Shown one piece after another: positions 1-59,951 of a DNA stretch of 59,951 nucleotides (its first letter is position 1; each line of letters begins with the position of its first letter). The stretch is from Gemmatimonadaceae bacterium (lineage in GTDB: Bacteria > Gemmatimonadota > Gemmatimonadetes > Gemmatimonadales > Gemmatimonadaceae). The notes under the pieces are model-generated. The model was given only the letters and a program-made list of their open reading frames with translations, had not been told where the DNA came from and made no database searches. The stretch is from positions 1-59,951 of the forward strand of contig JADZDM010000027.1 in the NCBI GenBank assembly GCA_020851035.1, in the 5' to 3' direction. A program made the translations under genes and the position numbers.

Positions 1-28
1 CCCGGCCGCCTCATGTGTCACCGCCGAC

Positions 29-1024
29 TCAACCCGCAGCCGGTGCGACCGGCGCACCGCGCCGGCGCAGCACCCGCCAGCCGCGACGCACCGCCAGCAG
101 CACGCCCCCCGCCAGCAGCAGCAGCGGCGCGGCGTACACCACCGCCCAGATCACGCCGTCCACCAGCACGTGTCCCGTCGCCAGCAGCGCGCGCATGGCC
201 TCGCGCAGCACACCCTTCGGCTGCCAGCCGCCGTCGGCCACCGGCACCGCCCCCACGTCGGGCCGGATCTCGAGTGCGATGGTGGACATCGCCGCGAGCT
301 GCGTGATCGACTGCAGCTCCGCTGTCCGCTGCTCGATCTCACCACGGATGCGCGACAGTTCCTGGTGCACCTCGAGCACGTCGGCCGCGCGCTTCGCGTT
401 CAGGCGCACGGTCGTCAGCAGCGCACGCAGCTCGGCCTCGGTGGCACGCAGGTTCGTGAGCTGCGCGCCGAGGTCCACGGCCTGACGCGTCACGTCCTCG
501 CCACTCATCGATTCGTCATCCACGCGCACGGCCAGCCCGCGCAGGCGCCCCAGCGTGGCATCGAGGACATCGGACGGCACGCGCAGGGTCAGGCTCGCGC
601 GGTCCGCCTCACCATCGCGCCAGAGCCTGGCATCACCCACGAAACCCTTCACCCCGCCGGTCATCGCCGTGACCTCCTGCACCGCGCGGCGCACGTCGGC
701 CACCTGCATGGACAGGCGCGCCGTGCGCACGATCATGCGGGCCGGCTCGGCGACGCCGGTGACGGCGGTCGCCGCGCCACCGGCGGCCACGGTCGCGACC
801 AGCTTCGCGCGGGACAGCGGCGCCGGCATCGTGGCCTCGGCGGAGACCGCGGCGTCCCCCGCCATCGCCGGGGCCTCCGGCGCCGGCGCCACGGCCGGCA
901 CTGCGCCGTCGGCGACCGCCCCGTCCTGCCGGTCCGCGGCGCCCCGGCTGCAGGCGGCCAGTCCTGCCACCAGCCACAGCACCCTGCCCGACCTGCTCCG
1001 GCTCGACATCGTCCAGCGTGACAT
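29..1024 (-). CDS. DUF4349 domain lipoprotein
   Basis: The protein has 331 residues. A hydrophobic N-terminus ends in a lipobox-like LAAC (Cys25), so it is probably a lipoprotein. An Ala/Pro-rich linker follows, then the DUF4349 core (about residues 95-285), in which two beta-rich parts flank a heptad-rich helix (about 195-240) likely to form a coiled coil. A transmembrane helix (about 290-312) and a basic tail end the protein. This order is typical of DUF4349 proteins, whose function is unknown. The ATG at 1024 was chosen because it places the signal sequence at the N-terminus; the frame stays open further upstream without recognisable protein. It is divergent from the sigma-factor operon. 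Confidence 0.85.
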   Translation of the reverse strand: MSRWTMSSRSRSGRVLWLVAGLAACSRGAADRQDGAVADGAVPAVAPAPEAPAMAGDAAVSAEATMPAPLSRAKLVATVAAGGAATAVTGVAEPARMIVRTARLSMQVADVRRAVQEVTAMTGGVKGFVGDARLWRDGEADRASLTLRVPSDVLDATLGRLRGLAVRVDDESMSGEDVTRQAVDLGAQLTNLRATEAELRALLTTVRLNAKRAADVLEVHQELSRIRGEIEQRTAELQSITQLAAMSTIALEIRPDVGAVPVADGGWQPKGVLREAMRALLATGHVLVDGVIWAVVYAAPLLLLAGGVLLAVRRGWRVLRRRGAPVAPAAG

Positions 1025-1258
1025 GCTGCCTCCCGTGGGTGACCTGCCGGTGCCCCCCGGACGGGGGTCGCGCACCGCATCGGCCGGGAGATGCCCCACC
1101 CGCGCCCGCATGCACAGCCCGGGCATCCCGCCCGGATTCGCGAGCGCCAGTGGACGCCAACGCTCCAGCCGGCGACCGTGTATGCACCCACAGGGACGGC
1201 TGCGGCACCCGTCCCCTCCCTTCTCGATCGCGCCGCGTGGCGCTCCTTCAGTGGCTTC

Positions 1259-1852
1259 ATGACCTGGGCTGGAGTCGGCGCCGGTCCCCCCGTCGAAGGC
1301 GATGACGAGCCTCGGCTGGTGGAGCAGGTGCAGCAGGGCGACACCGAGGCGTACGGCCTGCTCGTGCGGCGGCACCTGCCGCGCGGGCTCCGCATCGCCT
1401 GGCGCGTGCTGCGGCATCACGAGGATGCCGAGGATGCGGTGCAGGAGGCGTTCCTGCGGGCGCTGGAGCGGATCGACCAGTGTGAGCGGGGACGGCAGTT
1501 CGGGCCATGGTTCTTCCGCATCGTCGCGACCACCGCCATCAACCGGCAGCGGTCGGCAAAGCGGCGCGAGACCGACGAACTGTCGGAAACGGAGCAGGGT
1601 GACAGCGTGACGCCGTCGGACTTCGCGACGGCCAGCGTGCTGCAGGACGAGGTGGCGGCCGCACTGGCGACCCTCCCTCCCACGCAGCGGCAGTTGATCG
1701 AGCTCGTGACGTACGAGGAGTTCACGCCAACGGAGGCCGCAGCGATGCTCGGCATCCCGGCAGGCACGGCACGATGGCATCTGCACGAGGCACGGAAGGC
1801 GCTGCGAACGCAGCTGCAGTCGTGGCTCGGCGACGGTGGAGACGAGGAATGA
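1259..1852 (+). CDS. ECF-type RNA polymerase sigma factor
   Basis: A 197-residue protein with the two conserved sigma-70 regions of ECF factors. Region 2 (about residues 20-95) contains DAEDAVQEAFLRALE and the WFFRI segment. Region 4 (about 135-190) contains LPPTQRQLIELV and a helix-turn-helix around TEAAAMLGIPAGTARWHL. It would direct RNA polymerase to a small regulon, probably envelope-related. The ATG at 1259 is preferred because region 2 starts shortly after; an in-frame start at 1091 would add an unstructured Pro/Arg-rich leader. Its TGA overlaps the ATG of the next gene (ATGA), so the two are translationally coupled. Confidence 0.9.
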   Translation: MTWAGVGAGPPVEGDDEPRLVEQVQQGDTEAYGLLVRRHLPRGLRIAWRVLRHHEDAEDAVQEAFLRALERIDQCERGRQFGPWFFRIVATTAINRQRSAKRRETDELSETEQGDSVTPSDFATASVLQDEVAAALATLPPTQRQLIELVTYEEFTPTEAAAMLGIPAGTARWHLHEARKALRTQLQSWLGDGGDEE

Positions 1853-2280
1853 CGGACGACCCGAACGTGCCCCGCAACGAACGCTTCCAGGACGTGCCCG
1901 ACGCGGCGCTCGACGCGCTGCTCCGGCGCCACGACCCGGCGGCACGGCTGGTGCCGCCAGCTGGCCTCGATGCGCGCATCCTGGACGGCGCCGCCTTCGC
2001 GCTGGCCGGCCGGCGGCGTGCCGCGCGCACCTCCATGGCCGACACACTCGCCGCCTGGGTGCGCGTGGCGCTGCCGATGGCGGCTGCCGCGGCGATTTTC
2101 GCTGCCACCTTCATCCCGCGCATGGAAGCGACCGTCACCGGCACCATCGCCGATGCCGAGCTCCGTGACAGCGACCCGGCCGCGCTGCTCAGCGCGCTCG
2201 AATCCGACGGCAGCAGCGGGCTGGCGAACCACCTGATCGCGAGCGACGCTCTGCCCGCCGCCGAGCCGGGGGCACAGTGA
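1849..2280 (+). CDS. single-pass membrane protein, candidate anti-sigma factor
   Basis: A 143-residue protein with a charged cytoplasmic N-terminal half, one transmembrane helix (about residues 67-87) and a short outer tail. No zinc-finger HxxxCxxC motif is visible, so it is not a classical ZAS anti-sigma factor. The assignment rests on position: its start overlaps the ECF sigma stop by four bases, and its own stop overlaps the GTG of the Spy-like gene. The sigma, membrane protein and Spy-like order resembles envelope-stress modules. The role is inferred. Confidence 0.65.
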   Translation: MTDDPNVPRNERFQDVPDAALDALLRRHDPAARLVPPAGLDARILDGAAFALAGRRRAARTSMADTLAAWVRVALPMAAAAAIFAATFIPRMEATVTGTIADAELRDSDPAALLSALESDGSSGLANHLIASDALPAAEPGAQ

Positions 2281-2777
2281 CCACGCCGCGCTCGACGCTG
2301 ATGGCCGTGCTCACGGTGGTGGCGGTGCTCTGCGTGGGGATCGTGGCCGGCATCGGCCTCGATCGCTCGCTGCTGCACCGGCGTGCCGACGTGCGTGGGA
2401 GCGGCGGTGGTGGTGGTGGTGGTGGGCGCCGCGGCGGCGGCGGCCCGTTCGGCATCATGGATGCCCCGCCGGATACGGCCAGCCGCAACCGCATGCGTGC
2501 GCGCATCGTGCGGCGCATCGCCGACGACCTCACGCTCACGCCGGCCCAGGTGAAGTCGGTGGACTCGATCTTCGTGGTCCGTGAGCGGCAGCTGGACACG
2601 CTGCGCGCACGGGTCGGTCCACAGCTCGACTCGCTGCGCGACCAGATGCGCGCCTCGATCGATTCCGTGCTGACGCCGGCGCAGCGCGAGAAGTTCGCGA
2701 CGTCACGGCAGCGGATGGAGCAGCGCCGTCGCGGCGGTGGCGACGAGCCGTCGCGCGAGGATGGCGGCGGGCGCTGA
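2277..2777 (+). CDS. Spy/CpxP-like periplasmic protein with Gly-rich linker
   Basis: A 166-residue protein starting with a GTG inside a GTGA overlap. It has one N-terminal membrane helix or signal anchor (about residues 8-28), a Gly/Arg-rich linker (about 42-57), and a helical domain with two LTPAQ-type motifs (LTLTPAQVKSVDSIF and LTPAQREKF). These LTxxQ motifs are the signature of Spy/CpxP/ZraP periplasmic chaperones and sensors. Being third in a sigma-factor operon fits a stress-responsive periplasmic protein or the sensor arm of the anti-sigma system. The poly-Gly linker is unusual for the family. Confidence 0.7.
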   Translation: MTTPRSTLMAVLTVVAVLCVGIVAGIGLDRSLLHRRADVRGSGGGGGGGGRRGGGGPFGIMDAPPDTASRNRMRARIVRRIADDLTLTPAQVKSVDSIFVVRERQLDTLRARVGPQLDSLRDQMRASIDSVLTPAQREKFATSRQRMEQRRRGGGDEPSREDGGGR

Positions 2778-2814
2778 CGGGAGCGCGCGCGTGGTGCCGT
2801 GACGGGGCGGGTGG

Positions 2815-2980
2815 CTAGTGGCGTGTAGTCGAAGTTCGGATAGCACAAAGCCGGATGGGGTGCCTGGTTGGCCAGGCGAACACCGCAGCAATACCGGCGG
2901 TATTGCGAGGATTTTCAACGCCGCCAGCCGGGATGCCCCGACCGGCGACTGCGTCCGGAACTTCGACTACACGCCACTAG
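2815..2980. repeat. MITE-like palindromic element with 23-bp perfect terminal inverted repeats
   Basis: Positions 2815-2837 are the exact reverse complement of 2958-2980; both ends are CTAG. The homology continues inward with mismatches (2850s against 2920s-2940s), and a 9-bp hairpin (GCAATACCG/CGGTATTGC) sits near the centre. No protein is encoded. It lies between the convergent Spy-like and prephenate dehydratase genes. CTAG may be a target duplication or part of the terminus; the sequence cannot tell. It is probably a non-autonomous mobile repeat. Confidence 0.8.
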
Positions 2981-3546
2981 GCGCCGCCGCCCGCCTCGAT
3001 GCGCACGAAGCGGGTCCAGTTGTCGGGCACGTCCTGGATGCCGTCGACGAGGATCTCGAGGCCGTAGCGTGCCGCGGCGGCGTGGCTCGCGACCGCGGCG
3101 ATGCTGGGGTCACCCGACTCGCGCACCATGCGCGCCGCGCCCGCGGTGTCGAAGAACTCCTCCACGCGCACACCGAGCGTGTCGAGGTACTTGCGGCACT
3201 GCAGGATCGCGATCGGGTGCGTGGTGATCAGGCGCAGCTGGTCGAGCGACGAACCCGGCACGCTCATCAGCGCATGCACGATCGGCACCTCGGTGGAGCC
3301 GCCGATGGTCAGGCCATCGCTGAAGTCGTCGAGGGCGTCCAGCGCCGGCGTGATCGGACCGGCGACGAGGTTCTCGACCGGGATCACCGCCCCGTCGGCG
3401 GCCCCGGAGCGCACCGCCGCGAGGGTGTCGCTGAAGGTGTGGCAGGGCACGGCGATGGTGTCATCGCCCCAGAATGCACGGATGGCGTCCTCGCTGAAGG
3501 CGCCGGGTGCTCCCTGGAAGGCGATGCGGGGGCGTGCGATAGTCAT
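2977..3546 (-). CDS. pheA: prephenate dehydratase catalytic domain, ACT domain absent
   Basis: A 189-residue protein matching the catalytic part of prephenate dehydratase (prephenate to phenylpyruvate, phenylalanine synthesis). It starts with RIAFQGAPGAFSE, has an IPVEN segment in the middle, and ends with the active-site TRF motif (residues 178-180). Family members usually run about 270-290 residues, with a C-terminal ACT domain that binds phenylalanine; here translation ends about ten residues after TRF. The TAG stop lies inside the terminal CTAG of the palindromic element at 2815-2980. The ATG overlaps the stop of the upstream small ORF (ATGA). Either the element truncated the gene or this is a naturally short, feedback-insensitive form. 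Confidence 0.85.
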   Translation of the reverse strand: MTIARPRIAFQGAPGAFSEDAIRAFWGDDTIAVPCHTFSDTLAAVRSGAADGAVIPVENLVAGPITPALDALDDFSDGLTIGGSTEVPIVHALMSVPGSSLDQLRLITTHPIAILQCRKYLDTLGVRVEEFFDTAGAARMVRESGDPSIAAVASHAAAARYGLEILVDGIQDVPDNWTRFVRIEAGGGA

Positions 3547-3896
3547 TTCACGAATCTACGCCGCGCCGGCGCGTGCGCATCAGGCGTCTGCGTAGCCGGC
3601 GCGTGCGCATCGGGTGTGCGCGTCCCGGGCGCGTGCCCCGGCCGGCGGCGGCGGGGCTGGCGGACACGAGGTGCCCCCGGCAAGCCGTCGCTCACCGGGG
3701 GCTGAACGTGCTTCAGGGCCCACCCGCCCGTCCACACGAATCTCGTGGTCGCTGTCGGCCGTTGCCGGCCTTCTTTCCTGCGTCGTTCACTCGTTGCCGG
3801 GTGGGGCGCTGAGTGCTCTTGCGGGTCGCGCACAGCGATCTCATCCATAAGACGCGCCACCTTTCCGGGCGTCACAACATCGGGCTGCGGGGTCAT
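3543..3896 (-). CDS. small basic protein of unknown function, coupled to pheA
   Basis: A 117-residue frame. Support is translational: a perfect AGGAGG six bases before the ATG (the CCTCCT at 3903-3908), and a stop overlapping the pheA ATG as ATGA. Composition is basic and low complexity after residue 30, with an imperfect TPDAHAPA repeat near the C-terminus. No domain is recognised. Part of its message (about 3670-3700) can fold into a C5G2/C2G5 stem. It could be a genuine small protein, or a leader ORF whose translation sets pheA expression. Confidence 0.5.
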   Translation of the reverse strand: MTPQPDVVTPGKVARLMDEIAVRDPQEHSAPHPATSERRRKEGRQRPTATTRFVWTGGWALKHVQPPVSDGLPGAPRVRQPRRRRPGHAPGTRTPDAHAPATQTPDAHAPARRRFVK

Positions 3897-3902
3897 TTCC
3901 TG

Positions 3903-3908
3903 CCTCCT
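3903..3908 (-). promoter_or_regulatory. perfect Shine-Dalgarno AGGAGG for the pheA-upstream ORF
   Basis: The minus strand reads AGGAGG followed by six bases and then ATG (3896-3894). It is the main evidence that the small ORF is translated; many other genes here show only weak ribosome-binding sites. Confidence 0.7.
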
Positions 3909-4101
3909 GCTACCCCGGACACCGGTCAGGCTTCCATGCCGGCGAGCCCTGCGGTGTCCCCTGCCCGGCGCCATGCGGCACGCCTGTGGGCAGGTCACGG
4001 CTGTTGACGCCCATGGCGGTGATTGGCAACGCCGGCACCCGCTACGTTGTGGGTTCCGCGCGCTGATGGCGCGACACACGCGACTGCCTGCACGTCGATC
4101 C

Positions 4102-4431
4102 ATGAGCGAAAACACGCAGCACCGGATGGGTGGTCTCCTGCTGGTGGTCCTCAGCCTGGCGGTGGCCTGGTGGGGCATCTGGCAGCCGTACCAGGCGGCA
4201 CTCGCGCACCAGCCTGACGTGCGCTTTCACCTGAAGGTCTTCGTGCTGGTGCCGGCCGCGTTCGCGTTCGGCCTGTTCTTCATCCTGTTCGGCAACACCA
4301 TGCCGTACCGCAACACCGCGAAAGGCACGTTCACCATCGCGGGGTGGGTGCTGATGCTGGTGGTGACGGCGGTGGCCTTCGGCACCTACTCGTGGCTGAA
4401 GGCGCAATTCGCGGGGCTGGGGTATCGGTGA
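4102..4431 (+). CDS. small three-helix membrane protein
   Basis: A 109-residue protein with three predicted transmembrane helices (about residues 10-30, 42-66 and 78-100) joined by short loops. It matches no family I can name. The ATG at 4102 is chosen because the first helix follows almost at once; an in-frame ATG at 4066 would add 12 residues. The gene stands alone: the small ORF leading into pheA diverges from it and the amidohydrolase converges on it 17 bp downstream. Confidence 0.7.
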   Translation: MSENTQHRMGGLLLVVLSLAVAWWGIWQPYQAALAHQPDVRFHLKVFVLVPAAFAFGLFFILFGNTMPYRNTAKGTFTIAGWVLMLVVTAVAFGTYSWLKAQFAGLGYR

Positions 4432-4448
4432 GCTGACGTGCTGCGACG

Positions 4449-5699
4449 TCACGGCGCCGACAGTCGCTCCCCACCGATCCACACCGAGTGCTGCCGCCGG
4501 AGGTTCGAAATCCGCTCCAGCGGTGATGCGTCCAGTACCAGCAGGTCCGCCCACTTGCCCGGCTCCAGCGTGCCGACCTCGCGATCCACGCCCATGCAGC
4601 GCGCCGCCACCGACGTGGCCGACTGCAGCGCGGCGGCGGGCGTCATGCCGGCGTCCACCATCATCTCCAGCTCCATCAGCTCGAAGTAGCCCTGAAACCG
4701 GCCCAGCGGCCCGGTGTCGGTGCCCATCGCGATCGGCACGCCGGCGCGATGCACCGCGAGCAGGTTCCGCATCGCCACCGGCAACTGGGCCTTGTAGCGC
4801 TGCGCACTCGCGCTGGTGCGGGTGGCCTCCTGCCGCGCCGGCTGCAGCACGGTGGCCATCCAGTCGCGGTTCGCGTGGGCCAGGAAGAGCGAATCACTGA
4901 AGAATGCCGGCGTCGACTCGTACACGAAGGTGGACACCTCGCGCATCAGCGTCGGCGTGTAGCACACCTTCGCTGCCACCAGCGCGCTCACGAAGGCGCT
5001 GTCCACCGGCAGGTCGCGCACACTGTGGGCGATGTAGTCGGCGCCGGCCGCGAGCAGCAACTTCGCGTCGTCCAGGTAGTAGAGGTGCACCGCCACCCGC
5101 AGTCCGCGCGCATGGGCCGCCTCGATCACCGCGCGATAGACCTCGGGCGCCATCTTGCGCGCGGTGCCGAGGTTGTCGTCCACGCGGATCTTGACGATGT
5201 CCACGCCACGCGCCGCCACGTCGGCCACCTGGGCGCGCGCCTCATCGGGCGAGGTGGCGGTGAGCACCGGGCCGGAGAGGAAGACACGCGCATGGGCGGG
5301 TGCTTCCTTCGCCTGGCTCCGGCGCGCGGCGAAGACGTCCGCCGGTTCATCACCGAGCGAGAAGACGGTGGTGACACCGTAGGCGGCGTAGGTGGCCAGG
5401 TCACGCACGCTGCCGGCGTGCCCGTGGCCGTTGACGAGGCCCGGCATCACGAACTTCCCCGTGAGTGCGATGCGCTCCGCGCCGGCGGGGATGCGGACGC
5501 GCGCGGCGGGGCCGGCGGCGACGATCCGGCCGGCGCGGACGAGTATCGTGGCGTTGGCGACGGGGGCGCGGCCGGTGCCGTCGAGGAGGGTGACGCCGGT
5601 GAAGGCCTTCGGCGAGGATGACGGCTGCGCCGGGAGCGGCACGCCCGCGCCCGTCAGGGCGGCAAGGGCAAGAACGAGGAGGTGCTGGCGGAGGCGCAT
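4449..5699 (-). CDS. secreted amidohydrolase family protein
   Basis: A 416-residue protein with a signal peptide (cleavage near residue 24). It has the amidohydrolase fold: an N-terminal beta-sandwich strand set, PGLVNGHGH giving the HxH metal pair, DIVKIRVDD with the bridging Lys position, His residues in VAVHLYY and IAHSVRD, and a catalytic Asp in MGTDTG. The C-terminus closes with the imidazolonepropionase-like GTLEPGKWADLLVLD segment. Such exported enzymes hydrolyse cyclic amides or prolyl dipeptides in the periplasm; the substrate is unknown. Confidence 0.85.
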   Translation of the reverse strand: MRLRQHLLVLALAALTGAGVPLPAQPSSSPKAFTGVTLLDGTGRAPVANATILVRAGRIVAAGPAARVRIPAGAERIALTGKFVMPGLVNGHGHAGSVRDLATYAAYGVTTVFSLGDEPADVFAARRSQAKEAPAHARVFLSGPVLTATSPDEARAQVADVAARGVDIVKIRVDDNLGTARKMAPEVYRAVIEAAHARGLRVAVHLYYLDDAKLLLAAGADYIAHSVRDLPVDSAFVSALVAAKVCYTPTLMREVSTFVYESTPAFFSDSLFLAHANRDWMATVLQPARQEATRTSASAQRYKAQLPVAMRNLLAVHRAGVPIAMGTDTGPLGRFQGYFELMELEMMVDAGMTPAAALQSATSVAARCMGVDREVGTLEPGKWADLLVLDASPLERISNLRRQHSVWIGGERLSAP

Positions 5700-5789
5700 G
5701 GCACCAATCTGTGCGAGGGCGCCGTGCCAGACGACTGTCAGTCTCGCGCCCGTGCGACTGCAGCTCCAGGCGGCGTGGACTGTCGGCGG

Positions 5790-6398
5790 CTACCGGGTCG
5801 CGCGAGCGTGGAGTGGAAGGCGGAAGGCGAGTGCCGGCACTGCGTTCCGCGATCGCAGGTGCAGTCCGACGTCACCGCGGGCAACCACCCAGCGCGGTGT
5901 GCGGTGCGCAAGACCGATGAACCCACCGATGCCGGCGCCCAGGATCGCCATCGTATTCCGTCCATCGCGCGTGCTGAACAGGCGCCACTCGCCGCTCTCG
6001 GTGCGCCCGAGGATGAAGGCCACGGCCAGGCCGATCCCGGCACCGATGGCCGCGCCCTTCCGGCCGTGGAACTCGGTGCCATCCGCATAGGCAAGGCGCG
6101 CGATGTGGGTGAGGGGGACGGCGCTTTCCGTCCGCTCGAGGGTGGTGGAGAGGTACACCGTATCCCCGCTGATCGCCGCGAGCGGTGCCACGATGCGCGT
6201 GCCGGTTCGGTCCGTGAACTGGAGCAGGGTCCCGGGCCTGATGATCGGGAGCCGCTGCGCGCCGGCTGCCGGTGACAGACAGGGGAGTGCGAGCAGGCAG
6301 GCCAGGCGCACGAGGTCAGATGCGCGGGTCGCCCGCCGGCGGCAGGCGGCCGCGGACCTCACTGGCGTGGTGGCGGTGACAGGGCGCGTGACAGGCAT
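5790..6398 (-). CDS. exported protein with Gly-zipper segments, unknown function
   Basis: A 202-residue protein. After a long basic N-terminus comes a signal sequence ending near AAGAQ. The body starts with a beta-rich part (about residues 50-110: GTLLQFTDRTGTRIVAPLA, GDTVYLS) resembling small SH3-like barrels. Two Gly-rich hydrophobic stretches follow (GAAIGAGIGLAVAFILG and AILGAGIGGFIGLA), like glycine-zipper segments of envelope proteins. The start is uncertain because an internal start would shorten the n-region. It is transcribed towards the amidohydrolase, 90 bp away. Confidence 0.6.
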   Translation of the reverse strand: MPVTRPVTATTPVRSAAACRRRATRASDLVRLACLLALPCLSPAAGAQRLPIIRPGTLLQFTDRTGTRIVAPLAAISGDTVYLSTTLERTESAVPLTHIARLAYADGTEFHGRKGAAIGAGIGLAVAFILGRTESGEWRLFSTRDGRNTMAILGAGIGGFIGLAHRTPRWVVARGDVGLHLRSRNAVPALAFRLPLHARATR

Positions 6399-6624
6399 GG
6401 GCGCGGGGTTCCTCTACTTCGGGCGGGACACGAGGGTGGTGCTGGCAGTCGTGGCAGTGCGGTTCCACCAGAGCCAGTCTCGCCCACGCCGCCGCAGCGG
6501 GGCATACGTCAAGTGACGTAGTCGCGCGAACGCGGCGGCGCCGGTGTTGCGGGTGCCGATCCGCGTGCTGCGGCCGTGACCGGCGCAGTGGATGCCGGCG
6601 ACGGCATGCATGGACGATCGAACG

Positions 6625-6656
6625 GCAAAGGCCCCGCCATCCGGCGGGGCCTTTGC
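6625..6656. terminator. 14-bp hairpin downstream of pilC
   Basis: Positions 6625-6638 pair perfectly with 6643-6656 around an ATCC loop. It lies 24 bp beyond the pilC stop. There is only a TTT at the stem base and no real U tract, so intrinsic termination is plausible but not certain. Confidence 0.65.
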
Positions 6657-6679
6657 GTGCACAGCAGAGCGGGCCCGCC

Positions 6680-7870
6680 CTACTGCACCGTGTTCATCAT
6701 GTCGAAGATCGGCAGGTACATCGCCACCACCATGCCACCGACCACCACACCCAGGAACACGATCATCAACGGCTCGAGCAGCGACAACAACCCGCCCACC
6801 GCCGTGTCCACCTCTTCATCGTAGAAGTCCGCGATCTTCGACAACATCTCGTCCAGGCCACCGGTCTGCTCACCGACCGAGATCATCGAGATCACCATCG
6901 GCGGAAACACCCCCGACTTCTGCAGCGGACCCGCGATCGTCTCACCGCCGGCAATCGACGCCCGGCTCGCCATGATCGCGTTCTGGATGACACGATTTCC
7001 CGACGTCCGCGCCGTGATCTCGAGGCCATCGAGGATCGACACACCCGAACTGATCAGCGTGCCCAGCGTCCGCGTGAACCGGCTCACCGCACTCTTCCGC
7101 AGCACGTCACCCAGCACCGGCACCTTCAGCAGGAAGCCGTCGATCCGCAGCCGGCCAGCATCGGTCGCGTAGTACCGGTTCCCCAGCACGAACGCCCCGA
7201 ACCCGCCGCCGATGAGCGCCCACCAGTACCCCTGCAGGAACTTCGAGCACGCGATCACGATGCGCGTCGGCAGCGGCAGCGCCAGGCCCACCCCCGCGAA
7301 CATCTTCTCGAACGTCGGGATCACGAAGATCAGCAGGATCGCGATCGCCGCCGCCGCCACCGTCATGATGGTCACCGGGTAGATCATCGCGCTCTTCACC
7401 TTCCGCACCAGCGCATCGGTCTTCTCGATGAACGTCGCCAGGCGCATCAGGATCGTGTCCAGGATACCGCCGGCCTCACCGGCCGCCACCATGTTCACGT
7501 ACAGCTCGTTGAACGCCTTCGGCCGCTTCCGCAGCGCGTCGGCCACCGTCTGGCCGCTCTCGACGTCGAACACGACCTCCTTCGTCACCGCCTGCAGCGC
7601 CTTGTTCTCACTCTGCTTCGACAGGATGTCCAGCGCCTGCACCAGCGGCAGGCCGGCGTTGATCATCGTCGAGAACTGCCGCGTGAACACCACGATGTCG
7701 CGCATCCCGATGCTGCCGAGCCGCTTGGCCGGCTTCTCGGCATCCACCTTGACCACCGTCAGACGCTGCTTGCGCAGCATCTGGATGACCTCGTCGCGGT
7801 TGTTCGCCTCCACCGACGCGGTCTTGAGTTCGCCACCCGCGGACCGGGCCGTGTACGTGAACGTTGCCAT
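6680..7870 (-). CDS. pilC: type IV pilus inner-membrane platform protein PilC (GspF family)
   Basis: A 396-residue protein, normal length for PilC/GspF. It starts with the short PilC beta segment (FTYTARSAGGELKTASVEA) and contains two repeats of the T2SSF domain (about residues 65-190 and 270-390), each starting with a TRQFSTMINAGLPLVQALDI or TRTLGTLISSGVSILDGLEI-like helix. Transmembrane helices lie near 165-190, 215-235 and 370-390. It forms the platform on which the PilB and PilT ATPases act. It is the last gene of the pilB-pilT-pilC run. Confidence 0.95.
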   Translation of the reverse strand: MATFTYTARSAGGELKTASVEANNRDEVIQMLRKQRLTVVKVDAEKPAKRLGSIGMRDIVVFTRQFSTMINAGLPLVQALDILSKQSENKALQAVTKEVVFDVESGQTVADALRKRPKAFNELYVNMVAAGEAGGILDTILMRLATFIEKTDALVRKVKSAMIYPVTIMTVAAAAIAILLIFVIPTFEKMFAGVGLALPLPTRIVIACSKFLQGYWWALIGGGFGAFVLGNRYYATDAGRLRIDGFLLKVPVLGDVLRKSAVSRFTRTLGTLISSGVSILDGLEITARTSGNRVIQNAIMASRASIAGGETIAGPLQKSGVFPPMVISMISVGEQTGGLDEMLSKIADFYDEEVDTAVGGLLSLLEPLMIVFLGVVVGGMVVAMYLPIFDMMNTVQ

Positions 7871-7884
7871 GCTTCAGCTCTCCA

Positions 7885-9213
7885 TCAGATCGACGATGAC
7901 GCCATGTGCGCCGGGACGGGCTTTCCGATCATCCGCAGGAACTCCACGGGGTCGCCACTCACGCGCAGGCACTCCTCCTCCGCCACCTCGCGCGACATGT
8001 ACAGCTGGTACAGCGAGTCGTTCAGCGTCTGCATGCCGTACTTCTTGCCGGCCTGCATCATGCTGTAGACCTGGTGCATCTTGTCGTCACGGATCAGCGC
8101 GCGGATCGCCGGCGTCACCACCAGCACCTCGCACGCCATCGCCCGACCCTTGCCGTTCATCTTCGGCAGCAGCACCTGCGTCACGATCCCCTCCAGCGTG
8201 AACGCGAGCTGCGCCCGCACCTGGCTCTGCTGGTGGCTCGGGAAGACGTCGATCATGCGGTTCACCGCCTCGGCCGCACTGTTGGTGTGCAGCGTCGCGA
8301 ACGCCAGGTGACCCGTCTCCGCGATCGTGATCGCCGAGCTGATCGTGTCCAGGTCGCGCATCTCACCCACCAGGATCACATCCGGGTCCTCACGCAGCGC
8401 CGACTTCAGCGCCTGCGCGAAGCTCTTCGTGTCGGTCCCCACCTCGCGCTGGTTCACGATGCACTGCTGGTGCTTGTGCACGAACTCGATCGGGTCCTCG
8501 ACCGTCAGGATGTGCGCCTGGCGCTCCTTGTTCACCTTGTCCAGCAGCGACGCCAGCGTCGTGCTCTTCCCCGACCCCGTCGGCCCCGTCACCAGCACCA
8601 GCCCGCGCGGCCGCTCGGCGAACTTCACGATCGCCGGCAGCAGCTTCAGCTCCTCGCAGGTCGGGATGATCATCGGGATGCGGCGCACCACCATCGCCAC
8701 CTGGCCCCGCTGCTTGAACAGGTTGCCGCGGAACCGCGCCAGCGCCGCGATGCCGAACGAGAAGTCCAGCTCGTCGTCCAGCTCGAAGCGCTTCTTCTGG
8801 CCCTCGGTCAGCACGCTGTACGCCAGCTGCAGCGTGTCCTTGCCGCTCAGCACGTGCGGGGTGCGCGCCGGCACGATGTCGCCATCCACGCGCAGCATCG
8901 GGCGCTCACCGACGGTGATGTGCAGGTCCGAGGCCTCACGGTCGATCACCTCCTCCAGCAGCGCCCGCAGGTTGAGCGGGGGCACCACCGGTGCCGCCGG
9001 CGCGGCGGCCGGCGAGGAGGCCGGCGCCGACGGTGACGCCGGCCGCGTGGGCGGCGGCGGCAGGTGACCGGCCATCGGCGCACCCGCGCCATGGCCGGCC
9101 GGTGCCGCCCCCGGATGCGGGGCGATCATCGGGGCACCACGCGTCGCGCCAATGCCACCCATCGGCATCGAGGGCGTCAGGCGGCGGGGCAGCGGTGGAA
9201 GGCTTGAGGACAT
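7885..9213 (-). CDS. pilT: type IV pilus retraction ATPase PilT with Pro/Ala-rich N-terminal extension
   Basis: A 442-residue protein. Residues 1-80 are a Pro/Ala/Gly-rich extension absent from ordinary PilT (about 345-370 residues). The rest is classical PilT: a PAS-like N-domain with ASDLHITVGERP, Walker A GPTGSGKST (210-218), an Asp box, Walker B LVGEMRDLDTI, a His box with TLHTNSAAEAVNRMIDVFP, and the C-terminal AIRALIRDDKMHQ region. It powers pilus retraction for twitching and DNA uptake. It sits 14 bp upstream of pilC. Confidence 0.95.
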   Translation of the reverse strand: MSSSLPPLPRRLTPSMPMGGIGATRGAPMIAPHPGAAPAGHGAGAPMAGHLPPPPTRPASPSAPASSPAAAPAAPVVPPLNLRALLEEVIDREASDLHITVGERPMLRVDGDIVPARTPHVLSGKDTLQLAYSVLTEGQKKRFELDDELDFSFGIAALARFRGNLFKQRGQVAMVVRRIPMIIPTCEELKLLPAIVKFAERPRGLVLVTGPTGSGKSTTLASLLDKVNKERQAHILTVEDPIEFVHKHQQCIVNQREVGTDTKSFAQALKSALREDPDVILVGEMRDLDTISSAITIAETGHLAFATLHTNSAAEAVNRMIDVFPSHQQSQVRAQLAFTLEGIVTQVLLPKMNGKGRAMACEVLVVTPAIRALIRDDKMHQVYSMMQAGKKYGMQTLNDSLYQLYMSREVAEEECLRVSGDPVEFLRMIGKPVPAHMASSSI

Positions 9214-9275
9214 GGGTGGTGTCAGGGGGATCAGGATGGAGCGATCGGAAACAGACTGTCAGCCGGCCCGCGGCG

Positions 9276-11192
9276 TCACGCCGCCGTTTCCCGCACGACC
9301 TGCTCGAGCGTGGTGATCCCGCGCAGCACCTTGAGCCAGCCGTCCATGCGCAGCGTCAGCATCCCCTCCGACACGGCCACGTCCTTCAGCTCCGCCGCGC
9401 CGAGGTTCTGGATCACCGCCTTCCGGATGGCCGGCGTCATGTTCATGACCTCGTACAGGCCCTGGCGGCCCTTGTAGCCGGTGCCGTTGCAGGCGTCACA
9501 CCCCTTGCCGCGGAAGTACGGCAGGGCGCCCAGCTGCGAGTCGAGCGTCAGCCCCTCCAGGAACGGCAGCGCATCCGGCGAGGCACCACGCTTGGCGCCG
9601 TCCAGCGCCTCCTGCGAGAAGCGCAGCTCGCGCAGCGTCGTGGTGGCCGTGACCTTGGCGCCGGCGAACTCCAGGTCCGAGGGCACGTACTTCTCGCGGC
9701 ACCCCTTGCAGATCCGCCGCAGCAGGCGCTGCGCCAGGATCAGGTTCAGCGCGCTCGACACGTTGAACGGCTCGAGCCCCATGTCCATCAGGCGCGTGAT
9801 CGTCTCCGGCGCGCTGTTGGTGTGCAGGGTGCTCAGCACCATGTGCCCCGTGAGCGCGGCCTTGATCGCGATCGAGCCCGTCTCCAGGTCGCGGATCTCA
9901 CCCACCATGATCACGTTCGGGTCCTGCCGCAGGAACGCCTTCAGCGCCGCCGCGAACGTCATCCCGATCTCGTTGCGCACCAGCACCTGGTTGATGCCGA
10001 ACAGGTTGTACTCGACCGGGTCCTCGGCCGTCATGATGTTCGTGTCGCCGGTGTTGATCTTCGACAGGCACGAGTACAGCGTGGTCGTCTTGCCCGAGCC
10101 CGTCGGGCCCGTCACCAGCACCATGCCGTACGGGTTCTGCACCGCCTCCATCAGCTCCCGCTCGGCCCGCGGCTCGATGCCGAACTTCTCGAGGTCGAGC
10201 GTCAGGTTGCCCTTGTCGAGGATCCGGAGCACGATCTTCTCGCCGAACAGCGTCGGCAGCGTGCTCACGCGGAAGTCGATCACCTTGCCACCGAACTTCA
10301 GCTTGATGCGGCCGTCCTGCGGCACGCGGCGCTCGGCGATGTTCAGGCTCGACATGATCTTGAAGCGGCTCACCAGCGAGGCCCGCAGCTTGATGGGCGG
10401 CTTCATGACCTCCTGCAAGGCCCCGTCCACGCGGTAGCGCACGCGCAGCTCGTGCTCGAAGCACTCGAAGTGGATGTCCGACGCCCCGCGCTGCACCGCC
10501 TCGATCAGGATCGCGTTGATGAGGCGCACCACCGGCGCCTCGTCCACGCCCAGCGACGCGTTGTTCTCGTCGGCATCCGTCTCCAGCACCTCGACTTCCG
10601 ACATCTCGGACGTGATGTCCGCGAGCATCGAGTTCACCGTCTCCTCGGTGCTCGACTTCGCCGGCGCGGGATAGTAGCGCTCGAGCTGCGTCTGCATCGA
10701 GACCTCGCCCGCCAGCACCGGGAAGATCTCGTAGCGTGTCGCGAACCGGAGCGTGTCCGTGGCCTCGTGGTTCCACGGGTCGGTGATCGCCACCGTGAGC
10801 TTCTGGCCCTCGCGGCGCAGCGGCAGCAGCCGGTACTTGAGCGCCATGTCGGCCGGCACCGCGCGCAGCACCTTCTCGTCCGGCTCGACCTTCAGCAGGT
10901 CCACCGCCGGCATCCCGTGCACCTTGGACAGCGACTTGAGCAGCGCCACCTCGTTCAGCAACCCGGCGCGGATCGCGAACAGCGGCACCGACCCGTGCCC
11001 GTTGGCGGCAGCCAGGTCCTTCACCAGCTTCGCCACCTGCTCCTGCGTCAGGAACTGCGACGTGATGAGGTGCTGCACGAGTGAACTGCCCGACGCCGTG
11101 CTCGGCGACGGTGGGCGGTACCCCTGCGGCCGTGCTCCCCCCGGGGACGAGGGGATCGCACGCATTTCGAGAGTCGAGCGGGCGTCGGACAT
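9276..11192 (-). CDS. pilB: type IV pilus assembly ATPase PilB (GspE family)
   Basis: A 638-residue protein, slightly longer than typical PilB. An N-terminal GspII_E/MshEN-like domain (about residues 40-190) precedes the ATPase domain. That domain has the SDIHFE motif, Walker A GPTGSGKTTT near residue 364, Walker B VGEIRDLETG, and a His box with STLHTNSAPETITRL. A zinc-binding region has two CxxC pairs (CKGC and CDAC) about 65 residues apart, as in extension ATPases and not in PilT. It drives pilus polymerisation. It is first of the three pil genes on this strand, 53 bp downstream of the ComEA-like gene. Confidence 0.95.
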   Translation of the reverse strand: MSDARSTLEMRAIPSSPGGARPQGYRPPSPSTASGSSLVQHLITSQFLTQEQVAKLVKDLAAANGHGSVPLFAIRAGLLNEVALLKSLSKVHGMPAVDLLKVEPDEKVLRAVPADMALKYRLLPLRREGQKLTVAITDPWNHEATDTLRFATRYEIFPVLAGEVSMQTQLERYYPAPAKSSTEETVNSMLADITSEMSEVEVLETDADENNASLGVDEAPVVRLINAILIEAVQRGASDIHFECFEHELRVRYRVDGALQEVMKPPIKLRASLVSRFKIMSSLNIAERRVPQDGRIKLKFGGKVIDFRVSTLPTLFGEKIVLRILDKGNLTLDLEKFGIEPRAERELMEAVQNPYGMVLVTGPTGSGKTTTLYSCLSKINTGDTNIMTAEDPVEYNLFGINQVLVRNEIGMTFAAALKAFLRQDPNVIMVGEIRDLETGSIAIKAALTGHMVLSTLHTNSAPETITRLMDMGLEPFNVSSALNLILAQRLLRRICKGCREKYVPSDLEFAGAKVTATTTLRELRFSQEALDGAKRGASPDALPFLEGLTLDSQLGALPYFRGKGCDACNGTGYKGRQGLYEVMNMTPAIRKAVIQNLGAAELKDVAVSEGMLTLRMDGWLKVLRGITTLEQVVRETAA

Positions 11193-11245
11193 GTGACGGG
11201 TGGGTCGGAAGAGTGCACGCCGATGACACGAGCGGGTGGGCCCGA

Positions 11246-11803
11246 TCAGCGCTGTACCGGGGAGGGACGCCGAGTGCCCGAGAACGTCACGTGCGGGGCC
11301 AGGCTGGCGGCCAGCTTCGGGCCGATGCCTCGCACGCGCTCGAGACCCTGCAGTGAGCCGAATGGCCCACGGGCACCACGCTCCGCCACGATGCGCTGCG
11401 CGAGCGCCGGGCCGATCCGTGGCAATCGCTCGAGCGCGGCGGAGTCCGCCACGTCGAGGTCTACCGGCGGGAGTGTCGTCACCCGCGCGGCCGAACTGTC
11501 CTCACCGCCGCGCCGCCCGGTCCGGCGCCGGCCACCGGTCCCGCCCGCACCACTTTTTTCGGATGAGTCCGCCACGGCGCGACGCCGTCTGCCACGACTC
11601 CCGGCAGTCCGGCCGGCGCGAGCCCCCCGCGCCGCGCCCTGCGCCGAATCGACGGCCAGGAGCTGCCGCGCCAGCGACTCCGCCGACGCCGGCGTTGCAT
11701 CGCCACGATCGCGCCAGTGACGAACCACACGAACGCCAGCACCCACGGCGGACACCGCCAGCAGCCAGGCCAGCGCCCGCCGCTCTCCCTGCGTCATGGA
11801 CAT
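11246..11803 (-). CDS. ComEA-like helix-hairpin-helix DNA-binding protein
   Basis: A 185-residue protein. An N-terminal membrane helix (about residues 9-25) is followed by a long basic, low-complexity linker (about 50-105). The C-terminus (about 112-175) carries the two HhH motifs of ComEA: LERLPRIGPALAQRIVAERGARGPFGSLQGLERVRGIGPKL, split here by the usual loop. ComEA binds transforming DNA at the outer face of the inner membrane. Its position immediately upstream of pilB, pilT and pilC supports a DNA-uptake role. Confidence 0.85.
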   Translation of the reverse strand: MSMTQGERRALAWLLAVSAVGAGVRVVRHWRDRGDATPASAESLARQLLAVDSAQGAARGARAGRTAGSRGRRRRAVADSSEKSGAGGTGGRRRTGRRGGEDSSAARVTTLPPVDLDVADSAALERLPRIGPALAQRIVAERGARGPFGSLQGLERVRGIGPKLAASLAPHVTFSGTRRPSPVQR

Positions 11804-11915
11804 CCCGACCCCGCGCTCTGCACGGAGCCACGGTGCGCCGGTTCACCCCGCAGCGCACACCGGAATCACGCCGACCGGTGCGAAAACACCCGGACGGCAA
11901 CCGCCGACCCACTCG

Positions 11916-12890
11916 TCAGGGCGCCTCGAGCTCGCGGATCAGCGACACCGCCACCGTCCCCACGACCTGCATGCTCTCGCGCGACACCTTGTCCTCGGTG
12001 TCCTCCTGCGTGTGGTGGTAGGGATAGTCCAGGTCGATCACGTCGATCGCCTTCAGCCCCACCTTCTGGAGCGGGATGTGGTCGTCGTTCACGGGGTGCT
12101 TCGGCCGCTGGATGAAGTAGTTGGCATACCCCAGCGCCTCGGCCCGGCTCCACACCCGGGCCACCACCGCCCCCGCATTGTCCAGCGAGAACTGCTCCTG
12201 GAAGATCTGCAGGCTCCGGTCGCCGATCATGTCCCACACCACCGCGAACTCCGGGGCGTAGCCCGGGTCGGGCAGGTGGCGGGCGAAGTACTCCGAGCCG
12301 ATGAAGACGTCCACCTCGGGGGGCCCGAAGGAGCCGTAGTCCTCACCGTCCACGAACACCAGGTCCACGCCCACCGTCGTCGGCTTCGCCTTCAGGGCGT
12401 CGGCGATCGAGAGGAAGAGGGCGATGCCGCTGGTGCCGTCGTTCGCACCCACGATCGGCTTCCCCGTGTCGGCCGGCGCCACCCCCTGCCCGTCGGAACG
12501 GGGGCGCGTATCCCAGTGCGTGACGTACAGCACCCGCGTCGCCGCGGTCGGGTTGAACCGTGCGATGATGTTCCGCATCGGCAGCGCGGTGCCGCCCTTG
12601 GTCGTGTGGGTCCAGGTCTGCTCGGTGACCGTGGCGCCCCGCGCCCGCATCTCGGCAACGATCCAGTCGCCCGTCTTCACGTGTCCGGTCGAGCCCGGCA
12701 CGCGCGTGCCGAAGCCGAGGGCCGTGCGGAGGTAGGTCATCGACCGTTCACCGTCGAAGGCGGCCGCCGACCGCAACGCGAGCGAATCCGCCCCCGGCCC
12801 GGCCGTCGCCCCCGGGGTTTCCCCGCTGCAGGCCACAAGGCCCGCCAGCGCCACCAGCGTAAGGGTCGGCACCACGCGACGCAGCATCAT
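11916..12890 (-). CDS. M28-family metallopeptidase / glutaminyl-cyclase-like lipoprotein
   Basis: A 324-residue protein. It begins with a lipoprotein signal (hydrophobic core ending LVACSG). The alpha/beta fold carries the M28 zinc ligands: His-Asp in THWDTRP, Asp in GANDGTSG, Glu in FVDGEDYG, Asp in WDMIGD and a final His in HHTQEDTED. The DDHIPL segment and overall layout are closer to bacterial/animal glutaminyl cyclases than to aminopeptidases, so it may cyclise N-terminal Gln instead of cleaving peptides. ATG 12890 is chosen because it starts the signal peptide; a start at 12974 would add 28 unlikely residues. Confidence 0.85.
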   Translation of the reverse strand: MMLRRVVPTLTLVALAGLVACSGETPGATAGPGADSLALRSAAAFDGERSMTYLRTALGFGTRVPGSTGHVKTGDWIVAEMRARGATVTEQTWTHTTKGGTALPMRNIIARFNPTAATRVLYVTHWDTRPRSDGQGVAPADTGKPIVGANDGTSGIALFLSIADALKAKPTTVGVDLVFVDGEDYGSFGPPEVDVFIGSEYFARHLPDPGYAPEFAVVWDMIGDRSLQIFQEQFSLDNAGAVVARVWSRAEALGYANYFIQRPKHPVNDDHIPLQKVGLKAIDVIDLDYPYHHTQEDTEDKVSRESMQVVGTVAVSLIRELEAP

Positions 12891-13068
12891 GGGATCAGGG
12901 ACACGACGGGAAGCGGAAAGGTCCGGAGGGGGCGGCTGGCGGCCGATCCGGACGGGAGTTCGGGAACCCGACACTTAAACCCGTGTCACAATTAGGCTTG
13001 AACCATGTGTCGTGGCCATCGAATATACGGCCCGGCAGCACCACGCTGCACCACCCCGTCCTCACGCC

Positions 13069-14766
13069 GTGAAGATCCTCAGTCGGTACGTCCTCCGGGA
13101 GCACCTCGGGCCACTCGCCTTCGCGCTTACGGCACTGACGTCGCTGCTGATGCTGAACTTCATCGCCAAGCGCTTCGGCGACATCGTCGGCAAGGGCCTG
13201 CCCGCCTCCGTGATCGCCGAGTTCTTCCTGCTCGCGCTGCCATTCACCGTGGCGATGACGCTGCCGATGGCCGTGCTCGTCGCCGTGCTCTACGCCTTCA
13301 GCCGACTCGCCTCCGAGAGCGAGATCACCGCCCTCAAGGCCAGCGGTGTCTCGATGGGCCGCATCCTCACGCCCGTCCTCGGCGGCGCCACGGTGCTCGC
13401 CCTCGGCATGGTCTACTTCAACGACTTCGTGCTTCCCGAGGCCAACCACCAGCTCCGCATCCTGCAGACCGACATCGGCCGCACCAAGCCGACCTTCGCG
13501 CTGCGCGAGCAGGTGATCAACGACATCATCCCCGGCCGCCTCTTCCTCCGCGCGCTGCGCATCGACAAGGCGCGCAACCGCCTGCACGACGTCGTCATCT
13601 ACGACTTCGGCGACGGCAGCAAGCGGCGCACCATCGTCGCCGACAGCGGCGACCTCACGCTGACCGAGGGCACCGGCGACCTCACCATGCTGCTGTTCCA
13701 CGGCACCATGACGGAGATTCCCACCGCGCAGCCCACGCAGCTCACGCGCCTCGCGTACGAGCGCGACCGCATCACCGTGCGCGGCGTCGCCAACAGCTTC
13801 TCGCGCGACAGCGCCGACAACTACAAGTCGGAGCGCGAGATGGGGGTCTGCGAGATGCAGGCGCAGGTGTACGGCGCCGAGCGTGAGCTGTATGCCGAGC
13901 AGCGCAGTGCGGCGGCGGTGCAGGCGCGTGCGATCCGCGCCCTCACGCGCGGCATCGTGGACACGCTGCGCCCCCCCGACTCGCTGCGCACGGCCTCACC
14001 GGGCATCGGCCGCTATTACTGCGAGGCCACCGCCGCACTCACCGCACTCTTCCGCGGTGGCGACAGCACCACGACGCGGGGCGGCACGCCGACCACGGCC
14101 GCCGCGCCGGTGAGCCCCACCATCGGCCCCGTGGTCACCCCGGCCGATCGCGCCGTCACGCCGGTGCCGGCCGGCGTGCCCGACACCGCCGCACCGGCCA
14201 GCGGCACCACGGTCACGGTGCCCGCCCCCACCCCGTCGGGGAGTGCCACCGTCGAGGCACCGCAGTCACTGCTGCCCCCGTCGACCGTCACCCCCTCGAT
14301 GGCGTCGTCGGGGATCGGCTCGCAGCTCGAGCAGACGCTGCAGCGCGGCACCATCGCGCGCTCCACCTGGCAGCAGTACGAGGTCGAGATCCACAAGAAG
14401 TTCTCGCTCGCGGTGGCCTGCATCGTGTTCGTGCTGCTCGGTGCGCCGATCGCGCTGCGCTTCCCGCGCGGCGGCGTGGGCCTCGTGATCGGGGCGAGCC
14501 TCGCGGTCTTCGCGCTGTACTACATCTGCCTCATCGCCGGCGAGTCCATGGCCGACGACGGCGTGGTGCCGCCGTGGGTGGCGATGTGGGCGGCGAACCT
14601 CGTCTTCACGCTCGTCGGCGTGGTGCTCTTCCTCCGCATGGGGCGCGAGGGCAGCACGGCGCGCGGCGGTGACCTCGACGAGGTGAAGGACCGGATCCGG
14701 AACTGGTTCGCGTCGCTCCGCCCTGCGGCACGGCGCGCAGCCGCCGTGCCAGCCATCGACCGCTGA
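13069..14766 (+). CDS. lptF: LPS export permease LptF with a large low-complexity insertion
   Basis: A 565-residue protein; typical LptF is 350-400. The N-terminus (ILSRYVLREHLGPLAFAL) and the three following helices, including SEITALKASGVS, are standard, as are the last three helices after residue 440. Between them the periplasmic beta-jellyroll is extended by helical Arg/Ala-rich and then Pro/Thr/Ala-rich sequence (about residues 329-419) with no recognisable fold. LptF and LptG form the permease that lifts LPS to the Lpt bridge. The GTG at 13069 matches the usual LptF start; an upstream GTG at 13012 is possible. lptG follows after 3 bp. Confidence 0.9.
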   Translation: MKILSRYVLREHLGPLAFALTALTSLLMLNFIAKRFGDIVGKGLPASVIAEFFLLALPFTVAMTLPMAVLVAVLYAFSRLASESEITALKASGVSMGRILTPVLGGATVLALGMVYFNDFVLPEANHQLRILQTDIGRTKPTFALREQVINDIIPGRLFLRALRIDKARNRLHDVVIYDFGDGSKRRTIVADSGDLTLTEGTGDLTMLLFHGTMTEIPTAQPTQLTRLAYERDRITVRGVANSFSRDSADNYKSEREMGVCEMQAQVYGAERELYAEQRSAAAVQARAIRALTRGIVDTLRPPDSLRTASPGIGRYYCEATAALTALFRGGDSTTTRGGTPTTAAAPVSPTIGPVVTPADRAVTPVPAGVPDTAAPASGTTVTVPAPTPSGSATVEAPQSLLPPSTVTPSMASSGIGSQLEQTLQRGTIARSTWQQYEVEIHKKFSLAVACIVFVLLGAPIALRFPRGGVGLVIGASLAVFALYYICLIAGESMADDGVVPPWVAMWAANLVFTLVGVVLFLRMGREGSTARGGDLDEVKDRIRNWFASLRPAARRAAAVPAIDR

Positions 14767-14769
14767 GTC

Positions 14770-15843
14770 ATGCGCGCACTCGATCGTTACGTCCTGAAGG
14801 AATGGCTGCGGATCTTCCTGATCACGACCTTCGGCTTCCCGGTCATGATCGTGATCGTGGACCTCACCGAGAAGCTCGACACCTACCTGCAGCGCCAGAT
14901 CCCCGCCCGCGACATCGCCGTCAGCTACCTGTATGGTGTGCCGGAGACGATGTTCCAGGTGCTGCCGGCGGCCGTGCTGTTCGCGACGGTGTTCACGGTC
15001 AGCTCCTTCACGCGGTACTCCGAGATCACCGCGGCCAAGGCCAGCGGCATCTCGTTCCATCGCTTCATCCGGCCGCTCACGCTCGGTGCCGTGTTCGCGA
15101 TGTGCATCGGGTTCTCGCTGAACGTGATCATCCCGCCGCTCAACCAGAAGAAGCTCAACCTGCTGCAGGAGCAGAAGTTCAAGGACACCGGCGAGCGCTA
15201 CAACTTCGCCTTCGCCACCGGCGAGGGCCGCACCTACAAGGTCGGTGCGCTCCACGCGTCGCGGAACATGATCGAGAACCTCGAGGTCGAGCGCCTCGGC
15301 CGCGGCCCGGCCATGCCGACGATGTACGCGCTGGCCGAGCAGGCGTTCTACCGGAAGAACAGCCACTGGATGATGGTGCGCGGCAACCTGCACATCGTAC
15401 CGAACGCCACCGTGGACATCGTCTTCACCTACGATTCGCTGCTCGACCGGTCGTTCACCGAGCGCCCGCTCGAGCTCAATGCGGCGACGAAGGCGCCGGC
15501 GGACATGGGCTGGCAGGAGCTCGGGCGCTACATTCGTGCATTGCAGCGATCGGGCTCGGATGTGAATCCGCTGAAGGTCGAGCGCATGCTCAAGCTCGCC
15601 ATTCCGGTCACCTGCGTGATCATCCTGCTCTTCGCCGCCCCCCTAGCCACGAGCACGCAGCGTGGAGGTGCCGCGTGGGGCATCGGCGTCAGCCTCCTGA
15701 CGACGGTCATCTTCCTCGTTCTCGTGAACCTGATGCGCGGCTTCGGCGGCAAGGGGATCATCTCGCCTGACCTGGCGGCGTGGGTCCCCAGCCTGATCTT
15801 CGGCGTGGTGGGTGCGGTGCTGCTCTGGCGCGTGCGCACCTGA
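14770..15843 (+). CDS. lptG: LPS export permease LptG
   Basis: A 357-residue protein of normal LptG length: six transmembrane helices, three at each end, around a periplasmic beta domain (about residues 130-255). It opens with RALDRYVLKEWLRIFLITTFGF and carries the YSEITAAKASGIS loop shared by LptF/LptG. It pairs with LptF in the LptB2FG exporter; the LptB ATPase is not in the window. Its TGA overlaps the ATG of the MlaE-type permease. Confidence 0.92.
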   Translation: MRALDRYVLKEWLRIFLITTFGFPVMIVIVDLTEKLDTYLQRQIPARDIAVSYLYGVPETMFQVLPAAVLFATVFTVSSFTRYSEITAAKASGISFHRFIRPLTLGAVFAMCIGFSLNVIIPPLNQKKLNLLQEQKFKDTGERYNFAFATGEGRTYKVGALHASRNMIENLEVERLGRGPAMPTMYALAEQAFYRKNSHWMMVRGNLHIVPNATVDIVFTYDSLLDRSFTERPLELNAATKAPADMGWQELGRYIRALQRSGSDVNPLKVERMLKLAIPVTCVIILLFAAPLATSTQRGGAAWGIGVSLLTTVIFLVLVNLMRGFGGKGIISPDLAAWVPSLIFGVVGAVLLWRVRT

Positions 15844-16688
15844 TGGGCAGCGCACATGTGCCCACCCCGGTGAAGACGGTCACCGAGGCCGTCGACATCC
15901 TGCCGGTCCGCGGCCTGCGGGCGCTGGGGCGGCTGACGGTCGCGCAGCTCGCGCACACGGGCCGGTTCGCGCAGTTCATGGGGGACATCGGGCGCGGGTT
16001 CGCGGAGGTCGGCACCTGGGCACCGGAAGTCATCAAGCAGATGCGCAGCATCGGCGTGGACTCGCTGCCGCTGGTGGTGATCGTCGCCTCGTTCCTCGGC
16101 GCGGTGTCGGCCTTCCAGACCCGCTACCAGCTCTTTCCCGGCGTGCAGCTCAGCGTCATCGGCCTGATCGTGCGCCAGAGCATCGTGCTCGAGCTCGGGC
16201 CCCTGCTCACGGCGCTCGTGCTCGCCGGCCGCGTCGGCGCGAAGATGACGGCCGAGATCGGGACGATGCGCGTGACGGAGCAGATCGACGCGCTCGAGAC
16301 GCTGGCCTTCGACCCCGTGGCGTTCCTCGCGGTGCCGCGCCTGCTGGCCGCCCTGGTGATGGTGCCGGTGCTGGTGCTGATCGCGAACTTCATGGCGATC
16401 ATCAGCGCCTTCATCACGCTGATCATGGCCACCGACGTCACGCCGCTCGACTTCAAGGCCGGCCTGCAGCTGGCGTTCATCCCGTTCCAGGTCTGGTACA
16501 GCGTCATCAAGTCGGTCGGGTTCGGCGCGGCCATCGCGCTGGTCTGCACCTATGAAGGGTATGTCAGCGGGTCCGGCGCCGAGGGCGTCGGCCGCTCCAC
16601 CGCCAAGGCGGTCGTGATCACCTCCGTCGCCATCCTCGTGTACGACGCCATCATCGCGGCGCTCCTCGCACCATTCATCCAGGCATGA
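15843..16688 (+). CDS. mlaE: MlaE-type ABC lipid transport permease
   Basis: A 281-residue protein of the MlaE/YrbE family: an N-terminal amphipathic segment, then five hydrophobic helices. Diagnostic stretches include LGAVSAFQTRYQLFPG, RQSIVLELGPLLTALVLAGRVGAKMTAEIGTM (the family's most conserved part, split across the membrane) and YEGYVSGSGAEGVGRSTAKAVV. It moves phospholipids between the membranes together with an MCE protein and an ATPase. The ATG overlaps the lptG stop, and its own stop overlaps the mlaD ATG. No MlaF-type ATPase gene lies beside it. Confidence 0.92.
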   Translation: MGSAHVPTPVKTVTEAVDILPVRGLRALGRLTVAQLAHTGRFAQFMGDIGRGFAEVGTWAPEVIKQMRSIGVDSLPLVVIVASFLGAVSAFQTRYQLFPGVQLSVIGLIVRQSIVLELGPLLTALVLAGRVGAKMTAEIGTMRVTEQIDALETLAFDPVAFLAVPRLLAALVMVPVLVLIANFMAIISAFITLIMATDVTPLDFKAGLQLAFIPFQVWYSVIKSVGFGAAIALVCTYEGYVSGSGAEGVGRSTAKAVVITSVAILVYDAIIAALLAPFIQA

Positions 16689-17587
16689 AGCGCTCCAACG
16701 AAATCCTCGTCGGCCTGCTGCTGCTCCTCGGCGGCGCCATCGCCATTTTCGGGTCGATCTGGCTCGTGCGCGGCAGCCTGAACCAGGGCTATCCCCTCTT
16801 CGCCCGCTTCCCGTGGGGCGCCGGCCTCAAGCCCGGCCAGCCGGTGATGCTCGCCGGTGTCACCGCCGGTTCCGTCGCCGACGTGGAGTACGACCCGAAG
16901 GGCACCGTGCGCGTCACGCTGCGCATGAACAAGAACTTCCACGTGCCGAAGGGCAGCGTGGCCTCGTCGATCCCGGTCGGCTTCTTCGGCGACCGCGCCA
17001 TCGCGATCGAGCCGGTCATCGGCGTCACCGAGATGACGCCCGAGGGCGACAGCCTGATCGTGAGCAAGGCCGGCGCGACCACCGACGAGGTGATCGCCAC
17101 CGGCGACTCGATCGCGAAGGACATCCGCGGCATCACGCTGCCGCTGCGGCAGCAGCTCGCCGATAGCGGCGGCGTGCAGGACATCCGTGAGATCCTGCGC
17201 AGCACCAGTGCGCTCACGAAGCAGCTCAACGGCGTGATCATCGCGCAGAACGCGCAGCTCGCGATCGCGATGAGCAGCGTGAACCGCTCGCTGCGGGCGC
17301 TCGAGCGCACCACCAGCGCGCTCGACTCGATGCGGGTCGACAGCCTGACCCGCAACGCGGGCCGCGCGACCGCCAACGTGGCCGCCATCACCGACTCGCT
17401 GCGGCACACGATGCAGTCGCTGAACGCCACCATGGCGCGCCTGGAGCGCGGCGAGGGCACGGCCGGCAAGCTGCTCACCGATTCCCTGCTCTACAACGAC
17501 GTCCGGCGCCTCGTGACACGCCTCGACAGCGTCACGGCCGACTTCAAGCGCGACCCGCGGAAGTACATCAAGTTCTCGGTCTTCTAG
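16685..17587 (+). CDS. mlaD: MCE-domain lipid transport protein (MlaD-like)
   Basis: A 300-residue protein with one N-terminal membrane helix (about residues 7-27), an MCE domain (about 38-115: FPWGAGLKPGQPVMLAGVTAGSVADVEYDP) and a long helical C-terminus (about 140-285) rich in heptad-like Leu/Ser/Thr. The helical tail is longer than in E. coli MlaD and resembles the tunnel-forming tails of other MCE proteins. It would form a hexameric ring holding lipid in the periplasm, docked on the upstream permease, whose stop it overlaps. Confidence 0.92.
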   Translation: MKRSNEILVGLLLLLGGAIAIFGSIWLVRGSLNQGYPLFARFPWGAGLKPGQPVMLAGVTAGSVADVEYDPKGTVRVTLRMNKNFHVPKGSVASSIPVGFFGDRAIAIEPVIGVTEMTPEGDSLIVSKAGATTDEVIATGDSIAKDIRGITLPLRQQLADSGGVQDIREILRSTSALTKQLNGVIIAQNAQLAIAMSSVNRSLRALERTTSALDSMRVDSLTRNAGRATANVAAITDSLRHTMQSLNATMARLERGEGTAGKLLTDSLLYNDVRRLVTRLDSVTADFKRDPRKYIKFSVF

Positions 17588-17979
17588 CCGGCGGCGGGGC
17601 GCCTGGCGGACCGATCGGTGCGGAACGCCTCGGCCCGCGCCGCGCGAGACTGCACAGATCAGCACGGCACGGCCGCAGCAGGCCGCCGGCACGGAATGGC
17701 GGCGGCTTCCGCTACGCGGTCGCAGCCTGCAGTGAGAAGTACCTCCGCCTGAGTCCGTTTCCGGAATCGGTGCCGGAATCGGTGCCGGACTCGACAATGG
17801 CACGCCAAGCCAGTTTGCGAGAAAGCGGACTTATCTACTTCCGTTATCCGACTGGAACATTAGACTGCCGCAATCAGAAACGAGATGAAACCTAGCCACC
17901 GATGGCGTGGATCTCCGGTTACGCTTGAGTTACACGCGTTCCGCTCTGACAGGTGACTCTCAACAGCGCGAGGTATCAC
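17588..17979. other. 392-bp intergenic region upstream of mscL, locally AT-richer
   Basis: No gene was found. Positions 17761-17784 hold two exact copies of a 12-bp unit (CCGGAATCGGTG) with a partial third. From about 17800 to 17900 the GC content is visibly lower than in the surroundings, as expected for a promoter region. I cannot place a reliable -35/-10 pair. Confidence 0.5.
17761..17786. repeat. 12-bp tandem repeat, two copies plus a partial third
   Basis: The unit CCGGAATCGGTG occurs at 17761-17772 and 17773-17784, followed by CCGGA. Too short and too few copies to be a CRISPR; it could be a protein-binding site or slippage product in the mscL upstream region. Confidence 0.6.
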
Positions 17980-18270
17980 GTGGGTGAATTCAAGGCGTTC
18001 CTCAAGGAGTACGGTGTCATCGGTCTCGCCCTCGGCGTGATCATCGGCGGCAAGGCGGGCGAGCTCGTCACGTCGATCGTCGACGGGTTGCTGATGCCGA
18101 TCATCGGCTATGCGCTCAAGCCGCTCGGCACCTCCTGGCAGACGGCCCAGATCGGACCGTTCATGATCGGTCAGGTGATCGGCGCACTGATCAATTTCAT
18201 CATCGTCGCGTACTTCGTGTTCTGGGCCTCCAAGAAGCTCCTCAAGGAAGACTCCGTCACCAAGAAGTGA
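17980..18270 (+). CDS. mscL: short large-conductance mechanosensitive channel protein MscL
   Basis: A 96-residue protein from the GTG at 17980, which has a GAGG six bases upstream and gives the usual MscL beginning (MGEFKAFLKEYG). A GTG at 17953 would add nine residues. TM1 contains ALGVIIGGKAGELVTSIVDGLLMP, the gate-lining motif, and TM2 is IGQVIGALINFIIVAYFVFWASKK. The periplasmic loop and C-terminal bundle are shorter than in E. coli MscL (136 residues). It opens under membrane tension to release solutes during osmotic downshock. Confidence 0.88.
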   Translation: MGEFKAFLKEYGVIGLALGVIIGGKAGELVTSIVDGLLMPIIGYALKPLGTSWQTAQIGPFMIGQVIGALINFIIVAYFVFWASKKLLKEDSVTKK

Positions 18271-18294
18271 TCGGACACGCAGGTCCGCTGTGCG

Positions 18295-18321
18295 AACGGG
18301 CGACCCGATGGGTCGCCCGTT
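18295..18321 (+). terminator. 12-bp hairpin after mscL
   Basis: Positions 18295-18306 pair perfectly with 18310-18321 around a GAT loop, 25 bp after the mscL stop. No U tract follows (GTGCG), so its efficiency as an intrinsic terminator is uncertain. Confidence 0.65.
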
Positions 18322-18360
18322 GTGCGTTCCGGTGATGGTGTTCGGTGACGTTGCCGCGGT

Positions 18361-18550
18361 GTGATGCGGGAGATCGCGGTTCCCACGGAGTCACGGAGAC
18401 CACGGAGCACACGGAGGAACTGCTTGGAGGAACTGCTCGCGCGGATCCGGCCGCTGCCTCGCTCGAGCAGTTCCTCAACAACGCCGTTGCTCTCCTCCGT
18501 GGCCTCCGTGGTCTCCGTGACTCCGTGGGAACCGCGATCTCCCGCATCAC
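18361..18550. repeat. 190-bp near-perfect palindromic repeat with CACGGAG sub-repeats
   Basis: Arms 18361-18407 and 18504-18550 are exact reverse complements (47 bp) and pairing continues with two mismatches to about 58 bp. Inside, a second 13-bp inverted repeat (18427-18439 with 18464-18476) brackets the centre. Each arm contains four spaced copies of CACGGAG. No protein is encoded. It lies in the convergent gap between mscL and an APC permease gene. It could be a MITE-like element or a large structured repeat; as RNA or DNA it would form one long hairpin. Confidence 0.85.
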
Positions 18551-18565
18551 ACCGAGCCCCCGAGG

Positions 18566-18619
18566 TTCAAGATCCCCGTCCCCTTGAACGCGCGTTCAAG
18601 ATCTCCGTCCCCTTGAACG
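18566..18619. repeat. two 25-bp direct repeats, each with TTCAAG/CTTGAA ends
   Basis: The copies at 18566-18590 and 18595-18619 differ at one base and are separated by CGCG. Each begins with TTCAAG and carries CTTGAA near its end, so each can form a small hairpin. A degraded further copy (GTCCCCGTGAAC) follows. They adjoin the 190-bp palindrome and precede the permease stop by 18 bp. Confidence 0.7.
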
Positions 18620-18637
18620 TCGTCCCCGTGAACCCCA

Positions 18638-19987
18638 TCACGCCGACGCCCGCTTGTTGAACACCACGTAGTAGACCGGAATCCCCACCAGGATCGCGCC
18701 GAACACCCCCAGCGTCGCCCACCGGCTGCTCTCGTCCCACAACGCGTTCCCCAGCAGGAACAGGCTCGACGCCACGAACAGCGCCGGCACCACGGGATAC
18801 CCCGGCGTCCGGAACGGCGGGTTGTACCCCGGCTTCTGCCGCATCACGTACACGCTCGCCACCCCCAGCGCATAGAACGGCACGATCGCCGTCACGAATG
18901 CATCCGCCAGCTGCTCGAAGCTCCGCATCAGCACGAACACGATGCCCAGCAGCGCGCAGGTGATGATCGCCACGTACGGCGTCTCGTACTTCGGGTGCAC
19001 CTTCGCCAGCCCGCGGAAGAACAACCCGTCATCCGCCATCGCGAAGAAGATGCGCGGCGCCGTCAGCAGCGTGCCGTTCAGCGTGCCGAACGTCGACAGC
19101 ATCACCGTGATCGCCACGAACGTCACCCCCCAGTCACCCACCAGCAGCTGCGCAGCATCCGCGGCCACCAGCCGAGAGTTCGCGATCTGGTCCACCGTGA
19201 ACACCGACAGGTATGCCAGGTTCGCCAGCAGGTAGATCACCACCACCGCCAGCGTGCCGATGATCAGCGCCTTCGGCAGCGTCTTCTGCGGGTCCTTCAC
19301 CTCGCCACCCACGAAGCTCAGGTCCGCCCAGCCATCGAACGCCCACAGCGCACTCACCAGCGCCAGCCCGAACGCCCCCATCGCGAACGAGCCGGGTGGC
19401 ATCGCCGGCGTGAAGTGCCCGCCGGTCTTCGGCAGCCCGATCGCGAACGCCATCATGATGATGAACGCCAGGCCGCCGTACTTGGCCAGGGTGGTCAGGT
19501 TCTGCACCAGGCTGCCCCAGCGCACACCCAGGATGTTGAAGACCGACGTCAGCGCGATCGCGACCGCCGCGAGGTAGTGCGCATAGTCGGAATACGGCGC
19601 CACCGCCGGGTCGTACCCCATCACCCGCAGCGTGTACTCGGCGAACGTCGTCGAGATCGCCCCCAGTGAGGCGGCGCGGATCACCACGAACTCCGACCAC
19701 CCGAACAGGAAGGCGGGGAGCCGGCCCCACCCCTCTCGGATGTAGACGTAGAGCCCCCCCGTTTTCGGGTAGACCCCCGCGATCTCGGCCAGCGTCAGCG
19801 CGCCGCAGAGGGCCACGATGCCACCGGCCACCCAGACCGCCATCAGCGGCAACGGCCCCGGCAGCTTCTGGGCGATCCCGGCCGGTGACCGGAAGATCCC
19901 GGACCCGATCGTGGAGCCAACCAGCACGGCGACGGCGCTCCACAGGCCAAGTTGCCGGCGGAGGGTGGGGGCGGGAGGGGCGCTCAT
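18638..19987 (-). CDS. APC-superfamily amino-acid permease
   Basis: A 449-residue, 12-helix transporter. Helix 1 carries the unwound substrate-binding motif GSTIGSGIF, and helix 6 the FDGWAD segment. KDPQKTLPKALIIGT after helix 6 is a conserved APC loop. It imports or exchanges amino acids by proton or substrate coupling; specificity cannot be read from the sequence, although the layout is LAT-like. The ATG at 19987 is used; an in-frame start 36 bases upstream would add only basic residues. It is monocistronic and convergent with mscL. Confidence 0.9.
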   Translation of the reverse strand: MSAPPAPTLRRQLGLWSAVAVLVGSTIGSGIFRSPAGIAQKLPGPLPLMAVWVAGGIVALCGALTLAEIAGVYPKTGGLYVYIREGWGRLPAFLFGWSEFVVIRAASLGAISTTFAEYTLRVMGYDPAVAPYSDYAHYLAAVAIALTSVFNILGVRWGSLVQNLTTLAKYGGLAFIIMMAFAIGLPKTGGHFTPAMPPGSFAMGAFGLALVSALWAFDGWADLSFVGGEVKDPQKTLPKALIIGTLAVVVIYLLANLAYLSVFTVDQIANSRLVAADAAQLLVGDWGVTFVAITVMLSTFGTLNGTLLTAPRIFFAMADDGLFFRGLAKVHPKYETPYVAIITCALLGIVFVLMRSFEQLADAFVTAIVPFYALGVASVYVMRQKPGYNPPFRTPGYPVVPALFVASSLFLLGNALWDESSRWATLGVFGAILVGIPVYYVVFNKRASA

Positions 19988-20135
19988 CCCCGCCAGCCTA
20001 CGCCCCGGCTCCCGCCGGCGCAACGCGCGCGACGTAACCGCCTACCGATCCCCCGCGGGACCGGCGAACTTTCCGCGCTGCGGTGCGCGTTCAGTCGCGG
20101 TAACCGTCTCTCTCGCCCGTAACCCCGGTCTCCGA

Positions 20136-20393
20136 ATGATCGCTACGACGATCTTCTGGGTGGCAGTCGTCCTCTGCGTGATCGCGCACCGCTACATCCT
20201 GCGCTCCGCATTCGCCGCCGGCGCCGCCGTCCAGCACTCGCACACCCTGCCCCCCACCCGCCGCGCCGTGGAGGTGGTCTGGGTGGTGCTCCCCGCCATC
20301 GCCCTGGTGTTCCTGCTCGTCGCCACCTGGCGCGCCATCGGCGAACACCAGTTCCGCCAGGCCTTCCCGGCTGCGGCCGAGGTCACGCCATGA
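20136..20393 (+). CDS. COX2-like two-helix membrane miniprotein
   Basis: An 85-residue protein with two hydrophobic helices. The second, preceded by PPTRRAVEVVWVVLPAIALV, reproduces the EIVWTVIPA-type signature at the start of TM2 of cytochrome c oxidase subunit II; helix 1 plus the HTLPPTRR linker fits the COX2 N-terminal hairpin. The CuA cupredoxin domain and its CxxxC ligands are missing, because the frame ends soon after TM2. Its TGA overlaps the ctaA ATG, so it belongs to the heme A operon. It may be an oxidase accessory or a remnant of a subunit II gene. Confidence 0.65.
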   Translation: MIATTIFWVAVVLCVIAHRYILRSAFAAGAAVQHSHTLPPTRRAVEVVWVVLPAIALVFLLVATWRAIGEHQFRQAFPAAAEVTP

Positions 20394-21360
20394 CGCTGCT
20401 TCGACGCCTGGCCGGTGTCTCGCTGCTGGCCGCCCTCGGCCACGTGATCTTCGGCGGCTTCGTGCGCATCTCCGGCTCCGGCATGGGCTGCGGTGACCAT
20501 TGGCCGAAGTGCTACGGCTACTGGTTCCCGCCGTTCGACCGGCCCGACCTCGTCATCGAGGTGATGCACCGCTACTTCGCCGCCACCCTGTCCACCGTGG
20601 TGGCGGTGTTCCTGCTGTTCGCCTTCCTCCGCCGCACCAGCGCGGGCGTGGGTGGGCGCGGCGGCGTGCTGCGCGCGGCAGCGGGGGCCTTCGCGATCGT
20701 GATCGTGGCCGCCACCCTCGGCGCGGTGACGGTGAACTACCGCAACGAGTGGTGGGCCACGCTGGCGCACAAGGCTGTCGCGATGTCGCTGCTCGCGACG
20801 CTCAGTGCGGCCTGGATCCGCGCCGGCGGCATGCCGTCGCTCTGGGCTGCGTCGGAGCGCCTCGTCTCGTCGAAGACCGTGCGCGCCTCCACCATCGCCG
20901 CCGTACTGGCACTGCTCACGGTGATGATGGGCGGCATGGTGGCCAAGTGGACCGGGGCGGCCGTGGCCTGCACCGGCTTCCCGCTCTGCGGCCCCGACTC
21001 GCTCGGCGGTGGCGGCCAGCACATCCAGCTCACGCACCGCGTGCTCGCCTACCTCACGGCCTTCCACGTCGTGTTCATGTCGGTCTCGATCATGCGCCGG
21101 CGCGAGCATCGCACCATCACGCTGCTGGCCGGCGTGGCCGCCGTGGTCGTGGTGCTCCAGATCGTGCTCGGCGCCGTGATGGTGCTCGACGGCTTCCCGA
21201 TCGTGATCCGATCGCTGCACCAGGCCACCGGCGTGCTGCTCTGGGTGAGCACGCTCACGCTCACGTATGCGGCGCGCCAGGCACAGCACCCACCCGGGCA
21301 TGGGGCACCGGTGGGCGCCACCGTGCGCCCGCGCGCCCCGCAGATGGCCGGCGCCGCCGC

Positions 21361-21364
<4 letters not shown>
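20390..21364 (+). CDS. ctaA: heme A synthase (CtaA/COX15)
   Basis: A 324-residue, eight-helix protein built from two four-helix repeats. It has GGFVRISGSGMGCGDHWPKC near the N-terminus, with two Cys in the first periplasmic loop, and conserved His residues in EVMHRYFA, LAHKAVA, LTHRVLA and SLHQATG, which bind the two hemes. A second Cys pair (ACTGFPLCGP) lies in the equivalent loop of repeat two. It oxidises heme O to heme A. Start and stop both overlap neighbouring genes by four bases. Confidence 0.93.
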
Positions 21365-22260
<896 letters not shown>

Positions 22261-22296
22261 CCGGCCGGTGGCCACCGGGAGGCGGTAGCTTTCACC

Positions 22297-23208
22297 ATGC
22301 CGCTGCCGCCAGACCTGCGCCCCCCCGCACCGCTCCCGCCCGACCTCGGGCCACTCACCGACATCGCCGACGTGCACGCCGCCGCCACCGAGGCCGTCCG
22401 GCGCTTCACCACGCCGCCGGCGATCACGCGTCGCATCACGGATCCCGTCGAACGCGCGGCGATGCCGAAGCACATGCCCCCCGGCGCCGTCCACCACGAT
22501 GCCGTCGGCAGCGAGGGACGCATCGCCTGGTGGTCCTGGGGACAGCCGGACTGGCCGCTGGTTGCCTGCGTGCATGGCTGGGGCGGACGCGGCACGCAGT
22601 GGGGACCGGTGGCGGCCGCGCTGCTCGCGGCGCAGCACCGCGTGGTCGTGCTCGATGCGCCGGCGCATGGCGCCTCGGACGGTGACCGCGCCTCGCTTCC
22701 TGCCTACCGCAACGCCCTGCTGCGCGTGCTGGATGCCGCCGGCGCGCCGCGCGCGCTCGTCGGCCACTCGCTCGGCGGCCTCGCGGTGCTGGCAGCGATC
22801 GCGGAACGCGCCGCGGCGGACCAGCGCCCGCTGCCACGCGCCGTCAGCATCGGCGCCCCGAACAACGTGGACCGGCCGCTCCGGCGCTTCCTGAACCGGC
22901 ATCGCGGCAGCGAGGCGGTGCACCGCGCCATGCTCGCACAGCTCGAGTCGCGCTGGCAGTTCTCGTGGGCGGCGATGGACACGGTGCATCTCGGCGCCCA
23001 GGCGCTGGCGGCCGGCGGTGCGCCGCTGCTGGTGGTGCACGCCGCCGACGACGAGCAGGTGCCCGTGATCGAGTCGGAGGGGCTGGCGGCAGACTGGCCC
23101 GGTGCCGTGCGCTGGCTGGCCCCGGACGGGTGCGGCCACCTGCGCATCCTGCGCGATGCGGGCGTGGTGCAGCGCATCGTGGATTTCATCACCGCGCCGG
23201 CCGGCTGA
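22297..23208 (+). CDS. alpha/beta hydrolase
   Basis: A 303-residue protein. A Pro-rich N-terminus (about residues 1-70) precedes a compact alpha/beta-hydrolase fold: an oxyanion strand VACVHGWGGRG, the nucleophile elbow GHSLGG, an acidic residue in VVHAADDEQVP and a catalytic His in GHLRIL. The triad is complete, so it should be an active esterase or related enzyme; the substrate is unknown. It begins 36 bp after ctaB and may be co-transcribed with it. Confidence 0.85.
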   Translation: MPLPPDLRPPAPLPPDLGPLTDIADVHAAATEAVRRFTTPPAITRRITDPVERAAMPKHMPPGAVHHDAVGSEGRIAWWSWGQPDWPLVACVHGWGGRGTQWGPVAAALLAAQHRVVVLDAPAHGASDGDRASLPAYRNALLRVLDAAGAPRALVGHSLGGLAVLAAIAERAAADQRPLPRAVSIGAPNNVDRPLRRFLNRHRGSEAVHRAMLAQLESRWQFSWAAMDTVHLGAQALAAGGAPLLVVHAADDEQVPVIESEGLAADWPGAVRWLAPDGCGHLRILRDAGVVQRIVDFITAPAG

Positions 23209-23209
23209 G

Positions 23210-24049
23210 TCAGCGCCGGAAGGTGAGCGTGACCACCTGCGTCGACCCACCAGCGCCGAGCTTCACCTTCGCCGAGACCACGCCCAGCGACGGATGCCAG
23301 GCGCGGATGGTGGTGCGTGCGCCGCGCGCGTCGAGGGTGAAGCGCGCCGTGCCGGTGCTGTCGCTCACCGCCCCCGACGCCGTCGGTGTGACGGCCACGA
23401 ACGCACGCGCCCACGGCAGGTGCGCGGCATAGATAGCCACCACGCCGGTGCTGTCCGCCACCTGCCGCACCGGCACCAGCTGGCCATCCATCAGGAAGCG
23501 AACGGTGTCCACCGGCAGCGCCATGACCGACGGCACCACCACCAGTGACTCGGCGAGTGAATCACGCATCACGAGCTGGAGCATGCTGCCCGCCGCCGCC
23601 ACCTGCATGCGTGGCTGCAGGCGACAGGCCTCCAGCCGCACCGTGGGACGATGCTCGGCGGGCGCAGCGCCGATCAGCACCGGCGCCGGACCCTCCACCC
23701 ACACCAGCGCATCCTGCACCGCACTTCCCCGCCGCGTGACCGCCGTGTCCACGAATGCCGCGCCGCAGGCCGGCTCGATTGCACCGGCATTCACCATCGT
23801 GTCGGCCGGCAGGGTGCCCGCCACCACCACGCGCACCTCGAGTTGCACGGGCTGGTCGGCCGGCGTGCGCAGGCGTGAGGGGGACGGGCGCAGGCGCGGC
23901 AGCCGCAACGCACGCGCCGCCGCCGACTGCGCGGCCGGCACCGCCCGTGGTGGCGCCACCACGTCGCCGTCCGTCGCGGGCCAGAACACGAATGCGCCGG
24001 TGCCTGCGACCGCCACCGCCAGGAGCCCCACCACCCACCGCCTGCTCAC
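23210..24049 (-). CDS. membrane-anchored cupredoxin/CarboxypepD_reg-like protein
   Basis: A 279-residue protein from a GTG start, with an N-terminal signal anchor (about residues 5-22). It shows the pattern of exported proteins combining a degenerate cupredoxin domain (about 70-170; paired Cys in EPACGAAF and LEACRLQP) with a terminal Ig-like domain (about 205-279; FTLDARGARTTIRAWHPSLG). The usual copper-ligand HN and C-x2-H motifs of active cupredoxins are not obvious, so metal binding is doubtful. It lies 16 bp downstream of the DUF2490 gene and is probably the last gene of that operon. Confidence 0.6.
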   Translation of the reverse strand: MSRRWVVGLLAVAVAGTGAFVFWPATDGDVVAPPRAVPAAQSAAARALRLPRLRPSPSRLRTPADQPVQLEVRVVVAGTLPADTMVNAGAIEPACGAAFVDTAVTRRGSAVQDALVWVEGPAPVLIGAAPAEHRPTVRLEACRLQPRMQVAAAGSMLQLVMRDSLAESLVVVPSVMALPVDTVRFLMDGQLVPVRQVADSTGVVAIYAAHLPWARAFVAVTPTASGAVSDSTGTARFTLDARGARTTIRAWHPSLGVVSAKVKLGAGGSTQVVTLTFRR

Positions 24050-24065
24050 GGCCTCGTCATCCGGG

Positions 24066-24794
24066 TCACCTGAAGGGTGTCGTGGTGCGGTAATACAGCA
24101 GCAGCCCGTGGTTCATCTCGAAGCCGCCGGTGCGGTTCAGCCGCTGCAGTCCGTAGCCGAGCTCCACGCGGTTGGTGGGCGTCAGCGCGTGGCCCACCAC
24201 CACCTGTGTGCGCGTCTGCTCGAGCATCGCCACCCGAGCGCGCGCCGGATGCACGTTCACGAGGAACTCCTGCGAGAACGCGCCATACCACCGCCCATCC
24301 TGCGTGAGGTTGTGCAGGAGGCGGTCCTGCCGCCTCAGCCGCACCACGGTCGGGTTCCAGTCGGCACCCTCGGGGGCCAGGTCACCGGTCGCACGGATCA
24401 CCCGGAACTCCGCCCGCGAGCGATCGCTCCACGTCCATGCACCCACCCGGCGCGTGCCCATCAACTGCACCAGCGGACGCAGCTCGAAGGTGTTCGTGCG
24501 CGCGGGGAACTCGCCGTAGCGATACCCGTGCGACACACCGAGTCCCGCCATCGCACGCCACTGCTTCGAGAGGTCACGGGTGTAGCCCAGCGCACCGAGG
24601 TTGAGCTGCCACACACGGCCGCCATCCGCCCGCCGCGGGTGGTAATCCCAGTACAGAGACGACCGCGCGCCGAAGCGATGATCGCCGAACAGCCCGCCCC
24701 AGAGCACGAAGTCCGCCACCTGCTGTCCCCTTAGGGGCAGTGCGGCCAGCAGCAGGCATGTCGTCACCGCGCAGGTCGTCCGCAGGTTCGTCAT
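24066..24794 (-). CDS. DUF2490-like outer-membrane protein
   Basis: A 242-residue protein with a signal peptide ending at LRGQ. The remainder alternates hydrophobic and polar residues in short beta strands (for example AGLGVSHGYRY, RVELGYGLQRL) and ends in an aromatic-rich strand (LLLYYRTTTPFR), as expected for a barrel of the DUF2490 type. Function unknown. Its start codon directly abuts the stop of the upstream CDF transporter gene. Confidence 0.7.
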   Translation of the reverse strand: MTNLRTTCAVTTCLLLAALPLRGQQVADFVLWGGLFGDHRFGARSSLYWDYHPRRADGGRVWQLNLGALGYTRDLSKQWRAMAGLGVSHGYRYGEFPARTNTFELRPLVQLMGTRRVGAWTWSDRSRAEFRVIRATGDLAPEGADWNPTVVRLRRQDRLLHNLTQDGRWYGAFSQEFLVNVHPARARVAMLEQTRTQVVVGHALTPTNRVELGYGLQRLNRTGGFEMNHGLLLYYRTTTPFR

Positions 24795-25706
24795 TCAGTC
24801 GGTCACGTTGCTGGAAGGTGCCTCGTGCGGCTCCATGTGCACGAGCACACCGAGCACCTGCCGGTTCGCCGCGCGGATGGCGCCCTTCACCTTGCCGCTC
24901 ACGATGTGCGCCGACTCCAGCGACATCCGCGGGTCGGCCTGCACGTGGATGTCCACCCAGAAGCCGCGGCCCGCGCGGCGCACGGCCAGCTTCTCCACGG
25001 CGCGCACGTCGTCCACGCCCTGCGCGGCGGCGCGGACCGCCGCGATCACCGGCGGGTCAGCCGCCTGGTCCATCAGGTCGGCCACCGCGTCCTGCATCAG
25101 CTGCACGCCGTTCCAGGCGATGATGCAGGCGGCGATCAGTGCCGCCCAGTCGTCGGCGCTCTCCCACCCGGGGCCGCCGATGAGCGCGATGCTGATGCCC
25201 ACGAACGCGGCCAGCGAGGTGAGCACGTCGCTGCGATGGTGCTGGGCATCGGCGGCGAGCGCCGCGCTGCCCTGCTCCCGCGCGATGCGCTGCACGCGCT
25301 TCGCCACCAGTTCCTTGATCACGATCACGCTCGCCAGCACGCCCAGCGTCCACGGTGCCGGCGCATGGTGCGGCGTGCGGATCTCGTGCACCGAGGCCAC
25401 GCCGATCCCCACGCTCGCGATCAGCAGCAGCACCGCCACGGTGGCACCTGCCAGCGCCTCGGCCTTCCCGAAGCCGAACGGGAACTCGTCGGTGGCATCG
25501 CGGTCCGCGATCCGCACGCCGGTCCACACCGCCAGGGACCCGAACAGGTCGAAGCCGCTCTCCGCCGCGTCGGCCACGAGTGCATACGAGTGGCCCACCA
25601 GTCCGCCCACCAGCTTCACCACCGTCAGCCCGACGTTCACGACCATGCCAAGGCGCGCGGCATTCACTGCCACCCCCGCCTCGCGCGCGCCTGCGAGTGC
25701 CGACAT
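24795..25706 (-). CDS. cation diffusion facilitator family transporter
   Basis: A 303-residue CDF exporter with six helices in the first 215 residues and a cytoplasmic ferredoxin-like C-terminal domain (about 220-300). The transport-site motifs are DAAESGFD on TM2 and HHRSDVLTS on TM5, i.e. HxxxD on TM5. The C-terminal domain has DIHVQADPRMSLESAH. It exports divalent metal (Zn2+, Fe2+ or Mn2+) in exchange for protons. The gene touches the M24 peptidase stop upstream and the DUF2490 start downstream with no spacer. Confidence 0.92.
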   Translation of the reverse strand: MSALAGAREAGVAVNAARLGMVVNVGLTVVKLVGGLVGHSYALVADAAESGFDLFGSLAVWTGVRIADRDATDEFPFGFGKAEALAGATVAVLLLIASVGIGVASVHEIRTPHHAPAPWTLGVLASVIVIKELVAKRVQRIAREQGSAALAADAQHHRSDVLTSLAAFVGISIALIGGPGWESADDWAALIAACIIAWNGVQLMQDAVADLMDQAADPPVIAAVRAAAQGVDDVRAVEKLAVRRAGRGFWVDIHVQADPRMSLESAHIVSGKVKGAIRAANRQVLGVLVHMEPHEAPSSNVTD

Positions 25707-26891
25707 CTAGAGGCGGAACAGGTCGGCCTGCATCGTGTCCGGCGTGACGAGCACGGTACCGGCCAGCGTCACGGCCACGTTCACCTCCGTGCGCATGCCG
25801 AAGCGCCCGGCGAGATACACGCCCGGCTCCACCGAGAACAGCACGCCCGGCAGCAGGTGGCGCTCCTCGCGGGTCTCGAAGCCATCCATGTGCGGGCCCG
25901 AGCCATGCAGGTCGCGCACGTCGATCGAGTGGCCCGTGCGGTGCGTGAACGCGGCACCGAAGCCGCGGGCCGTGATCACCGCGCGTGCCGCATCGTCCAC
26001 GTCCGCGCCACGCACCGTCAGGCCAGCCGCGAAGCCATCGCGCACCACCCGGATCGCCGCGTCGCGCGCGTCGCGGATCGCCTCCCACACCGGCAGCACG
26101 TCGGGATCCGCCGGTGTGCCGATGGTGGCCATCCACGTCTGGTCGGCGTACGGCTGGCCCGGTTCGCCGGCCCAGAGGTCGATCAGCAGCACGGAGTCCA
26201 TCGTGACCAGCGCGCTGCCATCGGCGTGCGGCTCGTAGTGCGGGTTCGCCGCATTGGCGCCCACGCTCACGTTGCACGGATGGGTGGTCACCAGGCCACG
26301 CGACGCGAACTCGCCCATGATCCACTGCTGCACGGCGTACTCGGTGAGCGGCGTGCCGGCGCGGGCAGCAGTGGCGGCGCGCTGCAGAGCCGCAGGGCCG
26401 ATCACGGCCAGCGCCTCGGCGGCGCGACAGTGCGCGGCGAGCTGCGCCTCGGTGAGCAGCGCGTAGAACCGCGTCACCAGCTCCGCCGAGGTCTCGACCG
26501 TGGCCCCGCAGGCGCGCACGAGGTCCAGCACGCCGCCCGGCACGCGATCGAGGTACGGCACCGCGTCACCCGGCGAGTACTCCATCGCGACGCGCTTCCC
26601 CTGCACCAGTGCGCGGATCTCTCCCTCGAGCGACTGCCACGACTGGTAGATCCGGCGCTCCCACGTGGCCGGCCATTTCCGCCACGAGTCGAGCTCGATG
26701 GCGTGCATCAGCGCCACCGGCGTGCCCTCGGCCGGGAGCCACGCCACCGCCCGGCGCGACGACAGCCCCTCGAAACCCAGCAGCCCCGACGCGATCGGGT
26801 TGCAGCCCTTGAACTCGTAGAGCAGCCAGCCGTCGAGGCGCGCTGCGCGCAACGCCGCCTGGATCTCGCTCAGCCGATGTGGTTCTCGCAT
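25707..26891 (-). CDS. M24-family Xaa-Pro-type aminopeptidase
   Basis: A 394-residue protein with a creatinase-type N-domain (about residues 1-145) and a pita-bread catalytic domain. The metal ligands are visible as Asp in SVLLIDLWAG, Asp in ADQTWM, His in HRTGHSIDV, Glu in FSVEPGVYL and Glu in RTEVNVAVT. Members hydrolyse peptides with proline in second position, but some are prolidase-like or creatinase-like; the substrate is not determined. It is the first gene of a contiguous run with the CDF transporter, DUF2490 protein and cupredoxin-like protein. Confidence 0.9.
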   Translation of the reverse strand: MREPHRLSEIQAALRAARLDGWLLYEFKGCNPIASGLLGFEGLSSRRAVAWLPAEGTPVALMHAIELDSWRKWPATWERRIYQSWQSLEGEIRALVQGKRVAMEYSPGDAVPYLDRVPGGVLDLVRACGATVETSAELVTRFYALLTEAQLAAHCRAAEALAVIGPAALQRAATAARAGTPLTEYAVQQWIMGEFASRGLVTTHPCNVSVGANAANPHYEPHADGSALVTMDSVLLIDLWAGEPGQPYADQTWMATIGTPADPDVLPVWEAIRDARDAAIRVVRDGFAAGLTVRGADVDDAARAVITARGFGAAFTHRTGHSIDVRDLHGSGPHMDGFETREERHLLPGVLFSVEPGVYLAGRFGMRTEVNVAVTLAGTVLVTPDTMQADLFRL

Positions 26892-26922
26892 CCCCGCAAG
26901 CTATTCGCCACCGGGCAGGCCG

Positions 26923-27528
26923 TCAGCCGCGTCCCCACGTGGCCTTCCACTGCTGCCCGCGCCCGGTGCCGTCGATGCGGGTCACCACCGCCGGCGCGCC
27001 GGTCAGCGCCTCGAGCATGGCGGCGAAGGCCGACGCGTAGAACGCGAAGCCGGCGATCGCCGACCCCTCGATCGTCACCGGGTCGCTGACGGCGAGGATC
27101 ACCGATGCCCCGATCCGCTCCACGCGCGCATCCAGGTAGCGCTTCGCGAGGCGCCGGACCGTGGTCAGCGCAATGGGACGCGCCAGCACCCCGGGCAGCC
27201 GGCGGATCGCCGTGCGGCGGACCCGCGAGACGGTGTCGACCGCCTCGTGCGCCAGCAGCGTACCGGCGGAGTCGAAGACCCGGTGGGCGTCCGTGCGGCG
27301 CCCGATCAACCGTGCCAGCGCCGCCGCCTCGTCCCGCACGGTGCGCTCGTTGCGGCGCACGGCCTCGCCATAGCGCTTGATCTGCGCATACACGGTGTCG
27401 GTCAGGCCAAGCCGCTTCGTCCGCAGCTCCTCGATGTACTCGGCCTCGACGTCGCCCTCCGGGGTGTCCACCACGCGCACTGCTTCCAGCAGGCTCAGAG
27501 GCAGGCGGGCATCGACGGTCGCGGACAT
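26923..27528 (-). CDS. conserved-looking protein of unknown function
   Basis: A 201-residue soluble protein without signal or membrane segments. Helices rich in Arg/Glu fill residues 25-130, and the C-terminal part looks alpha/beta (IGASVILAVSDPVTIEGSAIAGFAFYASAFAAML). No family is recognised. The ATG at 27528 gives a natural N-terminus (MSATVDARLPLSLLEAVRV); a start at 27585 would add 19 Arg/Ser-rich residues. It lies 31 bp upstream of the M24 gene and may lead that operon. Confidence 0.65.
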   Translation of the reverse strand: MSATVDARLPLSLLEAVRVVDTPEGDVEAEYIEELRTKRLGLTDTVYAQIKRYGEAVRRNERTVRDEAAALARLIGRRTDAHRVFDSAGTLLAHEAVDTVSRVRRTAIRRLPGVLARPIALTTVRRLAKRYLDARVERIGASVILAVSDPVTIEGSAIAGFAFYASAFAAMLEALTGAPAVVTRIDGTGRGQQWKATWGRG

Positions 27529-27808
27529 CGGCAGGGATGATGGGGGGAGCGCCCGGTGTGACGCGTGGGCAGCGGAACGCCTCACAGCGAGGCACGTCCC
27601 TGCCGCAGCGGCACCGGATCGGACCGAAGCTATACCGAAGCGTGAAAGCGAACAAGCGACGGACTGACGCAGCGCAGGAACCGGGACGGCGTGTCACGGC
27701 TTCCGTATATTGTCGAGCGGTTCCCCCTTCCCAGACACCGGTGTTCAGGCGCATGCCCCACTCCCCTGTTCCCGGCTCCGCAGTCCAGCAGTCCGCCTGT
27801 CTCCCCGC

Positions 27809-28090
27809 ATGCTGACACGCCCCGCGCCGCAGGATGCCGCTGGCCACGACTGCGCGACCACCCGTCGCCAGGTCTTCGCGGCCTGCGACGGTGAGCTCAC
27901 GCCAGCGGAGCTCCGGGACATCGACGGGCATCTCTCGTCGTGTGCCGGCTGTCGTGCACACTTCACCGCCGATGCCACGCTGCACCACGTCGTGCGCGCG
28001 GCGGCACGCCTGGATGCGGCGCCGCCCGGCCTGCGCGAGCGGGTGGAGCGACTCCTGCACGCGCACACCACCGAGAACGCGCCGGCGTGA
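27809..28090 (+). CDS. zinc-finger anti-sigma-like protein (zf-HC2)
   Basis: A 93-residue protein with the ZAS signature HLSSCAGCRAHF (His41, Cys45, Cys48) preceded by a helix with another conserved region (ATTRRQVFAACDGELT). It has no membrane helix, like soluble anti-sigma factors. No sigma gene adjoins it; the nearest in the window is about 26 kb away. Its stop overlaps the GTG of the DUF92 gene, so it is the first gene of the operon running to 33902 and could regulate that pathway. Confidence 0.75.
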   Translation: MLTRPAPQDAAGHDCATTRRQVFAACDGELTPAELRDIDGHLSSCAGCRAHFTADATLHHVVRAAARLDAAPPGLRERVERLLHAHTTENAPA

Positions 28091-28893
28091 CGCTGCCGCC
28101 ACTGGTCTCAGCCGCGCTCGGACCGGTGGTGGCTGCAATCGTGTGGCGGGCGGGGACACTCACCGCCGGCGGCGCCGTGACCGCCGCACTCATCGGCAGC
28201 ACCAGCGCACTGGCCGGCCTGGACTGGATGTGCATCCTGCTGGCCTTCTTCGTCAGCAGCGTGCTGCTTGGCCGTGTGGGCCGCGAGCGCAAGCGGCAGC
28301 GCAGTGCCGCCGTCATCGGCAAGGCCGGTGCGCGTGACGCGATGCAGGTGCTCGCGAATGGCGCTGTCTTCGCGCTCGGTGCGGCAGCGGCCGCATCGGG
28401 CCGCGGCACCGACGCCATCGCCGCGATCGCACTCGGTGCCGTGGCAGCGGCCACCGCCGACACCTGGGGCACCGAGATCGGCATGCTCGCCGGCGCGCCG
28501 CCACGCTCGATCCTCACCGGCGCGCCGCTCGAGCCCGGGATGTCGGGGGGCGTGACCGCACAGGGACTGATCGCCACCGCCGCAGGCGCGATCACCCTCG
28601 CGACACTGGCGTGGGCACTGGGCTGGCCGGGGCGCGTGGTCATCGCGGCCGCAGCGGGCGGAGCGGCGGGCGCGATGGCCGACTCGGTCATCGGCGCCAC
28701 GTTGCAGCAACGGCGGCGCTCGCCAGGCACCGGACGCCTCACGGAACGCCTGCGCGACGATGACGGTACGCCTACCGAGTGGGCCGGCGGTGTGCGCTGG
28801 CTGGACAACGACGGCGTGAACTTCGCCGCCACCTGCATCGGCGCCGGCATCGCATTCGAACTGCATCACCTCATGACCCGAGGCGCGGCGTGA
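28087..28893 (+). CDS. DUF92 family integral membrane protein (VTE6-like)
   Basis: A 268-residue protein from a GTG, with about seven helices. DUF92 signatures include KAGARDAMQVLANG, ATADTWGTEIGML, GGVTAQGLIATAAGA and DSVIGATLQ, and the C-terminal WLDNDGVNFAAT. The family's one well-known plant member, VTE6, phosphorylates phytyl phosphate; bacterial members are mostly unassigned. Overlap on both sides (GTGA with the zf-HC2 and the reductase genes) links it to a geranylgeranyl-reductase-like enzyme, which suggests prenyl-lipid metabolism. Confidence 0.85.
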   Translation: MTLPPLVSAALGPVVAAIVWRAGTLTAGGAVTAALIGSTSALAGLDWMCILLAFFVSSVLLGRVGRERKRQRSAAVIGKAGARDAMQVLANGAVFALGAAAAASGRGTDAIAAIALGAVAAATADTWGTEIGMLAGAPPRSILTGAPLEPGMSGGVTAQGLIATAAGAITLATLAWALGWPGRVVIAAAAGGAAGAMADSVIGATLQQRRRSPGTGRLTERLRDDDGTPTEWAGGVRWLDNDGVNFAATCIGAGIAFELHHLMTRGAA

Positions 28894-30152
28894 CGCGCGG
28901 CCCGCAGCACGCGCAGGCCATCGTGGTCGGCGCCGGTCCCGCCGGCGCGGCCGCGGCGTGGGCGCTGGCGTCGCAGGGAATCGACGTGCTGATGCTCGAC
29001 AAGGCCACCTTCCCGCGCGACAAGCCGTGCGCCGAGTACCTCAGCCCGCAGGGATCACGGATCCTGGATGCGATGGGCGTGCTCGGCGAGGTGGAGGCGG
29101 CAGGCGCCGCCCAGCTCACCGGCATGCGCGTGCGCAGCCCCGATGGCGGCGTGATTCACGGCGAGTTCGCCGCGCAGCACGGCTTCACCGGCTTCCGTGA
29201 CCGCGGCCTCGCGCTGCGACGGCGCCGCCTCGATCCCATCCTCCAGCAGGCCGCCATCCGCGCCGGCGCGCGGCTGATGGAGCATGCCTCGGTGGAGTCG
29301 CTGCTGACCGACGGCGGCACCGTGTCGGGTGTGCGCGTGCGCGTGGACGGCACCGTACGCGCGCTGAATGCGCCACTGGTGATCGGGGCCGACGGGTTGC
29401 GCAGCATCGTGGCGCGTCGCATGGGCCTGGAGGCGCGCCTGCCGTGGCCGCGCCGCGTGGCGTTCGTGGCGCACTGGCGGCAGGTGCGCGGCATCGGCGC
29501 ACAGGGCGAGATGCACGTCGAGCGCGATGGCTACGTAGGCCTGGCCGACGTGGGCCACGGCGAGACGAACGTGGCGATCGTCGTCCCCCGCCGCCTCGCC
29601 CGCGAGGCCGCCGGTGACGCGGCCGGCTTCATGGCACGCTGGCTGGCGCGCCATCCGCAACTCGCGCCCCGCTTCGAGGGTGCCACGCGGACCGGCCCGG
29701 TGCAGGTGACCGGACCGTTCGCCTCGCACGCCAGGCGTGGTGCCGCCGCCGGAGTGGCGCTGGTGGGCGACGCGGTGGATTTCTTCGATCCCTTCACCGG
29801 CGAGGGGATCTATGCCGCGCTGCGCGGTGGTGAACTGCTCGGTGGGTACGCCGCCGACGCGGCCGCCGCGCCAACACCCGCTGCCGCGTTCCGCGCCCTG
29901 CAGGCGTACGATGCGGCGCGCACGGCGGAGTTCCGCCAGAAATGGGTCGTCGAGCGCGTGATCGGCGCCGCCGTGTCGTCGCCGATGCTCATGAACCATG
30001 CGGCGCGCGTGCTCGGCGCGCGCCGCGACCTCGCCGACCTGCTCGTCGGCGTCACCGGGGACTTCGTGCCGGCGCGGGCCGTGCTCAGCCCCGCATTCCT
30101 GCTGCACTTCCTCGACCCGCGACGCTGGCGCCTGCCGCGTCGCGCCACCTGA
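28890..30152 (+). CDS. geranylgeranyl-reductase-family FAD oxidoreductase
   Basis: A 420-residue flavoprotein starting with GTG. The N-terminal FAD site is VVGAGPAGAAAAW, followed by DKATFPRDKPCAEYLSP, with the Cys and Pro typical of the GGR family. The second FAD motif is VGDAVDFFDPFTGEGI. The family reduces prenyl double bonds (geranylgeranyl to phytyl, archaeal lipids, menaquinone) or oxidises polyketide-like substrates. It overlaps DUF92 by four bases and is followed 4 bp later by a flavin reductase gene. Confidence 0.87.
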   Translation: MTRGPQHAQAIVVGAGPAGAAAAWALASQGIDVLMLDKATFPRDKPCAEYLSPQGSRILDAMGVLGEVEAAGAAQLTGMRVRSPDGGVIHGEFAAQHGFTGFRDRGLALRRRRLDPILQQAAIRAGARLMEHASVESLLTDGGTVSGVRVRVDGTVRALNAPLVIGADGLRSIVARRMGLEARLPWPRRVAFVAHWRQVRGIGAQGEMHVERDGYVGLADVGHGETNVAIVVPRRLAREAAGDAAGFMARWLARHPQLAPRFEGATRTGPVQVTGPFASHARRGAAAGVALVGDAVDFFDPFTGEGIYAALRGGELLGGYAADAAAAPTPAAAFRALQAYDAARTAEFRQKWVVERVIGAAVSSPMLMNHAARVLGARRDLADLLVGVTGDFVPARAVLSPAFLLHFLDPRRWRLPRRAT

Positions 30153-30156
30153 CCTC

Positions 30157-30633
30157 ATGCCGATCGACAAGGATCTCTACCGCGCCGTGCTGGGCCGGTT
30201 CGCCAGCGGCGTCACCATCGTCACCACCATCGACGCCGAGGGACGCGACCACGGCATGACCGTGAGTGCGTTCTCGTCGCTGTCGCTGGATCCGCCGCTG
30301 GTGCTGGTCTGCATCGACCACACCGCCTCGGTGTGGCCTGCCTTCCGCGATGCCCGCGTGCTCGCCGTGAACATCCTGTCGTCGTCACAGGAGGCGCTCT
30401 CACGCCGCTTCGCGAGCCGCGATGGGGACCGGTTCGAGGGCGTGGGCTTCACGCGCGGCAGCGACGGGGTGGTGCTGCTCGACGACACGCTCGCCGCCGT
30501 CGAGTGCACCGTGGTCGACTGCATCGCGCACGGCGACCACTCGATCCTGGTCGGCCGCGTGGATGCCGGCATGGCGCGCGACCTGCAGCCGCTGCTCTAC
30601 TACCGCGGTGGGTATGCCTCACTCACCCGCTGA
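30157..30633 (+). CDS. flavin reductase domain protein
   Basis: A 158-residue protein of the flavin-reductase-like FMN-binding split-barrel family: FASGVTIVTTIDAEGRDHGMTVSAFSSLSLDPPLVLVCI, interrupted here by normal loops, and the C-terminal GDHSILVGRV and YYRGGYASL segments. It would reduce FMN or FAD with NAD(P)H and hand it to a partner oxygenase or flavoenzyme. The nearest candidate is the preceding FAD oxidoreductase, 4 bp upstream. Confidence 0.9.
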   Translation: MPIDKDLYRAVLGRFASGVTIVTTIDAEGRDHGMTVSAFSSLSLDPPLVLVCIDHTASVWPAFRDARVLAVNILSSSQEALSRRFASRDGDRFEGVGFTRGSDGVVLLDDTLAAVECTVVDCIAHGDHSILVGRVDAGMARDLQPLLYYRGGYASLTR

Positions 30634-30642
30634 CCGGCGCGC

Positions 30643-31344
30643 GTGGGCCTGCTGACGCCCGCCCGGCGCATGGGCCACGAGGTGCTCGACGAGCCCGGCG
30701 TATCACCCGACCTCGTGATGCGCTCGCATCGCGACATCACCCGCGCCAATGCGCTCTTCGGCGGCACGCGCGCCGTCGTCGCCCGTGTGCGCGCGATCGA
30801 GCACCGCCTCCCCGCCTCCCCGCTGGTGGTGGACGTCGGCGCCGGCAGCGGCGACATCCTCGACGCCGTCTGCGCCGTGCTCCGCGACGGGGGGCGCCGG
30901 CCGCGCCCGGTTGCCGTCGACACTGCGGTCGCGCTCGCGCCCGCCGTGCGGCAGCGCGGCAGTCACTTCATCTGCGGCTCGATCTTTGCGCTGCCGCTCG
31001 CGACGGCTGCCGCCGATCTCGTGATCGCGGCGCAGGTGATCCATCATTTCCCGCACCACGACGTACATTCCGTCCTTGCCGAGTTGAATCGCGTGGCACG
31101 CCACGCCGTGCTCGTCAGTGACCTGCGCCGGAGCTGGATCGCGGCGGCGGGACTCTGGGCCAGCAGCTTTCCGCTCGGGTTTCATCCGGTCAGCCGTCAC
31201 GACGGGGTTGTCAGTGTGCTGCGAGGCTTCGCACCTGAGGAACTCCGGAGCGCGATTCGGCAGGCCACCGGTGCCACGGCCGACGTGCACACGCATCTCG
31301 GCTGGCGCGTGACCGCAGACTGGCACCCCGGACACGCCGCGTGA
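30643..31344 (+). CDS. class I SAM-dependent methyltransferase
   Basis: A 233-residue protein from a GTG. The SAM-binding motif I is VVDVGAGSGDILD, with the later strand PVAVDTAVAL and the motif DLVIAAQVIHHF. The N-terminal segment (EVLDEPGVSPDLVMRSHRDI, N, GGTRA) resembles methyltransferases that sit beside polyketide synthase and FAD oxidoreductase genes in other bacteria; this is from memory of family patterns. A small-molecule or lipid methyl acceptor is likely. Confidence 0.82.
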   Translation: MGLLTPARRMGHEVLDEPGVSPDLVMRSHRDITRANALFGGTRAVVARVRAIEHRLPASPLVVDVGAGSGDILDAVCAVLRDGGRRPRPVAVDTAVALAPAVRQRGSHFICGSIFALPLATAAADLVIAAQVIHHFPHHDVHSVLAELNRVARHAVLVSDLRRSWIAAAGLWASSFPLGFHPVSRHDGVVSVLRGFAPEELRSAIRQATGATADVHTHLGWRVTADWHPGHAA

Positions 31345-31384
31345 CGTCGCGCGCGCCGGCCCCGCATCACATCCACGCACGCCC

Positions 31385-31921
31385 ATGACCTCTCCCACGA
31401 CGGACCGGCTCCGCTCGCCCTATCGCCTCGGCCCCATGCCGCTGCAGCGCCACATGATCATCGTGGACGAGCAGACCGTGCAGGCGCCGCGGGACGTGAT
31501 CTTCGCCGTCGCGAAGGACGTGCTGGCCTGGCCGGACCACCTCCCGCACTACCGGTTCGTGACCTTCCGCCAGCGATCACGCGATGGCGGCGGCCTGGTG
31601 GAGATGAGCGCGAACCGGCCCTTCGGCGGACCACTCGACTGGCCCACCTGGTGGCTCTCCGAGATGAGCGTGGACGAGACGGTGCCGAACATCCGGTTCC
31701 GGCACGTCCAGGGCATCACGACCGGCATGGAGGTCGAGTGGCAGTTCGTGCGCCGCGACGATGCCGTCACGCATGTGCGCATCGTGCACGCCTGGGACGG
31801 CCCCTGGTGGCCGCTGGTCGGCCGCGTCGCCGCCATGGCGGTGATCGGCCCGGTGTTCATCCATGGCATCGCCTCACGCACCCTCGCCGGCCTCGCACGC
31901 GCGGCCGAGCAGCGCACCTGA
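31385..31921 (+). CDS. SRPBCC (polyketide cyclase/START-like) protein
   Basis: A 178-residue protein with the helix-grip fold pattern: an initial strand MIIVDEQTVQAPRDVIFAVA, DVLAWPDHLPHYRFV with the usual WP motif, central antiparallel strands (EVEWQFVRRDDAVTHVRIVHAW), and a long C-terminal helix (about residues 140-175). Members include polyketide aromatase/cyclases and coenzyme Q-binding COQ10 proteins. Between a methyltransferase and a ketosynthase it may bind or cyclise the pathway intermediate. An internal ATG at residue 18 is an alternative start. Confidence 0.8.
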   Translation: MTSPTTDRLRSPYRLGPMPLQRHMIIVDEQTVQAPRDVIFAVAKDVLAWPDHLPHYRFVTFRQRSRDGGGLVEMSANRPFGGPLDWPTWWLSEMSVDETVPNIRFRHVQGITTGMEVEWQFVRRDDAVTHVRIVHAWDGPWWPLVGRVAAMAVIGPVFIHGIASRTLAGLARAAEQRT

Positions 31922-31949
31922 TCCGCTTCCTTCCCACACCGCCCCCCCG

Positions 31950-33194
31950 ATGTCCTCTCCCCGTCGCGTCGTCATCACCGGCATTGGCGCGATCACCCCG
32001 ATCGGCATCGGGCTCGATTCGCTCCGCGCCTCCCTCCGCACCGGCAAGTCGGCGGTGGGCATGCTCACCCGGTTCGACCCCAGCCCTTTCCGCACGCACA
32101 TCGCGGCCCAGGTCAACGACTTCGTCCCGGAAGACCACCTCGACTCGAAGCGCGTGAAGCGGCTGGATCGCTTCGGCCAGTTCAGCGTGACCGCCGCCAA
32201 CATGGCGCTCGCGGACGCCGGCATCGACATGGCGCGGGAATCGCGCGAGAACGTCGGTGTCATGATGGGCACCGCCCTGGCCGGCGTCGGCTATGCCGAG
32301 GAGCAGCTCGGGCGCTACCTCACCGGCGGCCTGCGTGCGGTGGACGCCACGCTCGCGCTGGCCGTCTTCGGCGGGGCGTCGAGCTGCAACATCGCGATCG
32401 AGACCGGGGTGCAGGGCCCCAACTGCACCAACGCGATGAGCTGCGCGTCGGGTGCGATGGCGATCGGCGAGGCGTACCGCCAGGTGCGTGACGGCTACGC
32501 CGACGTGATGATCGGCGGCGGCGCGGAGGCCCCGCTGGCGCCGCTCTGCTTCGGCGCCTTCGCACTCATCCGCGCGATGTCCACCCGCAACGAGGATCCC
32601 GGTGCGGCCAGCCGTCCCTTCGACGCCGGCCGCGATGGCTTCGTGATGGGCGAGGGGGGCGCGGCGCTGATCCTCGAGGAGCGCTCCCGTGCCCTCGCGC
32701 GCGGCGCCCGCATCTACGCCGAGATCGTCGGCTACGGCACCACCAACGACGCGCACCACATGACCGCACCGCTGCCCGGCGGCGCCCAGGCCGCGCGGGC
32801 CATGCGCCAGGCGCTCTCCCGCGCCGACCTCGCCCCCGCCGACGTGGAGTACGTCAACGCCCACGCCAGCGCCACGCCGCTCAACGACCCCACCGAGGTC
32901 GAGGCCATGCGCACCGTCTTCGGTGATTCGCTCGACGACATCTGGGTCAGCGGCACCAAGGGATTCCACGGCCACGCCCTGGGCGCCAGCGGTGCCATCG
33001 AGGCCGTGATCTGCATGCTCGCGATGCAGGACGGATACCTGCCACCCACCGCGAACCTCGTCGAGACGGACGCCGCCTGCCAGCTCCGGCACCTCCCAGC
33101 CGCCGGCGTGGCCATGTCCCCGCGCGTCGTCATGTCGAACTCGTTCGGATTCGGCGGGATCAACGCCTCCCTCGTGTTCCGCGAGGCGACGTGA
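31950..33194 (+). CDS. beta-ketoacyl-ACP synthase (FabF-like ketosynthase)
   Basis: A 414-residue thiolase-fold condensing enzyme of FabF length. The Cys-His-His triad is intact: Cys165 (MSCASG), His305 (VNAHAS) and His342 (HGHALGASGA), almost the same numbers as E. coli FabF (163/303/340). The context around them is atypical: SCASG in place of TACAT and KGFHGH in place of KSMTGH, which suggests a specialised ketosynthase. No acyl-carrier protein, chain-length factor or ketoreductase gene is beside it. It is seventh in the operon. Confidence 0.87.
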   Translation: MSSPRRVVITGIGAITPIGIGLDSLRASLRTGKSAVGMLTRFDPSPFRTHIAAQVNDFVPEDHLDSKRVKRLDRFGQFSVTAANMALADAGIDMARESRENVGVMMGTALAGVGYAEEQLGRYLTGGLRAVDATLALAVFGGASSCNIAIETGVQGPNCTNAMSCASGAMAIGEAYRQVRDGYADVMIGGGAEAPLAPLCFGAFALIRAMSTRNEDPGAASRPFDAGRDGFVMGEGGAALILEERSRALARGARIYAEIVGYGTTNDAHHMTAPLPGGAQAARAMRQALSRADLAPADVEYVNAHASATPLNDPTEVEAMRTVFGDSLDDIWVSGTKGFHGHALGASGAIEAVICMLAMQDGYLPPTANLVETDAACQLRHLPAAGVAMSPRVVMSNSFGFGGINASLVFREAT

Positions 33195-33233
33195 CCCCCT
33201 AACTTGGGCTGACTTCCAACCGATCAGGACGCC

Positions 33234-33902
33234 ATGAAGCCAGCCCGCGAGTTCGTCGCCGAGTTCCTCGGCACCTTTGCCCTCACGTTCATCGGCGGCG
33301 CCGCCATCATGCAGACGCGCAATGTCGATGCCGGCGCCGGCCTGGTGGAGGTGGCGCTCGCGCATGGGCTGGTGCTCTTCGTGATGGTCAGCGCGCTGAT
33401 GAAGATCAGCGGCAACTTCAATCCCGCGGTGTCCATCGGACTGCTCGTCACCGGGCGGATCACGCCGATGGAGGCGGGCACCTTCATCGCCGGACAGTTC
33501 ACCGGCGCCATCGTCGCCGCCCTCTCGCTGAAGGGGCTCTTCCCGGCCGCGCTCTGGGAGTCGTCACGCGGCACGCGGCAGATGGTCTCGCTGGACGTGA
33601 CCACCGGCCAGGCCTTCGCCCTCGAGGCGATCGCGACCGGCTTCCTGATGACCGCCGTCATGGGCACTGCGGTAGACGGCAAGGGTCCGAAGATCGGCGG
33701 CCTCGCCGTCGGCCTCACGCTCACGGCGTGCATCCTCGGCATCGGCCCGCTCACGGGCGGAAGCCTGAATCCCGCCCGCACGATCGGGCCGATGGTCGCG
33801 ACCGGCGTGTTCGAGGGCCTGGCGCTCTACCTCGCAGCGCCGATCGTCGGTGCCGTGGTCGCCGCACTGCTGTATCGCCACCTCATGCTCGACACCGAGT
33901 GA
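33234..33902 (+). CDS. MIP/aquaporin family channel
   Basis: A 222-residue, six-helix channel with both pore motifs intact: NPAVS (63-65) and NPART (179-181). Length and the short loops fit water-selective aquaporins or the bacterial AqpZ/plant-NIP-like group more than glycerol facilitators (which carry a longer insertion after the second NPA). It is 39 bp downstream of the ketosynthase on the same strand and just before a strong hairpin, so it may be in the operon by position only. Confidence 0.92.
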   Translation: MKPAREFVAEFLGTFALTFIGGAAIMQTRNVDAGAGLVEVALAHGLVLFVMVSALMKISGNFNPAVSIGLLVTGRITPMEAGTFIAGQFTGAIVAALSLKGLFPAALWESSRGTRQMVSLDVTTGQAFALEAIATGFLMTAVMGTAVDGKGPKIGGLAVGLTLTACILGIGPLTGGSLNPARTIGPMVATGVFEGLALYLAAPIVGAVVAALLYRHLMLDTE

Positions 33903-33970
33903 CTGGCGCCAGCGTGCGTGGCGCCACGGCGTGACCGCCGCCCAGGCGCACCGCCCTGACGGATGAACGA

Positions 33971-34010
33971 GGAGCGGGGCGGCCTTCGTGTCTGAAGGCC
34001 GCCCCGCTCC
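33971..34010. terminator. 17-bp perfect hairpin between convergent genes
   Basis: Positions 33971-33987 pair with 33994-34010 around a GTGTCT loop. It lies 68 bp after the aquaporin stop and 30 bp beyond the stop of the opposite lipoprotein gene, so it can serve both strands. No U tract. Confidence 0.8.
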
Positions 34011-34040
34011 CGTGTCACGCCCCAGCAGCGCGGAGCGCCG

Positions 34041-34520
34041 TCAGTTCAGCGTCCAGGTGACTTCGTTCGACTGGAGTGTGTACGCCTCGGTGGAGCCGGC
34101 GAGCGTGTGTCGCACCCGGAACACCACAATGCCCGTGCTCCCGCCCGCGACCGTCCGCACCTTGGCAGGATCCGCCGTGGCCCGGAAGTTCACTGTGGCA
34201 CCCGGCGGCAGCAGGACCGCCGACTGCGGGCAGGACGCGATGGAAGAGGTGACGTCGGTCCAGGTCGTGCCGCTCGCCGCACGCGCCTGCACCATCGTGG
34301 CGCAGATCCCGCCGGACACCGTCTCCGACAGCGAATTCGTGACCGCCAAGTTCAGCGTCAGCACGGAGTCGGCCAGCGACGCCGTCGGCGCCGATGCGGC
34401 CGCAGACAACCGTGTCTCGAACGTCGGCGAAGAGGAGGCGGGGTTGGTCGTTCCATCGGAGGCACACGCCGCCAGGAAGGCGGCGGCGAGGACAGTGGCA
34501 GTTCGGGCAAGATTGATCAC
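34041..34520 (-). CDS. lipoprotein, beta-sandwich, unknown function
   Basis: A 159-residue protein. The GTG at 34520 has GGAG seven bases upstream and gives a lipoprotein signal (hydrophobic core ending AAFLAACAS). The mature part is beta-rich with alternating polar and hydrophobic residues, two Cys (GGICATM and IASCPQS) that could form a disulfide, and a Thr/Ser-rich linker after the lipobox. The fold is perhaps Ig-like, comparable to BsuPI-type inhibitors, but this is weak. It is monocistronic, flanked by hairpins on both sides. Confidence 0.65.
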   Translation of the reverse strand: MINLARTATVLAAAFLAACASDGTTNPASSSPTFETRLSAAASAPTASLADSVLTLNLAVTNSLSETVSGGICATMVQARAASGTTWTDVTSSIASCPQSAVLLPPGATVNFRATADPAKVRTVAGGSTGIVVFRVRHTLAGSTEAYTLQSNEVTWTLN

Positions 34521-34657
34521 GTCAGATCTCCAGATCGGCGTTCGGTACACTCGAGCGACGGGCACGGTTCGCGATGCGGCGCACCACGGCGCCGGCCCGT
34601 GTCTTCTCCCAAGCATACCATGTGCCGCGGCAACGGGTCACACCGTGTGACGGGCAC

Positions 34658-34700
34658 AAAAAGAAGAGCTCGCCATCCTCCGTGGGCTGGCGAGCTCTTC
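34658..34700 (-). terminator. intrinsic terminator of ppa
   Basis: A 13-bp perfect stem (34663-34675 with 34688-34700) lies 18 bp beyond the ppa stop and is followed on the minus strand by TTTTT (34662-34658). This is the one textbook stem-plus-U-tract terminator in the window. Confidence 0.88.
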
Positions 34701-34718
34701 AATTAAAGTCCCACCGGT

Positions 34719-35267
34719 TCAGGCACCCGCCGAACCCGCACCGTACTTCGCGTCGTAGCGGTCGATGCTCTGCGTGATGATCCGCATCGCTTCCGCGGCG
34801 TCGAACCAGCCGATGATCTCCACCCGCTTCCCCTCGAGGTCCTTGTAGATCTTGAAGAAGTGCTCCACCTCGCGCAGGAAGTGGCTCGGCAGGTCTTCCA
34901 GGTCGTGGACCTCGTCGTGGATGGGGTCGTGCATCGGCACGGCCAGCACCTTGTCGTCGGGCTCGCCCTTGTCGAGCATCTTCAGCACGCCGACCGGACG
35001 CGCGTCGATCTGGCACCCCGGAAACGTGGGCTCGTTGATCCGGACCATGATGTCGAGCGGGTCGTTGTCCTCGTGCAGCGTGCGTGGGATGAACCCGTAG
35101 TCGCCGGGATAGTGCACCGCCGAGTAGAGCACGCGGTCGAGCTTCAGCAGGCCGCTCTGCTTGTCGAGCTCGTACTTGTTCCGGCTCTTCGCCGGGATCT
35201 CGATCACCGCCGTGACGTGCTCGGGCGGCTTGTCACCGGGCGGAAGGTCGTGCCATGGATTGAACAT
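34719..35267 (-). CDS. ppa: inorganic pyrophosphatase (family I)
   Basis: A 182-residue soluble family I pyrophosphatase of normal bacterial length. Characteristic pieces are IEIPAKSRNKYELDK, YPGDYGFIPRTLHEDNDPLDIMV (the substrate loop and Asp ligands), GEPDDKVLAVP and the C-terminal HFFKIYKDLEGK. It hydrolyses PPi from biosynthetic reactions. It has its own intrinsic terminator; 85 bp separate its start from the hemB stop upstream, so co-transcription with hemB is possible. Confidence 0.97.
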   Translation of the reverse strand: MFNPWHDLPPGDKPPEHVTAVIEIPAKSRNKYELDKQSGLLKLDRVLYSAVHYPGDYGFIPRTLHEDNDPLDIMVRINEPTFPGCQIDARPVGVLKMLDKGEPDDKVLAVPMHDPIHDEVHDLEDLPSHFLREVEHFFKIYKDLEGKRVEIIGWFDAAEAMRIITQSIDRYDAKYGAGSAGA

Positions 35268-35352
35268 TTACATGGAATTCGTGAGGGGCGCGCCGCGGGT
35301 CCTTCCGCGGCACACCAACAGGATAGCAGACCTCGGAAGGGCGACGGCGGAC

Positions 35353-36390
35353 TCAGCGGCCGGCAGCGATCGCCCGCGCCGCCGCGACGGCGAAGTACGT
35401 CAGGATGATGTCCGCCCCGGCCCGCCGGATCGCCATCAGGCTCTCCAGCATCGCACGTTCCAGGTCCAGCCAGCCCCGCTCCGCCGCAGCGTGGAGCATC
35501 GCGTACTCCCCGCTCACCTGATACGCAGCAACCGGCATGCCCGTCACGTCCTTCACGCGCCGGATGATGTCCAGGTATGCACCGGCGGGCTTCACCATCA
35601 GGATGTCGGCACCCTCCGCCATGTCCTGCGCCACCTCCCGGATCGCCTCGTCGGAGTTGGCCGGATCCATCTGGTACGCGCGGCGGTCTCCGAAGGCGGG
35701 TGTGCTCTCCGCCGCCTCCCGGAACGGTCCGTAGAAGGCGCTCGAGTACTTCGCCGCATACGACATGATCGGGATGTGTGCATGCCCGTGTTCGTCGAGC
35801 GCCTGACGGATCGCGCCCACCCGCCCGTCCATCATGTCGCTGGGTGCCACCATGTCCGCCCCCGCCTCGGCATGCATCACCGCCTCGCGCGCCAGCAGCT
35901 CCAGGGTGCTGTCATTGTCCACCTGCTCGCCATGCAGCAGCCCGCAGTGCCCGTGGTCGGTGTACTCGCACATGCAGACGTCGGTGATCACCAGCAGCCC
36001 CGGCACCGCCGCCTTGATTGCCCGGATCGCCTCGGCCACCGGGCCATCGGCGTCCCAGGCCCCCGACCCCGTGGCGTCCTTCGTGGCCGGGATCCCGAAC
36101 AGGATCACCCCCCCGACGCCCGCCGCCGCCGCTGCCACCGCATCCTTCACGCACTCGTCCACCGACGTCTGGGCGCACCCCGGCATCGACGAGATCGGCT
36201 GGCGGATGCCGGCGCCCGGCCGCACGAAGAGCGGGAGGATGAATTGTGACGGATGGAGGTGCGTCTCGCGCACCAGAGCCCGCATCGCGGGGGTGCTCCG
36301 GAGCCGGCGCAGCCGGACTGCCGGGAAGAGCGCGCCAGCCGGAGGGGCAGCGGCACTGCCCAGGGACGGGGTCGGGAGTGTGGAAGCCAT
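35353..36390 (-). CDS. hemB: porphobilinogen synthase (5-aminolevulinate dehydratase)
   Basis: A 345-residue protein with a low-complexity first 20 residues and then the complete PBGS fold. The zinc site is Cys139, Cys141 and Cys149 ([13 protein letters not shown]), so this is a zinc-dependent type. Schiff-base lysines are Lys214 (MSYAAKY) and Lys267 (LMVKPAG). It condenses two aminolevulinates to porphobilinogen. The ATG at 36390 is chosen; an ATG 18 bases upstream is possible. hemC and hemD follow about 1 kb away behind an oppositely oriented gene. Confidence 0.96.
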
Positions 36391-36709
36391 ACCGCAGAGA
36401 ATACCCATCGATCGGGGACCGTCCAGCGGGCCCGCCGCTGGTGTGGCACCGACGCACCGCCCCGGCAGAGTGTTGGTGCCGAGCGACACCCTGTCGCACG
36501 CCCACCCACCGCGCACGGTGCCGTCAGGCGTCGCCGCGGCGAACGCCGGGGCCGGTAACCCGATGCCCTGCAGGATCTTGCGCTCCGGCTGGGTCCGCTG
36601 ATTGGGAGCGGCCAATCTCCCGTACCTGCCCGTCCCGTCAGGCACGGCTAGTGCGCTGGTGAGGTCCAGATACCGGCGTTGTGACTGCCTCCCATTTTCT
36701 GAGCCTTCC
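36391..36709. promoter_or_regulatory. 319-bp divergent intergenic region between hemB and a PEP-CTERM gene
   Basis: No gene or clear repeat was seen. Both flanking genes start outward, so promoters for both must lie here. I could not assign -35/-10 elements or operators with confidence. Confidence 0.4.
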
Positions 36710-37411
36710 ATGAAGCGTACCCTTCGTCTTGCCGCTGCGGCCATGCTCGCCACCTCCACGGCCGGCGCCCAGACGCTCCTGCTCGACACCTTCGACGCCG
36801 AGAACGGCGGCAACTCCGCCCTGAACTACGCCACCTTCGGCCAGTGGAACGTCGTCGGTGCCGTGGACCTCGTGAAGAGCGGCGACTTCGGCATCTCCTG
36901 CGTCGGCGGCGTCGGCGCCTGCGTGGACCTGAGCGGCACCGCCAGCTCGAGCGGCAGCCTGATCAGCAAGACCGCCTTCTCGTTCAGCGCCGGCGACCTC
37001 GTGGGTGTCTCGTTCATGGCCAGCGGTAACCAGCGCGGCTATGCCGATGACCTGCTGAACCTCACGCTGAACTTCTCGTCGTCCACCACCTTTGCGTCCT
37101 ACGCGGTGGACCTCGGCGGCGCCGCGTTCTCCGGTGGACCGCTGCTCGTCGGGGGCGGATACGGCGTCGGCCGGCTCATCGGCAGCTCGGAAGCGTTCTC
37201 GCTCTGGACCATCCAGTTCGTTGCCGCGAATGCGGGCAGCTTCACCGTCGGCATCGGCACGACGAGCGACGACAATGTCGGCCCGATGATCGACGACGTG
37301 AACATCGGCATCGCCGCCGGCACCGTCGTGCCGGAGCCGGCCACCTGGACGCTGATGCTCAGCGGCCTCGGGATGCTGGGCGTCGCCGCACGCCGCCGCC
37401 GCAAGGCCTGA
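36710..37411 (+). CDS. PEP-CTERM sorting-domain protein
   Basis: A 233-residue exported protein with a signal peptide (cleavage after AGA near residue 20). The middle is a beta-rich region without a named domain, resembling extracellular matrix PEP-CTERM proteins. The C-terminus is a classical tripartite PEP-CTERM signal: VPEPATW, a hydrophobic helix ([14 protein letters not shown]) and a basic RRRRKA end. Exosortase would cut near the PEP motif. No exosortase gene is in the window. A strong hairpin follows the stop. Confidence 0.9.
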
Positions 37412-37427
37412 GTTCTCCGGAGCTATG

Positions 37428-37463
37428 CGAGCGGGGGGACACCAACCGGTGTCCCCCCGCTCG
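37428..37463 (+). terminator. 16-bp perfect hairpin after the PEP-CTERM gene
   Basis: Positions 37428-37443 pair with 37448-37463 around an AACC loop, 16 bp after the stop. On the plus strand TGTTTCG follows, a weak U-rich tail. It may also insulate the convergent hemC message. Confidence 0.75.
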
Positions 37464-37513
37464 TGTTTCGCCAAGGCATCCGGCCCCGCCGCAGCGTGCC
37501 ACCAGCGTGGATA

Positions 37514-38476
37514 TCACCCTGCGTCGCGCGCCGCCGCCGTCGCTGCCCGGGCGGTGGCCAGGATGCCGGCCGCCCCGGCCTCGCGCAACTCGGCCGCCAG
37601 CGCCTCCGCACTGGCCACCAGGTCCGCCCCGACCACCGCGCTGGCACGCAGCATCGGCGTGCCGTCCAGACCGGCCACGAGACCATGCAGCGTGCGCCGG
37701 CCGCCTTCCGACTCCGTCATCAGCGCCCCGATCGGCACCTGACAGCCCCCGTCCAGCGCGGCCAGGAAGGCACGCTCACAGGTGGTGGCGTCCATCGTCG
37801 GCTGGTGATTCAGCCGCTCGATGATCGAGCGCACCGCCGTGTCATCACCCCGCACCTGGATGGCGATGGCCCCCTGGCCCGCCGCCGAGAGCCACTCCGG
37901 CGCCCCGAGGTAGCTGCGGATGCGCGACGCCAGGCCAAGGCGATTGAGGCCGGCCGACGCCAGGATCGCCGCATGGCAGAGCCCCTTGTCCAGTTTCGAG
38001 AGTCGCGTGCCGACGTTGCCGCGCAGGTCCACCACCGTGCAGTCGGGGCGCAACGCCTTGAGCTGGGCCCGGCGCCGCAGGCTCGAGGTGCCGATGATCG
38101 CGCCATGCGGCAGCTCGTGCAGGAGCGCCCCGGGCACGTCGTCGCGCACCACCAGCGCATCACGCGAATCCTCGCGCGGGAGCTGCGCCACCACCGTCAG
38201 CCCGGCCGGCTCCTCCGTCGGCAGGTCCTTCAGCGAATGCACGCAGAGGTCGGTGACCCCGTCGCGCAGGTCGCGCTCGAGTTCCTCCGTGAACAGTCCC
38301 TTGCTGCCGATCGCCGTCAGCGCCACGTCGAGCCGCCGGTCGCCGACGGTGGTGTAGGTGACGAGCTCACTCGCCACGCCGATCGCGAGCAGCTCGGCCT
38401 GCACCTGGTGTGCCTGCGCGAGGGCCAGCGCCGAGGAACGGGTGCCGATCTTCAGTGACCGCGACTCTGAGCTCAT
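37514..38476 (-). CDS. hemC: hydroxymethylbilane synthase (porphobilinogen deaminase)
   Basis: A 320-residue enzyme of normal length. It has KIGTRSSALALAQ at the N-terminus, GSKGLFTEELE, the active-site region VHSLKDLPT, GTSSLRRRAQL, and Cys245 in LDGGCQVPIGA, which carries the dipyrromethane cofactor. It polymerises four porphobilinogens. Its start overlaps the hemD stop by four bases, and it ends the ccmABCD-hemD-hemC run. Confidence 0.97.
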   Translation of the reverse strand: MSSESRSLKIGTRSSALALAQAHQVQAELLAIGVASELVTYTTVGDRRLDVALTAIGSKGLFTEELERDLRDGVTDLCVHSLKDLPTEEPAGLTVVAQLPREDSRDALVVRDDVPGALLHELPHGAIIGTSSLRRRAQLKALRPDCTVVDLRGNVGTRLSKLDKGLCHAAILASAGLNRLGLASRIRSYLGAPEWLSAAGQGAIAIQVRGDDTAVRSIIERLNHQPTMDATTCERAFLAALDGGCQVPIGALMTESEGGRRTLHGLVAGLDGTPMLRASAVVGADLVASAEALAAELREAGAAGILATARAATAAARDAG

Positions 38477-39291
38477 GTCTGGTGTGTCTGGTGATGTTGA
38501 CGGTCACGCTGGGCCTGGACGGCGCGCACCACGGCGGCCACCAGCCCATCGAGTGTTGAGGGCATGGCCTCGGCGGCCACCCGCATGCCCGCGGCGCGCG
38601 CGGCCTGCGTGGTCACCGGACCGATCGAGACCGCGTCGGCCACGTCATGGAGGGGCGACATGGCGCCGACCCACGCGGCGACAGCACTGCTGGCGGTGAG
38701 CGTGACGGCGTTCACGCGCCCCTCGCGCAGCGCCGCCAGCACCTCGGCCACGTCCTCGTCGGTGGCGACGCTGTCGTAGGCCTCGACGCGATCCACCGTC
38801 GCCCCCATCGCGCTGAGGCCATCGGTCAGCTCACGACGCGCGCCGGCGGCGGCGGGATAGAGCACCAGTGTGCCAGCAACGTCGTTCCGCGCCGCGAAGG
38901 CCTCGAGCAGCCCCTCGGCCACGAACCGTTCCGGCACCAGCGTCGGCTCCACGCCCCGCTCGCGGATCGCACTCGCCGTCGAGGTGCCGACGGCCGCCAC
39001 GCGGGTGTGCACCCAGTCGGCCGCGGTCACGCCGCAGGCCGCGGTGGCCTCGAACGTCAGTGCCACCGCCGTCGCACTCGTGAACAGCACCCAGTCATAG
39101 CGGGCGAGCTCGCGCGCTGCCTGCCCCAGCGCCTCGACATCGCGGGTGACGATGCGCGTGGCCGCATACGTGAGCACGGTCGCGCCGAGGGCCTCGAGCG
39201 GCCCGGCCAGCTGGTCGGCACGGGATGCCGCCCGCGTCACCACGATCGTCGCCCCCGACAGCGGCCGCGCGCCATCGGCGGTCATCGCCAC
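38473..39291 (-). CDS. hemD: uroporphyrinogen-III synthase
   Basis: A 272-residue two-domain protein of the HemD fold: IVVTRAASRADQLAGPLEALGA at the start, DWVLFTSATAV in the first half, and the second-domain pieces VAAVGTSTASAIRERGV and VNAVTLTASSAVAAWV. Sequence conservation is low across the family, so the call leans on these pieces and on the four-base overlap with hemC. It inverts ring D of hydroxymethylbilane. Confidence 0.92.
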   Translation of the reverse strand: MAMTADGARPLSGATIVVTRAASRADQLAGPLEALGATVLTYAATRIVTRDVEALGQAARELARYDWVLFTSATAVALTFEATAACGVTAADWVHTRVAAVGTSTASAIRERGVEPTLVPERFVAEGLLEAFAARNDVAGTLVLYPAAAGARRELTDGLSAMGATVDRVEAYDSVATDEDVAEVLAALREGRVNAVTLTASSAVAAWVGAMSPLHDVADAVSIGPVTTQAARAAGMRVAAEAMPSTLDGLVAAVVRAVQAQRDRQHHQTHQT

Positions 39292-39322
39292 CCGCCCTGC
39301 GGAACGCGCACGACCCGGGCAC

Positions 39323-39463
39323 TCACTGCCGCGCAGCTGGATCGATCGCGTCCCCGCGGCGAGTCATCTCCCGGGCCCGCAGCACGAGCGCGATCACGTA
39401 GCCGATGCAGAGCAGTGCGGCCGTGCCGTACGCCGCGAACATGTAGCCGGCATTCTCGGGCAT
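39323..39463 (-). CDS. ccmD: CcmD-like small heme exporter subunit
   Basis: A 46-residue protein with one transmembrane helix (about residues 10-28) and a basic cytoplasmic side ending LRAREMTRRGD. Size, topology and position right after ccmC (ATGA overlap at 39463) match CcmD, which holds CcmE at the CcmABC complex and releases holo-CcmE. Sequence similarity in so small a protein cannot by itself prove it. Confidence 0.75.
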   Translation of the reverse strand: MPENAGYMFAAYGTAALLCIGYVIALVLRAREMTRRGDAIDPAARQ

Positions 39464-40200
39464 CAGGCCTCTCCCATCTCGAGGGCCTCGACGCGGTCGC
39501 GCAGCGCCGCATACTTCAGCCGCGCCCGGAGCAGTGCCACCAGGAGCAGCGCGAACGCGAGGAACGCGAGCGACAGCGTCATCCCCATCTCCGCCGACAG
39601 CTTCGGCTTCTCCGGCGCGAGCACGATCGGCTGCGGATGCATGGTGCGGAACAGGCGCACGCTGAGGTGGATGAACGGCACCAGCATCGCGGCCAGGATG
39701 CCCAGCACCGCCGAGTAGCGCGCCCGCTGCTGCCGGTCCTCGATGGCCCCTCGCAGCACCGTGTAGCCCAGCAGGATGAACCAGAGGAAGAGGGTGCTCG
39801 TCAGCCGCGCGTCCCACGTCCACCAGGCGCCCCAGATCGGCTTCGCCCACATCGGACCCGTCACCAGCACGATCGTCAGGAACACCAGCGCGATCTCGGC
39901 CGAGCTCTCGGCCAGCCGGTCGAGGCGGTCGTCACGCAGCCACAGGTACATCGCCCCGCCGATCGCCACCAGCGGGCAGGCGACGTAGAGCCCCATCACC
40001 GCCGCCGGCACGTGGATGTAGAAGATCTTCTGCGCCTCGCCCTGCATCGCCTCAGGCGGGGTGAACCAGATCGCACGGGCCGTGACGGCCACGAGTGCGA
40101 CGACTGCCAGCGCCAGCAGCCAGTCGAAGACCGCCACCGGCGCCCGCGAGGGGCGTCCGGCGCCGGCCGACGGCAGCGGGCGCGCAAGAGTATCAGACAT
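39463..40200 (-). CDS. ccmC: heme exporter permease CcmC
   Basis: A 245-residue, six-helix protein of the heme-handling family. The WWD-type signature is WGAWWTWDARLTSTLFLW, and IFYIHVPAAVMGL supplies one axial His; another lies in PFIHLSVRLFRTMHP. It presents heme to CcmE in cytochrome c maturation. There is a 101-bp gap with hairpins between it and ccmB, unlike the overlaps elsewhere in this operon. Confidence 0.94.
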   Translation of the reverse strand: MSDTLARPLPSAGAGRPSRAPVAVFDWLLALAVVALVAVTARAIWFTPPEAMQGEAQKIFYIHVPAAVMGLYVACPLVAIGGAMYLWLRDDRLDRLAESSAEIALVFLTIVLVTGPMWAKPIWGAWWTWDARLTSTLFLWFILLGYTVLRGAIEDRQQRARYSAVLGILAAMLVPFIHLSVRLFRTMHPQPIVLAPEKPKLSAEMGMTLSLAFLAFALLLVALLRARLKYAALRDRVEALEMGEA

Positions 40201-40226
40201 GGAAGGCGATAGAAGGGTACTGCCCT

Positions 40227-40293
40227 GAATCGGCGTCCCGATTCAACCGTTCGCAAGGGGAAAAAGTTACTGCATCCCGGCGCGAACGCCGGG
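40227..40293 (-). promoter_or_regulatory. paired hairpins between ccmB and ccmC
   Basis: Two 7-bp perfect stems occur in the 101-bp ccmB-ccmC gap: 40227-40233 with 40238-40244, and 40276-40282 with 40287-40293. The second reads on the minus strand as a stem capped by TTCG, and about 10 bases later comes TTTTT. They may attenuate or process the transcript between ccmB and ccmC. No direct evidence of function. Confidence 0.45.
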
Positions 40294-40301
40294 GCGCACC
40301 G

Positions 40302-40997
40302 TCAATCCTCGATCGTGAACGGGAAGGCCAGCACGCAGGCCACGCCGAACATCAGGTCGAACGCCACCAGCACCTGGATCCACGGCATCACGGTGGCCAG
40401 GTCGGCCCCCACCAGCAACTTGGCCGAGGCCTGGGCCGCCGGCACCACCACCGGGATGAAGAATGGCAGGGCCAGCATCGGCAGCAGCAGCTCGGCGAAC
40501 CGCGTGTGCACCGTCATGGAGCTGAAGAGCGTGCCCACGGTCACGAGGCCGATCGCCGCCAGCAGGCCGATGGCGCCGAGGATCAGCAGCCCGCTCCCGA
40601 ATTCCAGGTTGTAGAAGAGCACCACGGCCGGGATCGTGATCGCCAGCACGGCGGTCACGTACACCAGGTTCGCCAGCGCCTTGCCGAGGAAGATCGCCTC
40701 CCGTGACACCGGGGCCAGCAGCAGCCCGTCCATGGCGCGCGTCTGCAGCTCCAGGCCGAACGCCCGGTGCAGGCCGAGCATGCCGGCGAAGGCGAAGATC
40801 GTCCACAGCACCCCGGGCGCGATGTCGATCGGTCGCACCGCCGAGGGATCCCAGACCATGAAGAAGATGCTGACGCCGAGCAGCGAGAAGACCAGCGACG
40901 CGAAGAAGGCGCTGCGCGTCCGGTACTCGATGGCGAGGTCCTTCCGGGCGATGAGCAGCGCCACCGCCAGCGTGCCGGGCGTGCCGCCAGCGCTCAC
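40302..40997 (-). CDS. ccmB: heme exporter permease CcmB
   Basis: A 231-residue, six-helix ABC permease. Family pieces are [24 protein letters not shown] at the N-terminus, [22 protein letters not shown] and [13 protein letters not shown], and the C-terminal [15 protein letters not shown]. It forms the release complex with CcmA for holo-CcmE. The GTG at 40997 is inside the ccmA stop (GTGA). Confidence 0.94.
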
Positions 40998-41743
40998 GCG
41001 GCCGGCTCCAGTGCCAGGGCCCGGTACTCCTCGGCGAACGCCACCGCGTCCACGCCGGCGGTGCTGGCATGCCGGCGGATCGCCCCGTCCAGCATGATGG
41101 CCGAGTGGGTGGCGAGGGCCAGCCCCTCGTCCACGGCGTGGGTCACGAGGGCCAGCGCGGCGCCGTCGTGTCGCAGCGCGAGCAGCAGGTCGGTGAGGGC
41201 CCGGGCGCCGGCGACGTCCAGGCCGGTGTAAGGCTCGTCGAGCAGCACCAGTGCCGGACCGTGCACGATGGCGCGGGCGATGGACACCCGCTGCTGCCAC
41301 CCGCGGCTCAGCGCGCGCACGGGGGTCAGGGCGCGGTTGGTGAGGCCGAGCCGATCGAGGGCGGCGGCCGTGGCACCCTGCACGTCGGGGAGCCCGTGCA
41401 GCCGCGCCGCGAATGCCACGTTCTCGGACACCGTGAGCACGTCGTACAACATGCTCTGGTGACTGATCAGCCCCACCCGGCCCCGCTCGGCCCGCGCGTC
41501 GCCCTTCAGCGGACGGCCCAGCAGGCGCACCTCGCCGCTGGTCGGCCGCAGGAGGCCGGCGAGCAGGCGCAGCAGCGTGGTCTTGCCGGCGCCGTTCGGC
41601 CCGAAGAGCGCCAGACACTCGCCTGGCGCGATCGCCAGGTCCACCCCGGAGACCGCTCGCCGTCGCCCGAAGCGGCGCACCAGCGCCACCGTCTCGCAGA
41701 CGGGAGCCGGCGCGAGCGGACGAGTCGGGTGCGGCGTAGTCAT
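40994..41743 (-). CDS. ccmA: heme exporter ATPase CcmA
   Basis: A 249-residue ABC ATPase. Walker A is GPNGAGKTT (48-56), the Q-loop lies in LISHQSML, the signature motif is the variant [13 protein letters not shown] (LSxGW in place of LSGGQ, as is usual in CcmA), Walker B is ALVLLDEPY and the H-loop is LVTHAVDEG. It is the first gene of the ccm-hem run and diverges from acs 108 bp away. Confidence 0.95.
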
Positions 41744-41851
41744 GGCGCCAAGCTAACTGCCGATGCCACCGGCGGCCGCAGCGGTTGCCAGCCACCGCGC
41801 GTGGCTCCAAACTCCGCCTCCCGGAGTGCACCCCTCACCAGACACCGAGCC

Positions 41852-43816
41852 ATGTCCGAGATCGACGCGCTGCTGACCGAGAATCGCCGCTTCCCCGCAC
41901 CGCCCGCGTTCACCCGCGACGCGATCGTGGCAGACGCGACGCTCGCCACCGAGGCCGCCGCCGACCCGGACGCCTACTGGGAGCGCATGGCGCGCGAGCT
42001 GGAGTGGATCCGGCCCTTCACCAAGGGCCTGGAGTGGGAGGCGCCATTCGCCACCTGGTTCCGTGACGGCCAGCTCAACGTCAGCGCCAACTGCCTGGAC
42101 CGGCACATCCGCACCGCCCGGCGCAACAAGGCCGCCATCATCTTCGAGGGCGAGCCCGGCGACCAGCGCACCCTCACCTACTGGCAGCTCTACATCGAGG
42201 TCAACAAGTTCGCGAACGTCCTGCAGAGCCTTGGTGTGCGGAAGGGCGACCGGGTCGCGATCTACCTGCCGATGATCCCCGAGGCCGCGATCGCGATGCT
42301 CGCCTGCGCACGCATCGGCGCCATCCACAGCGTGGTGTTCGGCGGCTTCAGCCCCGAGTCGCTGCGCGACCGCATCAACGACTCGCAGTGCCGCGTGCTG
42401 GTGACTGCCGACGGCGGCTTCCGCCGCGGCCAGGTGGTGCCGCTCAAGCGCAATGCCGACGCCGCGATGCAGGACACGCCCAGCATCGAGCACTGCGTGG
42501 TGGTGCAGCGCCGCGCCGGTGCGATGAGTGACGAGACCTTCGCACAGATGCAGGAAGGGCGTGACTCCTGGTGGCACCGCCTGATGCAGAAGGCGCCCCG
42601 CTACTGTGAGCCGGCGGTGATGGACGCCGAGGATCCGCTCTTCATCCTCTACACCTCCGGCACCACCGGCAAGCCGAAGGGCATTGTCCACAGCACCGGC
42701 GGGTACCTCACCGGCGCCGCGACGACCACCCGGCAGGTGTTCGACCTCAAGGACGAGGATGTCTTCTGGTGCACCGCCGATGTGGGCTGGGTCACGGGGC
42801 ATTCGTACGTGGTCTACGGCCCGCTGGCCAACGGCACCACCTGCCTGCTCTTCGAGGGCGCCCCGGACTGGCCCGATCGCCATCGCATGTGGGACATGTG
42901 CGAACGCCACGGCGTGACGGTGTTCTACACCGCGCCCACCGCCATCCGTGCATTCATGAAGTGGGGCGAGCAGTTCCCCAATGCGCACGACCTCTCGCGC
43001 CTGCGCCTGCTCGGCACCGTCGGCGAGCCGATCAACCCCGAGGCGTGGATGTGGTACCATCGCGTGATCGGGAAGGAGCGCTGCCCGATCGTGGACACGT
43101 GGTGGCAGACCGAGACCGGCGCGATCGTGATCTCGCCGCTGCCCGGCGTGACCGAGACCAAGCCCGGCAGCGCGACCCACGCCCTGCCCGGCTACAGCGT
43201 GGCGCTGGTCGACAAGGCCGCCAACCCGATCCCGGTCGGCGGCGGCCTGCTCACCATCACCCGCCCCTGGCCGAGCATGCTGCGCACGATCTGGGGTGAC
43301 CGGCAGCGCTACGTGGACACCTACTTCGCCAAGTGGCCGGGACGCCCCGATCTCTACTTCGCGGGCGATGGCGCCAAGCTCGACGAGGATGGCTACTGGT
43401 GGATCCTCGGCCGCGTGGATGACGTGCTGAACGTGGCCGGCCACCGCATCGGGACCATGGAAGTGGAGAGCGCGCTGGTGGGCCATCCGGCGGTGGCCGA
43501 GGCGGCCGTGGTCGGCAAGGACCACGAGCTCAAGGGCCAGGCGATCGCCGCATTCGTCACCCTTCGCGAAGGATTCCACGCCTCGTCGTCGCTGCGGGAC
43601 GAGCTGCGCGATTTCGTCGGCGAGAAGATCGGCGCCATCGCCAAGCCCGACGACATCCTGTTCAGCGCCGACCTGCCGAAGACCCGCTCGGGGAAGATCA
43701 TGCGGCGCCTGCTGCGGGACATCGCCGAGGGGCGCGCACTGGGCGACACCACCACGCTGGCCGATCCGACGGTGGTGGCGGGGCTGAAGGAGCAGTACGA
43801 GGCCCAGGAGTCGTGA
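41852..43816 (+). CDS. acs: acetyl-CoA synthetase (AMP-forming)
   Basis: A 654-residue enzyme of normal Acs length. The AMP-binding P-loop is [15 protein letters not shown]. Acs-specific segments are [31 protein letters not shown] and [20 protein letters not shown]. The C-terminal catalytic/acetylation lysine is in [12 protein letters not shown], a target of protein acetylation in other bacteria. It activates acetate to acetyl-CoA. The ATG at 41852 begins the usual N-terminal region. No Pat/CobB regulators are adjacent. Confidence 0.97.
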
Positions 43817-43883
43817 CGGCGGCGGGCGGCCGGCCGGCGCGGCTCAGTGGCACCGGCCGCACGGGGCGCTTACCCTTCCCGGC

Positions 43884-44252
43884 ATGAGCCTTCTCGGTCG
43901 CCTCTTCCCCGACACGCTGTTCCCCCGCAAGCTGAGCGACGCCGCCGAGCGGCGGCTCCGCCTGGCGCAGGCGCGTGCCGAGGAGGCCGTGCTGGAGACG
44001 CATGTGCGCAATGCGCTGCTCTACGTGGACACGCTCGCCGGCGAGCTGCCGTTCGACCGCGCCATCGAGACCTACATCCGCATGCTGGGCGTGCCCGAGC
44101 CGCTGGCGAGCACGGTGGCCACGCGCACGCTGGTGGTGCTGGGTGACGACGTCGTGCCCGAGCGCAACACGCCGCTGGCCGACAGCATGGTGGCCGATGA
44201 CGTGCTGCCGATGGTGCGGATCGCGGCCGACAACTCGTCACGCCGCCGCTGA
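43884..44252 (+). CDS. small soluble protein of unknown function
   Basis: A 122-residue mostly helical protein. A charged amphipathic region (about residues 18-52) precedes a part with FDRAIETYIRMLGVPEPLASTVATRTLVVLGDD. No signal, membrane helix or known motif. It is on the acs strand 67 bp downstream and ends just before a strong hairpin, so it may share the acs transcript. It is retained as a gene because of frame-specific composition and placement. Confidence 0.6.
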   Translation: MSLLGRLFPDTLFPRKLSDAAERRLRLAQARAEEAVLETHVRNALLYVDTLAGELPFDRAIETYIRMLGVPEPLASTVATRTLVVLGDDVVPERNTPLADSMVADDVLPMVRIAADNSSRRR

Positions 44253-44278
44253 ACCGGCGCGCAGGGCCGTGAACGCCG

Positions 44279-44307
44279 GAAGGGCAACCGCGCTGCGGTT
44301 GCCCTTC
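44279..44307. terminator. 13-bp perfect hairpin between convergent genes
   Basis: Positions 44279-44291 pair with 44295-44307 around GCT, 26 bp after the small protein gene and 43 bp beyond the DsbA-like stop on the other strand. Weak U content (TTCGTC). Confidence 0.75.
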
Positions 44308-44350
44308 GTCGTACCGGAGCCGTCCTGCCTGCGCCGGGCGCCGTGGCGTG

Positions 44351-45088
44351 TTACTTCGCGGCGGGGGCGGGGGCCGTTGCGGCCGCCGGGGCCACCTTCG
44401 CAGCGGCGGAGTCCACGGCCGCCTTCATCTCGTCGTACGGCGGGGCGCCCACCATCTTCACGCCGTTGACGAAGAACGTCGGCGTGCTGCCCACCTGCTT
44501 CACCAGGCCAAGCGCGTAGTTCGCCTTGATGCGCTCCGCGTGCGTCTGCGCATCCATGCAGGCGTTCCACTTGCCGATGTCGAGCCCGATGCGCTGCGCA
44601 TACGCGGTGATCACGCCGCGCGGGTTGCTGGTCGAGACGCCGCTCCACTCGAGCTGGTCGGTGAACAGGGCGTCATGCATCTCCCAGAACTTCCCCTGGT
44701 CGTCCGCACACGCCGCGCTCATCGACGCCGGGATCGTGTTCTGGTGCGCATTCAGCAGCGGGAAGTCGTAGAACGTGTACTTCACCATTCCCGTCTCGAC
44801 CAGGTTCTTGCGCACGTCGACTTCGGTGAGCGTGAAGTAGTTGCCGCACGCCGGGCACTCGTAGTCCGCGAACTCGACGATCTCCACCGGCGCCGTGGCC
44901 GAGCCGATCGTGTAGCCGTGCGCCTTGGCGGCGAGCGCGGAATCGGCCACCGTCGGCATCACCAGCACCTCGGCCGGCGGATCCTGCTGCATCTTCCAGT
45001 AGATGAAGGCGCCGCCGGCCACCAAGATCGCGCCGAGCGCGATCAGGAACCCCTTGTTGCTCGACTGCTTGCGTACCTGCGCACTCAC
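44351..45088 (-). CDS. membrane-anchored DsbA-family thiol-disulfide protein
   Basis: A 245-residue protein with a GTG start, an N-terminal anchor helix (about residues 13-31) and a DsbA-like thioredoxin domain. The active site is CPAC (Cys78-Cys81) and the cis-Pro loop is GSTPTFFVNG, as in the DsbA/DsbG-like thioredoxin_4 group. An Ala/Pro tail ends it. It probably oxidises or isomerises disulfides in the periplasm, possibly serving cytochrome c maturation given the nearby ccm genes, though it is not in that operon. Confidence 0.9.
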   Translation of the reverse strand: MSAQVRKQSSNKGFLIALGAILVAGGAFIYWKMQQDPPAEVLVMPTVADSALAAKAHGYTIGSATAPVEIVEFADYECPACGNYFTLTEVDVRKNLVETGMVKYTFYDFPLLNAHQNTIPASMSAACADDQGKFWEMHDALFTDQLEWSGVSTSNPRGVITAYAQRIGLDIGKWNACMDAQTHAERIKANYALGLVKQVGSTPTFFVNGVKMVGAPPYDEMKAAVDSAAAKVAPAAATAPAPAAK

Positions 45089-45299
45089 GATGGGTCGTCC
45101 TCAGGTGTGACCGGGGCCCCCGAACGGGCGCCCCCTGGTGGTTGGCATGGAACGGCGCCGGCCTGACGACACGGCATCACCGCGCACGGAGTGCCCAGCC
45201 GTCTCGGCAGCGGCCCACAAGGGTAGGTGTACAGCAGGGGCGTCCGCTAGTTCACCCGGCAGATCCGCCGTCGTCCCGCCGGCATGGTAGATTCCGCAC

Positions 45300-46241
45300 G
45301 TGCCGCGTCCGCCCGTCATCGCCACACCCACGTTCACGCCGATCCAGCCCGTCCGGCGGCGGCTGCCGCTGTCGCGCATCGTGCTGCCGCATGCACACCT
45401 CGACGGTGACTGCGTCCGGCTACCGGTCGGCCCGGGCGCGCTGCATGCGCTCCGCTACGGCCACGGCGGCCCTGCCGTCCTCCTCCTGCACGGCTTCACC
45501 ACCAGCACGCCGCTCTGGCAGCGCGTCGCGCCGATCCTGCTCGCCAGCGGCTGCCAGGTGCTGGTGCCCGACCTGCTCGGGTTCGGCGAATCCGACCGCC
45601 CGGTCGGGGGCCCGTACACCATCGCCGCCCAGGCGCGTTACATCGACCGTGCGCTCGCCCTGCTCCGCGTGAGCCGCGTCGTGGCCGTGGGGCAGGACCT
45701 CGGCGGCGTGGTGCTCCGCCGCCTCGCCGCCATGCGCCCTGAGCGCGTCGATGCGCTGGTGCTCTGCTCCCCGACCCCCGGCCGCGGCGCCGCCGGCCCC
45801 GAGATCGAGGCCGTCCAGGGCCAGGCCGGCCCGGCCCTCCTCGAGATCTCGAGCCGACCGCTCGGTGTCGTCGACCTGCTGGGTCCGGTGCTACGCGCCG
45901 CCGTCGCCGATCCGGCGCAGATGCCGGACCGCCTCGTGGCCCGCTTCTCGGCGCCCTACACTGGCAGCCAGGGAGCGCGGCACCTGCTGGATCTCGCCCG
46001 CGCCGTCGGCGAGGAAGAGGAGGCGGCGGCCGGCGACGTCAGCGAACCGCGGGTGCTGCGCGTCACTGGGGAGGAGGATCCGATGGTGGCGCCGGCCTCC
46101 GCGGCGCTCATCCGTTTGCCGGGCGCCAGGCGCCTGCTGCCGATGGAACGCCCGGAACCCCTCGCCGCGCTGATCCTCGAGCGGGTGCACGCCACGACGG
46201 ATTCACCCGTCTCGCTGGAAGGCGGCGATGCAATCGACTAG
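45300..46241 (+). CDS. alpha/beta hydrolase with Asp nucleophile position and no catalytic His
   Basis: A 313-residue protein from a GTG. The fold is clear: VLLLHGFTTSTPLWQRVAP, VPDLLGFGESDRP and the elbow VAVGQDLGGVVLRRLA. The nucleophile position is Asp, as in haloalkane dehalogenases and epoxide hydrolases. The acid is plausibly in TGEEDPMVA. The usual GHxPxxExP His is not found: the corresponding stretch reads RRLLPMERPEPLAALI. It is therefore possibly inactive or mechanistically altered. The DsbA-like gene diverges from it. Confidence 0.8.
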   Translation: MPRPPVIATPTFTPIQPVRRRLPLSRIVLPHAHLDGDCVRLPVGPGALHALRYGHGGPAVLLLHGFTTSTPLWQRVAPILLASGCQVLVPDLLGFGESDRPVGGPYTIAAQARYIDRALALLRVSRVVAVGQDLGGVVLRRLAAMRPERVDALVLCSPTPGRGAAGPEIEAVQGQAGPALLEISSRPLGVVDLLGPVLRAAVADPAQMPDRLVARFSAPYTGSQGARHLLDLARAVGEEEEAAAGDVSEPRVLRVTGEEDPMVAPASAALIRLPGARRLLPMERPEPLAALILERVHATTDSPVSLEGGDAID

Positions 46242-46272
46242 ATTCCCGGGATTACAAGCTGCAACCCATGAG

Positions 46273-46677
46273 GTGAATTTGACGAAAAAGAATCGACAGC
46301 GTCGCGTCGTGACGCCGCCGACCCCGTTCGAGCAGGCGCGGGATGAGTTGTTCCAGCAGATCATGCGGTGTGAGGTCATCGGTGCGGCACCTGAGCACCA
46401 GGTGGAATGGTTCACCGAGACGATGGCCTACTTCGCCGAGCGGTACCCGGAGCTGAAGCCGGCAGATGTGAACGACCTGCGCCAGCTTGGCGAGCGGTTC
46501 GTGCAGCCGCCGAAGGCCGCCGCAGTCGTCGAGGAGGCCACGCCGGTTGTCGTCACCACGACGGCCGAGGCGAGCCCCGAGTCCGAGGCGATCGACGCAC
46601 TGGTCGGGAACGAGACCGGCACGGAAACCACGACCGAGTCGGCAGACGTGGAAGACGCGGAGACAGTGCCCGCCTGA
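46273..46677 (+). CDS. small acidic-tailed protein of unknown function
   Basis: A 134-residue protein from the GTG at 46273. The N-terminus is basic (LTKKNRQRRVV), followed by a helical segment (PFEQARDELFQQIMRCEVIGAAPEHQVEWFTETMAYFAERYPEL, given here as a region) and a Thr/Glu/Val-rich acidic tail after residue 75. An in-frame ATG at 46228 would overlap the hydrolase gene by 14 bases. No family is recognised; the bipolar charge suggests an interaction partner or nucleic-acid-associated role. Confidence 0.65.
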   Translation: MNLTKKNRQRRVVTPPTPFEQARDELFQQIMRCEVIGAAPEHQVEWFTETMAYFAERYPELKPADVNDLRQLGERFVQPPKAAAVVEEATPVVVTTTAEASPESEAIDALVGNETGTETTTESADVEDAETVPA

Positions 46678-46707
46678 CACGCTGCGCCTCGCCCGGTGCG
46701 AGACGTT

Positions 46708-46753
46708 CGGCAGACGCCCCCCGCATCATCACTGATGCGGGGGGCGTCTGCCG
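46708..46753. terminator. 21-bp perfect hairpin between convergent genes
   Basis: Positions 46708-46728 pair with 46733-46753 around TCAC, 30 bp after the upstream gene and 35 bp beyond the opposite gene's stop. It is the longest of the hairpins seen at gene ends here. Confidence 0.8.
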
Positions 46754-46788
46754 TCGTGCGCCGCACACCGGGCCACCGACGCGCGGCG

Positions 46789-47631
46789 TCAGGCCTGCTT
46801 CGTCACGCGATCGTTGCCGGCCGCGCCCCGCGGGGGCCGCGCGCGTGGCGGATCATCCCACTCCTGGGGCTCGTCCTCCGTGACGTCCGGCACCCGCACC
46901 GCATCCGCCACCTGTTCCACCTGCACGAACAGGTCGAGCGGGTCCGGCTCCACCATTGGTGGCTGAGCGATGCGAAGTGGCGGCCGTGGCTCGCCGGTGG
47001 TGCGGCCGGCGCCGAGTGACCGCAGCACCGACTCCACGCTCCGCGGCGGCGCTGCCACCGGCTTGAGGACGGCGAGGTTGCCGCTGGTGAGGGCCGCCTT
47101 CTGCACCTGCACCCGCTCCTCGGCCACCGTGATCTGCTGCTCGACGGCATCCAGGGATGCGGAGAGGCGGTCGAGGATCTCGAACGGGCGGAAGCCGTCG
47201 ACCCGCAGCAGCGGCGACCAGTCCACCACGTCGCGCGTCACGCCCGCGGGGAGCACGCGCCCGGGCTCGAGGATCTGCAGCAGGTCGCGTGAATCGGCGG
47301 AGCGCGCCGAGAAGAGGCGCAGCACGCCGTCGCGCCCGAGCAGCAGCGCGCGGATCTGCATGCCGCTTCCGGTCTCCTCGATCGTGCGCTGGACGATGCG
47401 ATGGCGGATGCGGTGCAGCCCGCGCACGGTGTGCGGCATCAGCGACGGCGTCAGTTCCACGAGCGGGATCGCATCGAAGAAACTCGCCGCGGTCTTCGCC
47501 ATCACCTGCACCTCGCGCACCGTGAGCTCCTGCACCTCCGCCTGCGCGCGGCGCAATCCTCGCGCCCGCGCGACGAGCGAGGTGGCGCGAGCCTGGGCGT
47601 CGGACCGGGTGGGAGCGCTGTCGGTGGCCAT
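46789..47631 (-). CDS. protein of unknown function
   Basis: A 280-residue soluble protein. The N-terminal half mixes helices and strands (VQELTVREVQVMAKTAASFFDAIPLVEL; MQIRALLLGRDGVLRLFSARS, listed as regions), a coiled-coil-like helix lies about residues 155-190, and the C-terminus is acidic and Pro-rich. No domain recognised. It has a clear ATG start and is bounded by the 21-bp hairpin, with no close partner gene. Confidence 0.6.
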   Translation of the reverse strand: MATDSAPTRSDAQARATSLVARARGLRRAQAEVQELTVREVQVMAKTAASFFDAIPLVELTPSLMPHTVRGLHRIRHRIVQRTIEETGSGMQIRALLLGRDGVLRLFSARSADSRDLLQILEPGRVLPAGVTRDVVDWSPLLRVDGFRPFEILDRLSASLDAVEQQITVAEERVQVQKAALTSGNLAVLKPVAAPPRSVESVLRSLGAGRTTGEPRPPLRIAQPPMVEPDPLDLFVQVEQVADAVRVPDVTEDEPQEWDDPPRARPPRGAAGNDRVTKQA

Positions 47632-47774
47632 CGGCGATGGGTGGTACGCAGGGATGTGCAGATCACCGGCACGGGTGCTGTGTCGGCGGGCTCAACCGTT
47701 GAGTATCGTCCCGTGGCCGGCGGAGTTGAGTGCCACCGCACCACGCTGCCGCCCGCGGGCGCAGCCCGACACGC

Positions 47775-48284
47775 TCAGCGCCGGCGGCCAGGGGCGCGGC
47801 GCAGGGTCAGGCCGGCACGCACGCCGCCGCCGAGCCCGAGCTCGACGCCCTTCAGCCAGTGGCCGGTGCCCGAGCCGTCCATCCCGACGGTCAGGATCGC
47901 CACCGGCCGTGGCGCGCGCCCATCCTCCACCAGGAGGCCAAGCCCGCCGCCGGCGTTCAGTCCGTGGCGCGAGGCCCGGAACGGGTCGGCGAGCCAGCGC
48001 AGGAGGAGATCCACTCGACCCGAGCGTCGCCACCCTTCGGGACGGCTCACCGCGCCGACGCCGGACTCGACGGCGATGCGAACGTTGTAGGCCGCCGACA
48101 CCTGCAGGCCTGCAGCCAGCTGCACCGCCGGGTCCGTACCCGCCAGCAGGTCGGCTCGCAGCGTGGGCTGCAGGCGCGACGGGCGGGGCACCACCGGCCC
48201 CACGCGCTGCCCTCCGCAGGGCGTAGCGGCCAGCGCCAGGAGGAGCAGCGACATCGGTGTGCGCCACCGGTGACGGTCGCTCAC
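47775..48284 (-). CDS. small exported beta-rich protein, possible outer-membrane barrel
   Basis: A 169-residue protein. The GTG at 48284 overlaps the phosphatidyltransferase stop (GTGA) and gives a signal peptide with a basic n-region; an ATG at 48254 is the alternative. The mature part alternates Gly-rich and hydrophobic strands (LQPTLRADLLAG, AYNVRIAVESGVGAV, VELGLGGGVRAGLTL), consistent with a small barrel. Function unknown. Confidence 0.6.
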   Translation of the reverse strand: MSDRHRWRTPMSLLLLALAATPCGGQRVGPVVPRPSRLQPTLRADLLAGTDPAVQLAAGLQVSAAYNVRIAVESGVGAVSRPEGWRRSGRVDLLLRWLADPFRASRHGLNAGGGLGLLVEDGRAPRPVAILTVGMDGSGTGHWLKGVELGLGGGVRAGLTLRRAPGRRR

Positions 48285-48856
48285 CCGGCGAGATCGGTGC
48301 GGGGGGTGACCGGCGCCTCGGTGTCCCGCGGGCCGCCGGCCCGGTTCACCCAGAGCATCAGGGTGTAGTCCGTGGTCGCCACCACGGCCAGGATGCCGCA
48401 GGCCAGCGCCAGCCCCGCCACCAGCCGCGGCGCCTGCAGCGCGGCGAGCAGCGTCACGAACTGGAGCACCGTCACGCCCTTCCCCGGCCAGCGCGCCTGG
48501 AACGTGATGTTGCGCAGCCAGCTCACGTTGCGCGCCACGAACCAGCCGATCACGGTCATCACGTCGCGCAGCATGAGCAGGCCGAGCTGCCACGGCGAGA
48601 TCAGGTCGTCCACCGTCACGGTGATGAACGCCACCAGCATGAAGATGCGGTCGGCGATCGGGTCGATGAGCGCGCCGATGCGCGTGGTGCTCCGCGATAC
48701 GCGCGCGATCACGCCGTCGAGCACGTCCGACACCATCGCCAGCAGCACCATCCAGAGCCGCCACTCGTCGTCGCGGACGCCAAGGAAGGCGCCGGCCATC
48801 GCGAGCCGGGAGAGCGAGATCAGGTTGGGCGTGTTGAGGACTTCACTTCGGCGCAT
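48281..48856 (-). CDS. CDP-alcohol phosphatidyltransferase
   Basis: A 191-residue membrane enzyme with the complete CDP-OH signature: Asp44, Asp47, Gly48, Ala51, Arg52, Gly61, Asp65 and Asp69 (DVLDGVIAR to GALIDPIADR). About six helices surround it. Length and NTPNLISLSR at the N-terminus fit PgsA-like or cardiolipin-synthase-like enzymes, which transfer a phosphatidyl group from CDP-diacylglycerol to an alcohol. The exact acceptor is not readable. ATG 48856 gives the usual N-terminus. Confidence 0.9.
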   Translation of the reverse strand: MRRSEVLNTPNLISLSRLAMAGAFLGVRDDEWRLWMVLLAMVSDVLDGVIARVSRSTTRIGALIDPIADRIFMLVAFITVTVDDLISPWQLGLLMLRDVMTVIGWFVARNVSWLRNITFQARWPGKGVTVLQFVTLLAALQAPRLVAGLALACGILAVVATTDYTLMLWVNRAGGPRDTEAPVTPRTDLAG

Positions 48857-49075
48857 GCCGGACAAGAAAGCAAGACGTGTGCTGGACGGCCAGCAGTTGC
48901 CTGACATGCGCGGCCGGCATAGGCTGCCCCAGTCATCAGTGCCCGTCATTCCCCGTTCCCGCGCCGTTCCCGCCGTGCTGTCACCCGATCCGTCCCAGCG
49001 ACAGGCCTGCGCCTGCTGACCACCGCACTGCCGCTGCTGGCGCTGGTCGTCGCCGTCCTGATCCTGCTGTGGGAC

Positions 49076-50554
49076 GTGGGCCTGGCCGGCCGGCTGGCGC
49101 GGGTGGCCGAGGCACCGCGCGGGTGGGCGACGCTCACGGCGGTGACGGGGCTGCTGCTCATTCCGGCGGCGCTGATCCGGGTGGTGGGCAGCTCGCTGCT
49201 CGACGGCCGCACCGTGGCCGCGCTCGGTTGGCTGTGGCCGCTGGTGCTGACCCTCGTCGCGTCGCAGGCGGTGCTGACACTCGCGCGCGGGCTCGGTGCG
49301 CGCGCGATCGTGGCCCCGATCGTCGTGTACGACGCGATCATCGCGGCCAGCGCCTGGATCGAGTACGCCGCCGGCACCGGGATCGCGCTGCCGGTGTCAC
49401 TGCACGCCGTGCCGACGGCCACCGCGGGCGCGATGGGGTACGTGGCCGGCACTGCGGCGCTCTGGTCACCGCTGGCGATCGCGCCGCCCGTGGTGGCACC
49501 CGCGTATCGCGCGCGCTGGGCGGTCAACGCCTCGGTGCGCGGCCTGATCGCGCTCTATGCGCTGGTCGGTGTGGGGGCCTTCGCCAGCGAGCTGCCGCAG
49601 GCGATCCGCGCGGTGCAGAGCTTCTCGCGCTGGACGCTGGCCCCGCTGCGTGAGCGCCCGGTCGATGCGCCGCTGCTGGTGGGGGTGCACATCCTCCCGG
49701 TGCTGCGGGGCACACCGGCGCCGCTGGCGCTGCGCTACGACACCGACCTCGCGGACAGCGCCGGCGTGGACGTGATCGCGATGACGATCGCGCCCGGTGG
49801 CGCGACGCCGCGCGCACTCGACTCGCTCTCGCGCGTGCTCGACGATTACCGCGCCGACAGCACGCTGGTGGTGGTCACGCTCGGGTGGGAGCTCCGTGAG
49901 GCGCTGCGCGCGACACTCGCGCCCACGGCGTGGCAGCGCGAGCGCATCGCCCTGGTGGACCAGGTGATGCGCCGCCTGCGTCCCGACATCCTCGTGCCGC
50001 TGGACGACCCGAATGGCCTGGGCAACCAGATGGTCGGGTTCCGCGAGGCATCGGAGTGGCAGGCCATGCTGCAGGAGTCGGCGAAGACGGCCCACGCGCT
50101 GCGGCCGCGGGTGCGGGTGCTGGCGTCCATCGCCACGTTCGACGATCGCGACAGCGTGCTGGCGGCGTGGGCCACGTCACCGGCGTCGGGGATCGACGGC
50201 ATCGGGTACGTGCTGCAGCCGGGCTTCCGCGGCGGCGTGAGCCTCGAGGCGCGCCTGCAGGCCGCCGATCGCTGGCGCGTGGCGCGCGCACGGCAGCCGG
50301 GGCCGCGCCGTGCCGACGAATGGGTGCTCCGCGCGGCGGGCTTCCCGTGGACGCAGGGGGAGCAGGCGCAGGATCGCGCGATCTGGGGTGTGCTGGCGTG
50401 GGCCAGCGCGCGGCCGACGATCGGTGGCGTGATCGTGGGCGACGCCGGCGACTACGACACGCGGCGCGGCCTGCGCGGGCCGGGGGGCCGGCTGCGGCTC
50501 GCGAACACCTCGCTGCGCCGGGCGATCCGTGGGCTCAACGAGTCTGCGCGCTGA
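49076..50554 (+). CDS. membrane protein with TIM-barrel-like glycosidase-type C-terminal domain
   Basis: At least 492 residues from the GTG at 49076. The first 190 residues hold about five transmembrane helices. The rest (about 195-480) has strand-helix alternation resembling a TIM barrel: LLVGVHILPV, GVDVIAMTIAPGG, TLVVVTLGWELRE, RPDILVPLDDPNG, VLASIATFDD, GIDGIGYVLQPG. Charged residues sit at strand ends, but no named glycosidase family is recognised. In the same frame, 48923-49075 also encodes a hydrophobic helix (LLTTALPLLALVVAVLILLW) with no ATG, GTG or TTG before it, so the true start is probably upstream. Confidence 0.7.
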   Translation: MGLAGRLARVAEAPRGWATLTAVTGLLLIPAALIRVVGSSLLDGRTVAALGWLWPLVLTLVASQAVLTLARGLGARAIVAPIVVYDAIIAASAWIEYAAGTGIALPVSLHAVPTATAGAMGYVAGTAALWSPLAIAPPVVAPAYRARWAVNASVRGLIALYALVGVGAFASELPQAIRAVQSFSRWTLAPLRERPVDAPLLVGVHILPVLRGTPAPLALRYDTDLADSAGVDVIAMTIAPGGATPRALDSLSRVLDDYRADSTLVVVTLGWELREALRATLAPTAWQRERIALVDQVMRRLRPDILVPLDDPNGLGNQMVGFREASEWQAMLQESAKTAHALRPRVRVLASIATFDDRDSVLAAWATSPASGIDGIGYVLQPGFRGGVSLEARLQAADRWRVARARQPGPRRADEWVLRAAGFPWTQGEQAQDRAIWGVLAWASARPTIGGVIVGDAGDYDTRRGLRGPGGRLRLANTSLRRAIRGLNESAR

Positions 50555-50560
50555 CGCGAC

Positions 50561-53170
50561 TCACGGCAGCAGGGCGTCCCTGGCCACGCCCCGCACCACC
50601 GCCTCGACGCGTCGCGACGGATCGCACCACGTCGACACGATGCCCTGCACATCCGCCGCCGTGACGGCACGCAGCTGAGGCACCTCGTCCTCCAGCTCGG
50701 CCAGCCCGCTGCCGGCGCACCACGCATCCACCATGTCGCCGAGCTGCGCCCCCGCGCTCTCCTGCCGCAGTGCACACATGCCGATGGCGTAGGTGCGCGC
50801 ACGCTCGAGTTCCTCGGCACCCACCGGCGCGTCGCGCAACGCGGCGAACTCCGCCAGCAGGCCGGCGCGCGCCTCGAGCTCGCGCTCCGGTGCACAGGCG
50901 ATGTAGGACGAGATCATCCCCGCATCGCGCAGCGTCGAGAGGCTCACGAACACGGTGTAGGCCAGCGACTGCCGGCTGCGCAGCGACTCGAAGAAGCGCC
51001 CGCCCAGGCCACTGGCCACGCCCGTCATGAGCGATGCCGCGAAGCGCGCCACGTCGCGGCGGGCCGGCCCGCGGAAGAGCATCGCGACGGCGCTCTGCTG
51101 CCGTTCGCGGGGCTCCACGATCTCCACCGGCGCGGCCGGCAGTGGCGGGGCGTGCACTGCCGCCGGTGCCACCGGCGACATCCCCGTGAACGACGCCGCA
51201 ACCAGCGCGGCCAGCACCGCCGGATCGTCGTCGCCCACGATCGCGAGCACCGCGTCGCCCTGCTGCACCGTCGCGGCGTGCCACGCTCGCACTGCCTCCA
51301 CCGTGAGCGCGGCCACGCTGTCGTCGGTCCCGAGCGCGTCCAGCCCGTACGTGTGCCCCGCGAACAGCGCCTGCCGCGCCAGCATCAGCGGATAGCGCAG
51401 CATGTCGTCGCGGCGGGCGCGAAGCTCGCTGAGGAGCTGGGCGCGTTCGGCCTCCACGGCCGCGGCGGGAAACACCGGCGACTGCACGACGTCCGCGAGC
51501 AGCGCGGCCGCCGCAGCGGCATCTCCGGCGGGCACGCTGATCGACCACCCGGTGAGCTCCTTGCTGACCGACACCGAGACACTGCCCCCCAGCCGCTCGG
51601 CATCCTCGGCGACCTGCGCGGCGGTGCGCGTGAGTGTGCCCTTGAGCGACGACCGCGCCATCACGGTGGTGAGGCCGGCCTGCGCCATGGGCTCGCACAC
51701 CGCACCACCCTGCACGAAACAGCCCATGTGCACGATGCGCGCGCCGGCCTTCCGCCGCACCAGCACCGGCAGGCCGTGCGCCGTGCGGAACACGTGCACC
51801 GCACCCTCGCGCCGTTCCGGCTCCACCGCGGCCGGCGACGGCGCGATGATCCCGGCCGGCGGCACGACCGGCAGCGGCTCGACCGACGCTGCGTTCCACG
51901 CCTGCACCAGCGCAGTGCCGTCCACGGCCAGCGGCGCGGTGCCCGCCGGCCGGTGACTCACCACGCCCACGGTGTCGTCGCGGCACGACGCGGCCAGCAC
52001 CCGCTGCACGTCGGCCGCCGTCACCGCCCCGACCGCACGCCAGTAGTCCTCGCCCACGTCGGCGCCGCCAAGCGCCTCCCACGCCACCATCTCGCTCGCC
52101 TGCCCCTCCATCGACTCGGCGGAGCGCAGGCGGCGTGTGCGCAGTACGTGCCGCACGCGCTCGAGTTCCTCCGCGGACGGTCCCTCGTGCTGCAGCGTGC
52201 GCAGCACGCTCCAGGCGGTGGCCGCCGCCTCACCGATGGTGGCATCGCTGCCGGCCACGCCGATCGCGAACACCCCCGTCTGGGTCGGGGTGTAGTGGTA
52301 CGCACTCGCCTGCATCGCCAGCCCGCGCTCGCGCACCGCGCGATAGAGCCGCGAGGACCGTCCCGTGGAGAGCAGTGCGGAGGCCACGTCCAGCGCCGGC
52401 GTGTCGGGGTGCAGCGGGCCGACCGTGCGCCAGCCGAAGGTCAGGTGCGACTGTTGCACGTCCGCCCTGAGTGCGCGGTAGCGCGCGCCCAGCCAGCGCG
52501 GCTCCTCGGGGCCGTGGTCGGGGACCGGATCGCGCGCCGGGAGGGCACCGTACGTCGCCGCCACGGCGTCGCAGACGGCGTCGGCATCCACGTCACCCAC
52601 GATCGCGAGGATGCTGTTCGACGGCGTGTACCAGTTGCGGTAGAAGCCGTGCACCATCCCGCGCGTGAAGGTGCGCAGTCCCGCCTCACGCCCGATGCGC
52701 CAGCGTCGCATGCGGTGCCGGTCGTGCAGCACCTCGTAGAGCGTCTCCGCCGTGACGGCGGCGGGGGTGTCCTCCTTCCGCGCCGCCTCCTGGATGATGA
52801 CCTCGAGTTCGCGGCGCAGCTCACCGTCGTCGATGGCGGAGTGCGCGAACGCGTCGAACTGGATGTCCACACCCTGCGCCCAGCTCGCCGCCGGCAGGAC
52901 GGTGATGTAGGTCGTGGCGTCGTAGATCGTGTGCGCGTTCAGCCAGCCACCGACGGCCTTGGTGGCGCTCGCGATCTCCCCCGGCCCCCGCCGCGGCGTG
53001 CCCTTGAAGTACATGTGCTCCAGCACGTGCGCGATGCCGATCTCGTGGTCCGGCTCGTCGAAGTAGCCGGCCTTCACGCGCGTGACGATTGCCACCACCG
53101 GCGCCGCGCGGTCTTCCCGGACGAGGAGCGTGAAGCCGTTCGGGAAGACGGTGCGGGTGGTGAGCGTCAA
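50561..53170 (-). CDS. M16-family zinc metallopeptidase (fused two-half form)
   Basis: An 869-residue protein made of two M16 halves (about residues 1-425 and 445-869). The first has the inverted zinc motif HVLEH (His48, Glu51, His52) and the downstream Glu in ELEVIIQEAARKED. The second lacks HxxEH, as is usual for the structural half. It cleaves peptides, and may act in periplasm or cytosol; no signal peptide is seen. The start is a TTG that overlaps the TGA of the TPR gene; the N-terminal sequence agrees with family starts. Confidence 0.92.
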   Translation of the reverse strand: MTLTTRTVFPNGFTLLVREDRAAPVVAIVTRVKAGYFDEPDHEIGIAHVLEHMYFKGTPRRGPGEIASATKAVGGWLNAHTIYDATTYITVLPAASWAQGVDIQFDAFAHSAIDDGELRRELEVIIQEAARKEDTPAAVTAETLYEVLHDRHRMRRWRIGREAGLRTFTRGMVHGFYRNWYTPSNSILAIVGDVDADAVCDAVAATYGALPARDPVPDHGPEEPRWLGARYRALRADVQQSHLTFGWRTVGPLHPDTPALDVASALLSTGRSSRLYRAVRERGLAMQASAYHYTPTQTGVFAIGVAGSDATIGEAAATAWSVLRTLQHEGPSAEELERVRHVLRTRRLRSAESMEGQASEMVAWEALGGADVGEDYWRAVGAVTAADVQRVLAASCRDDTVGVVSHRPAGTAPLAVDGTALVQAWNAASVEPLPVVPPAGIIAPSPAAVEPERREGAVHVFRTAHGLPVLVRRKAGARIVHMGCFVQGGAVCEPMAQAGLTTVMARSSLKGTLTRTAAQVAEDAERLGGSVSVSVSKELTGWSISVPAGDAAAAAALLADVVQSPVFPAAAVEAERAQLLSELRARRDDMLRYPLMLARQALFAGHTYGLDALGTDDSVAALTVEAVRAWHAATVQQGDAVLAIVGDDDPAVLAALVAASFTGMSPVAPAAVHAPPLPAAPVEIVEPRERQQSAVAMLFRGPARRDVARFAASLMTGVASGLGGRFFESLRSRQSLAYTVFVSLSTLRDAGMISSYIACAPERELEARAGLLAEFAALRDAPVGAEELERARTYAIGMCALRQESAGAQLGDMVDAWCAGSGLAELEDEVPQLRAVTAADVQGIVSTWCDPSRRVEAVVRGVARDALLP

Positions 53171-54279
53171 TGCAGGATCTTCAGGACGCCGGCGTCGGCG
53201 CTGCCGCGCAGGAACGCCTCGGCGGAATCGGTGGGCACGCGCTGGCCGGTCTGCGCCAGCACCCGCGCCGCCTCGAAGAGCATGAACTCGTAGAGCGACT
53301 TCCCGCCCGACATCGCGTCGCGCATCTCGGTCACGATGTCGTCCCAGCTGCCGACGAAGGTGTCACCCGTGCGCGTGAGCACGCTGTGCTCGATCGCCGT
53401 CTCCTTCTTGTCACGCATCTCCGCCAGCAGCGTGCCGAACAGCTCGAGCTGCCCCTTCGAGTCCGAGTCGTCGTCCCCCTCGCCCATCACCTTCGCCTCG
53501 ATCTCCGACAGCATCTCGTCGATGCTGTCGGTGCCGGCGTTCAGCTCCTCGAGCTGCGCCTGCCACGGCGCGAGGTCGGGGTCGTCGTCCTGCAGCCGGT
53601 AGGCCGCCTTCTTCAGCTCGATCAGGCGCCAGATGCCCAGCTCGTCCCAGTGGTCCTCGGGGGACGACTTCTCGAACTGGTAGAGCGCCGCCTCGTACTC
53701 CTGCTTGTCGTAGAGCAGGTTCGCGAGGTAGATGCGGGCCTCGATGTAGTCGGGATCCAGCTTGAGCGCGCGGCGCAGCGTGGAGATCGCCGCATCGTCC
53801 TCACCGGAGCGGTGCTGTGCGTACCCCATGCAGCTCACCGCCTCGGCCGAGCCGGGCTCCTGCTGCACCGCGATGTCGAAGAACTGCGCGGCGTCCTCCA
53901 CGAGGTTGTCGCGGAAGAGGGCACGCCCCACCTGGAGCATCAGCTCGACGTCGTCCTGGTACCCGAGCTCGAGGATGCGGCGGAAGTTCTTGCGCGCATG
54001 CTCCACCTGGCCGAAGCGCAGCAGCGTCTCGCCCATGCCGGCCAGCCCGTCCTCGTGCTCCGAGTCGAGCGTGAGGGCCTCCTCGAAGCTGCGGCGCGCC
54101 CAGGCGTACTCCTCGCGCGCGAGGCGGGCAGACCCCTCCCCGACGTGCAGCTCGACCGAGGTCGGGTACAGGACGAGGCCCTCACGCAGCACGGCGAGGG
54201 CGTCATCGAAGCGGCCCTCGTTGTAGAGCTGGTGTGCGCGCTCGTCGTACTCTTCGGACGACAGGAATTGCGAAGCCAT
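53167..54279 (-). CDS. tetratricopeptide-repeat protein
   Basis: A 370-residue protein with at least five TPR units in the first 215 residues (for example AHQLYNEGRFDDALAVLREGL, AWARRSFEEALTLDSEHEDGL, AISTLRRALKLDPDYIEARIYL as consecutive units). An acidic segment follows (about 225-275), then a helical C-terminal domain. It is a scaffold for protein interactions. Its TGA overlaps the TTG start of the M16 peptidase, so the two are coupled and may act together. Confidence 0.88.
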   Translation of the reverse strand: MASQFLSSEEYDERAHQLYNEGRFDDALAVLREGLVLYPTSVELHVGEGSARLAREEYAWARRSFEEALTLDSEHEDGLAGMGETLLRFGQVEHARKNFRRILELGYQDDVELMLQVGRALFRDNLVEDAAQFFDIAVQQEPGSAEAVSCMGYAQHRSGEDDAAISTLRRALKLDPDYIEARIYLANLLYDKQEYEAALYQFEKSSPEDHWDELGIWRLIELKKAAYRLQDDDPDLAPWQAQLEELNAGTDSIDEMLSEIEAKVMGEGDDDSDSKGQLELFGTLLAEMRDKKETAIEHSVLTRTGDTFVGSWDDIVTEMRDAMSGGKSLYEFMLFEAARVLAQTGQRVPTDSAEAFLRGSADAGVLKILH

Positions 54280-54437
54280 CGCGGCAGTCCTCCGGGCACA
54301 GAGTCAGCAGGGAAGATAGACCGCGGGACGTCCCGCCAGCCAGCCCGCCGTCCAGATGGTACACCACACACGTGTTCCGGATCACCCGACGCTCCGCGCC
54401 CGGTTTCCTCCGGGCAGGCCGCAGTGCGCAGCCGGCG

Positions 54438-55364
54438 TCAGTGCGCGCCGCGGTCGCTGCGCAGCGGCGCCGCGAGCGCCACGGCAACCTGCGCCGCCAG
54501 CGCGGCGTTCGCCTCGAGCAGCGCGAGGTTGGCGGGCAGTGAGCGCCCGTCGGTGGCGGCCAGCACGGCGCCGAGCAGGAACGGCGTCACGGCGGCGCCG
54601 GTGACGCCGGCCGCCTCGGCCTCACGCACCGCACCGGCCACCGCCGCGTCCACCAGCGCGCGCTCGAGTGCCGCATCGGCCGGCGGCGGCTGCACCACCA
54701 GTACGGCGCTCCGCTCGCCAAGCTCCCAGTGCGTCCGCGCGATGCGTGCGATCTCCAGTGGAGAGTCGGCGCGCTGCGGCACGCGCAATCCCGTGCCGGT
54801 GGTGAAGAAGCCCGGCAGCTCGTCGGTGCGATAGCCCACCACGGGCACCCCGAGCGTCTCGAGGCGCTCGAGCGTGGCAGGCAGGTCGAGGATCGACTTC
54901 GCGCCGGCACAGACCACCACCAGCGGCGTCCGTGCCAGGGCCTGCAGGTCGGCGGATTCGTCGAAGGGGGCACCCCGGTGCACACCACCGATGCCTCCGG
55001 TCGCGAACACCCGGAGTTCGCCGGCGTGGGCCAGCGTGAGCGAGGCCGCCACGGTGGTGGCACCGTCGGCCCCCTGCACCATGCACGCGGCGAGGTCGCG
55101 CGCGCTGACCTTGCGCACGCCGGTGCGCGCCAGGAATCGCTGCAACTCTGGATCGGTGAGGCCGAGCGTGGCGGTGCCGGCGACGACTGCCGTGAGCGCG
55201 GCCACGGCGCCGGCCCGCTCGACGGCGCCGAGCATTCGGGCGGCGGCATCGGCGTTGTGCGGCACGGGCAGTCCCTGCGCCAGGACGGATGTTTCCAGCG
55301 CCACCACCGGCAGGCCGCGTTCGAGCGCGGAGGCGATGTGCGGCAGCACGCGAAGCGTGGTCAT
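54438..55364 (-). CDS. psuG: pseudouridine-5'-phosphate glycosidase
   Basis: A 308-residue enzyme of PsuG length. Key pieces are VALETSVLAQGLP near the start (active-site Glu region), FATGGIGGVHRG with His129, and CAGAKSILDLPATLERLETLGVPVVGYRTDELPGF with the Schiff-base Lys156. It splits pseudouridine 5'-phosphate into uracil and ribose 5-phosphate. The usual partner psuK kinase is not adjacent. Confidence 0.95.
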   Translation of the reverse strand: MTTLRVLPHIASALERGLPVVALETSVLAQGLPVPHNADAAARMLGAVERAGAVAALTAVVAGTATLGLTDPELQRFLARTGVRKVSARDLAACMVQGADGATTVAASLTLAHAGELRVFATGGIGGVHRGAPFDESADLQALARTPLVVVCAGAKSILDLPATLERLETLGVPVVGYRTDELPGFFTTGTGLRVPQRADSPLEIARIARTHWELGERSAVLVVQPPPADAALERALVDAAVAGAVREAEAAGVTGAAVTPFLLGAVLAATDGRSLPANLALLEANAALAAQVAVALAAPLRSDRGAH

Positions 55365-55415
55365 GCGGATGTGCGTCGGTCGGGAGCGGTCTGGTGGTGC
55401 AGGACCGCGGGAATA

Positions 55416-56120
55416 CTACTGCGCGGCAGCGGCGGCCGGTTGTGCGGCGGGCTGCCCGATGGTGCGCTCGCGCATCGAGATCGGCTCCGCGATGATCAGG
55501 AGGCGATCGGGGGCGGAGCCGATGTAGCGCGTGGGCCAGCAGGTGGTGAGGGTGAGGCGCGGTGACGCGGCCTCGAAGATCACCTTCGCATCCTTGTCCA
55601 CGATCTGGCGTTCCTTCACGCGCCACATGACGCTCATCGCCAGCGTCTGCGTCTCGATCACGTCCCCGACGCGCACGTCGTCGAGCCGGTGGAAGTGCCG
55701 GTCGCGGTGTGCGGAGATGACGGAGTTGCCGTTCTCGCCTGGGAAGACGGTGCCGGGCATGTGTCCCGGGCCGGCCCAGAGTTCCCGGTCGTTGAGCCCT
55801 TCCACCACCACCTCGTCGAGGCGGATGGACGGGATCACGACACGCGTGACGGGGGCGCCGGACCGCGCGCGCTTCATGCCGAGCGTCGCCACCGCATTGA
55901 GCGACGACGACTGCATGAGCTTTGCCCATTCGGCGCGCGCCCGTTCGCGGGCGATGGTGCCGCGCAGGATCTGCACGGCCACGATGCTCACCACGATCAG
56001 GCCGGCCGCGAAGATCGAGAGCCCGAAGATCTTCGCCCCGCGGAAACGCCGCGGTGGCGGAAGGCTGCGTCGCGGCCGCGCCGCGACGCGACTAACCCCG
56101 ATTGCGGAAGATCGTGACAC
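55416..56120 (-). CDS. sortase (class D/E-like transpeptidase)
   Basis: A 234-residue sortase. A basic N-terminus and one membrane helix (about residues 31-52) precede the beta barrel. The catalytic triad is His138 (SAHRD), Cys194 (LTTCWP) and Arg206 (APDRL). The layout resembles class D/E or the sortases of Gram-negative bacteria. The GTG start lies 28 bases inside the upstream gene, whose product ends in an LPxTG-like signal. It would cut that signal and link the protein to an acceptor. Confidence 0.9.
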   Translation of the reverse strand: MSRSSAIGVSRVAARPRRSLPPPRRFRGAKIFGLSIFAAGLIVVSIVAVQILRGTIARERARAEWAKLMQSSSLNAVATLGMKRARSGAPVTRVVIPSIRLDEVVVEGLNDRELWAGPGHMPGTVFPGENGNSVISAHRDRHFHRLDDVRVGDVIETQTLAMSVMWRVKERQIVDKDAKVIFEAASPRLTLTTCWPTRYIGSAPDRLLIIAEPISMRERTIGQPAAQPAAAAAQ

Positions 56121-56580
56121 AGCCGACGGCCATCAGGCCACTGCCGAGCAACAGGACGGACGGCAGCGGCGTGCCGGTGTTGGGCGCGCGCAGTCCACCG
56201 CGCATGGAGTCGGGGGACACCGGCACGGGGAAGTCGACGCGTGCATTCGACGGGGCCGCGTTGCGCGCGGCCTCCTCGGTGGCCTTCGGCGTCTCGGTCA
56301 CCGGTGGATCGTTGGTGGCGAAGGTGCGGGTGTCGACGGGGGCGTCGGTGCGGGCAAGCAGCGCCGGCGCGCCGCCGGCCGCCGCCAGGGCGCCGAGCAG
56401 GCCGAGCGGTGCAAAGGCGGCGAGGTTGCGCAGCTCGCCGCGGCTGTCGCCCTCGGGACAGTCGCAGGTGCCCGGCGCGAGCGTCGGGAGCTTCGTCGTA
56501 TCGGCTTGCGCCTGCATGATGGTCGGCGCCGCTGCGAGCGTCGCCCATGCCACCAACGTCATCGCGTGCTTGGTCATCAT
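56092..56580 (-). CDS. likely sortase substrate with APNTG C-terminal sorting signal
   Basis: A 162-residue protein. The ATG at 56580 has GGAG seven bases upstream and starts a signal peptide (cleavage near AQA, residue 26). A second hydrophobic helix lies about residues 52-68 (LAAFAPLGLLGALAAAGGAPA). The C-terminus has APNTG (132-136), a hydrophobic segment (SVLLLGSGLMAVGCVTIF) and a basic RNRG tail: a sorting-signal architecture with Ala-Pro in place of Leu-Pro. The gene overlaps the adjacent sortase gene. Function after anchoring is unknown. Confidence 0.8.
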   Translation of the reverse strand: MMTKHAMTLVAWATLAAAPTIMQAQADTTKLPTLAPGTCDCPEGDSRGELRNLAAFAPLGLLGALAAAGGAPALLARTDAPVDTRTFATNDPPVTETPKATEEAARNAAPSNARVDFPVPVSPDSMRGGLRAPNTGTPLPSVLLLGSGLMAVGCVTIFRNRG

Positions 56581-57008
56581 GTCGGAACTCCAACGCTGAG
56601 GCAGGTGAACGATCGCTCCAAACGAAGCGCACCTCACATGCCAGCCGTGCGCGCTCGCCTGCCCGTCGTCGGGCGAGGTTGGCCGAGCTCCCAACTGAAA
56701 GCCATGCCGTCAGTTAGCCTGCTGGCACGTAGACAGATTAGTCACTGCAGAGGTAACACGCCACGCGCGCCGGTTGACTTTTTGGCGGACTGTAGCATTG
56801 AGCCCACAGCTTTCGTGGCGGGGCGACCTCATCTATTGGGCCGTCTCAGGCGGTGAACGCCACGTCCCGGAGCCATCGTACGTCCCATTCAACGGGACAC
56901 TCCGTGCGGTCGGACCGCACGCGCCCCGCGTTCCCGGGGGCCGGAACGCCGGCGGGGCGATGCTGGCATCCCGCCACCACCGCCCCGCCGGTCACCGTGC
57001 GAACGCCG
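56581..57008. other. 428-bp intergenic region with several hairpins
   Basis: No gene seen. The part next to the sortase-substrate gene (about 56690-56790) is less GC-rich and likely holds its promoter. Toward the other gene are inverted repeats: a GTCCC/GGGAC pair (56883-56898), a 17-bp palindrome with 8-bp arms (56904-56920) and a CGCCCCGC/GCGGGGCG stem (56922-56959). The last lies 50 bp after the stop of the minus-strand gene ending at 57009 and may terminate it. Confidence 0.55.
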
Positions 57009-57242
57009 TCACTCGGTGACGTCGTCGAACTCGTCGGACTTCCGCGTCGCCACCAGTTCCCGCTCGGTGCTGGTCGGGTCGTAGAGCGCGAGGATCTTGA
57101 TGTGCTCGCCCGGATAGCAGTCGAATTCCTTGCCGGTGCCCTTGTACACCTTGATCTCGTGGCCGTCCTCGAAGCGGAGCAGCGCCAGAGGGTATGCGTC
57201 GTTCGTGTACTGCTTGCGGATGCGCTTCGGGGCTGTTGACAT
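57009..57242 (-). CDS. small protein of unknown function
   Basis: A 77-residue soluble protein with an N-terminal basic patch (APKRIRKQY) and a central part that reads like a small beta barrel (LALLRFEDGHEIKVY, GEHIKILALYD). It ends acidic. No family recognised. It lies 52 bp downstream of the kynureninase-like gene on the same strand, so it is probably the third gene of that operon. Confidence 0.65.
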   Translation of the reverse strand: MSTAPKRIRKQYTNDAYPLALLRFEDGHEIKVYKGTGKEFDCYPGEHIKILALYDPTSTERELVATRKSDEFDDVTE

Positions 57243-57294
57243 CGCTGGGCGTTCCTCAAAGAGCGGTGTGCGGGCGGCGGCGACGCGAGGTGCG

Positions 57295-58494
57295 TCAGGT
57301 GACCACGGGTCGGCTGGCGCTGAACCGCTCCCACGCCCGTGTCGCGAGGATGTCGTCGAGCGCCTGGCGGAAGGCGTCGAGTTCCCCGTCGGTCGTGTAG
57401 AAGTGCGGCGCCACCCGAATACCTGCCCCGGGACGGTAGTCGATCACAATGTCACGCGAGAGCAGGGCCTGCGCCACCGCCGGGCCATTCGGCACGTCGA
57501 AGGCGACGGTGCCCCCGCGACGCGCCGGGTCACGCGGCGCGTGCACGGCGAAGCCGCGCTCGTCGGCGTAGGCGATCAGTCGCGCGGTCTGCCGCTGGCT
57601 GCGCGCGCGGATGCTCTCGAGTCCGGCCTCGGCGATGATCGCCGGGCCATCCATGGCCGCGTAGAGCGCGGGCACCGTTGGGGTGCCGCCCAGCCAGCGC
57701 CAGGCGCCATCAGCAGGCTGGAGCGTCGGCTCGAAGGCGAAGGGGCGCTGGTGCGCCTGCCACCCGGTCAGCACCGGCCGCAGCGTGGCGGACTGCTCCG
57801 GCGACACCCAGAGAAAGCACCCGCCCGGCCCGCCGCAGAGCCACTTGAGCACGCCGCCCATGTAGAAGTCGGCGCCGAGCGCGATCACGTCCACCGGGAT
57901 CACGCCGACGGCGTGGTAGGCATCCAGCGCCACCAGCGCCCCCACGGCGTGCGCCTTCGCGATGATCGGCGCCACGTCCATGATGAACGCCGACTTGAAC
58001 AGCACGTGGCTGATGGCCACCAGCTTCGTGCGCGGCGTGATGGCGTCCACCACCCGCTGCGCATCGATCCCGATGCCGTCGTCACCCGGCACGACCGTCA
58101 CGCGCGCGCCGAGCCTCGGTGCCAGTTCGTCGGTCACGTAGCGCACGCTCGGGAAGTCGAGTGCCGTCATGACGATCTCGTCCCGCTCCGCCGTGTAGTT
58201 CAGCGCCGAGACGACCATGGCCTGCGCCTGCGTCACCGTGGGCACCATCGCCACCGACCCCGCCGGGGCCCCGAGCAGCGGCGCGACGATGTTGCCCACC
58301 TCGACCGGGAGCTGCCACCAGCGCTCGGCCCAGGCCTTCACGCCGAGCGTGTTCCACGCCTCTGCATACTCCGCGAGGCGGCCGGCGGTGCTCGCCGGCA
58401 TCGCGCCGAGCGAGTTGCTCACGAGGTAGGTGCTCCGCGCGAGGATCGGGAACCGGTCGCGGAAGCGCAGCAGCGCGTCGTCGGGATGGGTCAT
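57295..58494 (-). CDS. class V aminotransferase-fold PLP enzyme, kynureninase-like
   Basis: A 399-residue fold-type I PLP enzyme. Recognisable are STYLVSNSLGAMP near the N-terminus (kynureninase-like), VTQAQAMVVSALNY in the phosphate-binding region, VALDAYHAVGVIPVDV with the ring-stacking Asp, and the Schiff-base Lys in GGVLKWLCGGPG. Kynureninase fits best, but cysteine desulfurase-like or other activities remain possible. Its ATG overlaps the stop of the amino-acid permease gene (ATGA), so the transporter probably supplies its substrate. Confidence 0.82.
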   Translation of the reverse strand: MTHPDDALLRFRDRFPILARSTYLVSNSLGAMPASTAGRLAEYAEAWNTLGVKAWAERWWQLPVEVGNIVAPLLGAPAGSVAMVPTVTQAQAMVVSALNYTAERDEIVMTALDFPSVRYVTDELAPRLGARVTVVPGDDGIGIDAQRVVDAITPRTKLVAISHVLFKSAFIMDVAPIIAKAHAVGALVALDAYHAVGVIPVDVIALGADFYMGGVLKWLCGGPGGCFLWVSPEQSATLRPVLTGWQAHQRPFAFEPTLQPADGAWRWLGGTPTVPALYAAMDGPAIIAEAGLESIRARSQRQTARLIAYADERGFAVHAPRDPARRGGTVAFDVPNGPAVAQALLSRDIVIDYRPGAGIRVAPHFYTTDGELDAFRQALDDILATRAWERFSASRPVVT

Positions 58495-59813
58495 GCGGCG
58501 TCCGCCGTCATCGGGGTGAGCATGCGCCGGGCGATCACGAAGATCACCGTGGCCACGGCCAGGGTGCCACCGAGCACCGTCCACTCCTCGAGCGTGATCG
58601 AGGTCAGCAGCCAGGCGATCATCGCCACCGTCGCCACCGGGATCACCGGACCTCCGGGTACGGAGAACGGCACGGCGCCCTCCTGCCGCACCCCGCGCTG
58701 GCGCAGGATCAGCGTGGCGGCCGCGCAGGCGGCGTAGAGCAGCAGCGCCGCCAGGTTGGAGATCACCGCCAGCTGCTCGAACGAGTTGAAGATCGCCAGC
58801 AGCCCCACGAACGAGGTCTGCACCACGATCGCCACGTGCGGCGTGCGGTAGGTGGGATGGATGGAGCCGATGGCACGCGGCAGCAGGCCGTCCTGCGCGA
58901 ACTTCCAGAGTGCACGCGGCACGGCCAGCGTCATCCCGCTCACGTAGCCGAACATCGAGATCGTCGCACCCACCAGCAGGAGCAGGCGCCCCGGGCTGCC
59001 CATGAAGCGCTCGGCCGCGAAGGCGAGCGGCGCCGTCTTCACGGTGGCGAGGGCGTCGCCGAGCACCCCCTCGGCGACGAGGTGCACGGCGAGGTAGAGC
59101 AGCGTCACCCCGATCATCGCGATCGCGAGGGCGCGCGGCACGGTGCGCGCCGGCTCCTTCACCTCGCCGCTCGGCACCAGCGCCGACTCGCAGCCGCTGA
59201 AGGCGAAGAAGAGGACCACCGCCGCCCGCGCGAGGCTGGCGGGGGCGGGCATGTCGTGCACCGCGATGTTCGCCGGCACGATGAAGAACACCCCGACCCC
59301 GATGAACAGCAGCAGCGGCACCAGCTTCGCGATGCTCATCACCACGATCAGCCGCGTGCCCTGCTGCACGCCGCGGACGTTGATGATCGCCAGCGCCACG
59401 AACGCCACGACGATCAGCGGCGTCCGGATGCCGGGGACACCGACCAGCGTGCCGACGCCCTCGGCGAAGGCGGAGGCGACGCCGGCGACGGCGGTGGTGC
59501 CGATCATCCAGAGCAGCACGCCCGCCATGAACCCGATGTAGGGGCCGAACACCGCCTCGACGTAGGCGTAGGGCCCGCCCGTCAGCGGCACGCGGCTTCC
59601 CGCCTCGGCGAAGCAGAGCACCACGCACCCGATCACGAGGGCGCAGATCAGGTACACGAACGGCGCGGCGGCTCCGGCGGCGGCGGCGGCCCCAGACGGC
59701 AGGCGGAAGATCCCCCCGCCGACCGTCACGTTGAAGATGCTGGCCGCCAGGCCGAAGACGCCGACGGCGCGCACGAGGCCCGGGGCGGATGACGTCGGGG
59801 AGGGTGTGGACAC
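58491..59813 (-). CDS. APC-superfamily amino-acid permease coupled to a PLP enzyme
   Basis: A 440-residue, 12-helix transporter. Helix 1 has the binding motif NVTVGGGIF, helix 6 has FFAFSGCESALVPSGEVKEP, and the loop after it has RTVPRALAIAMIG. It is a different subgroup from the permease at 18638-19987. The GTG at 59813 starts the protein before helix 1; a longer start at 59945 would add 44 Arg-rich residues. Its stop overlaps the start of the kynureninase-like gene. Confidence 0.88.
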   Translation of the reverse strand: MSTPSPTSSAPGLVRAVGVFGLAASIFNVTVGGGIFRLPSGAAAAAGAAAPFVYLICALVIGCVVLCFAEAGSRVPLTGGPYAYVEAVFGPYIGFMAGVLLWMIGTTAVAGVASAFAEGVGTLVGVPGIRTPLIVVAFVALAIINVRGVQQGTRLIVVMSIAKLVPLLLFIGVGVFFIVPANIAVHDMPAPASLARAAVVLFFAFSGCESALVPSGEVKEPARTVPRALAIAMIGVTLLYLAVHLVAEGVLGDALATVKTAPLAFAAERFMGSPGRLLLLVGATISMFGYVSGMTLAVPRALWKFAQDGLLPRAIGSIHPTYRTPHVAIVVQTSFVGLLAIFNSFEQLAVISNLAALLLYAACAAATLILRQRGVRQEGAVPFSVPGGPVIPVATVAMIAWLLTSITLEEWTVLGGTLAVATVIFVIARRMLTPMTADAA

Positions 59814-59951
59814 GGCCGCAAGATCGTCGCCCACCACCGCAACGCACAGGGGCGGGCGGCGCGGCACCCCGTGACCCGCCACCCGCCGGAGGCGTCGTGA
59901 CCGCGCGGCCCCGATCGCCGGCGGCGGCGCTGCCGCCCGCACCACTGGCGC

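Follow-up and report, generated by a model that had tools for sequence, protein, structure and literature searches.

A conserved operon of Gemmatimonadota that may encode a ketosynthase- and cyclase-based route to phenolic lipids

Operons that combine genes for a methyltransferase (MT), an FAD enzyme and a type III polyketide synthase (PKS) yield alkylresorcinols once their type III PKS is expressed (PMC10896814), and hidABC makes hierridin (PMC10896814). The operon type that we describe here from Gemmatimonadota shares with the hidABC and planctomycete operons (PMC10896814) a PRK06202-type MT, then an FAD enzyme, then the presumed ring-forming enzyme(s), encoded in one direction. Where the hidABC type has its type III PKS, however, the Gemmatimonadota operon has an SRPBCC protein and a ketosynthase (KS). 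Further, the version found in the order Gemmatimonadales adds a dedicated flavin reductase, and the MT and FAD enzyme of the Gemmatimonadota operon form a separate clade that appears to be vertically inherited. We put at roughly 60% the probability that the core of this operon is a polyketide phenolic-lipid pathway in which the KS and the SRPBCC protein replace the type III PKS. Literature searches combining Gemmatimonadota with alkylresorcinol, hierridin or ketosynthase returned nothing relevant in open-access papers, and a description elsewhere is possible.

The operon (Table 1) lies in a window of 59,951 nucleotides, the whole stretch of DNA that was analysed, from a Gemmatimonadaceae bacterium. 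With starts taken from the sequence, its eight open reading frames all run on the + strand, with overlaps of 4 and 4 bp followed by gaps of 4, 9, 40, 28 and 39 bp. These starts and the Pfam matches confirm the preliminary description, which had listed eight co-directional genes with overlaps or gaps of at most 40 bp. The closing hairpin that it reported is likewise present, though devoid of a U run; it is likely a terminator, and possibly a bidirectional one. Profile searches also bore out the lack of an acyl carrier protein (ACP), a chain-length factor (CLF) and a type III PKS in or beside the operon. The PF02797 profile found no type III PKS in the source genome. No CLF was present among the KS matches of that genome, those of the operon and its surroundings included; the remaining matches are FabF, type I PKS and one KS with the Cys. 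Matches to PF00550 were found only elsewhere in the genome (among them an AcpP adjoining FabF), and no ACP was found inside or adjoining the operon. The earlier view of an unassigned, polyketide-like pathway that fits no standard type II or type III cluster is upheld, and the pathway is conserved.

Table 1. Genes of the operon and the hairpin that follows it
Feature	Position	Strand	Match and standing
zf-HC2/ZAS anti-sigma-like protein, RsrA-like	27809..28090	+	PF13490 33.5 bits; peripheral, regulatory
DUF92 integral membrane protein	28087..28893	+	PF01940 188 bits; peripheral
FAD-dependent oxygenase-like enzyme (GGR/halogenase/PqsL fold)	28890..30152	+	FAD_binding_3 82 bits; core
Flavin reductase, HpaC/HsaB/StyB type	30157..30633	+	PF01613 (Flavin_Reduct) 151 bits
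Class I SAM methyltransferase (MT), PRK06202 family	30643..31344	+	Methyltransf_11 41 bits; core
SRPBCC aromatase/cyclase-like protein	31385..31921	+	Polyketide_cyc 26 bits; core
FabF-family ketosynthase (KS)	31950..33194	+	ketoacyl-synt 148 bits and C-domain 128; core
MIP/aquaporin	33234..33902	+	PF00230 153 bits; peripheral
Strong hairpin between convergent transcripts	about 33968-34012	.	-43.2 kcal/mol, z -9.0

The preliminary description had proposed a search for the same gene order in other genomes, and that order proves to be conserved across Gemmatimonadales. The FAD enzyme, flavin reductase, SRPBCC protein and KS co-occur in all 20 distant loci of this order, and the MT in 19 (locus L057 has no tblastn match). 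Conservation over 20 divergent loci rules out a chance origin of the gene order. Among long loci from GTDB genomes, 38 of 39 have the FAD enzyme, flavin reductase, MT and KS together. Families f4, f5, f7 and f9 share the order MT-FAD-SRPBCC-KS, and the Longimicrobiaceae-like family f6 retains all four genes in two separate loci, SRPBCC-KS and MT-FAD. The core across the class Gemmatimonadetes is therefore the MT, FAD enzyme, SRPBCC protein and KS; the flavin reductase is tied to it in Gemmatimonadales only. The SRPBCC gene is found in 170 of 298 Gemmatimonadota genomes. A search of plasmids with the SRPBCC protein gave no match, and in a scan of genome contigs the best 80 of 213 loci are nearly all titled Gemmatimonadota. 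One of these 80 bears a Kuenenia title, which is probably a mislabelling.

Since only these four genes travel together class-wide, the zf-HC2, DUF92 and aquaporin genes are accessory and lie outside the pathway core, and the earlier assignment of all eight genes to one pathway is not supported. By tblastn, DUF92 is matched in 18 of the 20 Gemmatimonadales loci and in none of the f4-f9 loci, which retain the core; it is a conserved neighbour in Gemmatimonadales only. Aquaporin, often the last gene, is matched in 17 of the 20 and in no locus of other orders. The zf-HC2 protein carries the Hx3Cx2C ZAS motif (HDC...HLSSCAGC) and scores 48.8 bits against the RsrA model TIGR03988, under the cut-off of 62.5. 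No sigma gene adjoins its gene within the window; a sigma gene is present in loci of family f2, and in loci L055 and L058 the homologue comes after an ECF sigma gene. Where relatives show a gap between DUF92 and the FAD gene, it contains no type III PKS but either unrelated ORFs or a gene for a radical SAM protein that binds B12.

By its sequence, the KS is a FabF-family enzyme of a separate clade near KS-alpha, with no CLF partner. Its active site (the Cys-His-His triad, already noted as intact, with Lys and the Phe gate; C/H/K/H/F) is invariant in 23 of 23 operon KSs. These form their own clade (support 100/99), which groups with the KS-alpha of type II PKSs (support 96/93) and apart from FabF, in a tree whose KS-alpha sample is three rows from one phylum. 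Housekeeping FabF (KAS II) shares superfamily, catalytic residues and about 44% identity with the operon KS, but it is a separate gene in a separate clade. The source genome holds such a FabF (L003), and every SRPBCC-positive genome tested has both enzymes. Thus, of the two adverse outcomes foreseen in the preliminary description, a sole KS clustering with FabF and an unconserved gene order, neither was found. The altered motifs to which it drew attention, NAHASAT and KGFHGH, are indeed there; they are variants that this genus shares with a small number of relatives, and the majority of the family reads NAHGSST and KGYYGH. Against the FabF equivalog model the KS scores 486.5 bits (cut-off 493.75), and the KS of L147 exceeds the cut-off, so that routine annotation may label such enzymes FabF and miss the pathway.

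The SRPBCC protein resembles the ARO/CYCs of type II PKSs, which rank best among its profile matches (BexL, WhiE-ORFVI and TcmN). Its predicted model (pLDDT 92.4) returns ZhuI, TcmN and BexL at Foldseek ranks 1-7, and ARO/CYCs come ahead of other START proteins by both fold and profile. Met94 aligns at R69 of TcmN, the catalytic Arg of that enzyme, and His107 at R82; the pocket therefore differs from that of TcmN. Met94 is invariant in the first 21 sequences and at least 90% conserved or invariant in 44. On the strength of the profile matches and the modelled fold, we propose that this protein is a polyketide cyclase.

Another possibility is that the KS serves in a specialised form of fatty-acid elongation, with the SRPBCC protein as a lipid-binding or START-type carrier, the product being a modified non-aromatic acyl lipid, hydroxylated and methylated, with no ring. 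The closeness of the KS score to the FabF cut-off, surpassed in L147, is what one would expect here, as are the lack of CLF and ACP and a pocket without the TcmN Arg. Yet the KS stands apart from FabF in the tree, ARO/CYCs rather than other START proteins are the best folds and profiles for the SRPBCC protein, the MT and FAD enzyme are homologous to ring-tailoring cassettes, and the exclusion and swap described below involve a ring-making synthase. We consider this explanation unlikely.

MT-FAD-type III PKS cassettes occur in Gemmatimonadota and in other phyla, with identical order in Paludisphaera and variant orders in Sphingobium and Roseomonas. The MT and FAD enzyme of both cassette types hit the same top NCBIfam models, all under the equivalog cut-offs, and are 27-39% identical between types. 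In two genomes, G054 and G127, nothing else in the genome matches the operon MT and FAD enzyme as well as the genes of the type III PKS cassette do. The tree places the MT and FAD enzymes of the two types in separate clades; these enzymes hence need not share a substrate between types. Nor does the separate clade of the type III PKS-linked enzymes support a simple in-place replacement of the type III PKS at a single ancestral locus. That clade includes a planctomycete plasmid cassette, which suggests a horizontally moving cassette.

The two systems tend to exclude one another. A type III PKS scores over the cut-off in 32 genomes, and 4 of these have the SRPBCC gene, compared with 170 of 298 overall (Fisher test, 5e-8, a statistic that ignores phylogeny and is partly confounded by lineage). 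SRPBCC-KS is present in none of the 10 genomes with an MT-FAD-type III PKS cassette. Four genomes combine SRPBCC with a type III PKS of some kind; the loci of three of them, all but the f6 genome, were examined, and none shows the MT-FAD-type III PKS order. The exclusion is also seen within genera g47 and g76. The native locus of G054 retains M24, upA, DUF92 and the flavin reductase, and has lost the FAD, MT, SRPBCC and KS genes; this genome carries MT-FAD-type III PKS elsewhere, and G132 and G186, of the same genus, retain the native gene set.

One could argue instead that the two cassettes are unrelated secondary pathways, and that lineage history, with no interchangeability, accounts for the exclusion. 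The Fisher test is blind to phylogeny, the cassette clades are separate, and the genomes with a type III PKS are mostly in one family, f5, all of which would suit such a history. It is less easily reconciled with exclusion inside two genera, with the loss in G054 of exactly four genes while the flavin reductase stayed, and with the occurrence of cassettes in two families. We judge it slightly less probable still than fatty-acid elongation.

The FAD enzyme had been likened to a geranylgeranyl reductase (GGR), a label that we do not retain: its homologues adjoin type III PKSs in alkylresorcinol-type operons, and it reads GYVGLADV where GGRs have the YxWxFP-type aromatic/Pro pocket motif typical of these enzymes. 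Its top model, TIGR02032, gives 142.6 bits, under the cut-off of 158.8. The nearest folds to its predicted model (pLDDT 94.7) are FasV, Bmp2, ChlB4, PqsL and GGR. In an alignment, halogenases read GWxWxIP and the operon family gyvGlapv, and the missing WxWxIP motif speaks against an FADH2-dependent halogenase. We propose that the enzyme oxidises a ring. The flavin reductase, which falls below the respective cut-offs of the HsaB, HpaC and StyB families, is the probable source of its FADH2. Against NF004851 (PRK06202 family) the MT scores 102 bits, and type III PKS-linked MTs score 189 and 232 bits. A prenyl-lipid pathway, with DUF92 as a prenyl-phosphate kinase (as VTE6 is in plants, a role with passing support in the literature) and the FAD protein as a GGR on a prenylated product, would suit the upstream position of DUF92 in 18 of 20 loci and the top rank of TIGR02032, but is highly improbable given the sub-threshold score and missing W/P pocket motif of the FAD protein, the lack of a prenyltransferase in the operon, the absence of DUF92 from f4-f9 loci that retain the core, and its retention in G054 though the FAD gene is lost.

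The product of the conserved gene set, then, is probably a ring-bearing lipid that is methylated and oxidised. Of the product first suggested, a methylated, cyclised acyl compound fits; a prenyl or reduced one finds no support in an FAD protein without the GGR pocket motif. The analysis shows the gene order and its conservation, the protein families and folds, the KS clade, the homology of the MT and FAD enzyme to type III PKS-linked ones, and the mutual exclusion with its swap inside one genus. The scheme that we infer from these for the phenolic-lipid pathway covers the iterative mode of elongation, the choice of ACP, the formation and kind of ring, a quinone stage and a physiological role. 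The KS, without a CLF, would extend an acyl-ACP with unreduced malonyl units, probably on the housekeeping AcpP. The TcmN/ZhuI-like SRPBCC protein would fold and aromatise the short poly-beta-ketone to an alkyl-phenol or alkylresorcinol-type ring, so that KS and SRPBCC together would do the job of the type III PKS in hidABC-type operons. The PRK06202-family MT would methylate the ring, and the FAD enzyme, with FADH2 from the flavin reductase, would oxidise it, possibly to an alkyl(hydro)quinone. Counted against this reading are the lack of an operon ACP or CLF, the replaced TcmN Arg positions, the separate MT/FAD clades and an MT/FAD identity of only about 30-39% between cassettes, the four genomes with both SRPBCC and a type III PKS, and confounding by lineage. 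A broader version, to which we give somewhat less than even odds, is that a CLF-independent, type II-like KS-cyclase pair, ancestral in the class Gemmatimonadetes, builds an aromatic lipid on the housekeeping ACP, and that this pair and an unrelated type III PKS can functionally replace each other in one alkylresorcinol/quinone pathway, the product possibly being a phylum-specific membrane quinone.

If true, two unrelated chemistries, that of type III PKSs and that of a minimal, CLF-less FabF-like KS with a cyclase, would be interchangeable modules of one widespread bacterial phenolic-lipid/quinone pathway. The operon would also offer a simple system for studying a CLF-less origin of aromatic type II PKSs from fatty-acid synthase. 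Further, an unreported lipid class would be predicted for over half of the genomes sampled from Gemmatimonadota, a phylum that is common in soil and freshwater and has few known natural products.

The three-step logic of ring synthase, methyltransferase and FAD oxygenase is also that of srsABC in Streptomyces griseus and pkqABC in mycobacteria (PMC9927152, PMC6669644). Their synthase is of type III, whereas that of the operon would be the KS with the SRPBCC protein. SrsB is an isoprenylcysteine-carboxyl-type (ICMT-type) methyltransferase and the operon MT a class I SAM enzyme, and we therefore do not regard the two as homologues. With the type II PKSs that employ an ARO/CYC (R1128 ZhuI, tetracenomycin TcmN, WhiE and BE-7585A BexL) the operon shares a KS that groups with KS-alpha and an SRPBCC protein of the ARO/CYC fold. 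It differs from them in having no CLF, dedicated ACP or ketoreductase, and from TcmN in carrying Met and His at the R69 and R82 positions.

The methyltransferase (MT), FAD enzyme, SRPBCC protein and ketosynthase (KS) are the functional unit of this operon, because the four are retained or lost together across families. By profile search, the SRPBCC protein is present in 55 of 60 relatives and in 170 of the 298 genomes of a phylum sample (81 of 119 genera). Most of these genomes are MAGs, and gene absences may therefore be assembly gaps. The order DUF92-FAD-flavin reductase-MT-SRPBCC-KS-aquaporin is maintained in 20 divergent loci within Gemmatimonadales, the window's own order; the FAD enzyme, flavin reductase, SRPBCC and KS are found in all 20, and the MT (19/20), DUF92 (18/20), aquaporin (17/20) and zf-HC2 (4/20) are less constant. 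Among 39 long loci from GTDB genomes, the KS occurs in 39, and the FAD enzyme, flavin reductase and MT in 38 each. Other families of the class have a shortened locus, MT-FAD-SRPBCC-KS, and family f6 has it split into separate SRPBCC-KS and MT-FAD loci, with all four genes in each of the three genomes checked. Family f1 genomes without SRPBCC nearly always lack the MT and FAD enzyme as well. Two exceptions in f1 show decay of the gene set: G084 has lost SRPBCC and KS, such that its MT now adjoins ppa, the next conserved gene, and G191 has lost MT, SRPBCC and KS. DUF92, zf-HC2 and the aquaporin are peripheral. One Gemmatimonadota-type locus (L109; SRPBCC identity 59%) is titled Candidatus Kuenenia stuttgartiensis and is probably a MAG with a wrong label.

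Reading of the sequence bears out the eight same-strand ORFs that the preliminary description had reported, neighbors overlapping or standing apart by at most 40 bp; its closing hairpin is a very stable fold after them. The window corresponds to C27, one contig of a Gemmatimonadaceae-like genome (4.97 Mb, 95.7% complete). The flanking 220-aa protein and M24 peptidase are kept together in nearly all loci. The ppa, heme and cytochrome c genes on the other side are compatible with a respiratory link of the operon and do not prove it.

Features of the window and of contig C33 of the same genome
Feature	Position	Strand	Remark
M24 peptidase	25707-26891		
220-aa protein	26923-27585	-	divergent from operon; no Pfam match
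Eight-gene operon	27809-33902	+	
ppa, hemB, hemC, hemD, cytochrome c assembly gene	34719-40200	-	after operon; convergent
ACP-like match	C33:18494		~4 kb from L005
Further FabF-like KS (L005)	C33:22946-24214		Cys-His-His intact; 31-36% identity to FabFs

The window holds an anti-sigma-like zf-HC2 gene with no sigma gene adjoining. A conserved SigR-like ECF sigma gene heads the family f2 loci (L055-L058), and zf-HC2 was detected beside it in L055 and L058; thus, the window's protein probably acts as an anti-sigma factor for a sigma gene that is not adjacent to it. The f2 arrangement suggests stress control of the operon, perhaps thiol-redox.

The genome has a separate housekeeping FabF (L003) with AcpP adjacent. 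A 57-sequence KS tree places the 23 operon KSs in a single clade (support 100/99) and 20 housekeeping FabFs of the phylum in another (92/80). The operon clade joins actinobacterial type II PKS KS-alpha (96/93), a grouping that is provisional because the tree has only three KS-alpha rows. Every operon KS keeps the nucleophilic Cys, both His, the Lys and the Phe gate. No CLF-like protein was found among the KS matches in the window's genome. The additional KS on C33 and its nearby ACP-like match are possibly another small pathway.

The closest solved relatives of the SRPBCC protein by profile are BexL, WhiE-ORFVI and TcmN, and its AlphaFold model (pLDDT 92.4) best matches ZhuI, TcmN and BexL. 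Equivalents of TcmN W28, Y35, W65 and S67 are conserved in the alignment (residue numbers worked out from 2res, the entry for the R69A variant), and Met94 and His107 take the places of R69 and R82. The predicted catalytic set thus differs from that of TcmN, given the roles of these positions in that enzyme.

The closest folds to the FAD enzyme model (pLDDT 94.7) are those of FADH2-dependent halogenases, PqsL and archaeal GGR; in the alignment the enzyme has neither the WxWxIP halogenase motif nor the equivalent GGR motif. The neighboring flavin reductase suits an enzyme consuming free reduced flavin, and we infer that the FAD enzyme is an oxygenase. In some relatives (loci L048, L052 and L054), a B12-binding radical SAM gene, a candidate for a C-methylating or other additional tailoring step, is inserted between the DUF92 and FAD genes.

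A type III PKS (T3PKS) exceeds the cut-off in 32 of the 298 phylum genomes, only four of which also have SRPBCC (Fisher 5e-8, a statistic that ignores phylogeny); in family f5, the 25 T3PKS and nine SRPBCC genomes do not overlap. Ten of 20 T3PKS loci read have the order MT-FAD-T3PKS, with MT and FAD homologous to the window's, and SRPBCC was found in none of these ten genomes. Nor was a second FabF-like KS of operon type found in three T3PKS cassette genomes (G095, G101, G244). NF004851 (PRK06202) and TIGR02032 are the top models for the MTs and FAD enzymes, respectively, of both cassette types. Annotations also show the triad in Planctomycetota, with its genes in identical order, and in Alphaproteobacteria, with variant orders. 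In trees, the SRPBCC-KS-linked FAD enzymes form one group that tracks taxonomic families, and the MT-FAD-T3PKS genes, including a Paludisphaera plasmid cassette, form the other. Judged by these trees, the cassettes are two sister types, and the T3PKS cassette is apparently mobile. A Sphingobium yanoikuyae plasmid (L214) carries ACP, KS, type III PKS, MT and FAD enzyme genes side by side, one operon with both kinds of polyketide enzyme.

Genus g47 presents a natural swap. The native locus is present in G132 and G186; in G054 it keeps M24, upA, DUF92 and the flavin reductase, its FAD, MT, SRPBCC and KS genes are gone, and MT-FAD-T3PKS lies on a different contig. The leftover flavin reductase could still be of use to the incoming FAD enzyme.

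The MT-FAD-T3PKS operon is hidABC, known from 58 planctomycete operons; expression of its T3PKS produced alkylresorcinols, and its cyanobacterial product is hierridin (PMC10896814). Related operons make alkylquinones, which are electron carriers (PMC9927152). The KS and SRPBCC protein probably stand in for the type III PKS: an acyl-ACP chain would be extended without reduction, then cyclised and aromatised, and methylation and oxidation would follow ring closure.
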